Assembly: GCF_034479615.1 (NCBI RefSeq)
Contig: NZ_CP140255.1
Span: forward strand, 2,914,001 to 2,978,000
Direction: 5' to 3'
Length of the DNA stretch: 64,000 bases
From: Vreelandella neptunia
GTDB lineage: Bacteria > Pseudomonadota > Gammaproteobacteria > Pseudomonadales > Halomonadaceae
Shown here: positions 1 through 64,000 of the stretch, one piece after another
Layout of the letters: every line of letters begins with the position of its first letter
Numbering within the stretch: the first letter of the stretch is position 1
Notes under the pieces: generated by a model
What the model was told of the DNA's origin: nothing
What the model saw: the letters and a program-made list of their open reading frames with translations, nothing else
Database searches by the model: none
Made by a program: the position numbers and the translations under genes

Positions 1-963
1 GCAGATACCTAGTTTACCTCCATGTTGTCGAATTATGTATCCTAAATATTCTATATTATAACTCACCCCCTTGTTGTAATTAATTATTTTCGTTTTATTT
101 TTATTTAATGAAAGACCAATATCTAACATTAGCTCAGCAATTTCTCTCTCCCTATCGTCAGCAGTAAACAAATCAGAAGGAGTAAAAACAGCAATAATAT
201 CATCTACATATCTTGTATAATATACAACTCCAGGCATGGATTTAATTTTTTCATCAAACTCACTCATATATAACTCTGACAAATAAGCACTTATACCAAT
301 TCCTCTTGGAATTCCTTTACTACTGCCAGTGATAGATCTATACTGATTTAATATCTGTGAAATAATTTTCCTAGAAGCTAATGAAAGCTTAGGATTGCTA
401 TTTATTTTGCTTTTTAAAATATCACTATCAATGCTTTCATAGAACCCAGAAATATCGGTTTTAATTATTTGCTTTGGAAAAGCATCATCAAGAACAGACT
501 TCAACTGTGATATAACAATATCTCTATTAGCCTGCTTTACATTATATGTAGATTTAATATTTTGCTGTATTTTCTTTTCTGCAAAAAAAGATTCTAATTT
601 GCTGTTGATCCTATAAGTTTCTTTATGATGATGGGGCGAGTTATTTCTTTCAATGCTTATTTTGAAAGTTCTCTTGGCAATTGCCTGGGATATCTTTTCC
701 AAATGTGAATCAATTACCTCATCACGTTTAGAATCGTTCTCCTTGATTGACTCTTTCAACTTATGGAAACGGTCATTAAAAACTTCCTCTGAATACTTTT
801 CCTTTCTTTTATTCAAATTACTCCTAACACGACGAAGTCGTTTTATAATCAAAGAATACTCTTTCACTTCAGCCGGAAAACCTTTTTCAATATAGTCCCC
901 TTTTCGATTCTCTTTATCGTAGATAACTCGTAAATTTTTAGATGTGAAAGATTGGCTAAGCAT
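1..963 (-). CDS. reverse transcriptase, probable antiphage Drt3a-like (UG3) RT, 3' end outside window
   Basis: Reading the minus strand from the ATG at 963-961 gives 321 residues with no stop before the window edge. RT landmarks appear in order: catalytic Asp170 in TDISGFY, GIPRGIGIS (217-225), the YVDD box (252-255, bases 199-210), GLSLNKNKT (283-291) and a LGYII motif (307-311). A purine-rich AGGGGG lies just before the ATG. The N-terminal extension of about 120 residues is rich in Lys/Glu, probably helical, and opens with QSFT...ENRKG, which from memory matches Drt3a, one of two RTs in the DRT3 antiphage system. GC is about 30% or lower in the lines I counted, far below the core genes, so it was probably acquired by transfer. 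A group II intron maturase is less likely because its usual N-terminal RT0/RT1 motifs are not seen. RT identity is near certain; the Drt3a assignment is moderate. Confidence 0.9.
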   Translation of the reverse strand, partial: MLSQSFTSKNLRVIYDKENRKGDYIEKGFPAEVKEYSLIIKRLRRVRSNLNKRKEKYSEEVFNDRFHKLKESIKENDSKRDEVIDSHLEKISQAIAKRTFKISIERNNSPHHHKETYRINSKLESFFAEKKIQQNIKSTYNVKQANRDIVISQLKSVLDDAFPKQIIKTDISGFYESIDSDILKSKINSNPKLSLASRKIISQILNQYRSITGSSKGIPRGIGISAYLSELYMSEFDEKIKSMPGVVYYTRYVDDIIAVFTPSDLFTADDREREIAELMLDIGLSLNKNKTKIINYNKGVSYNIEYLGYIIRQHGGKLGIC

Positions 964-980
964 TTAACCCCCTGCAAGAA

Positions 981-996
981 ATAATATAAATATTAT
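981..996. repeat. AT-only inverted repeat overlapping the RT promoter
   Basis: The 16 bases form a perfect inverted repeat, ATAATAT-AA-ATATTAT, between the RT start codon and its likely -10 box. It could be an operator. In DNA this AT-rich it could also be chance. Confidence 0.4.
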
Positions 997-1000
997 AACA
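992..1000 (-). promoter_or_regulatory. probable extended -10 promoter of the RT gene
   Basis: The minus strand reads TGTTATAAT here, a perfect extended -10 element. It is placed to start a transcript about 20 bases before the RT start codon. No good -35 is visible, which is acceptable for extended -10 promoters. It overlaps the inverted repeat at 981-996, so a repressor bound there could block it. Confidence 0.5.
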
Positions 1001-1119
1001 CTTTAACAACAATGGACTTTACTACTCAATTACAGAAAGCAAACATAAATAAAAAGCTTTTAACTTTAAGATCGAGAATTCGACAAAACAGGTTCGTGAA
1101 TAATTTAATTGCATCATTT

Positions 1120-1428
1120 CTATTCGAACGCCACCCTGCCCGCAATCTCCTCCATCCCTTCAATCGGCTGCTCATAGCTCCAGGCGATATCTTTGTTGTC
1201 GCCCAGCGAGAAATACACCGCCTTGCCTTTAAATGGGCAGTAAGTCGTCGTTTCTGAAGTGGTAAGCAAATCTATCCTCACGTCTTCACGTGGGAAGTAG
1301 TGGCGCGGCGGGTAGCTGATTTCTTGGAGTTCGAGGGCTTGTGTGGAGTCGGCAAGCAGCTTTCCATCTACATGCAACTGCACGCGTTGGCTAACGGGGT
1401 GAAGCTCAATGCGAGGTGCCTGTGGCAT
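1120..1428 (-). CDS. DUF427 domain protein, C-terminus apparently clipped
   Basis: This 102-residue protein carries the DUF427 pattern: YFPREDVRIDLL, TYCPFKGKAVYF and AWSYEQP, ending in IAGRVAFE. DUF427 proteins are small, mostly uncharacterised beta proteins of the cytoplasm. An AGGGAA ribosome site precedes the ATG at 1428. In relatives I recall, the chain continues several residues beyond the GxVAFx motif. Here the stop TAG comes immediately after it, exactly where the DNA turns AT-rich, so insertion of the neighbouring RT island probably replaced the natural 3' end. The conserved core is intact, so the protein may still fold. Confidence 0.75.
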   Translation of the reverse strand: MPQAPRIELHPVSQRVQLHVDGKLLADSTQALELQEISYPPRHYFPREDVRIDLLTTSETTTYCPFKGKAVYFSLGDNKDIAWSYEQPIEGMEEIAGRVAFE

Positions 1429-1577
1429 TCGGTTGTTCCCTGCGGCTTTTTTAGCTCTAGTAAAATGAGCCTAGCAGCAAAGTTCGTTGAATCCCATGCT
1501 CTCCGCATCACACTTTAGGCTGCGGCCATGACCTGTATCAGGTTTTTGCCACTGCTCTCTAATTCACTACAACTGCC

Positions 1578-2027
1578 CTAACGCTGCCGTACTCTCGCCC
1601 TTGCCTGAGTAGTAAGAATTAAGCCGAATACAATCAGCCCTGCCCCAATGAAATCCGCCATGCGCAACGGCTCCCCTAGTATTAGATAAGCGAGTAGTAC
1701 GCCAAAGAACGGATTAAGAAGGTGATAACTCGATGCCGTCGAGGCGCCGCTTATTCGAATCAGCACTAGCCAGAGGCTCATTCCTCCGATGGTGACGACA
1801 AGTACCAGATGTGCAATCGCTATCATCGTAGCGGTAGAAGGCACGGCAAGCGGCTGCCCGAATACCATTGCCATGGGAAGAAGAGCGACAGCGCCAGCAA
1901 TGGATTGCCAGAAATTAGCCTGCAAGATGGGCAGGCCTGCGCCTTGACCGCGGAAGAACACGGTGCCACTGGCAAAGGCAAGCATACCCCCAGTTGCCAT
2001 AAGCACTCCCCAAATATCGACCTGCAC
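1578..2027 (-). pseudogene. EamA/DMT transporter, C-terminal half only
   Basis: About 150 residues match the second EamA repeat of a drug/metabolite exporter: five hydrophobic helices ending in LNPFFGVLLAYLILGEPLRMADFIGAGLIVFGLIL. An EamA transporter normally has two such repeats and about 300 residues; the first is missing. The open frame starts at a GTG and stays open into sequence that on the other strand is a LysR remnant, so both were cut by the same deletion. A half transporter is unlikely to work alone, though single-EamA proteins do exist. The related gene at 2494 is complete. Confidence 0.8.
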
Positions 2028-2046
2028 CCCACTAGCAATGCCAGAG

Positions 2047-2366
2047 ATGACACAAAACCTGAAACGGCTAGAGGAAATACTAGGTTGTAAGTTGCTTGAA
2101 CGTCGTCCAGGTCACTTCTTTAGTTTGCCGACAGACGGCGAGCGTTATCTTCCCGCAGTCAATGAGATATTTGCTCGTACGTCTGAGGCAGTGAGAGACA
2201 TGCAACAACCCGAAATCGCTGAGCACCTGCTGATTGGTGTTTCCGATGATTTTATTTGGTGGTTCTAAATGGAGCCATTTTCCAATGCGCCGAGCTAAAC
2301 CGAAATCTGCGTCTGGAAATTGTGTCTGCGCTTTCCCGATGCTCGCAACAGGTCATTAGCTGTTAA
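2047..2366 (+). pseudogene. LysR-type regulator remnant, both ends lost and frameshifted
   Basis: The plus strand begins inside a LysR helix-turn-helix (TQNLKRLEEILGCKLLERR), runs through the linker helix (PAVNEIFARTSEAVRDM) and stops at WWF around 2268. In another frame the family pattern resumes (NRNLRLEIVSALSR) and stops at 2366. The first 30 or so residues and the whole effector domain are gone. It sits head to head with the half EamA gene at 1578. The original layout was therefore probably a regulator divergent from the transporter it controlled, and a single deletion removed both starts. Confidence 0.75.
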
Positions 2367-2493
2367 TGAGCCGCCAATTCTGTCTCTCATTCATTACGTT
2401 TCGTAAAGTATACCTGAGCAAATCTTCATTATTCATAATCACTGTATCTCGCTAGCCTTTCCTTAGTAACAAACCCACTAAGGAGAGATTCCA

Positions 2494-3387
2494 ATGACAT
2501 CAAATACAACCACAATACCTCGTTTTCGCTCAGGCGTGACCGCCCTGGGATTGCCTTTGCTTTTCATCGTTATGTGGAGCTCTGGCTACGTGGCTGGCAA
2601 AGCAGCCCTGCCATTTGTCGGCCCATACACCATGATCTTTCTACGCTTCGCTAGTGCCGCCCTGGTTTTACTCATGGTCGCCGTTGCAACACGCGCACCG
2701 TGGCCAAGAACGTGGAAAGAGGTTGGCCACATTGCAGTTGTCGGGCTGCTGATTCAAGCAATGCAGTTCTCGGGGCTCTATACCGGGATCAATCTCGGCG
2801 TGAGTGCGGGGGTTTCGGCGCTCATCGTCGGCACAATGCCCATCTTCGTTGCACTTGGTGCCAGTGTTTTTCTATCTGAACGCATAAAGTCACATCAATG
2901 GATTGGGCTTCTGATTGGTCTAGTAGGCGTTGTGCTGGTGGTTTCAGAAAAGTTCTCTTTTGGAGAGGCGACGGTCGGGGGATATATCGCGATTCTCTTC
3001 GCCCTGCTTGGTATCACGCTAGGTACGCTTTACCAGAAGAAATTCTGTACAAGCATGGATCTACGTACGGGTGGTTTCATTCAACTGAGTGTCGCAGCAA
3101 CCTTTGCTTTCATTGCAGCCCATACTCTTGAAGACCTGTACTTCCAAGTCACGCCCACTTTCTTATTCGCAACGAGCTGGATGAGCCTTGTGAACTCGAT
3201 CGGAGCCATAAGCGTACTTTACGTCATGATTCGTCGCGGCGAGGCAAGCAAAGTGGCCAGCCTTTTCTACCTCATACCTGGAATGACAGCTCTCATGGCT
3301 TTTGTGATTCTTGGCGAAACGCTTCACCCGCTAGCAATGATTGGTTTTGCAATCACCGCTTTTGGAGTTTATCTGAATAACCGCTAA
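2494..3387 (+). CDS. EamA/DMT family exporter
   Basis: The 297-residue inner-membrane protein has about ten hydrophobic segments in two EamA repeats. Family marks include LLFIVMWSSGYVAGK near the start, FLRFASAALVLL, VSALIVGTMPIFVALGASVFLSERI and the C-terminal LFYLIPGMTALMAFVILGETL. DMT exporters move amino acids, metabolites or drugs out of the cell; the substrate cannot be read from sequence. Start ATG 2494 follows a strong AAGGAGAG. It heads a same-strand run with the cupin and CoA-transferase genes, so its substrate may relate to that cassette, but there is a gap of about 110 bases after it. Confidence 0.88.
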   Translation: MTSNTTTIPRFRSGVTALGLPLLFIVMWSSGYVAGKAALPFVGPYTMIFLRFASAALVLLMVAVATRAPWPRTWKEVGHIAVVGLLIQAMQFSGLYTGINLGVSAGVSALIVGTMPIFVALGASVFLSERIKSHQWIGLLIGLVGVVLVVSEKFSFGEATVGGYIAILFALLGITLGTLYQKKFCTSMDLRTGGFIQLSVAATFAFIAAHTLEDLYFQVTPTFLFATSWMSLVNSIGAISVLYVMIRRGEASKVASLFYLIPGMTALMAFVILGETLHPLAMIGFAITAFGVYLNNR

Positions 3388-3496
3388 GTGTGATGTTTTC
3401 TTCATGTTGTATCCATACGGTTATGTTGAAACCTACACCGTATTATCAGTAAGCGTAATTTTTATCACTCGAAAGTCGATAACAAAAGGTAAACAA

Positions 3497-3976
3497 ATGA
3501 AAAATGCAAAGATTCTTTCCAATCTGCTCAGCGATCAAGATGCGCTTGACAACCTTAATTGGCAACCGCATCGCCGCGATGGACGAGCAAATGCTGATAT
3601 TTTTGAACTATACGATGGACGTAATAACAATAACGAAGGGCCTAAAGCTGCACTGATGCGCTATCGACCTGGTGCTACGGTTAAACCACATCTTCATCCA
3701 GGTTATGAACTTATTTTCGTACTCAAGGGAACTTTGATAAACGATACAGGGGAGCATCCAGAGGGGACGTTAGAAGTTTGCCCGCCAGGAAGCATACACA
3801 GTCTCTCAAGCCCTGGAGGTTGCATTTTTTTAGTGGTATGGGAACAGCCTGTTGAGGTACTTGAGGATACTCATAATCGTATCGAAAAATATGAAAAAAG
3901 CTGTGCTAGTGACAGCTTAATTTCTCAATGCAACGGGAAGCTAAATGCTGAAAAGTTCAGGGAGATACCAGAATGA
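3497..3976 (+). CDS. ChrR-like cupin domain protein
   Basis: Starting at ATG 3497 (preceded by AAAGGT) the protein has 159 residues. It contains a single cupin barrel with metal-ligand motif PHLHPGYELIFVLKG (two His, one Glu) and a second motif CPPGSIHSLSSPGG supplying another His. ChrR-type cupins bind zinc or iron and act as anti-sigma sensors or small dioxygenase-like enzymes; no sigma gene is near. An upstream in-frame start at 3404 adds 31 residues that look unlike the family. The stop overlaps the next start as ATGA, so it is probably translationally coupled to the CoA-transferase and works in the same pathway. Confidence 0.75.
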   Translation: MKNAKILSNLLSDQDALDNLNWQPHRRDGRANADIFELYDGRNNNNEGPKAALMRYRPGATVKPHLHPGYELIFVLKGTLINDTGEHPEGTLEVCPPGSIHSLSSPGGCIFLVVWEQPVEVLEDTHNRIEKYEKSCASDSLISQCNGKLNAEKFREIPE

Positions 3977-5532
3977 AAGTTATTACAGCAGAACAGGCCA
4001 GTCAATTAATCAACTCTGAAACAACACTATCAACTGGCGGATTCGGTAGCTGCGGACACCCAGAGGCTCTTACAGCAGCTCTTGCGAAACGATTCGTAGA
4101 AACAGGACACCCACAAAACTTAACTTTAATTTTCGCTGCAGGACAAGGAGATAAAGGCGAGCGCGGCCTCAATCGTCTGGCTATTCCTGGTCTAATCAAG
4201 CGAGTAATTGGCGGCTATTGGGCGCTCACCCCGATGCTCGGAACGCTAGCGCTTTCGGGAAAGATTGAAGCTCATAACTGGCCCCAAGGTGTAATTAGCC
4301 ATCTCTACCGTAAAATTGCAGCTGGCGCCCCTGGAGTAATAACAAAATTGGGCTTAGGAACTTTTATCGATCCCGATCAAGATGGGGGTAGGATTGATTG
4401 CCAAGACACTTCCTCACTAGTTCGCAAGATACTACTTGAAGGTGAGTCATACCTACTTTATCCCACTTTACCAATTAACTGCGTTTTCATTCGAGGCACT
4501 CGTTGCGATAGTAGAGGCAATCTGTCAATGGAAGCTGAGGCTAGCTTTCACGATTCCCTAACCCAGGCGATGGCGGCGCGAAACTCAGGAGGGATAGTGA
4601 TTGCACAAGTAGAAGAAGTTTGTGAGTCCGAAGAACTTTCACTTAACGATATTAGAGTTCCAGGTATACTGATTGATTTTGTAGTGATAAGCGAAAAGCA
4701 CCATCACTGGCAGACTTACGGTACACAATATAATGCAGACTTTGTTTCACGACCAAAAGCTATCGAGTCACATAAAGGCCTGCCTGAAAAAATATCGGTA
4801 GCGAAGAGGATTATTGCTCAACGCGCACTCATGGAAATCGAGAAATTCGATGAACCAGTAGTAAATTTAGGAATAGGACTGCCTGAGAAAATAGCTACTG
4901 TAGCACGTGATGCTGGCATGCAAAATTTAGGTCTGACAGTTGAATCTGGGGCTATCGGCGGTTTCCCAGCAGGTGACATGTCTTTTGGCGCCTCGATGAG
5001 TCCAGAAGCCATAATAGATCAACCTTCAATATTTGATTTCTACAACGGCGGTGGTATCGACATCGCCTTCCTGGGTTTCGCTGAAGTCGGTGCAGGAGGG
5101 CATGTCAATGTTGCAAAGTTGGGTAAGCGCATCAACGGTGTTGGCGGCTTCGTTAATATCGCTGAGGCAGCACGAAACCTAGTTTTTTGCGGCACGTTTA
5201 CTGCCGGAGGCCTTGAAACACACTGCGCAAATGGGCGTTTGATTATTTTAAAAGAAGGCTGCATTCGGAAGTTTCGAGTCGATGTAGAAAAAATATGTTT
5301 CAACGCACATGCAGCAGCCCCTCAAAAGGGGATGGTGCTCTACGTGACTGAGCGCTGTGTACTGCGTTGGCAAAGCGGCCAGCTTCTACTCATTGAAATA
5401 GCTCCTGGCATCGATCTCGTGCAAGACATACTCAATCAAAGTGACACCCCAATCAAGGTCTCATCGACATTGAAATTAATGCCAGCAGCACTCTTTGAGA
5501 CGACTCAAGCGGTGACTGCAACTTCGGTCTAG
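3973..5532 (+). CDS. fused acyl-CoA:acetate/3-ketoacid CoA-transferase
   Basis: At 519 residues this is a fused alpha-beta family I CoA-transferase of the YdiF/propionate CoA-transferase kind. The N-terminal half has GGFGSCGHPEAL and the FAAGQGDKG loop. The C-terminal half has NLGIGLPEKIA and the catalytic Glu324 in TVESGAIGG, where a glutamyl-CoA thioester forms. It would move CoA between a short organic acid and acetate or a similar donor in the cytoplasm. AGGGAG precedes the start, which overlaps the cupin stop. Base composition is lower in GC than the housekeeping genes to the right, consistent with an acquired cassette. The acid substrate is unknown. Confidence 0.88.
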   Translation: MKVITAEQASQLINSETTLSTGGFGSCGHPEALTAALAKRFVETGHPQNLTLIFAAGQGDKGERGLNRLAIPGLIKRVIGGYWALTPMLGTLALSGKIEAHNWPQGVISHLYRKIAAGAPGVITKLGLGTFIDPDQDGGRIDCQDTSSLVRKILLEGESYLLYPTLPINCVFIRGTRCDSRGNLSMEAEASFHDSLTQAMAARNSGGIVIAQVEEVCESEELSLNDIRVPGILIDFVVISEKHHHWQTYGTQYNADFVSRPKAIESHKGLPEKISVAKRIIAQRALMEIEKFDEPVVNLGIGLPEKIATVARDAGMQNLGLTVESGAIGGFPAGDMSFGASMSPEAIIDQPSIFDFYNGGGIDIAFLGFAEVGAGGHVNVAKLGKRINGVGGFVNIAEAARNLVFCGTFTAGGLETHCANGRLIILKEGCIRKFRVDVEKICFNAHAAAPQKGMVLYVTERCVLRWQSGQLLLIEIAPGIDLVQDILNQSDTPIKVSSTLKLMPAALFETTQAVTATSV

Positions 5533-5584
5533 TACTCCACTAGTCTTGAGAAAATAAAGCTTCCTAACAATAAGGACAATAGCT

Positions 5585-5830
5585 ATGCAACAACGTAAAC
5601 AAGTCGTCATTATCGGCGGTGGTTCGGTCGGAGGTTCGGCCTTTCATCAGCTTATTCAACACGCTGCAAAAATGGGAGTTTCCGATTATCTTGAAATAAC
5701 TCTTATCGAACGCTCAAGTAAGGTGGGCTCTGGAGAGGCTTATCAAAATGATCACTCACACGCTCTCTTAAACACTCATGCAGACACAATGTCTCCAATT
5801 GCAGGGCAATCTGAATCGCCCCGAGTATTC
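5585..5830 (+). pseudogene. FAD/NAD(P)-binding protein, 5' fragment cut by IS
   Basis: The first 82 residues hold a Rossmann nucleotide-binding motif (VVIIGGGSVGG) followed by TLIERSSKVGSGEAY and LLNTHADTMSPIAG, the typical opening of the FAD-NAD(P)-binding family PF13454. AAGGA precedes ATG 5585. The frame then runs into the end of an IS3-family element and stops at 5833. The rest of the gene resumes at 7027. Before insertion the gene lay 52 bases behind the CoA-transferase and probably belonged to the same operon. Confidence 0.85.
5812..5823. repeat. left arm of inverted repeat flanking the IS
   Basis: TGAATCGCCCCG here is the exact reverse complement of 7034-7045 on the other side of the IS. 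With one mismatch the match extends to 15 bases toward the element. Without the IS the two arms would form a hairpin-like palindrome inside the flavoprotein gene. Confidence 0.8.
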
Positions 5831-6724
5831 TAGACACCCGTTAGGCTCTTAAAGTAACGCCTTTCATACTCAACCGGTGATAAGTTATCACTTGTCCCGT
5901 GTCGGCGCTTTGGGTTATAGAACATTTCAATGTAATTGAACACGTCACGTCTAGCCGCTTCGCGTGTCGAATAAATCTGTCGCTTGATTCGCTCTCGCTT
6001 GAGGAGTTGAAAGAAGCTTTCAGCAACGGCGTTGTCATGACAGTTACCACGTCGACTCATGCTGCCCACCAACTGATTAGCTTTCAGAAAGCTTTGCCAG
6101 TCTCCACTGCTGAACTGGCTTCCTTGATCCGAATGCACCATCACCGATCCTTGCGGCTTGCGTCGCCAGACTGCCGATAACAAAGCATCCAGCACTAATT
6201 CCGAGGTCATACGAGACTTCATCGACCAGCCAACCACTTGACGAGAAAACAGGTCGATAACCACCGCTAAGTAAAGCCAGCCTTCGTATGTTCGGATGTA
6301 CGTGATATCCGTCACCCAAGCAACATTTGGCGCTGTTACTTCAAACTGACGGTCTAAATGGTTAGGTGATACAACAGCCGGTTTTCCACCGCCATAGCAG
6401 CCAGGGCGTCGTCGGTAGCCCGTCTGGGAGCGTAAACCTTCCCTACGCATCAGGCGGGCCACTCGGTGCTTACCGCAGGCTTCGCCAGCCTCACGCAAAT
6501 CCTGGTAGACCTTGCGATAACCATATACACCGCCGCTTTCAAGCCACGCATGCTTGACCAATCCCAAGAGACGCTGATCATCCCGGTCTCGATTAGACAG
6601 TACTTTTTTGCACCATGCGTAGTAGCCGCTAGGATGCACGGCCATCATGCGGCACAAACGCCGTATCGGATATTGGCTCGCATGGTTTTGAATAAACGCG
6701 TACCTCAGTCGGACTCCCTGGCGA
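5830..6724 (-). CDS. IS3-family transposase OrfB (DDE integrase)
   Basis: OrfB has the HTH_21 segment (YGYRKVYQDLREAG) and an rve integrase core with DDE residues in WVTDITY, HSDQGSQF and CHDNAVAESFF. An in-frame ATG gives 275 residues from 6657, but the frame is open upstream through RYAFIQNHASQYPIRRLC and overlaps the end of orfA in the -1 frame. The working product is therefore probably the OrfAB fusion. Its TAG stop lies within the terminal inverted repeat. No frameshift or missing catalytic residue is seen, so the transposase is probably functional. Confidence 0.92.
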
Positions 6725-7026
6725 AGTACGCGGTGGCCTTTTTTAATATATCTCGCTCTTCTGACACGCGCTTTAGTTCAGCCTTCAAACGACGGTTTTC
6801 AGCGTGGAGATCATCATCTTCTTGTCGTTGTTCTACCGGCTTATCGTAGCGCTTGATCCAGTGGTACAAGCTGTGGCCTGACACGCCTAACCGCTCAGCG
6901 ACTTCGGCAACGCGATGGCCGCGCTCTACCACCTGTTTAACGGCTTCGATTTTGAATTCTTCAGTGTAACGGGGACGGTTCATGGATCCTCCTAGATGCC
7001 TTTAGTATAAGGCCTAGAGGTGTCTA
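5831..7026 (-). mobile_element. IS3-family insertion sequence (about 1.2 kb)
   Basis: The element is bounded by inverted ends that both read TAGACACC inward, followed by weaker similarity (TTAGGC/TAGGCC). It encodes orfA and orfB on the minus strand, joined by an A_AAA_AAG slippery heptamer at 6738-6744. It interrupts a flavoprotein gene. No direct target duplication is visible; instead the host flanks carry an inverted repeat (5812-5823 and 7034-7045). The transposase looks intact, so the element may be active. Confidence 0.9.
6705..6983 (-). CDS. IS3-family transposase OrfA
   Basis: The 92-residue protein has a HTH_Tnp_1 helix-turn-helix (YTEEFKIEAVKQVV, VAEVAERLGVSGHSLYHWIKRY), then a leucine-zipper-like helix with ENRRLKAELKRV. 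OrfA binds the terminal repeats and controls transposition. Codons for DILKKA contain the A_AAA_AAG heptamer (plus-strand bases 6738-6744). A -1 shift there continues into the orfB frame to make the OrfAB transposase, as is known for this family. The frame ends at TGA 6705-6707. Confidence 0.92.
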   Translation of the reverse strand: MNRPRYTEEFKIEAVKQVVERGHRVAEVAERLGVSGHSLYHWIKRYDKPVEQRQEDDDLHAENRRLKAELKRVSEERDILKKATAYFARESD

Positions 7027-8381
7027 CGAAACCCGGGGCGATTCAATCTTCCCATTTTATCAACTGGCTATACCAGAACGAAGAACTATGGCGGCAACAA
7101 TACCCCCACCTCTACGTTCATCCCAGTGCCTACTTACCTCGCCCTCTTTTTGGGCTTTACATGCAAAATCTTTTTGAAGACAGTCGCACACTTGCTTGGC
7201 AATATCGCATACCTTTTACTCGACTCCACTGTGAGGCATCAGACATTGTACCAACCGAAGAAGGCTACTTAGTAATCACCGACAACGATAAGCGAATCAA
7301 GGCTGATTATTTGCTTCTTTGCTGCGGGAACCTCCCCTCAACAAAATTCAAGGCACACCATCAACGATCTTCATACTTCAATAGCCCTTATCCAGGCTAC
7401 GTTATCGCGGAGCAAATTGATAAGGATCAACCAGTCTGCATCGCTGGTACCAATCTAAGCGCAATCGACACTATTATTTCGTTAACGGAGCATGGGCATA
7501 GAGGTAAAATCATTTGCGTTTCGCGGCGTGGTCGTTTCCCAAGCGTCAGAGGGACACAGAACCCAAAGCATAAGCCCCGCTATTTAACCGAATCAGCAAT
7601 CATGGCACTCGCAAAAACTCACGACGGCATAACTCTAGAGGATGTATGGCATCTCCTCAACCAAGAATTACTTGCAGTAGGAGGTCGGGGAATTGATATC
7701 CAGGAAATTCTTTCTGAAGGAACTACTGCCTATGACTACCTTTGTCAGGAAATTTCTAAGGCTACGCAAGTACCAAGACTCTGGCAGTCCATAGCTTACT
7801 CACTCAATAGTGTCATTGATCTGATCTGGCACAATCTACGCAAGGAAGATAAAAGAAAGTTCTATTGTGAATACCGTGACCTCTTCCTAGCCTACCGGGT
7901 CTCCTTCCCACTCGAAAACGCCCGACGCTTGCAAAAACTAATGGAAACTGGACAGCTAAATATTCATTGCGGCATTCAGCGCGTTGGCTATGATGAAGCA
8001 GAAAACTGCTACAACATAGAACTTATCGACAATGCTTGGAATCATGAGATGAGGGTTCGCTCTCGTTACTTTATTAACGCCACTGGATACAATCTCTCTG
8101 TGGGTGAAAGCGAGGTAGCTTTAATTCAGAATCTTCTTAAACGCAAGCTTGCGACTGCAGACCCTTTTGGCGGATTCCGTACTGACTTTAAAACAGGAGC
8201 ACTCCTCTCCTCATCTGGATTACCACAGAGACATCTCTTCGCCTTGGGCAGCCTAACGACTGGAACCTATTTCTTCACTAACGCAATGGATGTCAATGCC
8301 CGCCATACAAGTGAGCGTGCAGGTCATATCGTGGAACAAATTGCCATTGCAGCTCTATCTCAGACTCGGGATGCCGTATAG
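7027..8381 (+). pseudogene. FAD/NAD(P)-binding protein, 3' fragment after IS
   Basis: About 450 residues continue the flavoprotein begun at 5585: HFINWLYQ, RPLFGLYMQ, ADYLLLCCGNLPS (NAD(P)-side strand), VCIAGTNLSAIDTI (second dinucleotide-binding motif) and FINATGYNLSVG near the end. A GTG at 7020 inside the IS end could start a shorter protein, but it would lack the N-terminal FAD-binding fold. The joined product would be about 530 residues. It probably belonged with the CoA-transferase and cupin in oxidation of an organic acid or amine, but the substrate is not readable. It is functional only if the IS is lost precisely. Confidence 0.8.
7034..7045. repeat. right arm of inverted repeat flanking the IS
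   Basis: CGGGGCGATTCA is the reverse complement of 5812-5823. It lies eight bases outside the right IS end, matching the left arm, which lies seven bases outside the left end. Confidence 0.8.
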
Positions 8382-8433
8382 CGTAGTAAGAGAGGACACA
8401 GAAAAGCTTCATCTGCTTAGGAAGTAGTAACAT

Positions 8434-9360
8434 TTAATACGACATGTTTTCTGCGATCTGCTCTGGCAAAGACCAACAGCGACGAATCAGCTGAATCAGC
8501 CATTCAAGTTGATTGAACTCAACAGTAGTCGCGGTTTTAATGCTGATTCGTACATCCGGCAGTGCGGGGAGTTGTTGCAAATTTATTGGTGAGGAGAGCC
8601 CATACTGCGAAGGGGTAAAAGGTAAAGCGCTCACACCCAGGCCAGCCTTGACCGCTGCGAGCAGATCCCCTAAATCACGCGCCTCGTAAACTATGCGCCA
8701 AGGCAGTTGACTTTGTTTTAGCTCATTGATTTGCAAGTCTCGTAGTATACAAGGGGGAGCAAATGCAACAAGAGGAATTTCATTGCAGGACTCAAGCAAA
8801 AAGTCTGATGCACCTACCCAGAAAAGACGTCGGTCTACCAACTGGACTCCTTCTTGCACATTCAAATGCGGTCTCTCTGTAATATCGACAGCGATGACCA
8901 TATCAAGCAGGCCATTAATGAGCTTATGTTGCAGTACAGTTGAGCGTCCTAGTTGAGGAATAATACGAACGCCCTCTTTCTCAAAACGCATGGAGGCCAA
9001 CATGATTGGAAGATAATCTTGTGCAAAATATTCCGACACTCCTAAACGAATCTCTTTTGCTACCTCACTGCGCTGCCCGAGCTTATTGAAAGCTTCGTCG
9101 TTAAGGGCAAGAATTTGCCGTGCGTACCATAGAAAGAGCTCGCCTGCCTCAGTAAAACGTTTTCGACGCCCATAGGTCTCAAAAAAAGTATTACCAAGCT
9201 GTTCCTCAAGCCGACGCACATGGTGAGAAACAGCCGATTGAGTTAAGTGTAAGGCCTGCGCAGCTTCCGAGAATCCTCCATAGTCGCTTATCGCTACCAA
9301 CGTACGCAATAGCGTTGTATCTAAATTAGTTTTACGTGCAATCTTTATTATGTCAGTCAT
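8434..9360 (-). CDS. LysR-family transcriptional regulator
   Basis: The 308-residue protein has an N-terminal winged helix (LLRTLVAISDYGGFSEAAQALHLTQSAVSHHVRRLE...) and a C-terminal periplasmic-binding-like effector domain, the usual LysR size and layout. It is convergent with the split flavoprotein gene and faces the truncated Rpn copy. Its natural target may be the 2494-8381 cassette or a gene lost from the right side. The effector is unknown. Composition is similar to the cassette on its left. Confidence 0.88.
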   Translation of the reverse strand: MTDIIKIARKTNLDTTLLRTLVAISDYGGFSEAAQALHLTQSAVSHHVRRLEEQLGNTFFETYGRRKRFTEAGELFLWYARQILALNDEAFNKLGQRSEVAKEIRLGVSEYFAQDYLPIMLASMRFEKEGVRIIPQLGRSTVLQHKLINGLLDMVIAVDITERPHLNVQEGVQLVDRRLFWVGASDFLLESCNEIPLVAFAPPCILRDLQINELKQSQLPWRIVYEARDLGDLLAAVKAGLGVSALPFTPSQYGLSSPINLQQLPALPDVRISIKTATTVEFNQLEWLIQLIRRCWSLPEQIAENMSY

Positions 9361-9531
9361 GAGAGTTCCCCCTTAGCCCCCCACATACACGCTCTTTTAT
9401 ACGCTTTGGAGAGAATTAAATGCAACTAGACTTCTGGATCGTACCAGGATTCCTGAAGGCTCCAAGCCTTGCGAGGATGAAGCTATAAGCAAATCAAATC
9501 GATATTCCCCTTCAGTCCGCCATCGGGCGGT

Positions 9532-10104
9532 ACGGCACCGCTAGACATCTTCGAGATGATCACCCCGGAACCGCCCGACTTTCTGCAGATTTATCAGCCC
9601 CACCTATGCTATTACCTGGTCGATGAAGGGCGCTATACTGATGAACAGCTAGGTTTGGTTCAGACACCGCTCAGTGGCGTTTTCAGCGTCGAAAATGCAG
9701 GAGAGAGCTGGGAAACCCTGCAGCGAGCCGTTGATCGTATAGTGGCCATCATTCAAACGGATCCGAACAAAGAGCGCATTGATAAGGTCATTACACGTTG
9801 GATCAAGCGTCACCTGCAACGGCTTGGAGCAGAGGTGAACCTAGATCAGCTCAACAGTTTGGTGGAGGATAAAGATATGTTGGCAGAAAATTTAGAAAAC
9901 CTGGTGCAAAAAGAGCGTCGGGCAGGGGAGCAACTGGGTATTGAAAAAGGCCGTCAAGAAGCCGAGAAGCTTGCTTTGGAAAGCAAACGCAACACGGCCC
10001 GTAAGCTGATCGCTCGCACCGAAATGGATGATCAGATGATCGCGGATATCGAAGAGCTGCCCGTCGAAGAGGTAAAAAAGTTACGGGCAGAGACTCAACA
10101 TTAG
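9532..10104 (+). pseudogene. Rpn-family (YhgA-like) nuclease, 5'-truncated copy
   Basis: From ACGGCACCGCTAGAC at 9532 onward the DNA is a near copy of 13212-13772, the last two thirds of the intact Rpn gene at 12804. The first 136 residues, holding the nuclease core, are missing. An ATG at 9556 leaves a possible 182-residue C-terminal protein. The tail differs between copies (KGRQEAEKLALESK here, GRQEAEQRALEGK there). It is a partial duplication in the same orientation, so the two copies form direct repeats around mmuMP. Confidence 0.85.
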
Positions 10105-10106
10105 GC

Positions 10107-11075
10107 CTAAACAATCTGCCGCGACCTCCGCCACTGAGCCAGCACCTGAATATCCTCTGGTGTCGTCCGGCAGCATCCGCCAATGCCTGACGCACCTGCT
10201 GCCAGCCATTGCTCCACCCCTTGTGCCAGCCCGGAAATATCCGCAGCGGTATGATCGCATTGGGCTGGGTGCCAGGTTTTGGTTACCGCGTCGTACACTT
10301 CCCCTGAGTTGGGGTAGACCAATATAGGCAGATCGCACTGACGCCGGATCGCCTGAATCAGCGATTCAATGTGGGCCAACGCCGTACAGTTCACGCCGAT
10401 TGCCGCAACGCCTGGGCAGTTGGCCAGGGCTGCCGCACACTGCTCGATCGGCGTGCCATCGCTGATGTGCTGGCCATCCTTCGCCGAGAAGGTGATCCAG
10501 GCCTGGGCGCCGGGGTTTTCAGCCAACAAATCGGTGATCGCCAGCGCTTCCTCCAATGAAGGCAGGGTCTCAGCAGCCAGTAGATCCGCGCCCGCCGCCA
10601 GCAAGAGTTCAAAGCGCTCACGGTGAAACTCAACCAGCCCGTCGCGATCCAGGTCATAGCCGCCTCGGTATTCACTGCCATCCGCCAGATACGCGCCATA
10701 AGGGCCAACGGATGCGGCTACCAGCGGTTTGGGGCGGTCGGTTTGGCCGGGCTGCCAGACCGTATCCCGCGCTTGCTGCGCCAGCGTGACCGATAACTGA
10801 ATCAACGCCCGCGCCTCTTCTGCCGTCATTCCCGCCTGCATAAAACCCGGCACCGTGGCCTGATAGCTGGCGGTAATCGCACAGTCGGCACCGGCTTCGA
10901 AGTAGGCCTGATGCACCTGACGAATCTTCTCCGGGGCTTGCGCCAACAAGCGCGCCGACCAGAGGGCGTCATTGAGGTCACAGCCTAGCGCTTCCAGCTC
11001 GGTGGCCATGGCGCCGTCGATAACCATAAAGGGCACGTCGGCCAACAGGGCTTTGATCGGATTAAACTCATTCAT
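10107..11075 (-). CDS. mmuM: homocysteine S-methyltransferase
   Basis: The enzyme moves a methyl group from S-methylmethionine (or S-adenosylmethionine) to homocysteine, making methionine. The 322-residue barrel shows [13 protein letters not shown] at the start, [15 protein letters not shown], and zinc cysteines Cys230 (GVNCT) and Cys301/Cys302 (GGCC), as expected for the family. Its start overlaps the stop of mmuP by four bases, so the two are translationally coupled. It ends two bases from the truncated Rpn copy on the opposite strand. Length and motifs look normal. Confidence 0.93.
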
Positions 11076-12514
11076 ACGGTGTTTTCCTCAACGGCGTTGT
11101 GCGAAGGTTCAGAACGTTGGGAGGCCGAGCGGTGGCGCACATAGTGCACCAGGTAGCACAGGCCAATGAAAGGCACACCGAAATAGAGCGCCACGCGTTG
11201 ATGCGGGTCGAAGGCAATGCCAATGCACGCGGCCAGACAGGCTGCAAACGCAATCATCGGCACCCAGGGGTAGAACGGCGTGCGATAAACCAGATCGTTC
11301 AGCTGCCCGCCTTCACGCAGGTAGTGGCGGCGGAAGTTAAACTGGCTGAGCGCAATCGCCATCCAGACCACCACCACGGCCAAACCGGAAATCGAGACCA
11401 GCACCAGATAGACAGTTTCAGGGGCATACACGCTGGAGAACAGCGCGCCCAGGCCGCCGACCATGCTGAGTAGCAGGGCATTCATCGGAATGCCACGCTT
11501 GTTGAGGCGGCCAAGCGACTTGGGCAAGGTGCCTTGGTCAGCGAGCGTCCATAGCATGCGCGACGAGGCATAAAGCCCGGAATTCGCCGCCGAAAGCAGC
11601 GCGGTAATGATCACAAAATTCATGATATCGGCTGCGCCCGGCACGCCAAGGCGGTGGAATACGGCCACAAAGGGGCTTTGACTGAGCCCGGCTTGATCCT
11701 GAGGTAGCAGCGCCGCAATCACGACGATGGTGCCGACGAAAAACAGGATCAATCGCCACAGGGTCGCGCGGATGGCTTTGGGTACATTGCGGGCCGGGTC
11801 TACCGTTTCTCCGGCGGCAATGCCAATCAGCTCGGTGCCGGAAAAGGCAAACATCACTGCCAGTAAGGCGGTACCAATGGCCATCAGGTTGGGCGGCATG
11901 GCACCCTCTCCCCACAGTGCCGATAGCCCCGGTGAGGCGACCTCAGCGCCAGCGGAATCATGCAGCGGTACCCAGCCAATGATCGCCACGGCGCCCACCA
12001 GCACAAACACCACCACCGCAATCACTTTGATCAGTGAAAGCCAGAACTCAGACTCGGCAAAGAAGCGTGAGGTAAACGCATTCACGCCAAAAACAATCGC
12101 CGCAAACATGCCGCTCCAGTACCAGCCGGGGATGTCGGGAAACCAGCGCCCCATGAACACCGCCGCCGCGGTGAACTCTGAACCTAGCGCCACCGTCCAG
12201 GTGAGCCAGTACATCCAGGCCACCATGTAGCCGGTGCCGGGGCCGATATAGCGGCTGGCATGCGCGCTGAAGGCGCCTGAATTTGGCATATGCACCGCCA
12301 GCTCGCCCAGGCACATCATCACCAGCCAAGCAACAATGCCACCTATCAGATAGGCCAACACTGCCCCAATAGGCCCGGCCTGCTGCACGGTATAACCGGA
12401 ACTCAAAAACAGCCCGGTGCCAATCACGCCCCCCAACGAGAGCATCACCAAATGGCGCGTCTGCATACTGCGCTTGAAGTGCGCCTCTTCTTGATCACTT
12501 ACTGGCTCACTCAT
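11072..12514 (-). CDS. mmuP: S-methylmethionine permease, APC amino-acid transporter
   Basis: This 480-residue inner-membrane permease has about twelve hydrophobic helices. The APC consensus [13 protein letters not shown] is in the first helix, followed by [31 protein letters not shown]. Its coupling to mmuM identifies S-methylmethionine as the likely substrate; on sequence alone it could be another amino-acid permease of the AAT group. Together the pair imports S-methylmethionine and uses it to make methionine. The 289 bases upstream, shared with the divergent Rpn gene, hold its promoter; I see no MetJ box or SAM riboswitch there. Confidence 0.88.
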
Positions 12515-12803
12515 GGTGACATCCCTATCTTAGGCCTAACACGGCGCCAGGCGCCCAGCGGCCTGGCTCAGAAAGGGCACCATTTTAGTGCATTCTTAAT
12601 TTACCAAAAAGCATAAAAGAGATTTTTAATATTCTTATTTTGAATATGCAGTCTGGCATGGGTGCTAAGGGCTGGATATATCAAATGCAGGCAGTGTCTA
12701 ACGCCAACCCGACAACAGTTGCTTGCCAAGCCCTCGCTATTTATTCTTAGGCATATTGTTTTTTGCGATGCACTCGCTTAGGCACATTGAATAAGGAGCA
12801 CTC

Positions 12804-13772
12804 ATGGTGGGCACCATTCACAAACATCATGATACAGGCTACAAGGAGCTGTTTAGCTACCCCGAGTTCGTGCAACAGTTGATCGAAGGCTTTACGCCTG
12901 CTGAGATTGCTAAGCTGATGGATTTCTCCACCCTGAAGAGCCACAGCGGCAACTACATTACGCCGCTTTTTGAAGAGAAGATTGAAGATGTGGTGTGGTC
13001 GGTTGAAGTGAAATGGAAAGACCTCACCCAACGAGTATTTCTGTATATTCTGCTGGAGTTTCAGTCCTCAGTGGATCGCACTATGCCCATTCGGCTACTG
13101 CACTACGTCGCCTGCTTCTATAGCGAACTACTCAAACAGAAGATCATCACGCCCAGCCAAGGGTTGCCGCCCGTGCTCCCTGTCGTGTTGTATAACGGCT
13201 CAGAGCGATGGACGGCACCGCTAGACATCTTCGAGATGATCACCCCAGAACCGCCCGACTTTCTTCAGATTTATCAGCCCCACCTACGCTATTACCTAGT
13301 CGATGAAGGGCGCTATACTGATGAACAACTAGGCTTGGTTCAGACACCGTTAAGCGGTGTGTTCAGCGTCGAAAACGCCGGTGAGAGTTGGGAAGCCCTA
13401 CAACTAGCCGTTGATCGTATTGTGGCCATTATCAAAGCGGATCCGAACAAAGAACGCATTGATAAGGTCATCACGCGCTGGATTAAGCGTCATCTGCAGC
13501 GGCTTGGTGCAGAAGTTAATCTAGAGCGGCTCAACAGTTTGGTGGAGGATAAAGACATGTTGGCAGAGAACTTAGAAAATCTGGTGCAAAAAGAGCGTCA
13601 GGAAGGGCGTCTGGAAGGGCGTCAAGAAGCCGAGCAACGTGCCTTGGAAGGCAAACGCAACGCGGCCCGAAAGCTGATCGCTCGCACCGAAATGGATGAT
13701 CAAATGATCGCGGATATTGAAGAACTGCCGGTTGAAGAAGTGGAAAAGTTGCGGGCTGAGATCCAGCACTGA
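12804..13772 (+). CDS. Rpn family recombination-promoting nuclease / putative transposase
   Basis: The intact 322-residue copy has a PD-(D/E)XK-like core at the N-terminus: HHDTGYKELF (Asp10), Asp62 in IEDVVWSVEVKW, and the E-x-Q pair Glu85/Gln87 in LLEFQSS. The C-terminal part is a charged helical tail with GRLEGRQEAEQ repeats. RpnA-type proteins are DNA nucleases reported to raise RecA-independent recombination and to act in phage defence in E. coli. AAGGAG precedes ATG 12804. Its C-terminal two thirds are duplicated at 9532. Confidence 0.88.
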   Translation: MVGTIHKHHDTGYKELFSYPEFVQQLIEGFTPAEIAKLMDFSTLKSHSGNYITPLFEEKIEDVVWSVEVKWKDLTQRVFLYILLEFQSSVDRTMPIRLLHYVACFYSELLKQKIITPSQGLPPVLPVVLYNGSERWTAPLDIFEMITPEPPDFLQIYQPHLRYYLVDEGRYTDEQLGLVQTPLSGVFSVENAGESWEALQLAVDRIVAIIKADPNKERIDKVITRWIKRHLQRLGAEVNLERLNSLVEDKDMLAENLENLVQKERQEGRLEGRQEAEQRALEGKRNAARKLIARTEMDDQMIADIEELPVEEVEKLRAEIQH

Positions 13773-13807
13773 GCTGGCTTTCTCCCCACTTCTCCTAATA
13801 GAAAGTC

Positions 13808-14410
13808 CTAACAGAAAGCCGTCTGTTGAAAGCTTGCTCGTGCTGTCACACCAGCCTGCCATTCCTGTAACTGTGGATTCTCTTCTTTCCAGCTCACCTC
13901 TGACAGCCTGAAGGCTAGGTAATCCAGCGCTACTGCAATGGAGATTTCGCCCAGGGTGATGGGTGAGGCCTTTTGTTTTTCTCCAAGCTCGCTGCCCAGC
14001 TGTTTCAGGAGTCGCTGAATGGCCCTCGAACGCCTCTGCCCCAGGTCTCTATCATCAATTCCATTGCCGTAATGCTTTCTGGCAATCACGGTATTGAACG
14101 CGGCATCCATCAGGTTTTGACCCAACCCGGTCAGGTGCAGCACCTCACCTAAACCAGCCGTGGGAATCATCGGCTTGTTGGGGCTAACGCCATCCAGGTA
14201 AACGGCAATCAGCAGTGACTCGCTTAACGTGATCCCCTTCTCCGTTATCAACGCCGGAATACGCCCGGCGGGGTTGGCCTTTAAGAGTTCGGCATCGTCT
14301 GCCCAAGGGTCGCACCACTTCATCGTCACGGCGTCCGTCAGGCCTTTTTCCATTAACACGATTCGCACCAGGCGCGCATAGGGCGAGGTTGCGTTTAGGT
14401 AGAGTTTCAT
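13808..14410 (-). CDS. glutathione S-transferase family protein
   Basis: The 200-residue protein starts with a thioredoxin-like GST N-domain (LYLNATSPYARLVRIVLMEKGL, then NPAGRIPALI and LSESLLIAVYLD) and ends with an all-helical C-domain. It would conjugate or reduce substrates with glutathione in the cytoplasm. Its start overlaps the stop of the MFS gene upstream (ATGA), so the two form an operon facing the LysR gene at 15803. The usual catalytic Ser is plausibly the one in TSPYAR. Substrate is unknown. Confidence 0.88.
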   Translation of the reverse strand: MKLYLNATSPYARLVRIVLMEKGLTDAVTMKWCDPWADDAELLKANPAGRIPALITEKGITLSESLLIAVYLDGVSPNKPMIPTAGLGEVLHLTGLGQNLMDAAFNTVIARKHYGNGIDDRDLGQRRSRAIQRLLKQLGSELGEKQKASPITLGEISIAVALDYLAFRLSEVSWKEENPQLQEWQAGVTARASFQQTAFC

Positions 14411-15657
14411 TATTGCCTCCTGTGGTGGCTAGCGTGCTTTGAAGATTGCTGTGTAGATTGTTGGGTAGACGACTGTACGCCACGGCTAAGCAGCACCAGC
14501 AAAAAGCCCGCGACGAGGATGAGGCCGCTGATGGCAAACAGTGGCGCGTAGCTACCCCAGGCGCCATAAAGCGCCGACATGGCATAGCCTGCCACCGCCT
14601 GGGCGGCAGCAAAGGCGGCGGTGGCTTGCCCCCAGAGCTTCTTATGGGCGGTTGGCCCTACCAATTCAGCAAGGCGGCCAGAAGTGAGTGCAACAATGCC
14701 AGGGATCATCGCCCCCACCATGAACGAGGAAACCGACTGGCTGAGCAGTGCAAGCGAGAACACCGGTAGCAAGACAGCGGCGGCCTTCGCCGCAAAGGCG
14801 ATCATCAAGCCCCCCTGCCAGCCCACTCGCTGTGCCAGTGCGCCCACCATGAACGGCCCACACAAGGCGCCCAATCCGAAGATTCCCCACTGCAGGGAAG
14901 CCGCTTGGTTACCCAGAGCGTTTTCCCTGGCGAGATAGTCCACCCAGAACACGGTATGGGGCACAAAGCCAACCGCATCCAGGGCGTAAGCGCCAATGAC
15001 AAGCAGCACAGCGACCTTTACACCCGCATACCCCGTGGAGCTATTACCCACTGAGCTAGCCGTGATCGATGGGGGCAAGTGCGCCACTCCCTGTCGCAAA
15101 AAATAGTCGCACAAGAGGCCAGCGGCAATACACAGCAGCCCCAGCATGCCCCAGGTGACTGTCAGGCTTAACCCAAGGAGCAACGGCACGATGAAGGCCG
15201 AAAGCAGTGCTCCAAAGCCAATGCCGGTAAATACTAGGGCACCAACACGCGTTCGCCTTTCAGATGGCGTGGCCGCCAGCGCCAGCGAGGGGCCAACGAC
15301 CATTAAAATGGCCCCGGCAATGCCTGACACCAACCGCCAGAAGAAGAACCAGAGAAAACCGCCCGCCCCGGCGCAGAGTACAAAGCTAAGCGCGATACCC
15401 GCGAAGCTTGCGGCCATCACCCAGCGAGGAGAAAAGCGCTCACTCAGCGAGTGGGCGGCGAGTGCGCCGATAAAGTAGCCCAGCAGGTTGGCGGCCCCAA
15501 GGTAGGCACCTTGGCTCGCGGTAAACCAGCCCTCTTGAATAATTGCGGGCAATAGCGGCGTATAGGCGAATCGCGCGATGCCAATCCCCGCCAGGGTCGC
15601 CATTATTCCTGTCATCAGGGCGGGCAGATCATGGGTAGTGAGTGTTCGATTAATCAT
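14410..15657 (-). CDS. YbfB/YjiJ family MFS transporter
   Basis: At 415 residues with about twelve membrane helices, this matches the YbfB/YjiJ subgroup of the major facilitator family: GIGIARFAYTPLLPAIIQEGW, then GAANLLGYFIGALAA and SFAGIALSF. Members are uncharacterised sugar- or drug-type exporters. It is first in a two-gene operon with the GST and is divergent from a LysR regulator 145 bases away, which probably controls it. A Ser/Gln-rich tail (QSSTQQSTQQSSKHAS) ends the protein. Confidence 0.88.
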   Translation of the reverse strand: MINRTLTTHDLPALMTGIMATLAGIGIARFAYTPLLPAIIQEGWFTASQGAYLGAANLLGYFIGALAAHSLSERFSPRWVMAASFAGIALSFVLCAGAGGFLWFFFWRLVSGIAGAILMVVGPSLALAATPSERRTRVGALVFTGIGFGALLSAFIVPLLLGLSLTVTWGMLGLLCIAAGLLCDYFLRQGVAHLPPSITASSVGNSSTGYAGVKVAVLLVIGAYALDAVGFVPHTVFWVDYLARENALGNQAASLQWGIFGLGALCGPFMVGALAQRVGWQGGLMIAFAAKAAAVLLPVFSLALLSQSVSSFMVGAMIPGIVALTSGRLAELVGPTAHKKLWGQATAAFAAAQAVAGYAMSALYGAWGSYAPLFAISGLILVAGFLLVLLSRGVQSSTQQSTQQSSKHASHHRRQ

Positions 15658-15802
15658 GTGGTGTCCTTTTCGTGCCGCCTTTCGGGCAAGGTGGGCAGCG
15701 CGTTAGTGCACAGCCAGACTACGCGCGAGGAACCATTTCTAGAAACGATTAGTTTTGATCGCTACTATCTTGTTTAAAGATAGCCTGACAGGGAGACGGC
15801 GC

Positions 15803-16681
15803 GTGCAATTGAAATCATTGCGGCTATTTATGGCCGTGGCCGAAACCGGCAGCTTCGTGACGGCGGCCAAACAGCTGCACACCGTGCAATCCAATGTGAC
15901 GGCTCATATAAAGAAACTTGAGGAAGAGTTAGGCGTACAGCTGATTCATCGTGCAGGGCGCGTTCGGCCTACCAGTGCCGGGTTGGCGTTGGTGGAGTAC
16001 GCCGAGCGCATGCTGACAGCCCACGACGAAGCGGTGTCGCTGTTCAAAGGCCAGGAGAAGGCGTGTGGGCGGCTGCGCATAGGTGCCATGGAGACCACGA
16101 CGGCGTTGCGCCTTCCGCCGATACTGGCGGCGTACCACGCGGCACAGCCTGACGTTGATATCCAGATCAAGACCGGGCCCACGGCTGAACTGGTCGAATT
16201 GTTGCTTAATGGGCAGGTGGACTGTGTCTTCGTGGCCGGGAGGCTTGAGCATAGCCGCTACCACTTGCTCAAAGCATTTAGCGAGCAGCTTGTGTTGGTC
16301 GGCTCAACGCCTATGACGAAGATGCCCTCTTCACAAGAACTGCTGACATCCGCTTTCTTGGCGTTTCGCCAGGGGTGCAGCTACCGCCAGCGTATTGAGC
16401 TGTTGCTGGCTTCCTACGGCGTCAATGCAGGCCGAATCTTTGAGTTCGGTTCGCTGGACGCGATGCTTGGCTGCGTTGCTGCCGGGATGGGTTACACGGT
16501 GCTGCCCCGTGGCACGGTTGAAGCCCACCAGCACCGGTTCGGGATCCACACGCTGGAACTGCCCTCGTCCATCGCCAATGTCGATACCTATTTTGTCGCC
16601 CCCGAACCAGAAACCTGGACACCCGCCCTGGCGAGCTTCGCTGAAACGTTACGTGACGCAGTGGTGGATGCAGGGCCTTAA
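15803..16681 (+). CDS. LysR-family regulator, divergent from the MFS-GST operon
   Basis: I chose GTG 15803, behind GGGAGA, giving 292 residues that begin VQLKSLRLFMAVAETGSF as LysR proteins do. An upstream ATG at 15755 adds 16 unlikely residues. The helix-turn-helix covers roughly residues 18-38 (AAKQLHTVQSNVTAHIKKLEEE) and the effector domain follows from about residue 90. It is divergent from the YbfB/YjiJ transporter and GST genes, the classic LysR layout, and is probably their activator. The effector is unknown. Confidence 0.87.
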   Translation: MQLKSLRLFMAVAETGSFVTAAKQLHTVQSNVTAHIKKLEEELGVQLIHRAGRVRPTSAGLALVEYAERMLTAHDEAVSLFKGQEKACGRLRIGAMETTTALRLPPILAAYHAAQPDVDIQIKTGPTAELVELLLNGQVDCVFVAGRLEHSRYHLLKAFSEQLVLVGSTPMTKMPSSQELLTSAFLAFRQGCSYRQRIELLLASYGVNAGRIFEFGSLDAMLGCVAAGMGYTVLPRGTVEAHQHRFGIHTLELPSSIANVDTYFVAPEPETWTPALASFAETLRDAVVDAGP

Positions 16682-16724
16682 TGGTACTAACCCTTGCCCT
16701 GCGCTTACGCTACTTATTGTTGAC

Positions 16725-17420
16725 TCACTCTATTAGACACTCGCTCAACGCGACGAGGTCTTCAGCCACAAAATCCCATGCTTCTTCTGCTTCTAAATCT
16801 TTGCTCTGTTGCGGGCCATATTCTGTGCGCCGGGGTATAAACGCCGTTTTCATTCCCAGTACACGGGCAGCACGCAGGTCAGCATTATGCGCCGCACACA
16901 GCATTACCTCTTCAGGCGGTAGGCGCAGCAGACGGCAAGCTCCTAAATAAACCTCAGAATCAGGCTTGTAGTGCTCGAATAACTCGGCGCAAAAAATCAT
17001 ATCCCACGGCAGCTTGGCGTGAAGGGCAACATCGACCATTAATGAGACATTACCGTTGGTCAGCGTTGCGATGATGGTGTGCTCTTTCAAGCGCTGTAGG
17101 CCATGTGGGACATCGGGCCAGGGCTCTAATTGGTGCCAAAAGTAATTGACGCGATCAATGGTCGCTTCGTCTAGCGCAATCCCATGTTGATTGAGTAGTG
17201 TGACTAAGCTTTCTCGATGCAGATCATCTAATACCGTCCAGGGGATTTCCCCTTTGCGTACCCTGTCCATGGAAGGCGCATAAAGCTGACGCCATTGATC
17301 AGCCAGCACTTCACTAGGCAGTTCAATCCCCAACTCTTTCTCTAGCTCATTGAACTGATGAATCAAACTGGAGCGCCAATCAACAATAGTGCCAAACACG
17401 TCAAACACGATCGCTTTCAT
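16725..17420 (-). CDS. haloacid dehalogenase type II
   Basis: The 231-residue HAD-superfamily hydrolase has the nucleophile Asp7 in VFDVFGT, a TNGN motif (ATLTNGNVSLM), Lys in HYKPDSEVYLG and the C-terminal AAHNADLRAARVLGMKTAF. That set matches L-2-haloacid dehalogenases, which hydrolyse 2-halo acids to hydroxy acids; other HAD phosphatases remain possible. Its start lies inside the end of the MFS gene upstream (20-base overlap), so the two are co-transcribed and the transporter may import its substrate. Confidence 0.85.
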   Translation of the reverse strand: MKAIVFDVFGTIVDWRSSLIHQFNELEKELGIELPSEVLADQWRQLYAPSMDRVRKGEIPWTVLDDLHRESLVTLLNQHGIALDEATIDRVNYFWHQLEPWPDVPHGLQRLKEHTIIATLTNGNVSLMVDVALHAKLPWDMIFCAELFEHYKPDSEVYLGACRLLRLPPEEVMLCAAHNADLRAARVLGMKTAFIPRRTEYGPQQSKDLEAEEAWDFVAEDLVALSECLIE

Positions 17421-18636
17421 TAATTTCTCCTTGCCGCTGGATGGTCATTAATAGCCCCAATAACGTCATGGCAATCAGCAGACTCCAGCCGAGCATAAAG
17501 CTGCCACTTATATCTAACAGCCACCCAAGGAGTGGTGGTATCGATACAATCGCCAGTTGGTTAATCGCCATGGCCAGGCCTAGCACAAAACCGGTTTTAT
17601 CAGCAGGTGCAGACTCCGCTACATAAGCTACCCAAGGGCCGTACCAACCAAAACCAAAAAACCCTAACCAGGCCATCAAGCAACCCAGCATGAGCGTTGA
17701 GCGTAGCGGCAGCCAAACCAATACCAGCAGCCCCAATATCACCGCTACCATGCACACCATGACCGGAAAATAGCGCGAGCGACAGCGATCGCTCCAGGCC
17801 GCCAGCAAAATACGCCCAGCAACCCCGGCCCCCTGGGCCACAAATAACAACGTCGCGGCTTGCAGCACGTCCATCTGCAAACGGCTGTGCAGATAGAGCA
17901 CGGTAAAAATCAAAATACCGTACTGAACAGAGATCAGACTAATACCGGACGCCATGATCTGTTTCATAACCGGTTCGCGAATCATCGCCAGTCGCGACAA
18001 GACAACGTTTGTCACGCTGACTTCAGAGACTCTTGCGACCGGCACCGCGCCAGCAGGGGCGCGATAAAAGAGCATAAAAACCAACGCCCCGAAGATCGCA
18101 ATCAGCCCGCCCACCAGAAAAGAGGCGCGCCACCCCCAGGTAATCGCGACGGTTGGTAGTATAATCGCCGCCAGCGCCCCACCCAGCGGCAAGCCCGCCT
18201 GACGAATCCCCATGGCAAAACCACGCTGGGATTTGTCAAACCAAGCAGCTACCGATTTGCTACCGCCAGGCTGAGCAGTACTGTAGCCTGCCCCTACGAT
18301 GACCAAAAACAGCAGTATGGCCCAGTAACTCTCAACCAGCACGGCAGCGCTAAGCGCAATGCCCACTACGAGGGTGCCCACCCCTACCACTAAGCGTTCA
18401 CTGAACCTGTCCAGCAACTCTCCGGCAACTAACAGCCCGACTAAAGGCACCAGTTGAGCAGCAGAGACCAGCGCCCCAATCTGTAATGCAGAGAGCGCCA
18501 TATCTGCCTGTATATAAACGCTGATGGCCCCAATGCCTTGAACGAAAAAGCATGCCGCTGCTTGAGCCAGGGTGGCTATCAGCAGAATGACCCATCAGTA
18601 ATGTCGGCTAGCAGTCATCGGCGGCACGGTTGTCAT
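17401..18636 (-). pseudogene. MFS transporter with an in-frame TGA at codon 14
   Basis: Translation from the ATG at 18636 reads MTTVPPMTASRHY, then TGA (plus-strand bases 18595-18597), then WVILLIATLAQAAACFFVQG, clearly the first membrane helix, continuing in frame to IQADMALSALQIGALVSAAQ and the rest of a 12-helix MFS protein. Starting instead at the ATG at 18501 gives 366 residues but loses helix 1. Either the gene is inactivated by one stop codon, or UGA is read through. It is operonic with the haloacid dehalogenase gene, whose translation may depend on it. Confidence 0.75.
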
Positions 18637-18653
18637 GTTAGTTCAGGTTTTAG

Positions 18654-18989
18654 TCAGGCCTTCTTCACAAAGTGGGCGGTCACCATCATGTCGCCGACGC
18701 CGTCGACCTTGCAGTCCAGTTGGTGATCCTTGCTGTCCACGAGCCGCTTGATAACCGCTTTAGTGCCCACCTTGAGTACCAGTGAGCTGCCTTTGACCTT
18801 GAGGTCTTTGATCATCGTTACCTTGTCGCCTTCCGCTAACAGCGTGCCGTGGGCATCTTTTACCGTCACGGTGTCTTCTGCCTCAGCCTCAGAAGGGTTC
18901 CATTCGTGGGCGCATTCGGGGCAGATGAAAAGGCTTTGATCCTGATAGACGAATTCAGATTGGCAATGTGGGCAAGGTGGGCACGACAT
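18654..18989 (-). CDS. YjdM/PhnA family zinc-ribbon protein
   Basis: This 111-residue cytoplasmic protein starts with a zinc ribbon of two CxxC pairs (CPHCQSEF and CPECAHEW) followed by the YjdM C-domain (VKDAHGTLLAEGDKVTMIKDLKVKG, ending HFVKKA). The family was named PhnA and once linked to phosphonate use, but its role is unknown. It is transcribed alone, just upstream of the broken MFS gene on the same strand. Confidence 0.92.
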   Translation of the reverse strand: MSCPPCPHCQSEFVYQDQSLFICPECAHEWNPSEAEAEDTVTVKDAHGTLLAEGDKVTMIKDLKVKGSSLVLKVGTKAVIKRLVDSKDHQLDCKVDGVGDMMVTAHFVKKA

Positions 18990-19087
18990 AAATGATGACT
19001 TCTGTGGCTTGGTTTAGGCTAATAATGATACTGAGCCAGGAGCACCGTGGCGAATACCTTCACGGCTGACCAGGAAAGGAGAACAGG

Positions 19088-19477
19088 ATGAACAAACGGG
19101 ATCTGGAAGCGGCCTACCGTGATTACATCACCTGCCTCAATAATCAGGACTGGACGAACCTAGACCAGTTCGTGCATGACGATGCCCACCACAACGGCAA
19201 GCGCCTAGGGCTTGATGGTTATCGCGCCATGCTGGAAGCCGATTACGAGCAGATACCGGATCTTCACTTCAACATTGAGCTGTTGGCCGTTGATTCACCC
19301 CATGTGGCGTGCAGGCTGCGATTCGATGTCACGCCTAAAGGCAACTTCCTGGGCTTACCTATCAATGGGCAAAAAGTGACGTTTTGCGAGAACGCGTTCT
19401 ACCGCTTCCAAGATAATAAGATTCAGGAAGTCTGGTCGGTGATCGACAAGACTGCGATAGAAACTCAGCTTGGTTAA
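19088..19477 (+). CDS. SnoaL-like ester cyclase / NTF2-fold protein
   Basis: The 129-residue protein fits the SnoaL/ester-cyclase NTF2 fold: YRDYITCLNNQDW, VHDDAHHNGKRLGLDGYRAML, RLRFDVTPKGNFLGLPINGQKVTF and a final EVWSVIDKTAIE. Members cyclise polyketides or are stress-related proteins of unknown role; no polyketide genes are near. A GAAAGGAGAACAGG ribosome site precedes ATG 19088. Its stop overlaps that of the convergent GNAT gene. Confidence 0.8.
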   Translation: MNKRDLEAAYRDYITCLNNQDWTNLDQFVHDDAHHNGKRLGLDGYRAMLEADYEQIPDLHFNIELLAVDSPHVACRLRFDVTPKGNFLGLPINGQKVTFCENAFYRFQDNKIQEVWSVIDKTAIETQLG

Positions 19478-19905
19478 ACGTTGTGGTTATCCCCGTTAAC
19501 ATACGAATAGAGCAAAATATCAGATCGATAGGCCCAGCCCTGATTAGCCCAGAACTTCTGAGCAGCTTTGTTCTCGGGAAGGATCATCAGGTGCGATTTC
19601 AGGATGCCTTCGTTTTTGAGTGCTTCCAGGCAGAGGCTGACCAGCCGTGTGGCAATGCCTACCCGGCGATGGGAATCCGCCACCGACAAGTGCTGAACAT
19701 AGCCGCGCTTGCCATCGTGGCCCGCCATGATCGTTCCCACCAGCTTTCCTTCGACTTCTGCCACGAAGCTCAGGCCGGGGTTGCGCAGCAGGTATCGCTC
19801 AATCCCCTCTCGGGAATCGGCATCGCGCAGCCGCACGCCTTCACTTTCGCTCCACAGGGCAATGGCGTCTTCATAGTCGTTGATGGTCATGGTGCGGTAG
19901 CGCAT
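19474..19905 (-). CDS. GNAT family N-acetyltransferase
   Basis: Start ATG 19905 (behind GAGAG) gives 143 residues, MRYRTMTINDYEDAIALW onward. An upstream start at 19932 would overlap the HxlR gene further. The acetyl-CoA site is seen as VQHLSVADSHRRVGIATRLV (motif A, R-x-x-G-I-A). The protein acetylates an unknown amine substrate. It lies directly behind the HxlR-type regulator on the same strand and is probably co-transcribed with it. Confidence 0.85.
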   Translation of the reverse strand: MRYRTMTINDYEDAIALWSESEGVRLRDADSREGIERYLLRNPGLSFVAEVEGKLVGTIMAGHDGKRGYVQHLSVADSHRRVGIATRLVSLCLEALKNEGILKSHLMILPENKAAQKFWANQGWAYRSDILLYSYVNGDNHNV

Positions 19906-19915
19906 CAGGTGGCTC

Positions 19916-20290
19916 TCATTGGGTGGCGGCATCGTCTTGTTTGTTCTGCTCTGCAGGGTCGTTGAAGTGATCCTTCTGCTCTGCCCATTTCAATAAGGCA
20001 TCCAGCGCCGGGCAGAGCGTTTGCCCCCATTCGGTCAGGCGGTATTCCACTTTCGGCGGCACCTGGGGGTAGACCTTTCGGGCCACGATGCCATCCGCTT
20101 CCAGTTGGCGCAGCTGTTGGGCGAGCATTTTCTGGGAGATGTCGGGGATGAGTTTTTCGAAATCGGAGTAGCGCTGCACTTTTCCATCGAAGAGATGAAA
20201 GAGAATAATGAGCTTCCAACGCCCTTCCAGCATTTTTAATACATTTTCCACATCGCTTGCGGCGGTAGTGGGCGTATAAATCTTTCTCAT
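19916..20290 (-). CDS. HxlR-family transcriptional regulator
   Basis: The 124-residue winged-helix protein carries the HxlR pattern: MLEGRWKLIILFHL, RYSDFEKLIPDISQKMLAQQLRQLEADGIV and the wing PPKVEYRLTEWG. HxlR regulators often respond to reactive electrophiles or redox signals, but the usual N-terminal Cys is not present. It is divergent from the NTF2-like and SDR genes at 20381-21480, with about 90 bases between, so it probably controls them. The C-terminal tail is acidic and Gln-rich. Confidence 0.9.
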   Translation of the reverse strand: MRKIYTPTTAASDVENVLKMLEGRWKLIILFHLFDGKVQRYSDFEKLIPDISQKMLAQQLRQLEADGIVARKVYPQVPPKVEYRLTEWGQTLCPALDALLKWAEQKDHFNDPAEQNKQDDAATQ

Positions 20291-20380
20291 TGGTAAGCCA
20301 CTTACCTTTTTGTGCGTTCTTGATAACGCGTAAGTCTAGGCAGAATATTCTCTCACATTACCTTGCGAGAGAAGGCCATC

Positions 20381-20707
20381 ATGAGCTTGTCACTGCCAGA
20401 CGCGATCACCACTTATTTCAGCATCAGCAACGGGGCGAACGACACCCACCTTGGCGATTGCTTTACCCAAGATGCCTGTGTTTTGGATGAGGGAGAAACG
20501 CACTGCGGGCGAACCGCTATTCAAGCCTGGCTGCGCGCCACCCGTGCCAACATTGAGTATAGCGTCGAGCCGATCAGTGTTTCCCAACAAGGCAACACCA
20601 TGGTGGTTACCGCGACCGTGACCGGCAACTTCCCCGGCAGTCCGGTTCAACTTGACCACACTTTCCAGCTTGCCGATATGCAAATCCAGTCATTGGAGAT
20701 CCACTAA
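20381..20707 (+). CDS. nuclear transport factor 2-like (SnoaL) protein
   Basis: From ATG 20381, behind GAGAAGG, the protein has 108 residues ([17 protein letters not shown]...). It has the small NTF2-like fold: a helical start, [24 protein letters not shown], then beta strands with [20 protein letters not shown]. It is often annotated as a polyketide cyclase or ketosteroid-isomerase-like protein. The stop overlaps the SDR start (TAATG), so the pair is coupled, a common arrangement under HxlR control. Confidence 0.85.
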
Positions 20708-21480
20708 TGAACCTGAACTTGAACGGGCGACGCGTGTTGATCACCGGCGGTAGCAAAGGGGTTGGCGCTGCTGTGGTGGCGCTCTTTCGCGAAGAAGGCG
20801 CGCAGGTACTGACCGCCGCCCGTACTCGCCCTGCTGACTTACCTGATGAGCTGTTTGTCGCCGCTGACCTGACGACGGCCGAAGGCTGTGCCACGGTGGC
20901 CGATGCGGTCAGCGATCGCTTGGGTGGAGTGGACATTATGGTTCATGTGCTGGGCGGTTCATCAGCGCCCGGTGGCGGCTTCGCTGCCCTTGGGGAGGAG
21001 GAGTGGCAGCGTGAGCTCGACATAAACCTGTTTCCCGCCGTACGGCTGGATCGCGCCCTACTGCCCAGCATGCTGGCCCAGGGCGATGGGGTGATTATCC
21101 ACGTGACCTCCATTCAACGTGAACTCCCCCTGCCCGAGTCGACCACGGCTTACGCAGCGGCCAAGGCGGCGCTATCCACCTATAGCAAGAGTTTGTCCAA
21201 GGAAGTGTCACCCAAAGGGGTGCGTGTGGTTCGGGTATCGCCGGGCTGGATTGAGACGGAAGCCGCCGTTGCGCTGGCCGAGCGTATCGCCCAAGAGGCA
21301 GGCACCGATTACGCAGGTGGCAAGCAGATCATCATGAATTCGCTGGGCGGCATCCCGATTGGCCGCCCCTCAAAACCTGCTGAAGTGGCCAACCTGATAG
21401 GATTTCTGGCGTCACCGCTGGCGGCCACCATTACGGGAACGGAGTACGTGATCGATGGCGGTACCGTGCCTGTTGTTTGA
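20707..21480 (+). CDS. short-chain dehydrogenase/reductase
   Basis: The 257-residue SDR has the cofactor motif TGGSKGVG near residue 14, an NIM-type strand ([12 protein letters not shown]), and the catalytic Ser in HVTSIQ with YAAAK. It ends in the usual [11 protein letters not shown]. It would reduce a carbonyl or oxidise an alcohol with NAD(P)H. It is coupled to the NTF2-like gene and is probably regulated by the divergent HxlR protein. The substrate is unknown. Confidence 0.93.
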
Positions 21481-21504
21481 GGGTGACAGCGAAATGGAGG
21501 TTGC

Positions 21505-21963
21505 CTATCTTATGGCGCGAATATCGTCGATATCGACCGGTCTTGAGAGCACCGACTTATAGCGGATCAAGTCATCCATGAACATCAAAGGAAGCTCCAG
21601 GCCTAGTAAATTCACTGTTTCATAGCGGGCAAAATCAATATTGAGCGGCATCCAGGCCTGGCTGGCTGCATCAAAAATTTGCGCGCCGTCGGCGTTGCCA
21701 ACCTCCACCTTAATGCCTTCATACTTGAACTGGACATAGGTTAAATCCCAGCCCTCTTCGCAGTAGTGCGTGGCGGGCTTGGATATGTTCGCTTGGCCAG
21801 CCTGCACCACCGCTGCAAAATGCTCGCCGGGTACGAACAGGTCAATATCGTTCAACGCTCGTTTAGATCCATACCCCTTTGCTGCGAGCCCTCCGCAGAT
21901 TTGAAAAGGGATATTTCTGTCTCTCAGTAATCCCACTATCCATTGGGCGGCTAACTGGTGCAC
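21505..21963 (-). CDS. putative nucleotidyltransferase-fold protein
   Basis: The 152-residue protein has a minimal nucleotidyltransferase signature: ICGGLAAKGYGSKRALNDIDLFV (GG...ND-x-D) followed by a strand containing GIKVEVG. That pattern is shared by MNT-type antitoxin transferases and by domains that set nucleotide levels. There is no HEPN partner next to it, so a two-gene toxin system is not supported. It is transcribed alone between the SDR gene and a lipoprotein gene. Confidence 0.65.
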   Translation of the reverse strand: MHQLAAQWIVGLLRDRNIPFQICGGLAAKGYGSKRALNDIDLFVPGEHFAAVVQAGQANISKPATHYCEEGWDLTYVQFKYEGIKVEVGNADGAQIFDAASQAWMPLNIDFARYETVNLLGLELPLMFMDDLIRYKSVLSRPVDIDDIRAIR

Positions 21964-22038
21964 GAATCCTCCTATCGGGCATAGGCCTGCTGGCTACTTT
22001 CTAACACGTCCGCCTCACCAAGGCCCGGCCAGCAATGG

Positions 22039-23094
22039 TTACTCGGCTGAGCGCTCGCCAAGCATGTCCGAGAGGTCGGGGCCGGGATGCAGGCGGCCCG
22101 GCCAGCGCAACACCATTATTGCCAGAACGTTGCGGTGTTCACCACCCGCCAGCCCCTTTTCCCCAGTGGCCGAGGGGATGATGCCGCTGGTCGGGTCTAC
22201 CCCCGCCACCAGCGCCTCACGCACCCGGCCCACCAGCGGGTGATCCTCGCGGTCGGCAAGAAGGAAGGCCAATGCCACCTCGGCTTGGATGTCGGCCGTG
22301 GCCCGGGCCATGATGCCGGTCGTCTCCCGCTCCAGCGCTTCCAGCACCCAAGCGTGCACGTCCGGGTCTACCTTCCGCTGGTAGTATCGGCTGTCAGCGA
22401 TGACGAAGTGGGTCAGGCCATATAGCCAGTTATGGTACTCGGCGTCGTCGAGCTCGGCGACTCGATCAGGCGGGTAGTGGCGTCGGAAGGCTGCCTCTAC
22501 CTCCCGGCGCAGGTCCATCACGCCGAGCTGGTGCAGGAAGTACGCTTGGTTGGCCACCTGAGCGGCATAGATCCCGATCACCGCGGGGTCGGTCAAGAAG
22601 GCCGCCCAGTCAACCTCTGCCTGGTAGCCCAGCGCCCGCTCGTGGTTCTCAATGGTCGGCAGCAGGCCGAAGTACTCGGCCTGGATCAGCCGGAACAGCA
22701 GCCCCCGGGCGAAGGCGATTTCCCCCCACTCACCCAGCATGGCGCGCCGGGCGCGCTGCTTGGCCGTGCGCGGCGAGTAGTTGGCAACGATCGCCCGGCT
22801 GCGGGCAGCCGCGTACCCGGGCTTGGCTAGGCCGACGATGTCCTCCTCGAGTCGCGTCAGTAGACGCTCGCCGTAGGCATGATTGAGAGGCCGCCAGCGC
22901 TGCTCGCCCGTCAGGCGGTAGAGCCGCTGGGCAAAATGGCGCTGCTTGTCCTCGGACAGCGTCGGCAGCGCCCGCTCGTAGACTTCCTGGATGGCCAGTC
23001 CGACGTCGCGCTGGACGTCACGCTCCACATGCGGCTCCATGGCGGCGCAGCTAGCCAACGCCAGCACCATCATCAGTGAAAAGAGCTTTTTCAT
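22039..23094 (-). CDS. lipoprotein, DUF3541-like
   Basis: This 351-residue protein starts with a lipoprotein signal (MKKLFSLMMVLALASC) with the acylated Cys at 16. The rest is helical and charged, with SPRTAKQRARRAMLGEWGEIAFARG, YFLHQLGVMD and HFVIADSRYYQRKV. From memory it resembles DUF3541 proteins, which have no known role. The gene is more GC-rich than its neighbours. It is monocistronic and divergent from the AraC gene. Confidence 0.6.
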   Translation of the reverse strand: MKKLFSLMMVLALASCAAMEPHVERDVQRDVGLAIQEVYERALPTLSEDKQRHFAQRLYRLTGEQRWRPLNHAYGERLLTRLEEDIVGLAKPGYAAARSRAIVANYSPRTAKQRARRAMLGEWGEIAFARGLLFRLIQAEYFGLLPTIENHERALGYQAEVDWAAFLTDPAVIGIYAAQVANQAYFLHQLGVMDLRREVEAAFRRHYPPDRVAELDDAEYHNWLYGLTHFVIADSRYYQRKVDPDVHAWVLEALERETTGIMARATADIQAEVALAFLLADREDHPLVGRVREALVAGVDPTSGIIPSATGEKGLAGGEHRNVLAIMVLRWPGRLHPGPDLSDMLGERSAE

Positions 23095-23234
23095 GACGGC
23101 CCCTTGGTGGTGTTCACTATCGATAGGCCATCATTGCACAGTTGATGAGCAATTATGTACAAGCATCCATGGAGCTACCGGCATAATCTAGGGCTGTGTT
23201 TCGAGTTGGTGTGACTAATCAGGAGGGGGGCGGC

Positions 23235-24065
23235 ATGGGCAACGCGAGCCGGTTTCAATTTATCAAAAGTCAGCATGTGCCAACACTGACGGTGCTTCAT
23301 GCGGCCATTGAGGATTTCAGCTACGACCGCCATGCCCACGAGGAGTATGCCTTCGGTGTCACCCTAGCGGGTCGTCAGGATTTCTTCAGCGGCGGGCGGT
23401 TTCACCGCAGCCCTCCTGGCAACGTTATTTTGTTTAATCCCGAACAAGTTCACGATGGCGAACCCGGCGGCGAGCATGCGTTGGATTACCTGATGGTGTA
23501 TGTACACCCTGAGCAGGTTAACGCGCAGTTTGCGGAAGTCCTGGGTCACGAAAAATCGGCTAGCTTTCGTTCACGTAGCACGCTGATTCAGGATGCCCAA
23601 TTGCGCAACGCCATTTTGGAACTGGCGCGCTTGGTCACCTCTCACACCGGTAGCTGTATCGATCAGGAGAACGCGCTTTATCAGATGATCGAGCGCACAG
23701 TGCATCTGGGTGGGATTTCTCAGCCCAACCAGGCGCCCACTCGGCCCGATGCGCTGCTGGGATTGGCGAAAGATTATATCCACGCCCATCTGGATAGAGA
23801 TGTCTCCCTTGATGACATCAGCCAAGCGGCGCACTTATCCAAGTACCATTTCTTGCGGCTGTTTCGCCAGCATTACGGCATCACGCCGCATCAGTATGTG
23901 ATCAATTGCCGAATCAATGCGGCCCGCTCTGCTCTGGATGTTGGCGCCTCGTTAACCGAGGTCGCTTTGCGCTTCGGATTTGCCGACCTTAGCCACTTCA
24001 ATCGCCGCTTTAAGCGCATTTATGGCATGACACCCCACCAGTATCAGCGTGATATCGCGCGCTAA
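23235..24065 (+). CDS. AraC-family regulator
   Basis: ATG 23235, behind AGGAGGGG, gives 276 residues. The N-terminal half is a cupin-like AraC sensor domain (FSYDRHAHEEYAFGVTLAGRQDFF, PPGNVILFNPEQVHDG). The C-terminal 100 residues hold two helix-turn-helix motifs (LDDISQAAHLSKYHFLRLFRQ; LTEVALRFGFADLSHFNRRFKRIYG). It lies 23 bases ahead of the LysE-type exporter gene and probably activates it in response to the exported compound. Confidence 0.92.
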   Translation: MGNASRFQFIKSQHVPTLTVLHAAIEDFSYDRHAHEEYAFGVTLAGRQDFFSGGRFHRSPPGNVILFNPEQVHDGEPGGEHALDYLMVYVHPEQVNAQFAEVLGHEKSASFRSRSTLIQDAQLRNAILELARLVTSHTGSCIDQENALYQMIERTVHLGGISQPNQAPTRPDALLGLAKDYIHAHLDRDVSLDDISQAAHLSKYHFLRLFRQHYGITPHQYVINCRINAARSALDVGASLTEVALRFGFADLSHFNRRFKRIYGMTPHQYQRDIAR

Positions 24066-24088
24066 CACCTAAGAAAAGAGGTTTCACC

Positions 24089-24700
24089 ATGTTAGGAATT
24101 GTCGCCTATGCCCTAGGCGCTATGTATTCGCCTGGGCCTGTGAATCTGCTTGGCCTGAATATTGGTATCAATGGCCAAGCCAAAAAGTCGGTAGGGTTTT
24201 GCCTCGGTGTAGGCACCGCCATGCTGGTTTACTTATTAGTATTGGGCTGGGTGGGTGCTGCCTGGATCGATGATGAAGCACTGATCGTGGTGAGTGCCTT
24301 GGGCTGCGGTTATATTGTTTATCTCGCAAGCAAAATCGCCCGTTCAAGTGTTGATATAAGCGAGCCAGACAACGCCCCACGGCTAGTCAGTTATCGTGAT
24401 GGGCTGGTCATGCAGTTGCTTAATCCCAAAGCCATTGTGGCCACCCTGCCCATCACCACACTGCAGTTTCCTGCCGCTGACATTCAGGGGCTTAGCTTAG
24501 TGGTTTGGGCGTTCGGACTGGCGATGCTAGCTGCGGGCGCCCCCGGTAGCTATATCGCGATTGGCAGCGCCGTAGGCAGTCGTATTAAAAGCCCTGCAAT
24601 CATTAAGGGCTTCAATTGGCTAATGGCTGGATTGCTGGTAGCTGTGGCGCTTTCGATAGGCGTTGAGCATGTGTGGTTACCGCTTACTGCCCGAAGCTGA
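24089..24700 (+). CDS. LysE-family amino-acid exporter
   Basis: The 203-residue membrane protein has six hydrophobic segments, the LysE signature YSPGPVNLLGLNIGINGQAKKSVGFCLGVG near the start and LLNPKAIVATLP in the middle. It would export an amino acid or homoserine lactone-type compound. AGAGG precedes the start. It follows the AraC gene as a two-gene unit, so its regulation is probably by that protein. Its 3' end overlaps the convergent gene at 24684 by 17 bases. Confidence 0.9.
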   Translation: MLGIVAYALGAMYSPGPVNLLGLNIGINGQAKKSVGFCLGVGTAMLVYLLVLGWVGAAWIDDEALIVVSALGCGYIVYLASKIARSSVDISEPDNAPRLVSYRDGLVMQLLNPKAIVATLPITTLQFPAADIQGLSLVVWAFGLAMLAAGAPGSYIAIGSAVGSRIKSPAIIKGFNWLMAGLLVAVALSIGVEHVWLPLTARS

Positions 24701-25004
24701 TGCCCAGCCGTAGTGCTTGTAGGCCATCAAATTCGACCGTTACTTCATCAGAAAACAGGGGATGGCCCTGCACTGCCAAATCCAACGTTGCTTGAGAGCC
24801 GCGATAAGTGACGGTGACAGCGATTTCCGCTGAGGTGCTAACAGGCGCCAGCAAATCATACTCAACGTCATCGATGCTAACAGAGGAAAGGCCGCGGTCA
24901 TCCAGCTGTTCTTGGATTTCCCGCTCAACGACAACGCCGTAATAGAAGTAAACACCCGCGTAGCCAAGCGCTACTACTACGATTAGTGAAAAGAGCTTTC
25001 CCAT
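24684..25004 (-). CDS. hypothetical protein with one N-terminal membrane segment
   Basis: The 106-residue protein begins MGKLFSLIVVVALGYAGVYFYYG, a signal anchor or uncleaved signal, followed by a periplasmic part of mostly beta character (AEIAVTVTYRGSQATLDLAVQGHPLF). I do not recognise a family. It overlaps the end of the LysE gene convergently and has a plausible start with GAGA upstream. It resembles small envelope proteins. Confidence 0.6.
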   Translation of the reverse strand: MGKLFSLIVVVALGYAGVYFYYGVVVEREIQEQLDDRGLSSVSIDDVEYDLLAPVSTSAEIAVTVTYRGSQATLDLAVQGHPLFSDEVTVEFDGLQALRLGISFGQ

Positions 25005-25097
25005 TGTTTCTCTCTGTTTATAAAATATTGAATGGTTACTGCCTGCAATGATTAGACTCGTAACTATCGATAATTACTATTTTTATATCAAGCGTAT

Positions 25098-25385
25098 TTA
25101 CGCCATCTTCTGCCAGTGCGACACATCTTGAATACTCGATATACCGTCGTGCTCAAGCTGTTCTGCCTTGTAAATATCCCAGCGCATTTGTAAGTTCAGC
25201 CAGAAATCCGCTGAAACACCAAAAAAAAGCGCCAGCCTGAGCGCAGTGCTCGGGGTAACGCCACGCTTTTTATTTACCAGCTCATTAATCCGCTGGTAAG
25301 GCACATGAATCGCAGACGCCAGCTCGCGCTGGGTAATCCATGGGCTGCAAAAACTCTTCTAGCAACATTTATAGACAGCCTGGGA
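25098..25385 (-). pseudogene. higA-type antitoxin remnant, frameshifted
   Basis: The C-terminal part reads ITQRELASAIHVPYQRINELVNKKRGVTPSTALRLALFFG, a HigA/VapI helix-turn-helix antitoxin. Just upstream in another frame is LLEEFLQPM, the normal preceding segment. Two bases (or one extra) break the frame at about 25360, and the usual HPGE start is degraded. No higB toxin gene is present. It is a dead fragment of a toxin-antitoxin module, though a 68-residue tail could still be translated. Confidence 0.75.
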
Positions 25386-25424
25386 AGGTCGCGAGTTAAA
25401 GCTCTCTCCCATGTTAAAGCTTGC

Positions 25425-26045
25425 TCACTCTTTTTTAGCAAGCAATAGCCCTACTCCTGCGCTGGCCAATAAGCCTGCGCAGCTGCGGTTGAATAAACGC
25501 CGCATGGCAGGGCGTGAAAACCAGTGGCTTAAAAAGCTGCCTGCATAGGCGTAACCGGCAATCGCTACCCATTCCAGCAGCAAAAACAGCGCACCTAGCA
25601 CTATAAACTGCTGCCCTACATTGCCGCTGGGCTCCACAAACTGCGGTAGGAATGCGGTAAAAATCAGGATGGCTTTTGGGTTGCCGGCGGCAAGCAGGAA
25701 CTCTTGTCGCGCCAGCTCAAACAGGCTCTTAGGCTGGGTATCTCCGTCAACACTTTCAGTGCTGTCGGCACCCCATAATTGATACGCCAGCCATAACAGA
25801 TAGAGGCCACCAATTACCTTGATGACCAGGAAAATTTTTTCAGAGGTGTAAAGCAGCGTCGCCAAACCGGTAGCAGCCAGCGTAATCATGCCAACAAAGG
25901 CTGCCAGCCGCCCAATACCTGCGAGACAAGCTGCTCGAACGCCATAGCGCTTGGCATTGGTCAGTGACAGCAGATTGTTAGGCCCCGGCGCCATATTGAG
26001 AGCGAAGCAGGCAGGAATAAACAGCAGCAGCGTGGTCAGGTTCAT
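25425..26045 (-). CDS. LysE-family translocator
   Basis: ATG 26045 (behind GAGAGGCG) gives 206 residues. An upstream start at 26105 adds a non-hydrophobic stretch. It shows six hydrophobic segments, ALNMAPGPNNLLSLTNAKRYG near the start and AAGNPKAILIFTAFLPQF in the middle, the LysE/RhtB signature. The exported amino acid is not readable. It is transcribed alone on the minus strand, downstream (in map order) of the higA remnant. Confidence 0.88.
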   Translation of the reverse strand: MNLTTLLLFIPACFALNMAPGPNNLLSLTNAKRYGVRAACLAGIGRLAAFVGMITLAATGLATLLYTSEKIFLVIKVIGGLYLLWLAYQLWGADSTESVDGDTQPKSLFELARQEFLLAAGNPKAILIFTAFLPQFVEPSGNVGQQFIVLGALFLLLEWVAIAGYAYAGSFLSHWFSRPAMRRLFNRSCAGLLASAGVGLLLAKKE

Positions 26046-26216
26046 GAAAATCGCCTCTCTAGGCTCGCAGCAAAGCCCTTCATTAGCATTAGACTGTATG
26101 CCCAATTGCTTAGATTAGCTGCTCACGAAGGCTTGGCTCAATCTTTGATACCCAACAGAGGCGATACATTTCCCAACAACAGCGTTAATCGGTAAGTAAG
26201 GGGACGTATACCCTGA

Positions 26217-27056
26217 TCAGCAAACTTGCGGCTCATCTACCTCCCGACACGCCCTGACGCTTTCCGCCAGTTCACTTACCAGGCCATGCACACGCTCCAC
26301 AGCCTCATCAGGCGTGTTGGCATTTTCGATACAGTCGACGAGTGCAGAGCCGACGACGACTGCATCGCTGAAGCGGCCAATGGTGGCGGCTTGTTCGGCG
26401 GTACGGATGCCAAAACCAACGGCGATGGGCAGTTCAGTATGTTCACGAAGATCGGCTACTGCGCCTTCCAACCGTTCTGGTGTGGGCGCACTTCCACCAG
26501 TGACACCGGCAACGGAAACGTAGTAGATAAACCCGGAGGCATTCGCCAGCACCTTGGGCAGGCGTTTGGCATCCGTGGTGGGCGTGGCCAGACGAATAAA
26601 ATCAATGCCATGTTGGGCCGCTGGCTGGCAAAGTTCTTCGTCGTGCTCGGGCGGCAGGTCTACCACGATTAGGCCGTCTACTCCGGCCTTGGCGGCATCG
26701 GTCAAGAAGCGCTCGACGCCGTAGCAGTAAATGGGATTGTAGTAGCCCATCAGCACAATGGGCGTAGTGCTGTCTTCTTCACGGAAGCGGCGCACCATTT
26801 CCAGCGTTTTGGCTTGGGTTTGACCGTTATTCAAGGCACGCAGCGCGGCTTTTTGAATGGCGGGGCCATCGGCCATTGGGTCGCTGAACGGCATGCCGAG
26901 TTCGATGATATCCACTCCCGCTTTTGGCAACCCGTGCAACAGGCGGCGCGAAGTCTCGGCATCTGGTTCACCGGCGGTCAGGTAGCTGACCAGCGCTGGC
27001 CGGTTTTGCTGTTTGAGGGAAGCAAAGCAGTGTTCAAGACGAGAGGTATGGGTCAT
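26217..27056 (-). CDS. trpA: tryptophan synthase alpha subunit
   Basis: TrpA cleaves indole-3-glycerol phosphate to indole and passes it to TrpB. ATG 27056 behind AGGAGA gives 279 residues beginning [16 protein letters not shown]. It has the catalytic Glu in [18 protein letters not shown] and the Asp in [13 protein letters not shown], and the phosphate-binding [11 protein letters not shown]. It lies 20 bases behind trpB. The absence of other trp genes nearby matches the Pseudomonas-type split in which trpBA stand alone next to trpI. Confidence 0.95.
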
Positions 27057-27076
27057 GACGTTCTCCTGTGTCGCGC

Positions 27077-28306
27077 TCATAGCTGTTTAACCCCGAATTT
27101 TTCACCAAGGTGATGGGCCACGCTCATCATGTCCTTGTCGCCCCGGCCGCTGAGGTTGACCACCATCAAGTGCTCACGTGGCAGGCTGGGGGCACGCTTG
27201 GCCACTTCGGCCAGGGCATGGGCGGTCTCCAGGGCGGGAATAATGCCCTCTTTGCGGCAGCAGACCTGGAAGGCTTCCAGCGCTTCGTCGTCAGTGGCAG
27301 AGACGTACTCGACCCGCCCCTGCTCGTGTAACCATGCGTGCTCTGGCCCGATACCGGGGTAGTCCAGCCCGGCGGAAATCGAGTGAGCGTCGATAATCTG
27401 ACCATCTTCGTTTTGCAGCAGATAGGTGCGGTTACCGTGCAGCACGCCGGGGGTTCCGCCGTTCAGGCTAGCCGCGTGCAAGCCGCTTTTAACGCCCTTG
27501 CCACCCGCTTCCACGCCAATCATCTTCACGTCTGGGTCGTCGAGGAACGGGTAAAACAGCCCGATAGCGTTAGAGCCGCCGCCCACGCAGGCCACCAGCG
27601 AATCCGGCAGGCGGCCCTGTTTCTCGAGCATCTGGCTGCGGGTTTCATGGCCAATCACCGCTTGGAAGTCTCGCACCATGGCGGGGTACGGGTGCGGCCC
27701 TGCCACGGTACCGATAATGTAGAAGGTGTCGTCCACATTGGTGACCCAGTCACGCAGCGCTTCGTTCATGGCGTCTTTGAGCGTGCCGGTGCCGGAAGTG
27801 ACGGGGACGATTTCTGCGCCCAGTAGCTTCATGCGAAACACGTTGGTCTGCTGGCGTTCGATGTCGGTTGCGCCCATGTAGATGACACAGGGCAAACCAA
27901 AGCGCGCAGCAACGGTAGCGGTGGCAACGCCGTGCATGCCTGCACCGGTTTCCGCGATAATGCGCTTCTTGCCCATCTGTTTGGCCAGCAACACCTGGCC
28001 GATGCAGTTGTTAATCTTGTGCGCGCCGGTGTGGTTCAGCTCTTCGCGCTTCAAGTAAATACTCGCCCCGCCAAAGTGCTCGGTCAGCCGCTCGGCAAAG
28101 TAGAGCGGGCTTGGCCGCCCCACGTAATCGCCCTGAAAGTAGGCTAACTGACGCTGAAACTTCGGGTCGTTCTTGGCGGTGGTGTATTCGTCTTGCAGCT
28201 CAAGAATTAGCGGCATCAGCGTTTCAGCAACAAAGCGGCCGCCAAAGCTGCCAAATAATCCGTTGGCGTCGGGCAGGCTCTTGGATACGTCTACAGGTTG
28301 ATTCAT
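27077..28306 (-). CDS. trpB: tryptophan synthase beta subunit
   Basis: TrpB joins indole to serine with pyridoxal phosphate. ATG 28306 (behind AGAGGT) gives 409 residues. Lys97 in HTGAHKINN forms the cofactor Schiff base and [10 protein letters not shown] binds its phosphate. [19 protein letters not shown] and the C-terminal SGRGDKDM are also typical. It is first in trpBA and divergent from the trpI-like LysR gene about 106 bases away. Upstream in-frame starts are not needed. Confidence 0.96.
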
Positions 28307-28412
28307 CACGACCTCTGAATGCGTTATCAAACAATGCAATGAAAGTAGCGCAAGCAGGCCGGGATAAAAATCGATAAGATGTCATCAACATGTGAGCTGG
28401 AGTCACGTATTA

Positions 28413-29315
28413 ATGCAAAACAGCATGCCACCGCTTAGCGCCCTGCGCGCCTTTGAAGCCACCGCCCGGTTGGGTAGCGTGACTGCCGCTGCCGAGGAGC
28501 TAAGCGTTACTCACGGCGCTGTTAGCCGCCAACTAAAGAGCTTGGATGACCATTTTGGCGTGGCGCTTTTTGCCAAAGCGGGCCGAGGCATTGCGCTTAC
28601 GCCGCATGGTGAGAAGCTTCAAAACGGAGTGGGTGAGGCGTTCGCCCGCCTCAAGGATAGTTGCGCCGCGCTCAAGCGTGATATGGAGGAGGCGCCCTTC
28701 ACCCTCGCCTGCCCCGGCAGCCTTTTGGCCCGCTGGCTGATTCCCCGCCTGGATCGTCTGCACCGCGAGCTGCCCCAGCTGAAATTGCAGGTGGTGGTGA
28801 GTGAAAGCGAGCAGCCGGGCACGCAAACGGATGCCAGCGCCACTCTGGCGTTTTCCGAGCCGCCCTGGCCCGCAGGTGTTGAGGTATTCGAGCTGATGGA
28901 GGAGCAGATATGTGCGGTAGCAAGCCCGCAACTGGCGGCCAAGTGCGATGCAACCAAGCCCGGATCTCTCCTTGCCAATAAGCTCTTGTATACATCTTCC
29001 CGCCCCCAGGCGTGGCCGCAGTGGGCCACTGCCCAAGGGCTTGAACAGGCACAGCTTGAAGAGGCGCTAAGCAAAGGCCAGAGGTTCGATCACCTTTACT
29101 ACTTGATGGAAGCGGCAGTGGCGGGCCTGGGTATCGCCATCGCGCCGAGGCTATTGGTGGAAGACGACCTGAGGAATGGCAGGCTGGTGGCCCCCTGGGG
29201 AAGTATCCAAACCCCTGCGCGCCTCTGCCTGTGGTTGCCCAGCCAAGCCGAAAGCCGCCGCAGCGAGCCGCTGGCGGAGTGGCTTAAGCGGGAGCTGGGC
29301 GGCGAATATAGTTAA
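28413..29315 (+). CDS. trpI: LysR-family activator of trpBA, TrpI-like
   Basis: The protein begins MQNSMPPLSALRAFEATARLGSVTAAAEELSVTHGAVSRQLKSLDDHFG, a LysR helix-turn-helix close to the GcvA/TrpI group, and ends in a normal effector domain; 300 residues from ATG 28413. In Pseudomonas TrpI activates the divergent trpBA when indole-glycerol phosphate builds up. The same divergent layout here supports the name, which is inferred from context. GGAG lies about ten bases before the chosen start. Confidence 0.8.
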   Translation: MQNSMPPLSALRAFEATARLGSVTAAAEELSVTHGAVSRQLKSLDDHFGVALFAKAGRGIALTPHGEKLQNGVGEAFARLKDSCAALKRDMEEAPFTLACPGSLLARWLIPRLDRLHRELPQLKLQVVVSESEQPGTQTDASATLAFSEPPWPAGVEVFELMEEQICAVASPQLAAKCDATKPGSLLANKLLYTSSRPQAWPQWATAQGLEQAQLEEALSKGQRFDHLYYLMEAAVAGLGIAIAPRLLVEDDLRNGRLVAPWGSIQTPARLCLWLPSQAESRRSEPLAEWLKRELGGEYS

Positions 29316-29572
29316 TGAGGCAATGGATTATTAGATGGCTTATCGGCTGCTTCTGCCTTCAAACGCTCAACTAGCCAGACCTTGATAATAGATTGGCGTG
29401 TAACGCCAATGCGAGCGGCCTCACGATCAAGCGACTCTACCACCCAAGCGGGAAAGTCGACATTGATTCGCTTTTGCTCCTGGTTAACACGGCGAACAGT
29501 CGACAGTTCAAGGTCATCGACAATATCCTCACAGCCTTGGTCAAATTTTTTGTCAAAGTCATTAGCTTTCAT
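29312..29572 (-). CDS. BrnA-like antitoxin
   Basis: The 86-residue protein has the BrnA ending: a ribbon-helix-helix with INVDFPAWVVESLDREAARIGVTRQSIIKVWLVERL. BrnA binds the BrnT toxin and represses the operon. Its start lies within the end of the toxin-like gene upstream (11-base overlap), the typical toxin-then-antitoxin order. It ends overlapping the trpI-like gene by four bases. Confidence 0.85.
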   Translation of the reverse strand: MKANDFDKKFDQGCEDIVDDLELSTVRRVNQEQKRINVDFPAWVVESLDREAARIGVTRQSIIKVWLVERLKAEAADKPSNNPLPH

Positions 29573-29789
29573 AGAGTTCCACCTCTCTTTTCCGGGAACG
29601 CCTTACCGAAATGAGTCGAATTCGTTCATTTCTATAAGTGATGACAGCAGACCAGTGTTTAACGCCAATTAGTCCTACTACAAGAAAACGTGGCTCATCA
29701 TTGGATTTAGCCTGAATTTCCAGAAAATCGATTCCATGCTTTACTCGATTGGCTGCACTTTTCTCTTCATCGAACTCAAAATCGCTCAT
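29562..29789 (-). CDS. BrnT-like toxin with an internal in-frame loss
   Basis: The 75-residue protein has the BrnT (RelE-fold ribonuclease) marks EFDEEKSAANRVKHGIDF, EPRFLVVGLIGVKHWSAVITYR and the ending ISVRRSRKREVELYES. BrnT proteins are usually near 90 residues. Here the stretch between KHGIDF and NDEPRF is about 12-15 residues short, with no stop or frameshift. The missing part would normally hold the A-x-x-LW-DP segment. The toxin may therefore be inactive while the antitoxin is kept. Confidence 0.8.
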   Translation of the reverse strand: MSDFEFDEEKSAANRVKHGIDFLEIQAKSNDEPRFLVVGLIGVKHWSAVITYRNERIRLISVRRSRKREVELYES

Positions 29790-29893
29790 GAGTATAAATT
29801 ATTCCTTTTTTACTCAATCCGCAAGACAGCCCAGTTCCCATTCAGCTCACACTGAGCGCTTCGAGACTTTTACATGCAATCTTTTCCCTCTAC

Positions 29894-30784
29894 TCACCCA
29901 TTCAAGCGCTCGCGGTTATTGGCCACCAACTCAGCCAAAAAATCCGCCACGGCCCGGGTACGACCTGACTGGGTAAGATCCGTTTGGATGACCAAGTAGA
30001 TAGGCTGATCCACGCCAATATCCGCAGCAACACACACCAGCCCAGCCTCCAACGCCAGAAAATGCGGCAATACCGCTATCCCCAGCCCCGCTTTGGCCGC
30101 TGCTAACTGGGTCGCCAGCGAGGTGGTGGTTAGCGCCGGCTCGCGCCCCTGCAGGATGCGCTCAACCCACTGGGCGGCAGGCAGGTGCGCTTGCATTTCT
30201 CCCCAGGTGATAAAGGTGTCGGTGTCGTAATCGCCCGCGTCATGATGAGCCTCGCGCTGCGCTACATAATCCGGGCTGGCGTAAAGCCCGAAACCCAGGG
30301 TGCCAAGGCGCCGAAGGGTGACATTACCCCGCTCGGGCTTGACCATTCTAAGCGCTACATCGGCGTCGCGGCGGTGCAGATTGACGGTAGTGATATCGGT
30401 CACCAGCTCAAGCCTGATGCTAGGGTATTGCGCATGGAATTGTGGCAATGCGGGCAGAATCAACGACGTGGCCAGGTTTTCAGCCGTGGCTAAGCGCACT
30501 CTGCCGCTTAGCTGCGTGGCACGGGAAACCCCACTGGTAAACGCCGCTGCGGCGGCTTCCAGCGCCTCGGCTTTTTCGATTAGCCCTGCCCCCTCCTCGG
30601 TAAGCTGATAGCCCGACTGCTGACGAACGAACAACGGAAGCTTTAAGGCTTTTTCGAGCCGCTCGATACGCCGGGAGAGCGTCGCGATCCCCAGATGGAG
30701 TTCCGCTGCCGCGCCACTCAAAGTGCCATGGCGGGCCACCGCCAGAAAGGTGCGTGTGTCATCCCAGATCCAACCTCGGGGCAT
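29894..30784 (-). CDS. LysR-family regulator, divergent from aldo/keto reductase
   Basis: Starting at ATG 30784 the protein has 296 residues (MPRGWIWDDTRTFLAVARHGTLSGAAAELHLGIATLSRRIERLE...), the usual LysR arrangement. In-frame starts at 30826 and 30871 exist, and the ribosome sites do not decide between them. The effector domain has a normal length. It lies head to head with the aldo/keto reductase gene and is probably its regulator; the upstream region is shared. Confidence 0.87.
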   Translation of the reverse strand: MPRGWIWDDTRTFLAVARHGTLSGAAAELHLGIATLSRRIERLEKALKLPLFVRQQSGYQLTEEGAGLIEKAEALEAAAAAFTSGVSRATQLSGRVRLATAENLATSLILPALPQFHAQYPSIRLELVTDITTVNLHRRDADVALRMVKPERGNVTLRRLGTLGFGLYASPDYVAQREAHHDAGDYDTDTFITWGEMQAHLPAAQWVERILQGREPALTTTSLATQLAAAKAGLGIAVLPHFLALEAGLVCVAADIGVDQPIYLVIQTDLTQSGRTRAVADFLAELVANNRERLNG

Positions 30785-30921
30785 CTGGTTTTCAAAACTG
30801 AAAAATTGCTTACCGAACTCGTTCATTTTTTTCATTTCTGGATAGTGCCATGCTCTGGTTGCGCGATTCAAGAACGGTTCAAACGCAGCGTATTGATAAG
30901 CAACGTCTGGAGAGAGACATC

Positions 30922-31905
30922 ATGCAAGCACGCATACTGGGCACCGACCTATCCGTTTCCACCATTGGCTTAGGTTGCATGGGAATGAGCGAGTTTTACG
31001 GCCCCCGAGACGATAGCGAGTCGCTGCGGGTATTGGCCCAAGCGGTGGAGCTGGGAATCGACTTTTTTGACACGGCAGATATGTACGGGCCCCACCATAA
31101 CGAGGAGCTGATTGGCCGTTTTCTTGCCAGCCATAAGCCCAACGTACGTATCGCCACCAAGTTTGGCATTGTGCGCAACCCCGGCGAGTATCAGCGTAGT
31201 CTGGACAGCCGCGCCCAGTATGCCCGGCAAGCCTGCGAAGCATCACTAAAGCGGCTGGGTGTCGAGCAAATCGATCTCTACTACGTTCACCGCGTTAACC
31301 CGGCCACACCTATCGAAGAAACAATGGAGGGCTTGGTACAACTGGTTAAAGAGGGAAAAATTGCCCACATTGGCCTCTGCGAAGTCAGCGCTGATACCCT
31401 TCGCCGTGCCCATGCCGTGTACCCGGTTACCGCCGTGCAAACCGAGTATTCGTTGTGGACGCGGGACGTTGAACAAACCGTGTTACCTACCTGCGAAGAA
31501 CTCGGCATCGGCTTTGTGCCTTATTCACCTCTAGGCCGAGGCTTTTTGACAGGAAGATTTCAGGATACCAACGATTTCGGCGAAGACGATTTTCGTCCTA
31601 ACTTGCCACGTTTTTCTGAACAAGCCATGGGTGCCAACCGCCGCATCGCTGACGTGATCGGCGAAGTGGCAGCGCTCAAAGGCTGCACTCCGGCGCAGCT
31701 ATCGTTAGCTTGGCTGCTATCCAAAGGCGATAACATTGTGCCGATTCCCGGCACGAAGCGGCTGCGCTACCTTGAAGAGAATGCGGCAGCGGCGTCCATC
31801 TCCCTGACTGCTGATGAGCAAGAGCAGTTGGAAACCGTCACCGCCAACCTTCCGGTAACCGGTGAGCGCTATACGCCGGAAGGCATGAAGGGAGTTAATG
31901 CGTAA
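30922..31905 (+). CDS. aldo/keto reductase
   Basis: ATG 30922, behind GGAGAGAG, gives 327 residues. The (beta/alpha)8 barrel signature is complete: Asp and Tyr in FFDTADMYG, Lys in IATKFG and His in YYVHR. The NADPH site is near [19 protein letters not shown]. It reduces aldehydes or ketones, possibly reactive carbonyls. The length is normal for the AKR13-type group. The LysR gene at 29894 is divergent and is the likely controller. Confidence 0.94.
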
Positions 31906-31920
31906 GTGTCGGCAACTTGC

Positions 31921-32550
31921 CTACTGAATAATCTCACCAATGGAACGCTTACCGTTCAATAGTAGGTACTCCTGATTCGTCAAACTGGACGTCTGCACTG
32001 TGTGGAGCAGAGCGTGAGCGACATTAGCCCGAGAGATTTGGTTGTCACCGGCTTCGTCAAATGAATCGGCAAACTGATGACTAGCAGCTTCGTCGGTCAA
32101 ACGACCAGGCTTGAGAATGACGTAGGGAACGCCGCTGTTGCGAAGGTGAGCATCAGCGGCAAATTTCGCGGCCATATAGGGGCGCATTTTCTCGGGCGCC
32201 TCTAGCGGCTGTTCTGCACGCATGGCGCTAATCATGATGTAGCGGGAGAGGCCTTTTTGCTTGGCGATATCGGCGGTACGAATAGCACCGAAAAGGTCAA
32301 TCATCAGGGTTTTATCCGGCCCGGTGTGCGGGCCTGACCCCGCCGTGAAGACCACTTGGTCACAGCCGTCAAAGGCCTGCTCAAACTCACCTTCTAAATC
32401 GGCGACCACGGTATCAATGCCGTGCTCTTTGAACCAGGCTGCCTGCTCTTCACTGCGAATCATTGCCTTGATAGGCGTGCCCGCTTTTTGGGCCAGTTCG
32501 CAAAACTGCTTGCCAATCTGTCCATTCGCGCCAATCACTAACGTTGTCAT
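31921..32550 (-). CDS. NAD(P)-binding SDR-like protein (atypical SDR5/YhfK type)
   Basis: The true start is ATG 32550, preceded by AAGGAGTCG; 209 residues begin TLVIGANGQIGKQFCELAQKAG, a dinucleotide-binding Rossmann motif. VVFTAGSGPH, YIMISAMRA and YVILKPGRL match the NmrA/YhfK-like atypical SDR group. It is thought to bind NAD(P)H and act as reductase or redox sensor; no substrate is known. Longer upstream frames are not protein-like. It is convergent with the aldo/keto reductase gene. Confidence 0.87.
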   Translation of the reverse strand: MTTLVIGANGQIGKQFCELAQKAGTPIKAMIRSEEQAAWFKEHGIDTVVADLEGEFEQAFDGCDQVVFTAGSGPHTGPDKTLMIDLFGAIRTADIAKQKGLSRYIMISAMRAEQPLEAPEKMRPYMAAKFAADAHLRNSGVPYVILKPGRLTDEAASHQFADSFDEAGDNQISRANVAHALLHTVQTSSLTNQEYLLLNGKRSIGEIIQ

Positions 32551-32642
32551 AACGACTCCTTGTGAATTGCTTACACCTCTCTCAGTGCAGGCACTTAGGC
32601 GAAATTCAACCCCAGGTGCAGGCACTGACAGCCATTTTGCCT

Positions 32643-33332
32643 TTAAGCTATCACTCCAAACACATGCCCGATGGCGGAGGTTAAGGCCATCGCAAGAGCG
32701 CCCCAAAACATCACTCTTGCCGCAGCTTTTAGGATGGGTGCTCCACCCACTCGGGCAGCTATAGCGCCCAGCAAGGCCAAAAAGAGCAGTGAGAACAACG
32801 CGACCAGAGGAATAAGCAGCGCGGAAGGCGCCCACCAAGCGACCAGTAGCGGCAAAAGAGCACCGATGGTGAACGTCGCGGCTGAAGAGAGGGCTGCTTG
32901 CAGGGGGTGCGCTTGACTGAGGTCGGTGATGCCAATCTCGTCTCGCGCATGGGCGCCTAGGGCGTCGTTGGCCATTAATTGTTCGGCGACTTGTCGTGCC
33001 AATTCGGGTGCCAAGCCGCGCGTTTCATAGATAGCGGCGAGCTCTTCCTGCTCTAGTTCATAGTGCTCCGCCAATGCTTGGCGCTCGATGTCGAGATCAG
33101 CATTTTCAGTATCCGATTGCGAGCTTACCGAGACATACTCCCCCGCGGCCATCGACATAGCGCCAGCCACCAAGCCTGCAATACCCGCCAGCATAATATC
33201 GCCTTGAGTGGTATTAGCCGCGGCAACGCCCAGTATCAGACTACTGGTCGAGACTATACCGTCATTCGCGCCCATCACTGCGGCTCGCAGCCAACCGGTA
33301 CGGTGAGATCGGTGATGCTCTGTATGAATCAT
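32643..33332 (-). CDS. VIT1/CCC1 family iron/manganese transporter
   Basis: ATG 33332 (behind AAAGGA) gives 229 residues. The VIT1/CCC1 pattern is clear: GWLRAAVMGANDGIVSTSSLILGVAAA, then AGLVAGAMSMAAGEYVSVSSQSDTE with the metal-binding Met/Glu residues, a cytoplasmic helical insert, and three further hydrophobic segments. It would move Fe2+ or Mn2+ across the inner membrane. It is transcribed alone. Confidence 0.92.
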   Translation of the reverse strand: MIHTEHHRSHRTGWLRAAVMGANDGIVSTSSLILGVAAANTTQGDIMLAGIAGLVAGAMSMAAGEYVSVSSQSDTENADLDIERQALAEHYELEQEELAAIYETRGLAPELARQVAEQLMANDALGAHARDEIGITDLSQAHPLQAALSSAATFTIGALLPLLVAWWAPSALLIPLVALFSLLFLALLGAIAARVGGAPILKAAARVMFWGALAMALTSAIGHVFGVIA

Positions 33333-33389
33333 GGGCTTTTCCTTTCTAGATGGCGTATCCAACTCGACAATAGCACCTAGGGTCATCGA

Positions 33390-33665
33390 CTATTCTGCTG
33401 GCACTACTCGAAGCAGCCTGCCCTCGGCGCTGTCGGTAAGTAGATACACCTCGCCTTCTAGGCCTACTCGCACATCTCTTATACGCTCATCTAGCTCACC
33501 AAACAGGCCTTCTACATCGTCGGCTTCGCTACCATCGTTTGATAAACGTACCCGGCGCACTTCTTTATTTACCAGCGCTCCTATCAGTATATCGCCCTGC
33601 CACTGCGAGAACAGCTCGCCGCTGTAAAGCGTTATCCCTGAGGGGAGCAATAGAGGGCGTCCATT
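33390..33665 (-). pseudogene. PQQ-dependent sugar dehydrogenase, C-terminal remnant
   Basis: About 90 residues (LLPSGITLYSGELFSQWQGDILIGAL ... ERIRDVRVGLEGEVYLLTDSAEGRLLRVVPAE) match the last blades of the glucose/sorbosone dehydrogenase beta-propeller, a periplasmic PQQ enzyme of about 370 residues. A TAG lies in frame just upstream and no earlier part is found before the next gene. It is a relic of a deleted gene. Confidence 0.75.
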
Positions 33666-33760
33666 CTAAAAATGGCCAAGGTACTCATTGACACCGTATG
33701 GTGCGCTTGATGCCCCTTTGAGCACTCATTAAAATGTCGCGCCACCTAAAGAGAACTCCC

Positions 33761-34293
33761 ATGAAGATTAATGTGGTCGGCACGAGTGGCAGCGGCAAGA
33801 GCACCCTTGCAAAGCAGCTCGCAGACGCTTTGAACGCCCCATGCGTTCAGCTTGATCAATTGCTAACTGGCAAGGAGCGTCGGACGATGTGTTTTTCACT
33901 GAGCTGGCAGAGGCTTTAGCAGCCTCACCACAAGAGTGGATACTGGACGGTAATTTTGATCGCACTCGGCATATTAAGTGGCATGATGTGGATATGGTGG
34001 TGTGGGTCGATTACCCCTTTTGGCGAGTATTTAGCCAAGCACTCACGCGTGCCGTTAAACGCATCATCAGCCAAGAGGAACTCTGGCCTGGTACAGGTAA
34101 TCGCGAGAGCTTCCGCAAAACTTTTCTAAGCCGTGACTCGGTTCTGCTATGGTCACTGAAAACGTGGCGGCAAAACCGGAAACGCTACTTTGCCGATATG
34201 ATTAACCCCCTCTATTCGCATATTCAGTTTGTACGTTTGACTTCCATAAAAGAAACACAGGTTTTGGTGAAGAGTCTCAACGTGAGTGCCTAG
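33761..34293 (+). pseudogene. adenylate-kinase-like P-loop protein, frameshifted
   Basis: From ATG 33761 the first part reads KINVVGTSGSGKSTLAKQLADALNAPCVQLDQL with a complete Walker A motif. The frame then slips near 33865. In the next frame the family continues NWQGASDDVFFTELAEALAASPQEWILDGNFDRTRHIKW and on to the end at 34293. A small deletion of the LHW-x-P region probably caused the shift. The undamaged protein would be about 180 residues, a nucleoside-kinase-like ATPase of unknown substrate. Confidence 0.75.
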
Positions 34294-34412
34294 CTCTTGG
34301 GTGGCTATATAGCCCCGCTGCGTATTTGCTTAATTGCTGCCCTAATCGGCCCTTGATGAAACACTGAACAATTTCTGTCATTTGGCTTTAACGCTTCAGG
34401 GCATGTAGACTT

Positions 34413-34430
34413 ATTGAACGAACATTCAAT
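34413..34430. promoter_or_regulatory. inverted repeat, candidate operator
   Basis: ATTGAA-N6-TTCAAT lies 12 bases before the start of the phosphodiesterase gene, ahead of its AAGGAA ribosome site. The symmetry and size suit a TetR-type operator. Its regulator is not identifiable here. Confidence 0.4.
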
Positions 34431-34442
34431 TAAGGAACTTTC

Positions 34443-35378
34443 ATGCAACGTCATCCGTTATTCACCGCAATGTCACTGGGTCTTTTCGCTGGTGCTGCCA
34501 CCACGACTGCGCTAGCAGATATGTCGCCACTGGAGCAGCAGCTAAAAGATCTTGAGTCATTTCAAGTGATCGCCCACCGCGGGGCCAGCGGCCACGCGCC
34601 GGAAAGCACCATGGCGGCCTATGAATTGGCCCATGAGTGGAATGTCGACTACTTAGAGCTGGACGCCCAAATCACTGCCGACGGTGAAGTCGTGGTGTTC
34701 CATGATGACGCCATTGATCGCACCAGCAATGGTGAAGGCAAGATTAATGACTTCACCTTGGAAGAGCTGAAAGCGCTGGATACCGGCACTTGGTTCAATG
34801 AAGCCAATGCTGATAAAGCAGACGCGGACTTTGCAGGGGCACAGATCCTCACGCTGGATGAGCTTTTCGAGCGTTTCGGTCACAATGCTCGCTACTACAT
34901 TGAAACCAAGTCACCGCAGCTAAACCCAGGCTTGGAAGAAGCCCTGGTAAAAACGCTGGAAGAACATGACATGGTCGAGAGTGGCCGCGTGTTAGTGCAG
35001 TCTTTCGAGCAGGAAAGCCTATTAAAGGTGCAGGAACTAAACGACGACATTCCGCTCATCCAGCTCGTTTGGTACTACCCCAGTGAAGAGGACGAATCGC
35101 GTTTAGTGGAGTGGACTGGTGTGACACCGGGCCCAGCAGAGATTAATGATGAAGACTTCCAGGCGGTAGCGGAATACGCGTCGGGAATCGGTACTAACTA
35201 TATCTACGAAGGCCAAGAAGTCATTGATGCCAACTTTATTCGTCAAGCAAATGAAAATGGCCTGCCGGTACACGTTTACACCGTCAATGAAGCCGATGAG
35301 ATGGAGCGTTTGATGGAAATGGGCGCAAACGGCCTGTTCACAAATTACCCAGATCGCTTGCTTAAGCTCGTTGAGTAA
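34443..35378 (+). CDS. periplasmic glycerophosphodiester phosphodiesterase
   Basis: The 311-residue protein has a cleavable signal (ending TTTALA before DMSPL) and the GDPD barrel: VIAHRGASGHAPESTMAAYELA with the catalytic His-Arg, then LELDAQITADGEVVVFHDD with the Glu/Asp metal ligands and a second His. It hydrolyses glycerophosphodiesters to glycerol-3-phosphate and alcohol, so it could supply phosphate or glycerol. This is a GlpQ-type function, but no transporter is adjacent. It is followed by a strong terminator at 35400. Confidence 0.93.
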   Translation: MQRHPLFTAMSLGLFAGAATTTALADMSPLEQQLKDLESFQVIAHRGASGHAPESTMAAYELAHEWNVDYLELDAQITADGEVVVFHDDAIDRTSNGEGKINDFTLEELKALDTGTWFNEANADKADADFAGAQILTLDELFERFGHNARYYIETKSPQLNPGLEEALVKTLEEHDMVESGRVLVQSFEQESLLKVQELNDDIPLIQLVWYYPSEEDESRLVEWTGVTPGPAEINDEDFQAVAEYASGIGTNYIYEGQEVIDANFIRQANENGLPVHVYTVNEADEMERLMEMGANGLFTNYPDRLLKLVE

Positions 35379-35399
35379 CCATCGTTGAAGTGCTTATTA

Positions 35400-35425
35400 C
35401 GCCCGGCTTTGGCCGGGCGTTTTTG
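35400..35425 (+). terminator. intrinsic terminator after the phosphodiesterase gene
   Basis: CGCCCGGC-TTTG-GCCGGGCG followed by five T forms an 8-bp perfect GC-rich hairpin with a U-tract, 22 bases after the stop codon. Confidence 0.92.
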
Positions 35426-35435
35426 TTACTAAACT

Positions 35436-36329
35436 CTACTCAAGCCCAAGCTGCTCCAGTACCTGCTCTACTCTTTTACGATCGCCCGCTTGCAGCGTTT
35501 TAAGCGGCTGGGGCAAGCAGGGCTGACTCACCTTGCCGGTGACTTCTGCAATGGTAGCCGCCACTCGCAGGCTACCGCCGTATTCACGGTAGAGTACCCA
35601 CAGCGGTTCAAGGGCGTCTGAAAGTGCCTTGGCCTGCTGAACGTCCCCCGCCTGAGCAGCTCGGGTTATCGCCAGCGCTGCTCTAGGGTATAACCCGCCG
35701 ATAACGGAGTACCAGGCATCACATCCCGCATTTAGGCCGGTGGCTGCTACCGCATCCCCGCTGATGCCAATAGTGACATCAGCGGGGATCAGCTTGCGTA
35801 ACCCAGCCACCCGCTCCTTTGCAGGTTCAATATCGTTATTCACCGGCGGGATTTTGATAGAGCGTACCTGGGGCAACTGGGCGATTCGCCCATGCAACTC
35901 ATCGCTAAATTCAAAATGGGTAGTGCCAGGGTTATCGTACACGCAGAGCGGCACACTCAGTGATTGGCAGACTGTAGCGTAGAGGTCGAAAACCTCATCA
36001 TCGGTAAGCTTTTGATAGGAGACCGGCGCTAGCAACACCCCGCTGGCGCCTGCTTGCTGAGCGCGCTCTGCGTTAGCCAGCACATCACGAGTACGTAGCG
36101 CACCAATACCTACAATAACAGGCGTACTAACTGCATTTTCAACGCTAAGCTGGACAACACGGGCGCGCTCATCACGGCTTAAATAGGCATAGCTACCGGT
36201 CGAGCCCAACACACCAATGGAGCCCACCCCTGCCTCAGCTAAATGAGCAACTAAACGGGCAAATTCATGCTCCATGATGCGCTGCTCGTTCATAGGGGTT
36301 AGCGGAAATGCACTTAGGCCAGTGAACAT
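35436..36329 (-). CDS. dihydrodipicolinate synthase-family lyase/aldolase
   Basis: ATG 36329 (behind AAAGGAT) gives 297 residues of the DapA/NAL aldolase barrel: GVLGSTGSYAYLSRDERARVV, Tyr in LCVYDNPGTTHF and Schiff-base Lys in VRSIKIPPVNND. The function is a pyruvate-dependent aldolase or dehydratase; the exact substrate (lysine pathway, sugar acid or hydroxyproline derivative) is not clear, and it is not next to other dap genes. It is divergent from the binding-protein gene at 36681, with the 22-bp palindrome between them. Confidence 0.85.
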   Translation of the reverse strand: MFTGLSAFPLTPMNEQRIMEHEFARLVAHLAEAGVGSIGVLGSTGSYAYLSRDERARVVQLSVENAVSTPVIVGIGALRTRDVLANAERAQQAGASGVLLAPVSYQKLTDDEVFDLYATVCQSLSVPLCVYDNPGTTHFEFSDELHGRIAQLPQVRSIKIPPVNNDIEPAKERVAGLRKLIPADVTIGISGDAVAATGLNAGCDAWYSVIGGLYPRAALAITRAAQAGDVQQAKALSDALEPLWVLYREYGGSLRVAATIAEVTGKVSQPCLPQPLKTLQAGDRKRVEQVLEQLGLE

Positions 36330-36486
36330 GAAGGTTGATCCTTTTAAGGTAGATGGCGGCATAGTGTCCCACAGGCGATTAGCTGTTAGGTACAAGGATA
36401 CGGTAATGGAATAGTCATAACTCATCCTCGCTATTCGTTGACATAACTTCCTGTTATTTTTCTTGAATTGATGTAGTGTTTGGGTA

Positions 36487-36508
36487 TGTGCCGTATCGAT
36501 ACGGCACA
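36487..36508. promoter_or_regulatory. 22-bp perfect palindrome, candidate operator
   Basis: TGTGCCGTATC-GATACGGCACA is a perfect palindrome with no spacer, about 160 bases before the DapA-family start and about 150-190 before the binding-protein start. A few T follow 4 bases later on the plus strand, but no gene ends just upstream, so an operator is likelier than a terminator. Confidence 0.6.
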
Positions 36509-36680
36509 GTCGTTTTTGGATGCGTATCTTTCAGTCATACCATTAGAGCTGAATATAAAAACAGTTCCGTTAGTGCTGCGAGGGAGAACACGTCATCAAT
36601 TCATACACATTTAATGTGCAGAGCAGAACTGCATCGTGCGTGAACCTGGCGTTCATCAATCAACCAGTAAGCCATCACCA

Positions 36681-37154
36681 ATGCCATCACCGGTTATAAG
36701 CGGTTCTCCATTGCGATTGGCCTTACTGGCAGTGACCACCCTTGTTTTGCTGGTGGGACTCACTTTCGCAGCAACGAATGCCATCGCTCGGGAAGCACCA
36801 CTTTATTTAGTGGCTCATCCTGATGTTACTACCCGCTGGCTGAATCGGGATACCACCCGCGCAATTTTTGCGATGCGCCAACGCACATGGCCGGATGGCC
36901 AAGCTGTCAGGGTTTTCGTCTTGAGTAATAGCCACCCCGTGCATGCTCGTTTTGCCAAAGAGCAATTGGCGGTTTACCCGCATCAGCTTCAGCTAGCCTG
37001 GGATCGCATGGTCTTCTCAGGTACAGGGCAAGCCCCCGACCGTGTAAGTGACCAAACCGAAATGTACGAACGCATTGCCACGACACCCGGTGCTATTGGC
37101 TATCTTGAAAGGGAGTATCTGGATGATAGAGTCCAAGTCATTTCGATGGAATGA
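36681..37154 (+). CDS. periplasmic phosphate-binding-like protein
   Basis: From ATG 36681 the protein has 157 residues; GTG 36636 is an alternative. It starts with a hydrophobic signal (LALLAVTTLVLLVGL ... AIAREA) and continues APLYLVAHPDVTTRWLNRDTTRAIFAMRQRTWPDGQAVRVFVLSNSHPVHARFAKE, the half-domain phosphate-binding-like fold (PBP/PstS-like) found near porins and signalling genes. It ends overlapping the porin-like gene. It probably senses or binds an anion in the periplasm; the ligand is inferred from family only. Confidence 0.75.
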   Translation: MPSPVISGSPLRLALLAVTTLVLLVGLTFAATNAIAREAPLYLVAHPDVTTRWLNRDTTRAIFAMRQRTWPDGQAVRVFVLSNSHPVHARFAKEQLAVYPHQLQLAWDRMVFSGTGQAPDRVSDQTEMYERIATTPGAIGYLEREYLDDRVQVISME

Positions 37155-38343
37155 ATGCCGAACCATTGCCGCTTTGCTAGGCACCGTTGCAATGGGATTA
37201 GCTGCTAACGCACAAAGCGACGAACATGCCCTTGATACTCTGCAGGTACATGGTTTTCTTAGCCAAGCGCTAGTGATTACTGACGATAACAACTTTTTTG
37301 GTCAAAGTAGCCAAGATGAGGGCAGTTTCGAATTCACCGAAATCGGCCTCAACGTCTCCTTACGTCCCCATCAGGATGTGCTTGTTGCTGCCCAAGTGCT
37401 AAGTCGTCGAGCTGGAGGCAATAGCAGCGATGCTGAACCTAAGCTGGATTACGGTCTAGTTGATTACCAAATGATTTCAAACCAAGAGCGTACCCTTGGT
37501 ATTCAGCTAGGCCGAATTAAAAACCCTTTTGGCTTTTACAACCAAACCCGCGACGTGGCATTTACCCGTCCGAGTATATTGCTACCACAGTCTATCTATT
37601 TTGACCGAACGCGTTCTTTGGCTCTTACAGGGGATGGGCTAACGTTATATTTGGAAGAGCGGTTGGATAGCGGAGTAGTAAGGGGCCAGCTTGGTCTAGG
37701 CGAGCCTCAGGCTGGTGATGATTTAAGTCAAACGCTTCAACTACAGCGTATTGCAGGCTCTTTCAATCCTCAGCAATCCACCATTGCACAGGTTCGCTAT
37801 GAGCATGATGGAGGACGTATTGTTGCAGCTGTAAGCAACGCTAATGTGAAGTCTCGAATAGAGTCACACTACCAAGGTGTGAACGATGGAGATTTTTACT
37901 TTACGCCCTGGATATTTTCACTCCAATACAATCAAGAGCTTTGGAGTATAACTGCTGAGTATGCATTACGGCGATCAGGATTCAAAAACTTCAACCCAAC
38001 TTCTTTAAATTTCAATACAACAGGTGAAAGCTGGTACTTGCAATACACTCGACGCTTTTACGACAATTGGCAGTGGCTAATACGCTATGACAGTTTAATC
38101 AGTAATCGAAATGATCCTTCAGGGAAAGACTTTGAAGCTAAGGGGCTAGGGCCTGCACACACCCAATTTGCGGAGGATCTAACATTTGGTCTTCAGTGGA
38201 CACCGCACCCTCAAGTAATGTTGGCAGGCGAATACCACCATGTGGACGGCACTGGTTGGCTGCCCATTCAGGATAATCAAGACTTTTCAGCGACCAGCCG
38301 AAGATGGAATATGTGGTTATTCCAGCTATCGCTGCGCTTCTGA
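37123..38343 (+). CDS. outer-membrane porin-like beta-barrel protein
   Basis: ATG 37123, behind AGGGAG, gives 406 residues and overlaps the preceding gene by 32 bases. A signal ends near AANAQS. The rest alternates hydrophobic and polar residues in beta-barrel style and ends with RRWNMWLFQLSLRF, a terminal Phe typical of outer-membrane barrels. Repeats of FGFYNQTRDVAFTRPSILLPQ type resemble phosphate-selective porins. It probably brings a solute in for the binding-like protein and the sensor kinase-like GGDEF/EAL protein downstream. Confidence 0.8.
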   Translation: MIESKSFRWNECRTIAALLGTVAMGLAANAQSDEHALDTLQVHGFLSQALVITDDNNFFGQSSQDEGSFEFTEIGLNVSLRPHQDVLVAAQVLSRRAGGNSSDAEPKLDYGLVDYQMISNQERTLGIQLGRIKNPFGFYNQTRDVAFTRPSILLPQSIYFDRTRSLALTGDGLTLYLEERLDSGVVRGQLGLGEPQAGDDLSQTLQLQRIAGSFNPQQSTIAQVRYEHDGGRIVAAVSNANVKSRIESHYQGVNDGDFYFTPWIFSLQYNQELWSITAEYALRRSGFKNFNPTSLNFNTTGESWYLQYTRRFYDNWQWLIRYDSLISNRNDPSGKDFEAKGLGPAHTQFAEDLTFGLQWTPHPQVMLAGEYHHVDGTGWLPIQDNQDFSATSRRWNMWLFQLSLRF

Positions 38344-38377
38344 CGTTTCCCCCGATCCTGGCTAGGACGTTACCGCG

Positions 38378-41218
38378 ATGAAAACACCCACCCTTTTTCG
38401 AACGCCTCAGCGTCTTAGCCTAACCTGGCGGGTCATCGCGTTAAGTAGCCTCCTGCTGTTGGCGCTGGTAACACTTTTTACGTGGTTAGGTCACGACAAC
38501 TTAACCCGTCAGTTTCAGGAAAGTCGCACTCAGCACCATGAACGCCAGCAGCGAGAAATCCGTTTAGCACTACTCCGTTCATCGGAAAATTTACGCCAGT
38601 TAGCCGGTTTGACTGCCGCTTCTGCGAGCCTTGGACTGCCTTTACAAGCAGGCAGCACAGCCGATGTGGAGCAAGCGCTGGACGCCCAGTGGCCCGCTCT
38701 TCAGCTCGAGGCAGGGATTGATGAGATTTTAATCATCAATACTCGCGGACAAGTCATGGGAAGCTGGGGAACCGGAAATTCGCAAGCACAGCTTCCCATC
38801 TTGAGCTGGGTAAGTCGTGTTATGGACACCGAACGACCACTTTCAGCGCTTCGCTGTTCAGCTAGCTGCCAGCAGTTTGCTGCCGTACCGGTTCTTGTGG
38901 ACGGAGAAAGTGTTGGCATGGTCGTGCTGTCCCGCTCGTTAGCCGACGTCACACGGCAAGCTAAAGAAGTCTCTGGCAGCGAAGTCGCACTACTCGTGAC
39001 CGGGCCCGCTGAAGACAATCAGGTAACGACAATACGACAGTTGCCAGCATGGAACGGTCAACTGCTCGCACTCACAAGCGAAGAACAAAGCCTAGTCCCG
39101 TTGCAGCAAGCGGCAGACACTGCCCCTGTTCGCCGCTTGATGGAAGCACCATTAAGTCTTGAACATGACGGCAGGCATTTAGAACTCAGCGCAGTGCGCA
39201 TGGAAGAGGATAACGAGCGTAGCAATATCGGTTACTTCCTGCTGATATCAGACATTACCGAACAAATTAAAGCAATTAATCAGGATACTCGCACGCTGCT
39301 GTTCGTCGGCGTGCTCGGCTGGATTGCCGCTGAACTACTGCTACTGGTCATACTGCTTGGCCCAATGGCTAGACTACGTAGAGTCGCCGGGCTGCTTCCT
39401 GCTTTGGCCGACGGGAAGTTTAGCGACATACACTCCGCCATTCCCAACCACCGCCGCCGCATTCCCGACGAGATAGATGTGCTTGAGAGCACCACACTCG
39501 AGCTTTCGCGCCAGCTCGAACTGTTAGAGAGTGAAGTACAAGAACGCGGTGACCAACTAGCCGAGCGCATTGAAGAGCTAGCCAAAGAGCGGGACTTCAT
39601 CAGTGGCCTGTTGGACACAGCCCAGGTGTTTATAATTGCTCAAGACTGCACTGGAAGGATAAGCCTAGCCAATGAGTATGCTCAGTTGATGCTGGGGCTT
39701 AATGAGGCTTCGCTACTTGGACGTCATTTTGTTGATGTCTTCGAGGCGGGTGCCCCTGCCACGTTGAATACGTTTTCCTATCCCCAGCAAGAAGAAAAAA
39801 CCCTACGTACGCCCGATCACCGCCTTCATACTATTGCTTGGTATCATGCCCCTTTACAGACAGGTAATGAGGGGAAAGTATCACGCATATCAGTAGGGCT
39901 AGATATTACCGAGCGCAAGGCTGCTGAAGCACGGTTAACCTGGCTGGCTGAACGCGACCCGTTAACAGAACTGTACAACCGACGCTATTTCCAGCATGCG
40001 CTACAAATCGCCCTTGAACACCCAGCGAAGAAAAAAGGGGCGGTACTGCTGCTGGATTTAGACCAGTTCAAAGAGGTGAATGAGCTGAGCGGGCACCATG
40101 TTGGCGACAAATTACTAAGTGAAGTTGCCGACACACTCCTCCATAACCTTGGCCGCCGTGGTGTTATTGCCCGCCTGGGTGGCGACGAGTTTTCCCTTCT
40201 ATTAGAAGATACCAACGCCGATCAGGCAGTCAGTGTGGCGCAATATATAGTCCAACTGTTAGAGGGCATCGGCTTCGTTGTCGGCGAGCGGCGGCACCGG
40301 GTAACTGCCAGTATTGGTATTGCCCTGTTTCCAACCCACGGCAATACCCCTACTGACCTTATGGCTAGCGCTGATGTGGCTATGTACAAAGCAAAAGAGA
40401 GTGGTCTCCAGCACTGGCATCTACTCTCCAAATCAGAAAATGCTAAAGACGAGCTGCAAGAACGAGTTTACTGGGTTGAACGCATACGCAATGCGCTTGA
40501 AGAGGATAGCTTCGAGCTAATGGTGCAGCCCATTATGCGTCTGGAAGACCAAGACGTAAAACACCACGAGGTACTGCTGCGAATGCACGACGTAGATGGA
40601 AGCCTAATTTCTCCCGCGCATTTTATTCCTATTGCCGAACAGAGCGGGCAGATTATTTTAATCGACCGCTGGGTATTACGGCATAGTTTAAAGGCACTTA
40701 GCCAATTGCAGGATCGGGGTATCACTCTGGCAGTTAACCTTTCGGGCCAATCTCTTCACGACGGGGGCTTGAAGCAATACTTGGCAGACGAGCTGACGGC
40801 TAGTGGCGCTGATCCCCATCACCTCATATTGGAGGTAACGGAAACAGCTGCGGTTACTGATTTTTCTACCGCACGCGGCGTATTACAAGCAGTACGTGAC
40901 CTGGGTTGCCGTACCGCATTGGATGACTTTGGGGTGGGTTTCAGTAGTTTTCACTACCTTGGGCAGTTGCCCGTCGACTATATTAAGATTGATGGTTCTT
41001 TTATTCGCAGCATGCTAATTAGCCCTGACAGCCGCGTCATTGTGCGTGCTATTGCCGACATTGCTAAAGGTTTTGGTAAGCAAACCATTGCTGAATTCGT
41101 TGATCAAGAAGCTCTATTGCCAATACTTAAGGCCTATGGGATTACTTATGGCCAGGGGTTTCATTTAGGTAGGCCAATAAAAATAACAGAAGCATTTAGT
41201 GGAATTAGCTCTCAATAA
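38378..41218 (+). CDS. sensor GGDEF-EAL protein (c-di-GMP turnover)
   Basis: This 946-residue inner-membrane protein has a TM near residues 17-37, a periplasmic sensor region to about 300, TM2 at about 307-330, a coiled segment, a PAS-like domain at about 405-520, a GGDEF domain with GGDEF at 601-605, and an EAL domain with EVLLR at 731-735. The GGDEF motif is intact, and no RxxD inhibitory site precedes it. In the EAL domain the second residue is Val instead of Ala, while AVNLSGQ, EVTETAA, DDFGVGFSSF and KIDGSF are intact, so phosphodiesterase activity is likely. It is third in a row with the binding protein and porin, so it probably senses the same ligand. Confidence 0.92.
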   Translation: MKTPTLFRTPQRLSLTWRVIALSSLLLLALVTLFTWLGHDNLTRQFQESRTQHHERQQREIRLALLRSSENLRQLAGLTAASASLGLPLQAGSTADVEQALDAQWPALQLEAGIDEILIINTRGQVMGSWGTGNSQAQLPILSWVSRVMDTERPLSALRCSASCQQFAAVPVLVDGESVGMVVLSRSLADVTRQAKEVSGSEVALLVTGPAEDNQVTTIRQLPAWNGQLLALTSEEQSLVPLQQAADTAPVRRLMEAPLSLEHDGRHLELSAVRMEEDNERSNIGYFLLISDITEQIKAINQDTRTLLFVGVLGWIAAELLLLVILLGPMARLRRVAGLLPALADGKFSDIHSAIPNHRRRIPDEIDVLESTTLELSRQLELLESEVQERGDQLAERIEELAKERDFISGLLDTAQVFIIAQDCTGRISLANEYAQLMLGLNEASLLGRHFVDVFEAGAPATLNTFSYPQQEEKTLRTPDHRLHTIAWYHAPLQTGNEGKVSRISVGLDITERKAAEARLTWLAERDPLTELYNRRYFQHALQIALEHPAKKKGAVLLLDLDQFKEVNELSGHHVGDKLLSEVADTLLHNLGRRGVIARLGGDEFSLLLEDTNADQAVSVAQYIVQLLEGIGFVVGERRHRVTASIGIALFPTHGNTPTDLMASADVAMYKAKESGLQHWHLLSKSENAKDELQERVYWVERIRNALEEDSFELMVQPIMRLEDQDVKHHEVLLRMHDVDGSLISPAHFIPIAEQSGQIILIDRWVLRHSLKALSQLQDRGITLAVNLSGQSLHDGGLKQYLADELTASGADPHHLILEVTETAAVTDFSTARGVLQAVRDLGCRTALDDFGVGFSSFHYLGQLPVDYIKIDGSFIRSMLISPDSRVIVRAIADIAKGFGKQTIAEFVDQEALLPILKAYGITYGQGFHLGRPIKITEAFSGISSQ

Positions 41219-41263
41219 TAGATACCGTTTATACTTAATTCTGGAATCAAATAGGGATAGCAC

Positions 41264-42090
41264 ATGAGCTCTTTACCACTGCAAGTGAAGAACGAGGAAG
41301 CATCAGCTGTATTTATTACAAGATTCATACAAGAGTTCAAATTCAAACTCTGCATAAATGAGCATGAGAAACAACTGGCTTATCGTCTAAGGCATGATGT
41401 TTACTGCGAAGAGCTTCAATATGAAGAAGCTAGCGACCCTATAAAAAAACTCGAATTTGATGTTTATGACCAAAACTCTATTCACTGTTTGATAGAACAC
41501 CGGAGAACAGGACTAGTAGCGGGCTGCGTACGAGTGGTTATACCTCAGCCTTCCAGCCCTCATCCACTTAACCAGCTTCCATTACAATCTTACGGCAACC
41601 AAAGTCTCACCCACGCAGAGCTGCACCCCGACAAACTTGCCCAAGGCAGTTACTATGAAATTTCACGACTGGCCGTGAATCGCCTTTTCAGAACAAGACT
41701 TAAAGATAGCTCTACTTCTTTAGAAAGCTCGTCTACCAGCCACAATAATACTTTTTTTCTACTGAAGAGAAGCAGCTCTTTCCACTACTCGCTACAGGCC
41801 TATTTATCACCGGCTATGCTTTAGGGAGGCAGCTAGGTAAAATTCAAGTTTTTGCAATGATGGAACCTAGCTTACCACGACTTCTCGCTCTGACAGGCTT
41901 TCACTTCACCAAAGTTGGCGAAACAATCAACTTCCATGGTAGAAGAAGTGCTTACTACATCAATAAGCAACAAGCAGAGAGTGGATTAAAGAAAGCACTG
42001 CAACCACTCTACCTGCACATACAACAAACATTGGCCTTCCAGCTAGAAGAAATGCTAGCTCAAGATGTCAGCACCTCACTAATAACTTGA
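41264..42090 (+). pseudogene. PEP-CTERM/exosortase-associated acyltransferase, frame broken at T7
   Basis: Translation from ATG 41264 gives the N-terminal acyltransferase part: EKQLAYRLRHDVYCEELQYEE, LIEHRRTGLVAGCVRVVIP and YYEISRLAVNRLFRTR. The frame breaks at T7 (41752-41758). In the -1 frame it continues TEEKQLFPLLATGLFITGYALGRQLG, FAMMEPSLPRLLALTGF and HGRRSAYYIN to 42090. Together they make about 275 residues, normal for this autoinducer-synthase-like acyltransferase family. The site T_TTT_TTT with a weak hairpin five bases downstream fits -1 frameshifting, but a simple indel in the homopolymer would look the same. Confidence 0.8.
41752..41781 (+). other. possible -1 frameshift site: T7 heptamer plus hairpin
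   Basis: The heptamer T_TTT_TTT lies in the zero frame at 41752-41758. Five bases later GAAGAG (41764-41769) can pair with CTCTTT (41776-41781) around AAGCAG. The stem is weak and includes a G-T pair. Confidence 0.4.
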
Positions 42091-42099
42091 ATATTTTAT

Positions 42100-42759
42100 C
42101 TATACCGTGGCCTTGGCACTGTCTCGATCATCCAACGAGGCAGAATGACTGAAATCATTAACCGTTACGCTGGTAAATTTCTCTAAGAAAAACACTAGCG
42201 TTTCGGGATATTGGAAACGCTCCTCGAAGCGCTCTTGGCCCTCTTGTGAACGCCGTGTCACGCTTGCTTTATACCCTTCGCCCGATTTAGATACCTTTAC
42301 GCTATTCTCACGACTTCCGTCACGTTTGATGGCCGTTATGGGGGAGTTATCGCTTAATAAAACGTCTAGTTGTCTAGCGGCTGTGCGTTCTTGATCAGAC
42401 GCCCAGAGAGGTTGGTCTCGATTCCCATAACGGTAGAGCATAATGACCAACATGACGGAAAAGATGCTACTGGTCAGCATCCATGTTAATAAAACGCTTG
42501 AAAGCGGTGTTGTCAGCATAATGAACAGTTGAACAACAATGCCCACCGCCAGCACACCGGCCAAGGGCCGCCACATGCGTGGATTCATAAACCCGCGCTT
42601 GAGGATATAACCCCAAAGCCCTATCACCGCTAGCGCCCCCAACAACAAATGAATGGGAGCAAGTAGCGTTCCTCCTCCAGCCAATATAGCAATTACCCCA
42701 ATAATCACTATTAAACTGTAGAAAGTAGCTAGCAGGTAGTAAGCGCGATCAAGGGTCAT
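42100..42759 (-). CDS. hypothetical inner-membrane protein with four helices
   Basis: The 219-residue protein has four hydrophobic segments in the first 110 residues (SLIVIIGVIAILAGGGTLL, LLLGALAVIGLWGYIL, LAGVLAVGIVVQLFIML, LTSSIFSVMLVIMLY) and a charged cytoplasmic tail of about 110 residues ending DDRDSAKATV. I do not recognise the family. It is convergent with the broken acyltransferase gene, ten bases away, and transcribed alone. Confidence 0.6.
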   Translation of the reverse strand: MTLDRAYYLLATFYSLIVIIGVIAILAGGGTLLAPIHLLLGALAVIGLWGYILKRGFMNPRMWRPLAGVLAVGIVVQLFIMLTTPLSSVLLTWMLTSSIFSVMLVIMLYRYGNRDQPLWASDQERTAARQLDVLLSDNSPITAIKRDGSRENSVKVSKSGEGYKASVTRRSQEGQERFEERFQYPETLVFFLEKFTSVTVNDFSHSASLDDRDSAKATV

Positions 42760-42912
42760 ATGCAGTCTCCATGCGGGTTAACCGATGGCCTGCGTCGCCA
42801 TCGATTTTATTGTTAGTTGTTATCGGTTATCTACTTGCGAATAAAGCCTTGAAGCTCAGTATAGATGGTCACGGCAATTCTTCACTATTGCCGTGTCAAC
42901 CTTTGCGACTGG

Positions 42913-43878
42913 TTATAAACCCTGCGCGCCGCGGCGTAGCCAATCATGAACAAACGCCAGCTTACGGCGGGCCGTCTCTGAGAGCACAAAGGGGTAAAGA
43001 TCCGGCAACCCCATTGAGCGGTTAACGTGGTTGACCCCGACGGTCAGCGCTGCAGCCACGTATATTAAACGCTCGGCATCTGGCTCTGCGTACGGATCCC
43101 ACTGTGGACCAGGCAGCTCCGGCGAAGTGAGATCTGATGCCGCAAAGCTGTCGGCAATATCGGTTAAATGCAGCAGATGTGCGGCAGTCTCGGCCCAATC
43201 TTCATGGGGGTGAGCTGAAGCGTAGGTGGTTAAATAGCGCTCTTTCCAATCAGGCGGCGGCCCATCTTGGTAGTGATGCTGAAGCGCGGCCTGGTAATCC
43301 TGACGCTCATCGCCAAACATCTCTCGAAAGGCATTTATAAAATCCTCACGTAAGCTAAGCCGCCACCACAGCATGTGAGAAATTTCGTGGCGCATATGGC
43401 CAATCATCGTACGGTAAGGCTCTTCTAACGCTTCACGACGCGTCGTAACCAGCACGGGGTCTACCTCGGCTACGCTGATGGTCACTACACCCTCAATGTG
43501 TCCCATCGGCACAGGCGTAGGGCCTTCGGCAAGTAGATGGAAAACCGGCGGCGCACCTGGGTCTTCCGGACGAAACCAGTGCCAACGGCCCAGGTTATCC
43601 AGAACCCAGCGTTTAGCCGCTTCCGTTTGTGCCCAGTTAGGAATAGCGTTGGGAAGACTAGGGTCTGGCGCCAGTGCTGTCATAGCACAAGCGCGGCAAA
43701 AAGCCCCCTCTTTAGGGGCAATCCAGTTACAGCCAATAACGTCGCGATTGATGCAAAAAGGGGGCATTGGCACAAAAGCCCGGGCCTGTGGATCGTAGGC
43801 AACGGGGGTGCCGTCTGCGGTTGCGAGATTATCGAACCATAGAGAGCCGGAACCGACGGGATTTGCAAAGACGCGCAT
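42913..43878 (-). CDS. putative zinc-binding metallopeptidase
   Basis: ATG 43878 (behind AGGAGC) gives 321 residues, MRVFANP onward. The N-terminal zinc ribbon has CINRDVIGCNW and CRACAM pairs, followed by a central domain and the HEISH zinc-protease motif (IGHMRHEISHMLWW), then PHEDWAETAAHLLH. It matches the DUF2248/zinc-ribbon_6 plus Peptidase_Mx family of uncharacterised predicted peptidases. Substrate and role are unknown. It is probably cytoplasmic. Confidence 0.85.
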   Translation of the reverse strand: MRVFANPVGSGSLWFDNLATADGTPVAYDPQARAFVPMPPFCINRDVIGCNWIAPKEGAFCRACAMTALAPDPSLPNAIPNWAQTEAAKRWVLDNLGRWHWFRPEDPGAPPVFHLLAEGPTPVPMGHIEGVVTISVAEVDPVLVTTRREALEEPYRTMIGHMRHEISHMLWWRLSLREDFINAFREMFGDERQDYQAALQHHYQDGPPPDWKERYLTTYASAHPHEDWAETAAHLLHLTDIADSFAASDLTSPELPGPQWDPYAEPDAERLIYVAAALTVGVNHVNRSMGLPDLYPFVLSETARRKLAFVHDWLRRGAQGL

Positions 43879-43976
43879 ACGGTAAAGCTCCTGAAAGCGA
43901 GAAAAAGAGAACCTCAACCAACCGACTGAGCGTTCTCTTTTCCAAAAATCCTATTAAAAATAGTGTGCAGCGCCCT

Positions 43977-44708
43977 TTATTTCATTTCAAAACCGCGCTT
44001 GATTAAAAAATCGCGCATGTGAGGGCGCAGCTTGTTATCAAATAAAGGCTTGAGGTTGCGGGACCAGTCAGTGTCTTTATTACTGCTGCTACGAGCCTGA
44101 TAGTACGCCTGCATAGTCGTATCAAAGGCTTCTACCTGCTCACAGTCTTCAGTGTAGTAGTCTTCTTTAAGAACCGCCTCCACGGGTAAGCGCGGCTTCA
44201 CCTCAGGCTCTTGCTCCGGATAGCCAAGGCACATACCAAACACCGGGTACACATGCTTGGGAAGGCGTAGCAGGTCGCTAACTTCCTGGGGATTATTACG
44301 AATACCGCCGATATAGCAGATCCCCAACCCTTCGGATTCAGCCGCCACTGCCACATTTTGCGCCATCAGCGCCGTATCCACTGTTGCTACCAACAGTTGC
44401 TCGGTCATTCCCCGCACAACGTTGGCACCGGTGCGCTCTGAAGCCTCCGTGGGGCGCTTCATATCAGCACAGAAAACTAGAAAGTCGGCACAGGTGGCAA
44501 TATAACCTTGTCCACCGGCCAGCTCTGCTATCTGCTCACGGTTCGCCTGGTCTTTTACATGAATAACCGTATACGCCTGAACATGGCTGGAGGTCGCAGC
44601 CCCCTGCCCGGCTTGGATAAGTTCCCGCAGCAACTCTTTCGGGATCGGCCGGTCGCTAAATTTACGGATCGAACGGTGGGATTTCAGCAACTTAATAATG
44701 TCGTTCAT
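43977..44708 (-). CDS. nfsA: oxygen-insensitive NADPH nitroreductase, NfsA-type
   Basis: The 243-residue flavoprotein begins MNDIIKLLKSHRSIRKFSDRPIPKELL and has the FMN-binding SHVQAY..., NVAVAAESEGLGICYIGGIRNNP and FGMCLGYPEQEPEVKPRLP. This is the NfsA/FRP group of two-electron nitro- and quinone-reductases, cytosolic dimers using NADPH. Length and motifs are normal. The gene is monocistronic. The name is by family; other FRP-like flavin reductases are possible. Confidence 0.87.
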   Translation of the reverse strand: MNDIIKLLKSHRSIRKFSDRPIPKELLRELIQAGQGAATSSHVQAYTVIHVKDQANREQIAELAGGQGYIATCADFLVFCADMKRPTEASERTGANVVRGMTEQLLVATVDTALMAQNVAVAAESEGLGICYIGGIRNNPQEVSDLLRLPKHVYPVFGMCLGYPEQEPEVKPRLPVEAVLKEDYYTEDCEQVEAFDTTMQAYYQARSSSNKDTDWSRNLKPLFDNKLRPHMRDFLIKRGFEMK

Positions 44709-44808
44709 GGAACCTCGCTTATTTGGATAACACTTATCTAAAATAGCTAACTAACAGGGTAACAGATTTGTACAATATAATAGGGGTGTCTGATAGGCTT
44801 AAAACTGC

Positions 44809-45315
44809 CTACAGCAAATGTATAATCGCGCCGCGCAAGCCGTGATGATCTATCCATAGTTTGCCTAGCGTAATAGGCAGATTGAATCGGCGCTTTCCCG
44901 CCGCGCCTGGGTTGAAGAGCAGCTTTCCCTCCAGGTGTTCATTGCGGGGCTTATGGGAGTGGCCATGCAGAACCGCCGCACAGGGAGTCTTTGGGTCGAA
45001 ATCCTCTAAGCGGTGAACCAGGTGCAGGTGTTTTTCGTTCACAAGGATGTCTTGATGCACCGGCAGGCTCTCCGCCCACGCCGCCGTATCGATATTGCCT
45101 TGAACGCAGTGCACCGGCGCCAGTGCTTCCAAACGCTGCAAAATCGTTTTATCCGCTTCTTTACTGCCTACATCTCCCAAGTGCAGAATGAGTTCGCACC
45201 CATCCAGCAGATAGAGTGCCTCATCGCGCAGCAACCCGTGGGTGTCGGCAATTACCCCAACGGGAGAATTAACCCTATAGCAGGGCATCGCTAGGCCCAT
45301 TAACGCCTCCTTCAA
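44809..45315 (-). CDS. YfcE-like metallophosphoesterase
   Basis: At about 160-168 residues (starts at 45315, 45300 or 45288 possible) this is a small calcineurin-like phosphoesterase with VIADTHG, HLGDVGSKE, VQGNID and HGHSH metal-binding motifs in order. YfcE-type enzymes hydrolyse phosphodiesters with Mn2+ in the cytoplasm; the natural substrate is unclear. Monocistronic. Confidence 0.9.
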   Translation of the reverse strand: MKEALMGLAMPCYRVNSPVGVIADTHGLLRDEALYLLDGCELILHLGDVGSKEADKTILQRLEALAPVHCVQGNIDTAAWAESLPVHQDILVNEKHLHLVHRLEDFDPKTPCAAVLHGHSHKPRNEHLEGKLLFNPGAAGKRRFNLPITLGKLWIDHHGLRGAIIHLL

Positions 45316-45532
45316 ACGAATAAAGAGTGTCCATTCTAGTTTTTTTGCTAGAACGCTATCAAAAGTTGCGTCTCAAGGCCGATAGCTAAGTTATCAAAGA
45401 GGTCGCGATGGAGAGGCATCTATTAGATTTTCATTGTCTATCTAATAAGTTAGGCATCAGCAAGCTATACTGATAAGGCTATATGCTGATAATTGAAACT
45501 TGATGGAATAATAACGACGCCAGGAAGCCGAT

Positions 45533-46300
45533 ATGACCGATACCTCTCAAAATGCACCCGGGCAAGAGTGGAATGCCAGCGACTACGCCCAGAATGCTCA
45601 TTTTGTACCTAAGCTAGGCAGCGAAGTGGTCAAGCTGTTAGCGCCTCAACCCGGCGAACGTATTTTGGATCTTGGCTGCGGCGACGGCTCTTTAACTGAG
45701 CGCCTTGTGCAACTGGGCGCTAACGTTCTCGGTGTTGACGCTTCAGAAGAGATGGTAAATGCCGCCCGACAACGGGGCATTACCGCCCGCGTAGTTGATG
45801 GACACCAACTGCCTTTCGACCATGAGTTTGATGCGGTATTTAGCAACGCGGCGCTGCACTGGATGCTAGACCCCCAGGCAGTACTAGCAGGCGTTAAGCG
45901 TGCATTGAAGCCAGGAGGGCGTTTTGTAGCCGAGTTCGGCGGTCATGGCAATGTCGCCGCTATTTGTACCGCACTGATTGCCGCCCTACAGTTTCGGGGC
46001 ATTAGCGCCCGCGGTCGGCATCCGTGGTACTTCCCGACGCCCCATGAATATGGCCACCTGCTGGAAACCGTCGGCTTCAAAGTAGAAAGCATTGAGTTGA
46101 TCCCACGCCCTACTCCGCTGCCCACCGGCATGATTGGGTGGCTTGAGACGTTTGCAAGCCCGTTTCTACATGGGCTTGACGAGGATGTGCGCGATGCCGT
46201 GCTTGAGAACACCTTGACGCTGCTCGGCCACAGCCTTCGTGATGAGCAAGGAAATTGGACAGCAGATTATGTGCGCCTGCGCGTTTCCGCCCGTACATAA
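45533..46300 (+). CDS. class I SAM-dependent methyltransferase
   Basis: The 255-residue methyltransferase has motif I ILDLGCGDGSLTERLVQLGA, the acidic end of strand 2 (GVDASEEMV), and NAALHWMLDP. It resembles the trans-aconitate methyltransferase and Methyltransf_25 families. The substrate is unknown. A strong bidirectional terminator follows. Confidence 0.88.
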   Translation: MTDTSQNAPGQEWNASDYAQNAHFVPKLGSEVVKLLAPQPGERILDLGCGDGSLTERLVQLGANVLGVDASEEMVNAARQRGITARVVDGHQLPFDHEFDAVFSNAALHWMLDPQAVLAGVKRALKPGGRFVAEFGGHGNVAAICTALIAALQFRGISARGRHPWYFPTPHEYGHLLETVGFKVESIELIPRPTPLPTGMIGWLETFASPFLHGLDEDVRDAVLENTLTLLGHSLRDEQGNWTADYVRLRVSART

Positions 46301-46323
46301 GCGGTAAAAGCCAGGCGTAAAAA

Positions 46324-46362
46324 AGCCGCCGACGATAAGTGTGCTTATCATCGGCGGCTTTT
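46324..46362. terminator. bidirectional intrinsic terminator
   Basis: AGCCGCCGA-C-GATAAG / CTTATC-A-TCGGCGGCT forms a 15-bp stem with one mismatch and a TGTG loop. It has A-runs on the left and T on the right, so it serves both the methyltransferase and the convergent chemoreceptor gene. Confidence 0.93.
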
Positions 46363-46375
46363 AGTCGATTAAAAC

Positions 46376-48067
46376 TTAGAATTCATCCCACTCATCGACA
46401 GCCTCTTTTTTACTTTGCGTCGCCTGCTGGCGTGGCGCTGGCTCAACATGGCCGCCGACTTGGTGCTGAGCCTGTTGCTGCTGAGTAGCCCCCTTATGCG
46501 TCAGCGCAGCAGCACTGGCAGCGCTCTCATCAATGCGGAAGGTAGCCATCAAGTCGGCTAGCTCACGGGCCTGCCCCTCTAACGAGCTCGCGGCCGTGCT
46601 GGTCTGCTGCACTAATGAAGCATTTTGCTGGGTGACCGAGTCCATTTCGGTAAGGGCAGCATTAATCTGCTCAATGCCACTATTTTGCTCCCGCGTCGCG
46701 GTCGAAATTTCACCCATCAGAGTAGTGACTTGGCGAATCGCATCCACGGTCTGATGAATCGTCTGCCCACTGCGCTCCGCTTGTTCAGCACCACCGTTAA
46801 TTTTCGTGGTGGTCTGCTCGATCAGGCTACGAATTTCCTTGGCTGAATCAGCACTTCGCGTCGCTAATAAGCGAACCTCGCTGGCCACCACGGCAAAGCC
46901 ACGGCCCTGCTCGCCCGCGCGGGCAGCTTCAACCGATGCATTGAGTGCTAATATATTGGTTTGGAAGGCAATAGAATCAATCACGCCGATAATATCGTTT
47001 ACTTGGCTCGCACTGGCCGCAATCTCACGCATAAGTTGCACCGTGCGCTCCACCTCTTCACCGCCTGACTCCGCCGACTGCGACGCTGTAACCGAAAGCT
47101 GATCAGCCTCTTGGGCCGTTTCAGCGTTTTTACTTACCGTCGCCGACATTTCTTCCATGCTGGAGGCTGTTTGCTGAAGCGCGGAGGCCTGCTGCTCGGT
47201 TCGTGACGAGAGATCCTGACTTCCCGCGGAGATATCCCCAGCCCCGCTGAAGACCCGCTCACTACTGCCTCTCAACGCCAGCACCAGTTGTTTTAACTTC
47301 TCCTGCATAGCCGAAAGCCCACTGAACAACTGGCCAATTTCGTTGCGCCCACGATCCTCAATCTGGCCTGTCAGATCCCCCTCGGCAATCCGTGCAAAAT
47401 GTTCACTGGCACGTCGAAGGGGCCTGACAACGCTACGCATCATTGCCCACCGAATCACCACCACTGCCACGAGTGAAATCACTAAAAGGGTAATAGCAAT
47501 GGCACCAATAATAGTCGCCAAGCGATTGAGTTGTTGAAGGACACTAGCGCCACGCTCCTCGGTATAAGCGATAAAACCACTCATGGCCAGATCCAATTCG
47601 GCGCTTAATGCCCCCAATTCTTCTTGTTTGCGCTGAATTTGAAAAGGCGCGGCTTCTAGTAGAGGAGAAATACCTTCTGTCACAAAAGCATCGTAAGCGC
47701 TGATAATCGCATCACGGTGGGGAGCCAGCGAGCCGTCAGGATCGATTGGCACAGCACGAAACTCATTAAAACGCTCCTCGGCCTCAGCTACCGCCTCTGT
47801 GGCCATAACAAGGCTTTCCTGCCCTTTGTCTGGGTTACCTTGGGTACTGAAACTTGCCGAACGGTCTAAAAAAGTTTGCGCTCTAAGTGCGTGCACCTGT
47901 GTACGGTTGGCTAAGTTAACGAGCCGTACGTTGGTGGCAGCCAGTTCTTCAAGCGCCTGCGAGCTATTATGATTGGAATAAAACCCGAGGCCACTGATCA
48001 AGCCTATCATAAGAACCAGTAGGGCTAACGCAGCAGTCAGACTCCATTTAATAGAGAGGTGCTTCAT
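46376..48067 (-). CDS. methyl-accepting chemotaxis protein
   Basis: This 563-residue receptor has TM1 at 12-28 and TM2 near 187-210 around a four-helix periplasmic sensor. A HAMP linker follows ([22 protein letters not shown]...), then a signalling domain with the tip [38 protein letters not shown]. The C-terminus ends EWDEF, a NWETF-like tether for the adaptation enzymes. It controls CheA and flagellar behaviour. The ligand is unknown. Alone on its strand; no che genes are nearby. Confidence 0.95.
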
Positions 48068-48196
48068 TCTGTTAATCCCTTAATATTTTTAATTTATTCA
48101 ATGAGATATCGACCAAGCTAAAACAAACTGAAGCGCCAAGGTGCAAACCTAGACGTTGGTCTAGTATGGAGTATGATAAATGAATGACCACAGCCT

Positions 48197-48763
48197 TTAG
48201 GGCACCATGGCAGCACTTTGCCTGCTGGCCGCCTGCGCCACGTCAACCTGGAGCCAAGCCCCCGCCGTGCACTCTAAGCGAGGAGCCTCGACTACCCCCT
48301 GTAAGCGTGCCCGTGATAGCAGCGTGGCCTTAGTATTGGCTTTAAGCGTACCGACCATGTACCCATCAATATCGACACAACTCCCCTCAATGTATGACGC
48401 CACGTGGCCAGAAGCAGTCACAGACACAGGATGATTGGGCGCAATGAGCGTCCCCTCCAAACGCCCCTTAATGAGCACAGGCTCATCGGCGATCACCTTG
48501 CCTAAAATATGGGTGGCTGACCCAATCCGGCTGCCACCAGACACGCCCTGGATGGTGGGAGACGTCGCAGCGGAGGCTTCTTCAGGTGGCGACATTGCTT
48601 CAAAGGGGAGTTCTAAGATGGGAACGGTATCCACTGCAGGCGCTTGGTGTGGTCTCCCTGCTGCGTTTAAAGAGCGCTGTTTTAGCTTACGGCGCTTGCC
48701 ATCCCATACGATCAGCGTCATTACTCCAACGCCCAGCACAATAAACCATACTTGAATGCCCAT
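48197..48763 (-). CDS. bactofilin-like polymer-forming protein with N-terminal membrane anchor
   Basis: The 188-residue protein begins with a TM segment (MGIQVWFIVLGVGVMTLIVW) reminiscent of the ZipA start. A linker of about 60 residues follows, then the bactofilin beta-helix (THILGKVIADEPVLIKGRLEGTLIAPN, VSVTASGHVASYIEGSCVDIDGYMVGTL). Bactofilins polymerise at the membrane and position envelope enzymes. The gene lies about 195 bases from the divergent bactofilin gene at 48958. Confidence 0.85.
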   Translation of the reverse strand: MGIQVWFIVLGVGVMTLIVWDGKRRKLKQRSLNAAGRPHQAPAVDTVPILELPFEAMSPPEEASAATSPTIQGVSGGSRIGSATHILGKVIADEPVLIKGRLEGTLIAPNHPVSVTASGHVASYIEGSCVDIDGYMVGTLKANTKATLLSRARLQGVVEAPRLECTAGAWLQVDVAQAASRQSAAMVP

Positions 48764-48957
48764 ACCGCTTCCTGCCGCTTTAGATGTGGTTACCCCAGCT
48801 AACGTTATACTCCCTCCACTTTATTGCGGCGGCGTGAATAAGCCCACTCACTTGGCTTAACTCCAGGCTTTGAGACAGTAACAAGCCGATTAAGGTATTT
48901 AATGCTCACGACCACTCACCTCAAAGGCGCTCTGGCGTCATTTACTTGGAGTCACCA

Positions 48958-49521
48958 ATGTTTAAAGCCAAGAATACTCCCCCTGAAACTAAGGCCGCGA
49001 CGCTAATACCACCTGACACACGCTCATCGGCAACGCCAGGCACTCCGGCTAGCAGTGCGCGCCCAAGCCTCTCCGTAATCGGGGGTCACACGCAAGTAGA
49101 GGGAGACATTAATAGCGATGAAGATTTGACGGTAGAGGGACGCGTAAGCGGCATTATCACCTGCAAACAGCACACCGTTACCCTGGGTGCCAATGGCTAT
49201 ATCAACGGCGATGTATTTGCTCACACACTGCATATATCAGGTGAGGTAACCGGCAACTTGGTAGCACACCACCGCGCAACGATTCATAAGGGCGCCCAGG
49301 TCTCAGGCACTATTGTTGCCCCTTGCCTGGTACTGGAAGATGGCAGCGTTTTCCATGGCAGTATCGATATGGATCCTGACAACGAAGTACTCAAAAACGC
49401 CTTTGCCGATGCCAGCGGCAGCATGACTAAAACCTCGCCCAAAGCAACCGTCGAGAAGCGCTCAACCACGAGTGCGAACGTCGCAGAGCACGACAGCACA
49501 GAAGCAAAAGCTAACGATTAA
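48958..49521 (+). CDS. bactofilin
   Basis: ATG 48958, behind GGAG, gives 187 residues. The central bactofilin helix has HTQVEGDINSDEDLTVEGRVSG, ITCKQHTVTLGANGYINGDVFAHTLHISGEVTGNLVAHHRATIHKGAQVSGTIVAP, with low-complexity Pro/Thr-rich tails at both ends. It probably forms non-nucleotide filaments near the inner membrane. A second, anchored bactofilin is divergent, suggesting a partner pair. Confidence 0.92.
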   Translation: MFKAKNTPPETKAATLIPPDTRSSATPGTPASSARPSLSVIGGHTQVEGDINSDEDLTVEGRVSGIITCKQHTVTLGANGYINGDVFAHTLHISGEVTGNLVAHHRATIHKGAQVSGTIVAPCLVLEDGSVFHGSIDMDPDNEVLKNAFADASGSMTKTSPKATVEKRSTTSANVAEHDSTEAKAND

Positions 49522-49537
49522 GGCGCTGCCAATAGCA

Positions 49538-50293
49538 TCAACGGCGCTGAGCGCACACAGGGCAAGCGGGATCGCGGGGTACTTGAAAGTGCCGCCATTG
49601 GCCGCTTAAGCCATCAAAGGTAGAGAGCCCCTGATGGGCAGAACCTGCGCCACTAAGCAGCTTAAAGGCTTCAACCGCCTGAAAGCAGCCGATCAGTCCC
49701 ACCAGTGGCGCCATGACGCCACTTTCTGAGCAGCTTAGCGCTTCATCGCCACTTTCGTCGGGCGGATAGAGACAGGCGTAGCAGGGACACTCGGTATTGC
49801 GGGGGTCAAAAATTGCCAGCTGGCCTGAAAAGCGAATGGCCGCACCCGATACCAGCGGCACACCTGCTTTTTGGGACGCCGCATTCACCGCATAGCGGCT
49901 TGAGAAACGATCGGTACAGTCCAGCACCACATCCGCCGAAGCGATTAAGCGTTCAAGCGGTTCGCCCTCGACATGTTGGTCTAACGCAACAACGTGGCAG
50001 TGGGGATTGAGCGCTTGCATGCTGGCCTGGGCAGAGTGCGCCTTATTTAAACCAATACTGGCGTGCTGGTGGGCAATTTGACGTTGAAGATTGGAAAGTT
50101 CCACATGGTCGGCATCGGCGATAGTGATGCGCCCTACCCCAGCAGCAGCTAAATAGAGCGCTGCCGGAGAGCCCAAACCGCCAGCCCCAATAATCACTGC
50201 ATGGGCAGATTGGAGGCGCTCCTGGCCCTCGATATCCACCTCGGGCAGCATAATCTGGCGGCTATAGCGCAGCAGCGCCTGGTCATCCATCAT
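49538..50293 (-). CDS. moeB: molybdopterin-synthase adenylyltransferase MoeB/ThiF family
   Basis: ATG 50293 gives 251 residues; an in-frame start at 50320 is less likely. It has the ATP site (VIIGAGGLGSPAALYLAAAGVG), DADHVELSNLQRQ, DCTDRFSSRY and zinc cysteines in CPCYACLYP and CPVCAQ. It adenylates the C-terminus of a ubiquitin-like sulfur carrier (MoaD or ThiS). The gene follows prmC as in related genomes, with an Lrp-type gene between. Confidence 0.88.
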   Translation of the reverse strand: MMDDQALLRYSRQIMLPEVDIEGQERLQSAHAVIIGAGGLGSPAALYLAAAGVGRITIADADHVELSNLQRQIAHQHASIGLNKAHSAQASMQALNPHCHVVALDQHVEGEPLERLIASADVVLDCTDRFSSRYAVNAASQKAGVPLVSGAAIRFSGQLAIFDPRNTECPCYACLYPPDESGDEALSCSESGVMAPLVGLIGCFQAVEAFKLLSGAGSAHQGLSTFDGLSGQWRHFQVPRDPACPVCAQRR

Positions 50294-50297
50294 CGGC

Positions 50298-50798
50298 TTA
50301 CTTATCCTCAAATTCCTCAAAGGCAGGAATGTGTAAATTGAAGCTCTCTTTTACCTCTTCCATTACCACGTAGCTTTTCGATTCTTTCACGCCAGGCAGC
50401 GTTAACACTACATCGCCCAATAGTTGACGGTAAGCCGCCATTTCGGGAATGCGGCACTTCAAGATGTAGTCGAACTGTCCCGAGACAAGGTGGCACTCCT
50501 GAATCTGCGGTAGCTTCTCGACGGCACGGCGAAACTCATCAAATACCGCTGGCGATTGCGTTTCTAAGCTAATCTCGACAAAAACTAATAAATTGGCTTT
50601 TAAAGCCCGCGGATCAAGAATGGCTTGGTAACCACGAATAATACCCGCTTTCTCCAAACGCTTAACACGCTCTAGGCAAGGGGTTGTGGATAAGCCCACT
50701 TCCGAGGCTAAATCGACGTAAGAAATACGTGCATTTTCCTGCAAGCTGCGCAGGATTTTAAGGTCGATACGGTCCAGCGTTCTATTTTTTGGTTTCAT
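50298..50798 (-). CDS. Lrp/AsnC-family regulator
   Basis: ATG 50798 gives 166 residues. It has an AsnC-type helix-turn-helix at the N-terminus (LDRIDLKILRSLQENARISYVDLASEVGLSTTPCLERVKRLEKAGII) and an RAM ligand-binding domain (LVSGQFDYILKCRI, LPGVKESKSYVVMEEVKES). The length and pattern match Lrp itself. It lies between prmC and moeB on the same strand, ending five bases before the moeB start. The cognate amino acid is unknown. Confidence 0.9.
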   Translation of the reverse strand: MKPKNRTLDRIDLKILRSLQENARISYVDLASEVGLSTTPCLERVKRLEKAGIIRGYQAILDPRALKANLLVFVEISLETQSPAVFDEFRRAVEKLPQIQECHLVSGQFDYILKCRIPEMAAYRQLLGDVVLTLPGVKESKSYVVMEEVKESFNLHIPAFEEFEDK

Positions 50799-50831
50799 GG
50801 CAGGATCCAATACTGATGAATCAGGCAGTTA

Positions 50832-51680
50832 TTAAAGGTGGCCTAGGGTAACCCGTTCATGCCCTCCCAGGTCACGAACACTTTCAACGTTTTGATAGCC
50901 TGCGCTCCCAAGCGCCTCGCGCACCATTTCGGCCTGTTGATAGCCATGCTCAAGCAGCAACCAACCTGAAGCCGCTAGATAGCGCTGCGCGGAGTTTACC
51001 AAATGCAGCAAATCCGCCATGCCACAGGCGTCAGCGACAAGCGCTGAGCGTGGTTCAAAACGCACATCTCCTTCGGCTAAATGAGGATCATCACCAGCGA
51101 TATAGGGAGGATTACTGACGATAATATCGAATTGGTTACCCGCTACCGTATAGGCGTCCAAGGCGGCAAACCAATCGCTCTGTAAGAACGTAGCGTTAGC
51201 GAGCCCCAACGCCTGCGCATTACGAGTTGCCAACGACACCGCCTCAACGCGTAGGTCCACGCCCAGTACTTGCCAGTGGGGCTGCTCGCTGGCAAATGCC
51301 AGGGCGATGGCCCCAGTGCCCGTGCCAAGATCGAGCAGACGGCCTGAGGTCAGCGCCGCTCGGCTAAGCGCAAGCTCAACCAGGGTTTCAGTATCGGGCC
51401 GGGGAATTAATGTATCAGGTGAGGTGGCTAAGCGCAGCCCCCAAAATTCGCGCTCGCCGGTAAGGTAGGCAACCGGCGTGCCCTGGACACGCGCAGCGAT
51501 TAGCGCATCGAAACGGGCCTGCTCCCATAAGGGGCATATTTTATCTCCCCAGGTGTAGAGCCATGTGCGATCACGCCCGAGCAAGTGGCATAACAGCACT
51601 TCAGCGTCGATACGCGGCGAGCTGGAACCCGCCGCCTGCAAGCGTTGGGCAGCCTGTTTCAACAGCGCATCAAGGGTCAT
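50832..51680 (-). CDS. prmC: peptide chain release factor N5-glutamine methyltransferase
   Basis: PrmC methylates the Gln of the GGQ motif in release factors. The 282-residue protein has a helical N-domain, the SAM site LLDLGTGTGAIALAFASEQP, and the NPPY catalytic motif (IIVSNPPYIAG). Its start overlaps the prfA stop by one base (TAATG). Its substrate prfA is upstream in the same operon. Confidence 0.95.
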   Translation of the reverse strand: MTLDALLKQAAQRLQAAGSSSPRIDAEVLLCHLLGRDRTWLYTWGDKICPLWEQARFDALIAARVQGTPVAYLTGEREFWGLRLATSPDTLIPRPDTETLVELALSRAALTSGRLLDLGTGTGAIALAFASEQPHWQVLGVDLRVEAVSLATRNAQALGLANATFLQSDWFAALDAYTVAGNQFDIIVSNPPYIAGDDPHLAEGDVRFEPRSALVADACGMADLLHLVNSAQRYLAASGWLLLEHGYQQAEMVREALGSAGYQNVESVRDLGGHERVTLGHL

Positions 51681-52768
51681 TAGACGTCCTGAAGGGCTGA
51701 AAGCTGCTCTGCTTGATACTCGTGAATCAGCGGGCTAATCACGTCATCCAACTGCTCGCCGCTGACCACTTCATTGAGCTTATAAAGCGTCAAATTAATG
51801 CGGTGGTCGGTAATCCGCCCTTGGGGGAAATTATAGGTGCGGATGCGTTCACTGCGATCCCCCGAACCCACTAGCGAACGGCGTGCATCCGCTTGCGTCT
51901 GACGCTGGCTATCGACGGCGTTACGCTTCAACTTCGCGGCCAGTAGCGACATCGCCTTGGCGCGGTTTTTATGCTGGCTGCGCTCTTCCTGACACTCCAC
52001 CACCACGCCGGTGGGCAGGTGAGTAATGCGGATCGCAGAGTCCGTGGTGTTAACGTGCTGACCACCGGCACCGCTGGAGCGATAAGTGTCCACACGCAGA
52101 TCCGAAGGGTTGATATCGATATCGCCCACGTCATCGACTTCAGGCATCACTGCGACGGTGCAAGCAGAGGTGTGAATGCGGCCCTGGGATTCGGTCGCGG
52201 GGACGCGCTGTACCCGGTGGGCGCCGGATTCAAACTTTAGCTGGGCGTAAACACCATCGCCTTTGACACGGGAAATGATCTCTTTGTAGCCACCCTGCTC
52301 GCCGTGACTGGCGCTCACCACCTCGACCCGCCAACCACGTTTTTCGGCGTAGCGTGAGTACATGCGAAACAGGTCACCGGCAAAAATAGCCGCCTCGTCG
52401 CCGCCGGTACCGGCGCGCACTTCCAGAAACACCCCACGGCCGTCATCGGGATCTTTAGGCACCAGCAGGCGCTTCAGCTCGAGATCCAGCTCGGCTAACC
52501 GTTCCCGCCCTTCGCTTAACTCCATCTCTGCCAGCTCGCGCATGTCAGCGTCGCTATCGCGGCTAAGCTGCTCGGCTTCGTGCATATTGGTTTCAATATC
52601 ACGATAGCGCTGCCAGGCCGCCACCAGCTCTTCTAACTCGGCATATTCACGTGAGTAGTCGCGAAAGCGCTGCTGGTTATTGATCACGTCGGGATCCGAC
52701 AGCAGCATCGCCAGCTCTTCAAAGCGTTCGGTAAAGCTGTCTAAGCGTTGGCGCAGAGTCTCTTTCAT
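51680..52768 (-). CDS. prfA: peptide chain release factor 1
   Basis: RF1 reads UAA and UAG and triggers peptide release. The 362-residue protein has a PAT recognition tripeptide (VPATES) and GGQ at 235-237 ([19 protein letters not shown]), the site methylated by PrmC. Length is normal. Its start overlaps the hemA stop by four bases and its stop overlaps prmC. Confidence 0.97.
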
Positions 52769-54078
52769 GCGGGCGTATCATCCTTCTGGCGGTTAACCGT
52801 GGGCGCAGGCGTGGTCTCGAATGCGGGTTTTGCGGGCAACAGCAGGCGCGGGGCGGCATTCAGCAAGTCGTGGTGCTCCTCAGAGGCCGCATCGCGTATG
52901 GCCTGGGTGGGCTGGTGGAGCAAACGGTTAGTCAACTGATGGGCCAAGCGCTCAATGACCTTAGCGGGATCCTCACCCCGTGCCAGCCGCTCCAGCGCCT
53001 GGTCACGGGAAAGATCGCGCAGCGCTTCGCCATGCTGGCGGTAGTCGCGAATCAACTCGCCGCCGTTACGAATACGTCGCTCATGCTGCCAACTACCCAC
53101 TCCGTGTTCAATCAACGACTCGGCTTGATCAGCGGCAACCTGGCGGTGACGACGATTTTCCTGGATTACCTCTTCCAAGTCGTCCACGGTGTAGAGGAAC
53201 ACATCCGCTAGCTCGCCCACTTCAGGCTCAATATCCCGAGGCACCGCGATATCGACCATAAATACCGGGCGATGGCGGCGTTTTTTGAGCGCGCGCTCGA
53301 CCATACCTTTGCCAAGTATGGGTAGCGGGGAGGCAGTGGAAGAGATCACAATATCGGCATGTTCGAGCGCGTCAGGAATCTCTTGCAGGGTAATCGCCGT
53401 TCCCCCTAAGGGGCCTGCCACCAGTTCAGCACGTTCACGGGTGCGGTTGGCGACGGTAAGCTGGCGAACGCCCGCTTCATGCAAATGGCGCGCAACTAAT
53501 TCGATGGTTTCACCGGCGCCTATTAGCAACGCCCGTGAACGGCTAAAATCATCAAAAATGCGGCTGGCCATGCTGACGGCGGCGTAAGCCACTGAAACGG
53601 GATTTTTACCGATGCCGGTTTCGGTGCGCACCTGTTTGGCCACTGCGAAGGTGTGCTGGAACAAGCGCTCAAGCTCGCCGCCCAAGCCCTTGGATTGGCG
53701 CGCCTGCTGATAGGCGTCCTTCAACTGGCCCAGAATCTGCGGCTCGCCCAGCACCATAGAATCCAGGCCAACCGCTACGCGCATTAAATGGCGCGCCGCA
53801 TCGTTGTCTAAATAGTGATAGGCACAGCGAGTTAGCTCATCGACGTGTAAGTTATGAAAACGTCCGAGCCAATTGAGTACCGCCTGCTCGCCAGCCGCAT
53901 CCGTGACACAGTAAAGCTCCGTGCGGTTGCAGGTAGAGAGCACCGCCGCTTCACTGATTTGTGGCAGGTTACGCAATTCAGCCAACGCGGTTTCAAGCTG
54001 CGTCGGCGTAAAAGCCACCTGCTCACGCACGGCCACGCTGGCGGTACGATGATTTATTCCCAGGGCAAGAAGCGTCAT
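52765..54078 (-). CDS. hemA: glutamyl-tRNA reductase
   Basis: HemA reduces glutamyl-tRNA to glutamate-1-semialdehyde, the first step of tetrapyrrole synthesis. The 437-residue enzyme has the catalytic Cys50 in [23 protein letters not shown] and the NADPH domain ([16 protein letters not shown]). It is first in hemA-prfA-prmC and divergent from the TPR gene. Confidence 0.97.
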
Positions 54079-54422
54079 GCGTTATGCGTCTTCGCTAGTG
54101 TGTCGGACTTTTTGTCAGCCGCCGTTATGATAAGCGGCTGCACCGTCAATTAGGGCTTGCTAAAACAAGTCTTAAGCGTGGTTCGAGCGCTGCCTACAAA
54201 AACCTGTCATTAATAGGCATAAAGTTTGCTGACCACTTTTTCAAGGAGGAACATTCTATCACAGCAGGCTATCATCTGGCCCACACCACTTTGCCGCAGG
54301 CAGGCAAGCCGCTATGCTGGGTATTCGGCCACTTGATAGAGAGACGCATGCGACCTCGCTTTCCATTATCGGGCCCTGTATTAATGGGCTCTACCTGTTC
54401 AGGCTTCTCATTAGTGAGCTCT
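54079..54422. other. 344-base intergenic region between hemA and the TPR gene
   Basis: No gene is supported here. It holds the divergent promoters for hemA and the TPR-lipoprotein gene. An AGGAGG is present near 54244 on the plus strand but has no start codon at a useful distance. No RNA or repeat is recognised. Confidence 0.6.
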
Positions 54423-56174
54423 ATGTTACGGCATTCGATACTACTACCCGTGGCTGCCTCTGCTGCTCTGCTGCTGAGCGGCTGCCAATCTACGCCTAGC
54501 CCACAAGATGGCCCCCTCGGCACCTGGGCCGACGATCCGATGCGCAATGCGCCGCCGATCACCCGTGGCTTGGATGCCGCTGGGCTAAGCACGCTGCTCG
54601 GCGCCGAGCTTGCTGGCCAGCGTGGCGACTACCGCTACGCAAGCCAGGGCTACCTGGAAGCGGCTAAGCGCTATCGCGAGCCAGCGCTTGCCGAACGTGC
54701 CACCTTCGCAGCCCGCTTTGGCAATGAAGCCTCACTAATAGAGGCTTCCGCGCTTCGCTGGCGAGAGCTTGCCCCCCAGGCAGAAGCACCCAATCGTCTG
54801 CTAGCGGCCTTTTCGCTACAGCGCGGCGATTGGCTCGACAGCCTTGAACAGCGCATTGCTATTGTTGAAGCTGGCGGCCACGGCGATGTCACCGCCTTTG
54901 CTGAGATCGCCGTGGCCGAAGAGGCACCATTAACGCTGATCGCCCAGCAGTTGCGTGCGCATTTAGCCCGCCCTAACGCTGACCAACTGCCCCACCACAG
55001 CGACGTATTACTGGGTACGGCACTGATTGAGGCGGCTCTTGGCGATACCGCACTTGCCCAGCAACGACTTGATCAAGTCGAGCTGCTAGACCCGGAATCC
55101 GCTGCGTTATGGCTAGTAAAAGCGCGCTTAGCTCTAGAGGTTGAGGATTATCCTGCCGCTCAGCGCGCTGCCCAGCAGGGCCTTGAACTCGCACCTGACG
55201 ATGTACGATTTATCCTGCTACTGGCTCAAGCAGAAATTCGCCTTAACAACATTAGCGCGGCTGAAGTGCAAACCAACGCTCTCCTAGAGAGCCATGCTGG
55301 CAATGAAGATCTGCGCTTATCGCTAGCACAACTCTATCTTGAGGAGGGGCACCCCGAACCCGCACAACGCTTGCTGCAACCGCTAATCGGCCAACCCGAG
55401 GTGCCAGATTTAGCCTATTACCTGCTCGGCGCCATCACTCAAGAGCAAGGCGATACCGATAATGCGCTGCTCTATTATCGCCAAGTCAGCGAGGGCAGTG
55501 AATTTTTGCCCGCTCGTGCGGCGGCGGCGCAGATGCTAATTGAGGAGGATCGCCTGCTGGATGCTCGGGCCTTCCTGCGCATTGAGCGTATGCGCTTCGA
55601 CAATTACTTTACCGAACTGGTAATGCTCGAAGTCCAGTTGCTGGACGAAATAAATCAGCCTGCGGACGCTGACGCGCTATTAGACCGTGAAATTAGCCGC
55701 ACGCCTGATGACGCATCGCTGCTTTATATGCGTGCCATGCGGCGCTGGGAAGCGGGCAACATTGCGGGCATGGAGCAGGATTTACGTCAGATACTGCGCA
55801 CCGACCCAGACAATGCCGAAGCGCTCAATGCGCTGGGCTACACACTGGCTGACCTTAACTTGCCTGGGCGCTTACAAGAGGCGTTTGAGCTGATTGAGCG
55901 TGCCTACGAGGCTGATCCGGACAACCCTGCCGTGCTCGATAGCATGGGCTGGGTCTACTTCCGCCTTGGCAAACCTGAAGAAGCGCTGCCCTGGCTTGAG
56001 AGCGCCTACGCACAGCTGCCTGACCAGGAGGTCGCTGCGCATCTAGCTGAAGTACTAAAAGCGCTGGGGCGCGATGAAGAGGCACGCCAGTTGATCCAGC
56101 AAATCATGCAGCGGACGAACCAGCATCCACTGATCGACGGTCTACTTGAGCGTTACCCTGAGCTAAGCCCCTAA
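54423..56174 (+). CDS. TPR-repeat outer-membrane lipoprotein upstream of lolB
   Basis: ATG 54423 gives 583 residues. The longer open frame from 54291 is ignored because the lipoprotein signal MLRHSILLPVAASAALLLSGC starts here, with lipid Cys at 21. The mature protein is a chain of TPR-type helix pairs (for example LNALGYTLADLNLPGRLQEAFELIERAYEADPDNPAVLDSMGWVYF). The same gene sits between hemA and lolB in Pseudomonas. It probably scaffolds an envelope complex; role unknown. Confidence 0.88.
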   Translation: MLRHSILLPVAASAALLLSGCQSTPSPQDGPLGTWADDPMRNAPPITRGLDAAGLSTLLGAELAGQRGDYRYASQGYLEAAKRYREPALAERATFAARFGNEASLIEASALRWRELAPQAEAPNRLLAAFSLQRGDWLDSLEQRIAIVEAGGHGDVTAFAEIAVAEEAPLTLIAQQLRAHLARPNADQLPHHSDVLLGTALIEAALGDTALAQQRLDQVELLDPESAALWLVKARLALEVEDYPAAQRAAQQGLELAPDDVRFILLLAQAEIRLNNISAAEVQTNALLESHAGNEDLRLSLAQLYLEEGHPEPAQRLLQPLIGQPEVPDLAYYLLGAITQEQGDTDNALLYYRQVSEGSEFLPARAAAAQMLIEEDRLLDARAFLRIERMRFDNYFTELVMLEVQLLDEINQPADADALLDREISRTPDDASLLYMRAMRRWEAGNIAGMEQDLRQILRTDPDNAEALNALGYTLADLNLPGRLQEAFELIERAYEADPDNPAVLDSMGWVYFRLGKPEEALPWLESAYAQLPDQEVAAHLAEVLKALGRDEEARQLIQQIMQRTNQHPLIDGLLERYPELSP

Positions 56175-56284
56175 ATAAGCTCTGAACTAACGCCGCCAGC
56201 GGCACCCTAACCCTGCGACCCCCCTAGTGCGGCGCATCAATCATGTTACTCTTGCGCCGTACTCATCTTACATGGAGCCTGTTT

Positions 56285-56947
56285 ATGTTGACACTGACGT
56301 CCCCTTCGCCACGCTGGCCATTATCACGCCAGTCTCCGCGCCTCTGGCTTGCCGGTTTCGCGCTACTCTTGCTCGCCGGGTGCGCCTCTCAGGCGCCCAT
56401 GGATGACAGCGGCCGCCAGGCAGGTCAGTGGGAACGCCAGCAGGCGGAGGTAGAGGCATTTGATACCTGGACGCTAATAGGCAAAGCGGGATTGCGCACT
56501 CCAGAAGAGAATGTCAGCGCCAACTTGGATTGGAATCAAACCCCCTACTATTTCCGCATGCTGATCAGTGGCCCCTTTGGCGGCGGGAGGAACGTGCTCG
56601 AGGGTCGCGAGGGGCGCTTCTCCCTCTCCAATAGCGACGGCCGTTTTGAGGCAGAAACCCCAGAAGCGCTTATGGAAGAGCAGTTGGGCTGGTCGCTCCC
56701 CGTCACCGCTATGCCCAACTGGGTGCGCGGCCTACCCGGCGATCCTGATAATGACAATACCGGCAGCTATCAGCTAGAAACCGACGAACTGGGCTTCCCG
56801 AGCCATATTGCCCAAGACGGCTGGGAAATCGACTACCGCGACTGGGAGAGAGTCGACGATTTATGGCTGCCACGACGCATGGTCATGCACTACGATGATG
56901 TGCGTATTACGCTGGTCGTCAACCAGTGGCAAGCCAGCGAAGAGTAA
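56285..56947 (+). CDS. lolB: outer-membrane lipoprotein receptor LolB
   Basis: ATG 56285 (behind GGAG) gives 220 residues with a lipoprotein signal ending LLLAGC. The body has WTLIGKAGLRTPEENVSANLDWNQ, FRMLISGPFGGGRNVLEG and VRGLPGDPD, as in LolB, which accepts lipoproteins from LolA and inserts them in the outer membrane. It precedes ispE with 14 bases between. Confidence 0.93.
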   Translation: MLTLTSPSPRWPLSRQSPRLWLAGFALLLLAGCASQAPMDDSGRQAGQWERQQAEVEAFDTWTLIGKAGLRTPEENVSANLDWNQTPYYFRMLISGPFGGGRNVLEGREGRFSLSNSDGRFEAETPEALMEEQLGWSLPVTAMPNWVRGLPGDPDNDNTGSYQLETDELGFPSHIAQDGWEIDYRDWERVDDLWLPRRMVMHYDDVRITLVVNQWQASEE

Positions 56948-56961
56948 GGGTAACCGTTTCA

Positions 56962-57816
56962 ATGAACGCGCCACTAACGCTTACCGCGCCGGCTAAGCTC
57001 AACCGCATGCTGCATATAGTGGGCCGTCGTAAAGACGGCTACCACGCACTGCAAACGCTATTTCAGTTTATCGACCTATGCGACCACCTTACGCTGGCCC
57101 CCCGTGATGACGGGAAAATTCAGTTAACCACTGAGGTTAGCGGCGTTAGCCACGATGACAATTTGGTCGTACGCGCCGCACGGTTATTGCAACAGCATAG
57201 CGGCACTGCACTAGGCGCTACGCTTACGATCGATAAGCAGTTGCCAATGGGAGGCGGTTTAGGGGGTGGCAGCTCCAACGCAGCCACAGCGTTAGTGGGG
57301 CTTAACCACCTCTGGGAGCTCAACCTACCGTTAGTCGAACTAGCTCGGCTGGGGCTTCAGCTAGGGGCCGACGTGCCTGTATTCGTACATGGCCACAGCG
57401 CCTGGGCCGAAGGGGTTGGCGAGCGGCTCACCCCAGTAACGCTCGATACCCCATGGTTCGTGATTATTCACCCCGGTATTAGCGTGTCTACCCAGGTCGT
57501 CTTCCAAGACCCGCAATTGACACGTGACAGCGACCCCATTACTATGGCGCGCGCACTGCAGGGGGGAGCGCCGGAGTGGCGCAACGACTGTGAAGCCGTG
57601 GTAAAGGAACGCTATCCGCCAATCGCGGAAGCCCTGAACTGGCTTGCACAGCATGCACCTAGTCGGTTGACCGGCACGGGGGCTTGTCTGTTTGCTGCTT
57701 TTGATACGCAGCAATCGGCACAAGCAATCGCGCATTTAGCGGAACAACATTGGTCGACATGGGTAGCACGCGGACTCAACACCTCTCCTCTACATGATGC
57801 TCTGGGCTATTGTTAG
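56962..57816 (+). CDS. ispE: 4-diphosphocytidyl-2-C-methyl-D-erythritol kinase
   Basis: IspE phosphorylates CDP-ME in the MEP pathway of isoprenoid synthesis. ATG 56962 gives 284 residues. It is a GHMP kinase: LTAPAKLNRMLHIVGRRKDGYHAL, the ATP loop PMGGGLGGGSSNAAT, and TGTGACLFA near the end. Conserved lolB-ispE-tRNA-prs order. Confidence 0.96.
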   Translation: MNAPLTLTAPAKLNRMLHIVGRRKDGYHALQTLFQFIDLCDHLTLAPRDDGKIQLTTEVSGVSHDDNLVVRAARLLQQHSGTALGATLTIDKQLPMGGGLGGGSSNAATALVGLNHLWELNLPLVELARLGLQLGADVPVFVHGHSAWAEGVGERLTPVTLDTPWFVIIHPGISVSTQVVFQDPQLTRDSDPITMARALQGGAPEWRNDCEAVVKERYPPIAEALNWLAQHAPSRLTGTGACLFAAFDTQQSAQAIAHLAEQHWSTWVARGLNTSPLHDALGYC

Positions 57817-57868
57817 TATAAGCCCGCTCTGGGCAGTTGAAAGCGCCCGGCTAACGAAGGGCCATTGT

Positions 57869-57943
57869 TGGGGTATCGCCAAGTGGTAAGGCACCGGTTT
57901 TTGGTATCGGCATTCCCAGGTTCGAATCCTGGTACCCCAGCCA
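57869..57943 (+). tRNA. tRNA-Gln (anticodon TTG)
   Basis: Acceptor TGGGGTA pairs with TACCCCA; the discriminator G and an encoded CCA follow. The anticodon loop carries TTG and the T-arm reads CCAGG-TTCGAAT-CCTGG. It lies between ispE and prs, the usual place for tRNA-Gln in this group. Confidence 0.97.
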
Positions 57944-58019
57944 ATTTAATTTTCAGCTATGGCCTAAGTATGATCTGCGTTTTCTCCCCTGATCCCCAAC
58001 ACTGCAAAGGTGGCTGCGC

Positions 58020-58961
58020 GTGTCAAAATTGATGGTTTTCGCCGGGAATGCCAATCCCGCACTCGCTCAAAAAATTGCCGAGAGCTTAGACAGCCGTATG
58101 GGTAACGCTACGGTGGGTCAATTCAGCGACGGCGAAATCGCAGTCGAGATCAATGAGAACGTGCGCGGTAAGGATGTTTTCATCCTGCAATCCACCTGTG
58201 CACCGACGAATGACAACTTGATGGAGTTGATTCTGATGGTCGACGCCCTGCGTCGCGCCTCGGCAACTCGCATCACGGCAGTACTTCCCTACTTTGGTTA
58301 TGCTCGCCAGGATCGCCGCGTGCGCTCCGCACGGGTACCAATTTCCGCCAAAGTAGTCGCGGACATGATGGTTAAAGCAGGCGTTGACCGCGTGATGACC
58401 ATGGATCTACACGCCGATCAGATCCAGGGCTTCTTTGATGTCCCTGTGGACAACGTCTACGGCTCCCCCATTCTGCTGGATGATATCGAGCGTCAGAATT
58501 ACAGCGACCTTGTCGTTGTTTCCCCTGACGTGGGCGGCGTTGTTCGCGCCCGTGCCATCGCCAAACAGCTGAACGCCGATCTCGCCATTATCGATAAGCG
58601 TCGCCCCCAGGCTAACCAGGCCCAGGTGATGCATATCATCGGCGAGATAGAGGGCCGCACCTGTGTCGTAGTCGACGACATGATCGACACCGCAGGCACA
58701 CTGTGTAAAGCCGGTGAAGCGTTAAAAGATCACGGCGCCAAGCGCGTGGTGGCCTATGCAACACACCCGATCCTGTCCGGCCCTGCGGTCGATAATATTA
58801 CCAACTCCGTACTGGATGAAGTGGTGGTGACCGACACCATCCCGCTATCTGACGTTGCTCGTCGTAGCGGCAAAATTCGCCAGTTGAGCGTTGCTGGCCT
58901 GATCGCGGAAGCGATTCGCCGGGTCAGCAACGAAGAATCTGTCAGCGCGATGTTCCACTAA
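58020..58961 (+). CDS. prs: ribose-phosphate pyrophosphokinase
   Basis: PrsA makes PRPP from ribose-5-phosphate and ATP for purine, pyrimidine, His and Trp synthesis. GTG 58020 behind AAGGTGG gives 313 residues. It has [25 protein letters not shown], the Mg-ATP site [17 protein letters not shown] and the PRPP loop [12 protein letters not shown]. Length is normal. Confidence 0.97.
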
Positions 58962-59058
58962 TCCGCTGACGATACAGCCCCCCTTTTGGGGCCACGGAAA
59001 CGTCGTCGTCTGGTCGCGGTCGGCGGCGTATTCCTTACTTAAACTAAGAGGCAATTCC

Positions 59059-59700
59059 ATGTCTGATTTTATCCTGAAAGCCAGCGTTCGTAACGACCTG
59101 GGGAAAGGTGCGAGCCGCCGCCTGCGTCGTGCGAACCAGCAAGTGCCGGCCGTTGTATACGGTGGCGAAAAAGGCGCGCAGTCCATCGCTGTTGAAAAAA
59201 CCGCTTTCTACAAAGCGATTGAAGATGAGTCTTTCTTCTCTTCCGTCATCAAACTGATGATCGAAGGCAAAGAAGAGCAAGTCGTTGTTCGTGACCTGCA
59301 GCGTCACCCTTTCAAGCCGCTGCTGACTCACGCCGACTTCCTGCGCGTTGATGCGACTCACGAAATCACCATCAACGTGCCACTGCACGTGACGGGCGAA
59401 GAGAAGTGTGTCGGTATCAAAGACCAAGGCGGCGAACTGCACGTACTGGCCAACGAAATTTCGATCAGTTGCTTGCCGAAAGACCTGCCTGACTTTATCG
59501 AAGTTGACATCGCTGCCGTTGAGCTTGGCACGACACTGCACCTGTCTGACCTTACCCTACCGGCCGGCGTCACCTCAGTTGATCTGTCCCACGGTGAAGA
59601 GCATGACAATGCAGTACTTAGCATCACTAAAGTAAAAGTGCGTGCTGAAGAAGACGAAGACGGTGAAAGCGAAGGCGAAGAAGACACCAGCGCCGAGTAA
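59059..59700 (+). CDS. rplY: 50S ribosomal protein L25 (Ctc form)
   Basis: The 213-residue protein has the 5S-binding L25 domain ([23 protein letters not shown]) at the N-terminus, and the TL5/Ctc C-domain found in the long form, ending with a very acidic tail ([17 protein letters not shown]). It binds 5S rRNA. Acidic tails are common in halophiles. Followed by two hairpins and a terminator. Confidence 0.96.
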
Positions 59701-59723
59701 GTACCCCGTTAAGCACTCTATTG

Positions 59724-59743
59724 GGGCCATGCCTGCATGGCCC
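59724..59743. repeat. hairpin between rplY and its terminator
   Basis: GGGCCATG-CCTG-CATGGCCC forms a perfect 8-bp stem, without a T-tract, just ahead of the terminator at 59767. It may protect the 3' end of the transcript. Confidence 0.6.
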
Positions 59744-59766
59744 TCGTGATGCTGACACGATGTTAG

Positions 59767-59796
59767 AATCAAGCGCCTCGGCGCTTGATTTTTTTT
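59767..59796 (+). terminator. intrinsic terminator after rplY
   Basis: AATCAAGCGC-CTCG-GCGCTTGATT followed by T6 forms a 10-bp perfect stem with a U-tract. Confidence 0.95.
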
Positions 59797-59872
59797 AGGC
59801 CCGTCGCTGGCACGGCGTCAACCATGTCTTATGGATAATTTTGGTCTTCTGGATATTTTATGAGGTGGGAAG

Positions 59873-60460
59873 ATGAGCCAGGTAACAGCCATTATTGGAT
59901 TAGGCAACCCCGGGGCAGAGTATGATGCCACGCGCCATAACGCCGGTTTCTGGCTAGTGGAGGCTATTGCGCAAAGCGCTCATGCAGAGCTGCGCCCAGA
60001 AAAGAAATTTTTTGGCCACTACGCCAAGGTGCGCCTAGGCGACCATGAGCTGCACCTGCTCAACCCCGCCACTTTTATGAACCGTAGCGGCGCCGCGGTG
60101 GCAGCCTTGTGCCAGTTCTTCAAACTCGCCCCTGAAAACCTACTGGTCGCCCACGACGAACTCGACCTCCCCCCTGGACAGGCACGCTACAAAACCGGCG
60201 GCGGGCACGGGGGCCACAACGGCCTGCGCGATATTATCAGCGCATTAGGCGGCCAGAAGCAGTTTCACCGGGTACGGATTGGCATTGGGCACCCCGGAGA
60301 AGCCCGCCAAGTCACTAATTATGTATTGGGACGGCCCGGCAAGGCCGAACATGAAGCCATCGTTCGAGCCCTGGATGAGTGCATCGCCACGCTACCGCTA
60401 GCGCTTGCAGGCGACTGGGCCAAAGCCATGAATCAACTGCATAGCCTCAAGCCAGAATAG
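59873..60460 (+). CDS. pth: peptidyl-tRNA hydrolase
   Basis: Pth frees tRNA from stalled peptidyl-tRNA. The 195-residue enzyme has GLGNPGAEYDATRHNAGF with catalytic His22, NPATFMNRSG, and AHDELDLPPG. The start has GAGGTGGGAAG upstream. Length is normal and it precedes ychF. Confidence 0.96.
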   Translation: MSQVTAIIGLGNPGAEYDATRHNAGFWLVEAIAQSAHAELRPEKKFFGHYAKVRLGDHELHLLNPATFMNRSGAAVAALCQFFKLAPENLLVAHDELDLPPGQARYKTGGGHGGHNGLRDIISALGGQKQFHRVRIGIGHPGEARQVTNYVLGRPGKAEHEAIVRALDECIATLPLALAGDWAKAMNQLHSLKPE

Positions 60461-60564
60461 AGGTCGCCAAACGCTGGTAAGTTACGCCGGTAGCTGACGG
60501 CTAGCGCATCTCGTAGAATGGCGATTACTTTTACGCCCTACCACCTTATTCTCAGGAACATTTT

Positions 60565-61656
60565 ATGGGTTTCAATTGCGGCATCGTCGGCCTGCCTAAC
60601 GTCGGCAAGTCCACACTATTCAATGCTCTGACCAAGTCAGGCATCGATGCAGAAAACTTCCCCTTCTGCACCATTGAGCCGAACGTGGGTATCGTGCCGA
60701 TGCCGGATCCGCGCCTTGACAAGCTCGCCGAAATCGTCAAGCCGCAAAAAGTACTGCCGACCACCATGGAGTTCGTCGACATTGCTGGATTGGTCGCCGG
60801 AGCATCCAAGGGTGAGGGCTTAGGTAACAAGTTCCTGGCTAACATTCGTGAAACCCAAGCAATCGCCCATGTGGTGCGCTGCTTCGACAACGACAATGTT
60901 ATCCACGTAGCCAACCAGGTCGATCCCCGCTCCGATATTGAAACAATCAATTTAGAGCTGGCGCTGGCCGACCTGGACACGGTTGAAAAAGCCAGCCAGC
61001 GCTTGGTTCGCTCGGTGAAGGGCGGCGACAAAGACGCCATTGCCACCAAGGCAATTCTTGATCGCATCCAACCCCACGTTGCGGAAGGCTTGCCGCTACG
61101 TAGCTTTGGCTTAAGCGAAGAAGAGCAGCGCCAGGTGAAGAGCTTCGGCTTTTTGACCCTGAAGCCGACTATGTACATCGCTAACGTCAATGAAGACGGT
61201 TTCGAGAACAATCCTTACCTGGATATCGTGAACGAAATCGCCGCTGAAGAAGGCGCACTGGTGGTACCTGTTTGCAACCAGTTGGAAGCAGAAATCGCCG
61301 AGCTGGATGACGAAGAGCGCTCAATGTTCTTAAGCGAGATGGGCATGGACGAACCGGGCCTTGATCGTGTCATTCGCGCGGGCTACTCACTGCTGGGTCT
61401 GCAAACCTACTTCACTGCTGGCGTTAAAGAAGTGCGCGCCTGGACCGTAAAAGAAGGCGCAACAGCCCCCGAAGCCGCTGGCGTGATTCACACCGACTTT
61501 CAGAAAGGCTTTATCCGCGCAGAAGTGGTTGCCTATGAGGACTTCGTATCGCTAGGCGGTGAGCAGGCAGCCAAAGACGCCGGTAAGTGGCGCTTGGAAG
61601 GCAAAGAGTACATCGTCAAAGATGGCGATGTGGTGCACTTCCGCTTTAATGTCTAA
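60565..61656 (+). CDS. ychF: redox-regulated ATPase YchF/OLA1
   Basis: The 363-residue P-loop protein starts with [18 protein letters not shown], followed by a NxxE-type base site (YIANVNEDG in place of NKxD, hence ATP preference), a coiled insertion, and the C-terminal TGS domain ([33 protein letters not shown]). It binds ribosomes and negatively affects the oxidative stress response in E. coli. Confidence 0.96.
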
Positions 61657-61671
61657 ATAAGCGTTACCCGT

Positions 61672-61698
61672 TGGCTGCCCTCTTCATCAGGGCAGCCA
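61672..61698. terminator. hairpin after ychF, possible terminator
   Basis: TGGCTGCCCT-CTTCATC-AGGGCAGCCA forms a 10-bp perfect stem 15 bases after the ychF stop. There is no T-tract, so termination would be inefficient or factor dependent. Confidence 0.55.
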
Positions 61699-61861
61699 CT
61701 CGTATTTGAAGCCCCAGGTCTTGGAAGTCAGAGATATTGGGAATCATAAGCCTTAGCATCCGCCCCCCTTACTAGCCAAGCCAGCCCTCAGCAACCAATT
61801 GGCGTGCCTAGCGTTGAAGCGCTACCTTCCTGGCAGCACAAAAGCCTGCTACGGTTAATCC

Positions 61862-63241
61862 ATGCCTTTCTTTCGCCCCCGCCTGTTAATCGCCACCTTT
61901 CCACTGCTCATGCTACTGGGCTGCGAAGGAAGCGAGTCGTCGATCACACAACTTGAACCACCCGGGCCAGGCGGAATACTAAAGGTAGCCACTCGAAATA
62001 GCGCCACCACTTACTACCTTGATCGTGATGGGACACCCTCAGGGCCGGAGCACGACTTGGTCGAGTCGTTCGCCGCCGCCAACGACTGGCAAGTTGAGTG
62101 GACGCTGCTGGAATCTACCTCGGAGGTGCTGCAAGCCCTGAAAGACGGTGAGATTCAGCTTGCCGCCGCAGGCCTTACCCACCTCCCTTCCCGGGACGAG
62201 CAATTTACCCAAGGACCCACCCACACCGATATCGTCGAGCAACTGGTTTGCCACCGGGATATGCGCCCCCTACCACGCCAAGTAGAGGAAATGGCGGGAG
62301 TCGACATCCACGTCACGGCGGATTCCAGCTACGCGGAAAAGCTCCAGAGCTTGGTCAACCAATACACTGGTATCGCCTTTGAGGAGGATCCTCGCACTAC
62401 CGAAATGCTGCTCACCGAAGTGGCCGATAAGCGCATTGACTGCACCTTAGCCGATTCCAATATTGTTAGGTTAGTGCGGCGCCACTTCCCACACTTGGAA
62501 GTGGCTATGAATCTCACCAGCGGTGATCGATTAGGCTGGTATTTCGCCCCAGACCACCAGGCACTCGCCAAGCTTGCCGATCAATGGATGGACAGCAGCG
62601 ACGGGCAAGAATACACCGCTAGGGTCATGCAGCATTATTATGCTTACATCGGTGATTTCGATTTCGTCGACCTACGTGCGCTCAACAAACGCATAAACGA
62701 GCGTCTGCCTAACTTTATCGATCTTTTCCTAGATGCCGAGGATGAAACCGGGATGCCCGCCGACCTGCTCGCCGCCCTGGCTTACCAGGAATCGCATTGG
62801 GATCCCCAAGCCACTTCCCCAACGGGCGTGCGAGGCATCATGATGTTAACCCAAAATACCGCCGAATCCCTCGGTGTCGATAATCGCTTAAACCCGGCCG
62901 AAGCTATCGACGGCGGCGCCCGCTATCTCGCTGATCGCCATCAACGCCTACCCGACACCCTCCCCGAGCCGGATCGTACCTACCTAGCCCTGGCAAGTTA
63001 CAACATTGGTCGCGGCCACGTGCTTGACGCTCAACAGCTGGCCCGCGACCTGGGCAAGAATCCGAACTCCTGGGAAGACATGAAAGACGTGCTGCCGCTC
63101 AAGGCAGATAAGCGTTATTACCCACAGACCCGCTATGGCTATGCACGGGGCTATGAACCCGTTCACTATGTTCAGCGAATCCGCAACTATCAAGACGTAA
63201 TTAGTGCAGCGCTCGTGTCGTTACCGCTAGAGGATGACTGA
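61862..63241 (+). CDS. mltF: membrane-bound lytic murein transglycosylase, MltF-type
   Basis: The 459-residue protein has a lipoprotein signal ending LLMLLGC. A SBP_bac_3-like solute-binding domain follows at about 35-265 (ILKVATRNSATTYYLD ... AAAGLTHLPSRDEQF), then an SLT domain with catalytic Glu in LAYQESHWDP and GVRGIMMLTQNTAESLGV. MltF cleaves peptidoglycan glycan strands to anhydro-ends at the outer membrane. Length and domain order are normal for MltF. Confidence 0.92.
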   Translation: MPFFRPRLLIATFPLLMLLGCEGSESSITQLEPPGPGGILKVATRNSATTYYLDRDGTPSGPEHDLVESFAAANDWQVEWTLLESTSEVLQALKDGEIQLAAAGLTHLPSRDEQFTQGPTHTDIVEQLVCHRDMRPLPRQVEEMAGVDIHVTADSSYAEKLQSLVNQYTGIAFEEDPRTTEMLLTEVADKRIDCTLADSNIVRLVRRHFPHLEVAMNLTSGDRLGWYFAPDHQALAKLADQWMDSSDGQEYTARVMQHYYAYIGDFDFVDLRALNKRINERLPNFIDLFLDAEDETGMPADLLAALAYQESHWDPQATSPTGVRGIMMLTQNTAESLGVDNRLNPAEAIDGGARYLADRHQRLPDTLPEPDRTYLALASYNIGRGHVLDAQQLARDLGKNPNSWEDMKDVLPLKADKRYYPQTRYGYARGYEPVHYVQRIRNYQDVISAALVSLPLEDD

Positions 63242-63314
63242 CAGCACACTCCTCCTTGCGCAACAAATACTTGACGGACAGCATATTGCTGAGTAATATT
63301 CGCCCCCGTTGAAA

Positions 63315-63391
63315 GGCTACGTAGCTCAGCTGGTTAGAGCACATCACTCATAATGATGGGGTCCCCTGTTCAAATCAGGGCGTAGCCACCA
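63315..63391 (+). tRNA. tRNA-Met (anticodon CAT)
   Basis: Acceptor GGCTACG pairs with CGTAGCC; discriminator A and encoded CCA follow. D-arm GCTC...GAGC and T-arm CCTG-TTCAAAT-CAGG are intact and the anticodon is CAT. The first acceptor pair G-C suggests an elongator tRNA rather than initiator; tRNA-Ile2 cannot be fully excluded. Confidence 0.92.
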
Positions 63392-63402
63392 AATTAATGC
63401 CA

Positions 63403-63433
63403 AAAGCCCGCTGATTCTGTCAGCGGGCTTTTT
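63403..63433 (+). terminator. intrinsic terminator after tRNA-Met
   Basis: AAAGCCCGCTGA-TTCTG-TCAGCGGGCTTT forms a 12-bp perfect stem with T5 after it. A-runs on the left let it also serve the convergent aminopeptidase gene. Confidence 0.93.
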
Positions 63434-63453
63434 GTTTATGTGCAGCTAAGGAA

Positions 63454-64000
63454 TCAGTTTAGCTTTGCACGATTTAAGAATCCCACCAATGCGCGGGTTA
63501 GGTGCTCAACATCTTTAGTACCCGCGGTTTCCCGAATCGAATGCATCGCCCACTGAGGCACACCCACATCAATGGTGGGCACTCCCAACTCGGTGGCGGT
63601 AATCGGGCCAATCGTACTGCCGCAGCCCATATCCGCCCGGGTAACAAACGACTGCACGGGTACGTCCGACTCGCGACATACATCTCGAAACAGTGCGCCA
63701 GTGACACTATTGGTGGCGTAGCGCTGGCTCGCATTCACCTTGATCACCGGGCCACCGTTAATCGCCGGGCCGTGCCGTTCATCATGCTTATCGCGAAAAT
63801 TAGGGTGTAGCGCATGGGCGTTATCGCAAGAGATCATCAACGACGATTGAATCAGTTGAATCAGCGACTCTTCGCTTCCCTTTTCACTCCCCCTGCCCCC
63901 GAGTTGGGCATTAATGCGCCTCAACACATCTGCCAAGAAAGGGCCTTGGGCACCACAGGCGCTCGCACTGCCGACTTCCTCATGGTCATTAGCCACCAAC
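63454..64000 (-). CDS. M18 family aminopeptidase, C-terminal part, 5' end outside window
   Basis: At least 182 residues of the C-terminal half of a DNPEP/ApeB-type zinc aminopeptidase are seen: ANDHEEVGSAS with metal ligands Glu-Glu, SCDNAHALHPNF with Asp/His ligands, ATNSVTGALFRD, TRADMGCGSTIGPI and VGVPQWAMHSIRET. The protein runs off the right edge; the start lies beyond 64000. It removes N-terminal residues, favouring Asp or Leu, in the cytoplasm. Confidence 0.93.
   Translation of the reverse strand, partial: LVANDHEEVGSASACGAQGPFLADVLRRINAQLGGRGSEKGSEESLIQLIQSSLMISCDNAHALHPNFRDKHDERHGPAINGGPVIKVNASQRYATNSVTGALFRDVCRESDVPVQSFVTRADMGCGSTIGPITATELGVPTIDVGVPQWAMHSIRETAGTKDVEHLTRALVGFLNRAKLN

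Follow-up and report, generated by a model that had tools for sequence, protein, structure and literature searches.

A predicted DRT3 anti-phage operon beside recBCD in Vreelandella neptunia, within a variable recD-DUF427 defence hotspot

In the DRT3 system of E. coli, whose protein-templated DNA chemistry was described in 2026 (Wang et al. 2026, PMC13174585), the reverse transcriptase (RT) Drt3a was reported to read the ACACAC of a non-coding RNA (ncRNA) into poly(dTdG), while Drt3b was reported to prime on its C-terminal tyrosine and to alternate dC and dA by means of side-chain gates, the two strands then pairing. RecBCD was inferred in that study to degrade the DRT3 product; lambda Gam, a RecBCD inhibitor, triggered growth arrest in the presence of DRT3, and loss of any one RecBCD component made it impossible to propagate a plasmid carrying DRT3 (PMC13174585). 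RecBCD reportedly also shields the cell's own DNA from Gabija, while both OLD and retron Ec48 are reported to react when RecBCD is lost or antagonised (PMC12407980). Concerning the places where defence genes gather, the cDHS1 and cDHS2 hotspots of Pseudomonas aeruginosa have fixed core-gene borders and variable defence cargo, with a GC content below that of the chromosome in cDHS1, and the terms recB, recC, recD and recBCD do not occur in the main text of that report (PMC10250203). In Stenotrophomonas maltophilia, the RecBCD operon lies within defence island #27, where RecBCD is itself counted as defence alongside an incomplete Wadjet I system, and that report does not use the term DRT (PMC11680222).

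The locus described here belongs to the V. neptunia genome G000, a single contig of 4.95 Mb, from which a stretch of 64,000 nucleotides (G000:C1:2914001-2978000, hereafter the window) was analysed; DRT3 parts lying left of window position 1 were read from the same genome and carry negative window coordinates (Table 1). We are highly confident, judging from its sequence, that it is a complete DRT3 anti-phage system, a cassette within the defence hotspot between recD and DUF427, for which the published mechanism is to be expected. Like E. coli DRT3 (PMC13174585), it has the order drt3a-drt3b with the ncRNA in cis downstream, an ACACAC in a loop and the named priming, gating and catalytic residues of DRT3b; it differs in being chromosomal and beside recBCD. 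By the membership of Drt3a, Drt3b and ncRNA, the operon is an ordinary-looking addition to a known system, one more well-conserved DRT3. Its address is more interesting than the operon itself, RecBCD being both the reported brake of DRT3 and the reported shield against Gabija.

A predicted DRT3 operon: two reverse transcriptases and an ncRNA

Table 1. Features of the DRT3 locus and its borders in the V. neptunia genome.
Feature	Window position	Contig position	Strand	Support or remark
drt3a (UG3, Class 2 RT)	-374..963	C1:2913626-2914963	minus	NCBIfam, PADLOC, PDB
drt3b (UG8), 691 aa	-2451..-376	C1:2911549-2913624	minus	NCBIfam, PADLOC, PDB
ncRNA	about -2576..-2452	about C1:2911424-2911548	minus	25-sequence alignment, covariation
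ACACAC of ncRNA	-2501..-2496			
recD	-5028..-2659	C1:2908972-2911341	plus	PDB match to E. coli RecBCD subunit
recB, recC	further left than recD			PDB matches to E. coli RecBCD subunits
Gap 5' of drt3a, presumed promoter region	964..1119			
Weak -35/-10-like pair	1009-981		minus	promoter scan
DUF427 gene, 102 aa	1120..1428		minus	Pfam PF04248, 2.9e-30; right border of hotspot

The first-pass annotation of the window had proposed that an AT-rich frame at its left edge encodes Drt3a, and each element of that proposal was borne out. The frame is open on the minus strand over positions 1-963, from an ATG at 963 to its exit at the left edge; GC is 30.8% in positions 1-1000, against 42-67% in the other kilobases; the RT landmarks that had been listed are all present (Asp170, GIPRG at residues 217-221, YVDD at 252-255 and LGY at 307-309), as are the N-terminal motifs QSFT (residues 4-7) and ENRKG (residues 18-22). 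The 321 codons inside the window, out of 445 for the entire gene, yield a fragment that scores 272.6 bits against the NCBIfam cut-off of 200 and has Drt3a as its best PADLOC match, at E = 3.5e-78. Full-length Drt3a reaches 375.2 bits on the equivalog model NF041747 (cut-off 200, model positions 1-412 of 412), 6.3e-113 in PADLOC and 1.2e-23 against PDB entry 9z6y_A; its likeness to the solved Drt3a is moderate, with a best stretch of 207 of the 445 residues, and the active site made up of D170 and the YVDD is intact. It is extremely improbable that we are dealing with a solitary or degenerate RT, of the group II maturase or retron kind, misread as Drt3a: the TIGR04416 and St85 retron models do match the product weakly, but both stayed far below their cut-offs in the HMM comparison that the earlier annotation had suggested (for the group II intron maturase, 72 bits with the fragment and 75.4 bits in a later search, against a cut-off of 300; for the St85-type retron RT, 48.3 bits with the 321-residue fragment, against 235), and drt3b and the ncRNA are both present and intact.

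The second RT (Drt3b/UG8) anticipated left of position 1 was indeed found directly downstream of drt3a, after a 1-base gap, and is followed by the structured ncRNA. Drt3b scores 696.6 bits on the equivalog model NF041748 (cut-off 350, model positions 1-647 of 647), 6.3e-196 in PADLOC and 4.4e-76 against PDB entry 26cz_A. The key residues published for E. coli DRT3b are E22, R71, D182, F187, R241, the YVDD and Y666 (PMC13174585). Using the 26cz alignment and an alignment of eight Drt3b sequences (A1), with a numbering offset of 108 that is our own reading, we mapped them to E23, R108, D218, F223, R285, YVDD 319-322 and Y691, the latter being assigned as the last invariant residue of A1. The catalytic (D218, YVDD), gating (E23, R285) and priming (Y691) residues and R108 are thus all kept in the V. 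neptunia protein, and the published residues are invariant in the eight aligned sequences, apart from a Vibrio copy (L024) that has D in place of E23 and I in place of V320; E22D was described as a natural, partly active variant (PMC13174585). The copy from an E. coli plasmid (L021), where the record shows two annotated ORFs in this region, is not part of alignment A1. The best plasmid match to Drt3b, at 42.7% identity, is on an E. coli plasmid, and nine phage records have matches, one of them a distant one over 91% of the query and the others partial.

The ACACAC-type ncRNA that the first-pass annotation had also predicted lies 3' of drt3b. A CA run, defined as three or more CA or AC units, was found in the 320 nt that follow the Drt3b stop in 87 of 88 distinct loci, at +37 to +48 in 71 of them, and ACACAC is present in 85 of the 88; about 10% of shuffled downstream regions have such a run anywhere. 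These 88 loci were obtained from 94 with a Drt3b match, of which 91 exceeded 200 bits and three were then removed as second copies; the three under the filter were L007 and L008, which have no run, and the Enterobacter locus L025, whose only run is at +221. The single locus among the 88 that lacks a CA run is L092, whose Drt3b match ends at query residue 503.

To describe the structure, we used an alignment (A3) of 25 of the 86 distinct downstream regions, hand-picked as the alignable type. The ACACAC is invariant in all 25 and is located just 3' of a GGCTG-TAGG-CAGCC hairpin, within a closing stem, and a third hairpin comes next. The three stems comprise 17 pairs, at which 97.6% of cells are paired, and pairing falls to 28-51% when the stem partner is shifted by 1-3 columns. 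Double-changed cells number 72, compared with 19.9 in shuffles, none of 500 shuffles reaching 72. Of five covariation measures, two give a weak signal, namely the number of pairs showing a double change (11 against 8.5 in shuffles, a value reached by 20 of 500) and that of further pair types (24 against 24.9), and the structure was derived from the very alignment on which these measures were computed. Since A3 leaves out the short-N-terminus type of G080 and of the second copy in genome G050 (L019, L020), as well as L021-L025, the covariation counts apply to the G000 type. One hairpin pair is A-C in the G000 copy, and a search of Rfam returned no family at gathering score. Short CTACCTG repeats were observed soon past the ncRNA of the other G050 system, copy 1 (L018, G050:C1:1056000-1075900).

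Considering that every DRT3 part is conserved, the published mechanism is expected for the Vreelandella copy, and we infer from E. coli DRT3 how it may proceed. Drt3a would copy the ACACAC loop into poly(dTdG), and Drt3b, primed on its own C-terminal tyrosine, would make the complementary poly(dCdA), with Glu23 and Arg285 serving instead of a template. The two strands would anneal into double-stranded repeat DNA that RecBCD would normally destroy; if a phage blocked RecBCD, this DNA would accumulate and cell growth would stop.

The recD-DUF427 interval as a defence hotspot

DRT3 is placed between recBCD and the DUF427 gene. It is convergent with recD, at 0.2 kb from the recD 3' end (207 bases separate drt3b from the recD stop), and 156 bases separate the DUF427 gene from the upstream end of drt3a. 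RecD (E = 1.5e-104), RecC (1.5e-185) and RecB (1.3e-169 over its first 981 residues) were identified by PDB matches to their E. coli counterparts in RecBCD. A promoter scan of L002:3300-7200 returned 16 promoter-like sites against 16.0 expected, no excess, so that the weak pair in the gap 5' of drt3a is not significant, and a terminator scan found 3 against 1.8 expected.

Several minor features surround the locus. A YhgA-like Transposase_31 gene is located between recC and recB in the same genome (L003:12486-13421, minus strand). Right of the DUF427 border, positions 1578-2268 hold two short ORFs that look like remnants, one of 149 aa for an EamA transporter and one of 101 aa with a LysR HTH match below threshold. 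Further on, an IS3-type element within positions 5585-8381 includes an ORF with rve and HTH_21 domains (5830-6657) and probably also the minus-strand ORF 6705-6983; it is flanked by FAD-NAD(P)-binding matches at 5585-5833 and 7020-8381 that look like one split gene. NAD_binding_9, the Pfam family of this gene, is also represented in the L128 hotspot, by a cargo protein of 633 aa.

We placed recD in 80 of 82 genus genomes and read the downstream flanks of 40 genomes plus G000 and G080, one of which (L124) was too short, leaving 41, including G050. The genes that follow recD are almost all singletons (first 22 flanks). A DUF427 homologue or fragment is found downstream of recD in 27 of the 41 flanks, 2.0-9.6 kb away, with two separate DUF427 matches in five; nine flanks contain a second recD 3' piece further downstream, and these extra pieces look like insertion scars. 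Interval GC is 0.32-0.47 in 36 flanks and 0.50-0.65 in the other five, all of which have no DUF427 in range.

The content of these intervals was compared with PADLOC at 1e-8. The other 39 flanks hold 181 cargo ORFs, of which 50 were scanned; these came from 29 flanks and were for the most part among the larger ORFs. Matches better than 1e-30 were obtained for 23 ORFs, weak ones for 6 and none for 21; counted by genome, 16 of the 29 had a strong match, 5 a weak one and 8 none. By comparison, the 33 window ORFs of at least 240 aa beyond position 10000, a control that represents one region of one genome and unmatched sites, gave at most three matches, none of them better than 1e-30. Named cargo includes PD-T7-5, Lamassu, a TIR/PDC-S60 protein, Gabija (three), HerA-DUF4297, HerA-SIR2, Thoeris ThsA, retrons XI and IV, a CBASS-type phospholipase effector, a dGTPase, Drt8, OLD and PDC-S53, and RVT_1 matches within 20 kb downstream of recD amount to 10 rows in 7 genomes. 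Constant borders, variable cargo and enrichment in defence genes, as in a core defence hotspot, were all found together, and between recD and DUF427 the genus thus has a defence hotspot of changing content and, in most genomes, low GC.

This arrangement is like that of cDHS1 and cDHS2 in its fixed core-gene borders and variable defence cargo, and like cDHS1 in its low GC, but recBCD itself is a border here and recD 3' pieces are left behind. The presence of RecBCD genes among defence genes recalls island #27 of S. maltophilia. In the literature searched, with most subscription journals outside its scope, we found no report, for relatives of Halomonas, of a defence hotspot next to recBCD or between recD and DUF427, nor any of DRT3 beside recBCD, the latter being absent also from PMC13174585; PMC13192584 held nothing relevant.

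From the remnants kept in the flanks, we infer that the operon arrived here as a cassette, and homologous recombination within the core genes on either side is the probable route. A recD piece is kept between DRT3 and the intact recD in L026, L027 and L029, and a DUF427 fragment stands beside drt3a in L026 and L029, with none in L027. The second DRT3 copy of G050 is 15 kb from the intact recD, yet remnants of the recD 3' end and of DUF427 still flank it, one on each side. It shares 76% identity along 3.5 kb with the cassette that lies directly between recD and DUF427 in G080; later cargo seems to have been inserted ahead of the G050 cassette. Moving away from the intact recD at this site (L147, G050:C1:2526253-2546000), newer cargo and DUF427 come first, and behind them an older recD 3' remnant, then DRT3 and finally the DUF427 remnant, a stacking that could record insertion order.

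DRT3, Gabija and the recBCD address

Drt3b was detected at 1e-60 in 13 of 275 family genomes, corresponding to 14 systems. Six of them (G000, G080, G050 copy 2, G108, G113 and G193) are oriented towards recD from a downstream distance of 0.2-16 kb, one (G050 copy 1) is on the recD contig but 1.5 Mb away, and seven are on contigs where no recD was found, three of these lying less than 3 kb from the contig start. Drt3b of G080 and of G050 copy 2 has 32% identity to that of G000 and belongs to another DRT3 lineage, so that at least two DRT3 lineages reached the recD site.

A wider survey of Drt3b neighbourhoods kept 80 loci of 399 relatives, with flanks of up to 10 kb, some shorter, and in these relatives too a CA run follows drt3b. 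Five are, by their record titles, from Halomonadaceae: L026, L027 and L029 have recBCD matches beside DRT3 (they are the G113, G108 and G193 systems, with identical match values, and were counted once), L034 has no recBCD alongside, and the contig of L092 is short (6.5 kb). Among the 75 kept loci that we take, partly from their record titles, to lie outside the family, none had a RecB, RecC or RecD match in the fetched flank, which leaves a general attraction of DRT3 to recBCD unsupported; many of these lineages may lack RecBCD.

Within the 82 genus genomes, we counted the systems located within 20 kb downstream of recD, places being matched to recD by hand and near ones recomputed, and systems on other contigs being scored as unlinked, some of them near contig ends (G134, G198 and G241 for DRT3). 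DRT3 is at the recD site in 3 of 4 cases and near-full-length GajA in 5 of 7 (5 of 14 rows in all), compared with 2 of 12 HerA genes (15 rows), 1 of 5 full-length ThsA (3 of 12 rows), none of 71 HsdR rows and none of 63 AbiEii rows. With the length filter, DRT3 plus GajA (8/11) differs from HerA plus ThsA (3/17; Fisher p=0.006), whereas over all rows the same comparison gives 8/18 against 5/24 (p=0.18), and the bias was looked for only once Gabija had been seen at the site. Moreover, the single GajA profile used missed the GajA of G077, which is in the hotspot (L154), so that other subtypes elsewhere may be missed as well. Whether function or a convenient site underlies it, the concentration of DRT3 and Gabija beside recBCD, noticed after the fact, is suggestive but no proof: like DRT3, Gabija reportedly relies on RecBCD for self-tolerance (PMC12407980).

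Most probably, the site is a neutral integration hotspot at which the adjacency of DRT3 and recBCD is a coincidence, the recD 3' end and DUF427 merely providing homology for exchange. The near-constant change in the genes adjoining recD argues for this, as do the PADLOC matches in 21 of the 29 genomes scanned, spread over many unrelated systems, the low GC of most intervals, the leftover recD 3' and DUF427 pieces and the resemblance to the core hotspots of P. aeruginosa (PMC10250203); what speaks against it is the strong unevenness between systems, 0 of 134 HsdR and AbiEii rows against the 8 of 11 for DRT3 and near-full-length GajA. This same unevenness is what speaks for a functional neighbourhood, in which systems toxic without RecBCD (DRT3, Gabija, OLD and RecBCD-sensing retrons) would be kept alongside it: a cassette recombined at recD would land by a working recBCD, and gain and loss would stay coupled. 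OLD, retrons IV and XI and Drt8 are at the recD site too, and the reported lethality of DRT3 without RecBCD (PMC13174585), the shielding of self from Gabija and the RecBCD sensing of OLD and retron Ec48 (PMC12407980) are consistent with it. We nevertheless hold it to be unlikely. The comparison was picked once the cargo was known and loses its significance without the length filter; three of the five hotspot GajA frames contain one in-frame stop (G045, G066 and G018); Thoeris, HerA, CBASS and Lamassu genes share the site; its retrons are of types IV and XI rather than Ec48; no kept DRT3 locus outside the family had recBCD in its flank, with the reservation on lineages made above; and type I restriction operons may exceed the size that fits the site.

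A stronger proposal, which we regard as rather improbable, is that the recBCD end in this genus is a dedicated dock for systems whose self-tolerance depends on RecBCD, such as DRT3 and Gabija, toxic or self-targeting upon RecBCD failure, with cassettes exchanged via the recD 3' end. Such exchange would link safeguard and weapon, so that a phage RecBCD inhibitor would trip the docked cassette. Were the bias to hold in a full survey, RecBCD-monitoring systems could be predicted from gene neighbourhood among defence systems not yet described, and the unnamed hotspot cargo would become a short list for testing.

Large cargo proteins without a PADLOC match at 1e-8 are encoded at L119:5795-8656 (953 aa, no Pfam match), L119:8557-10413 and L138:2937-4949 (TIR_2 and SLOG domains), and these are candidates for undescribed defence genes.
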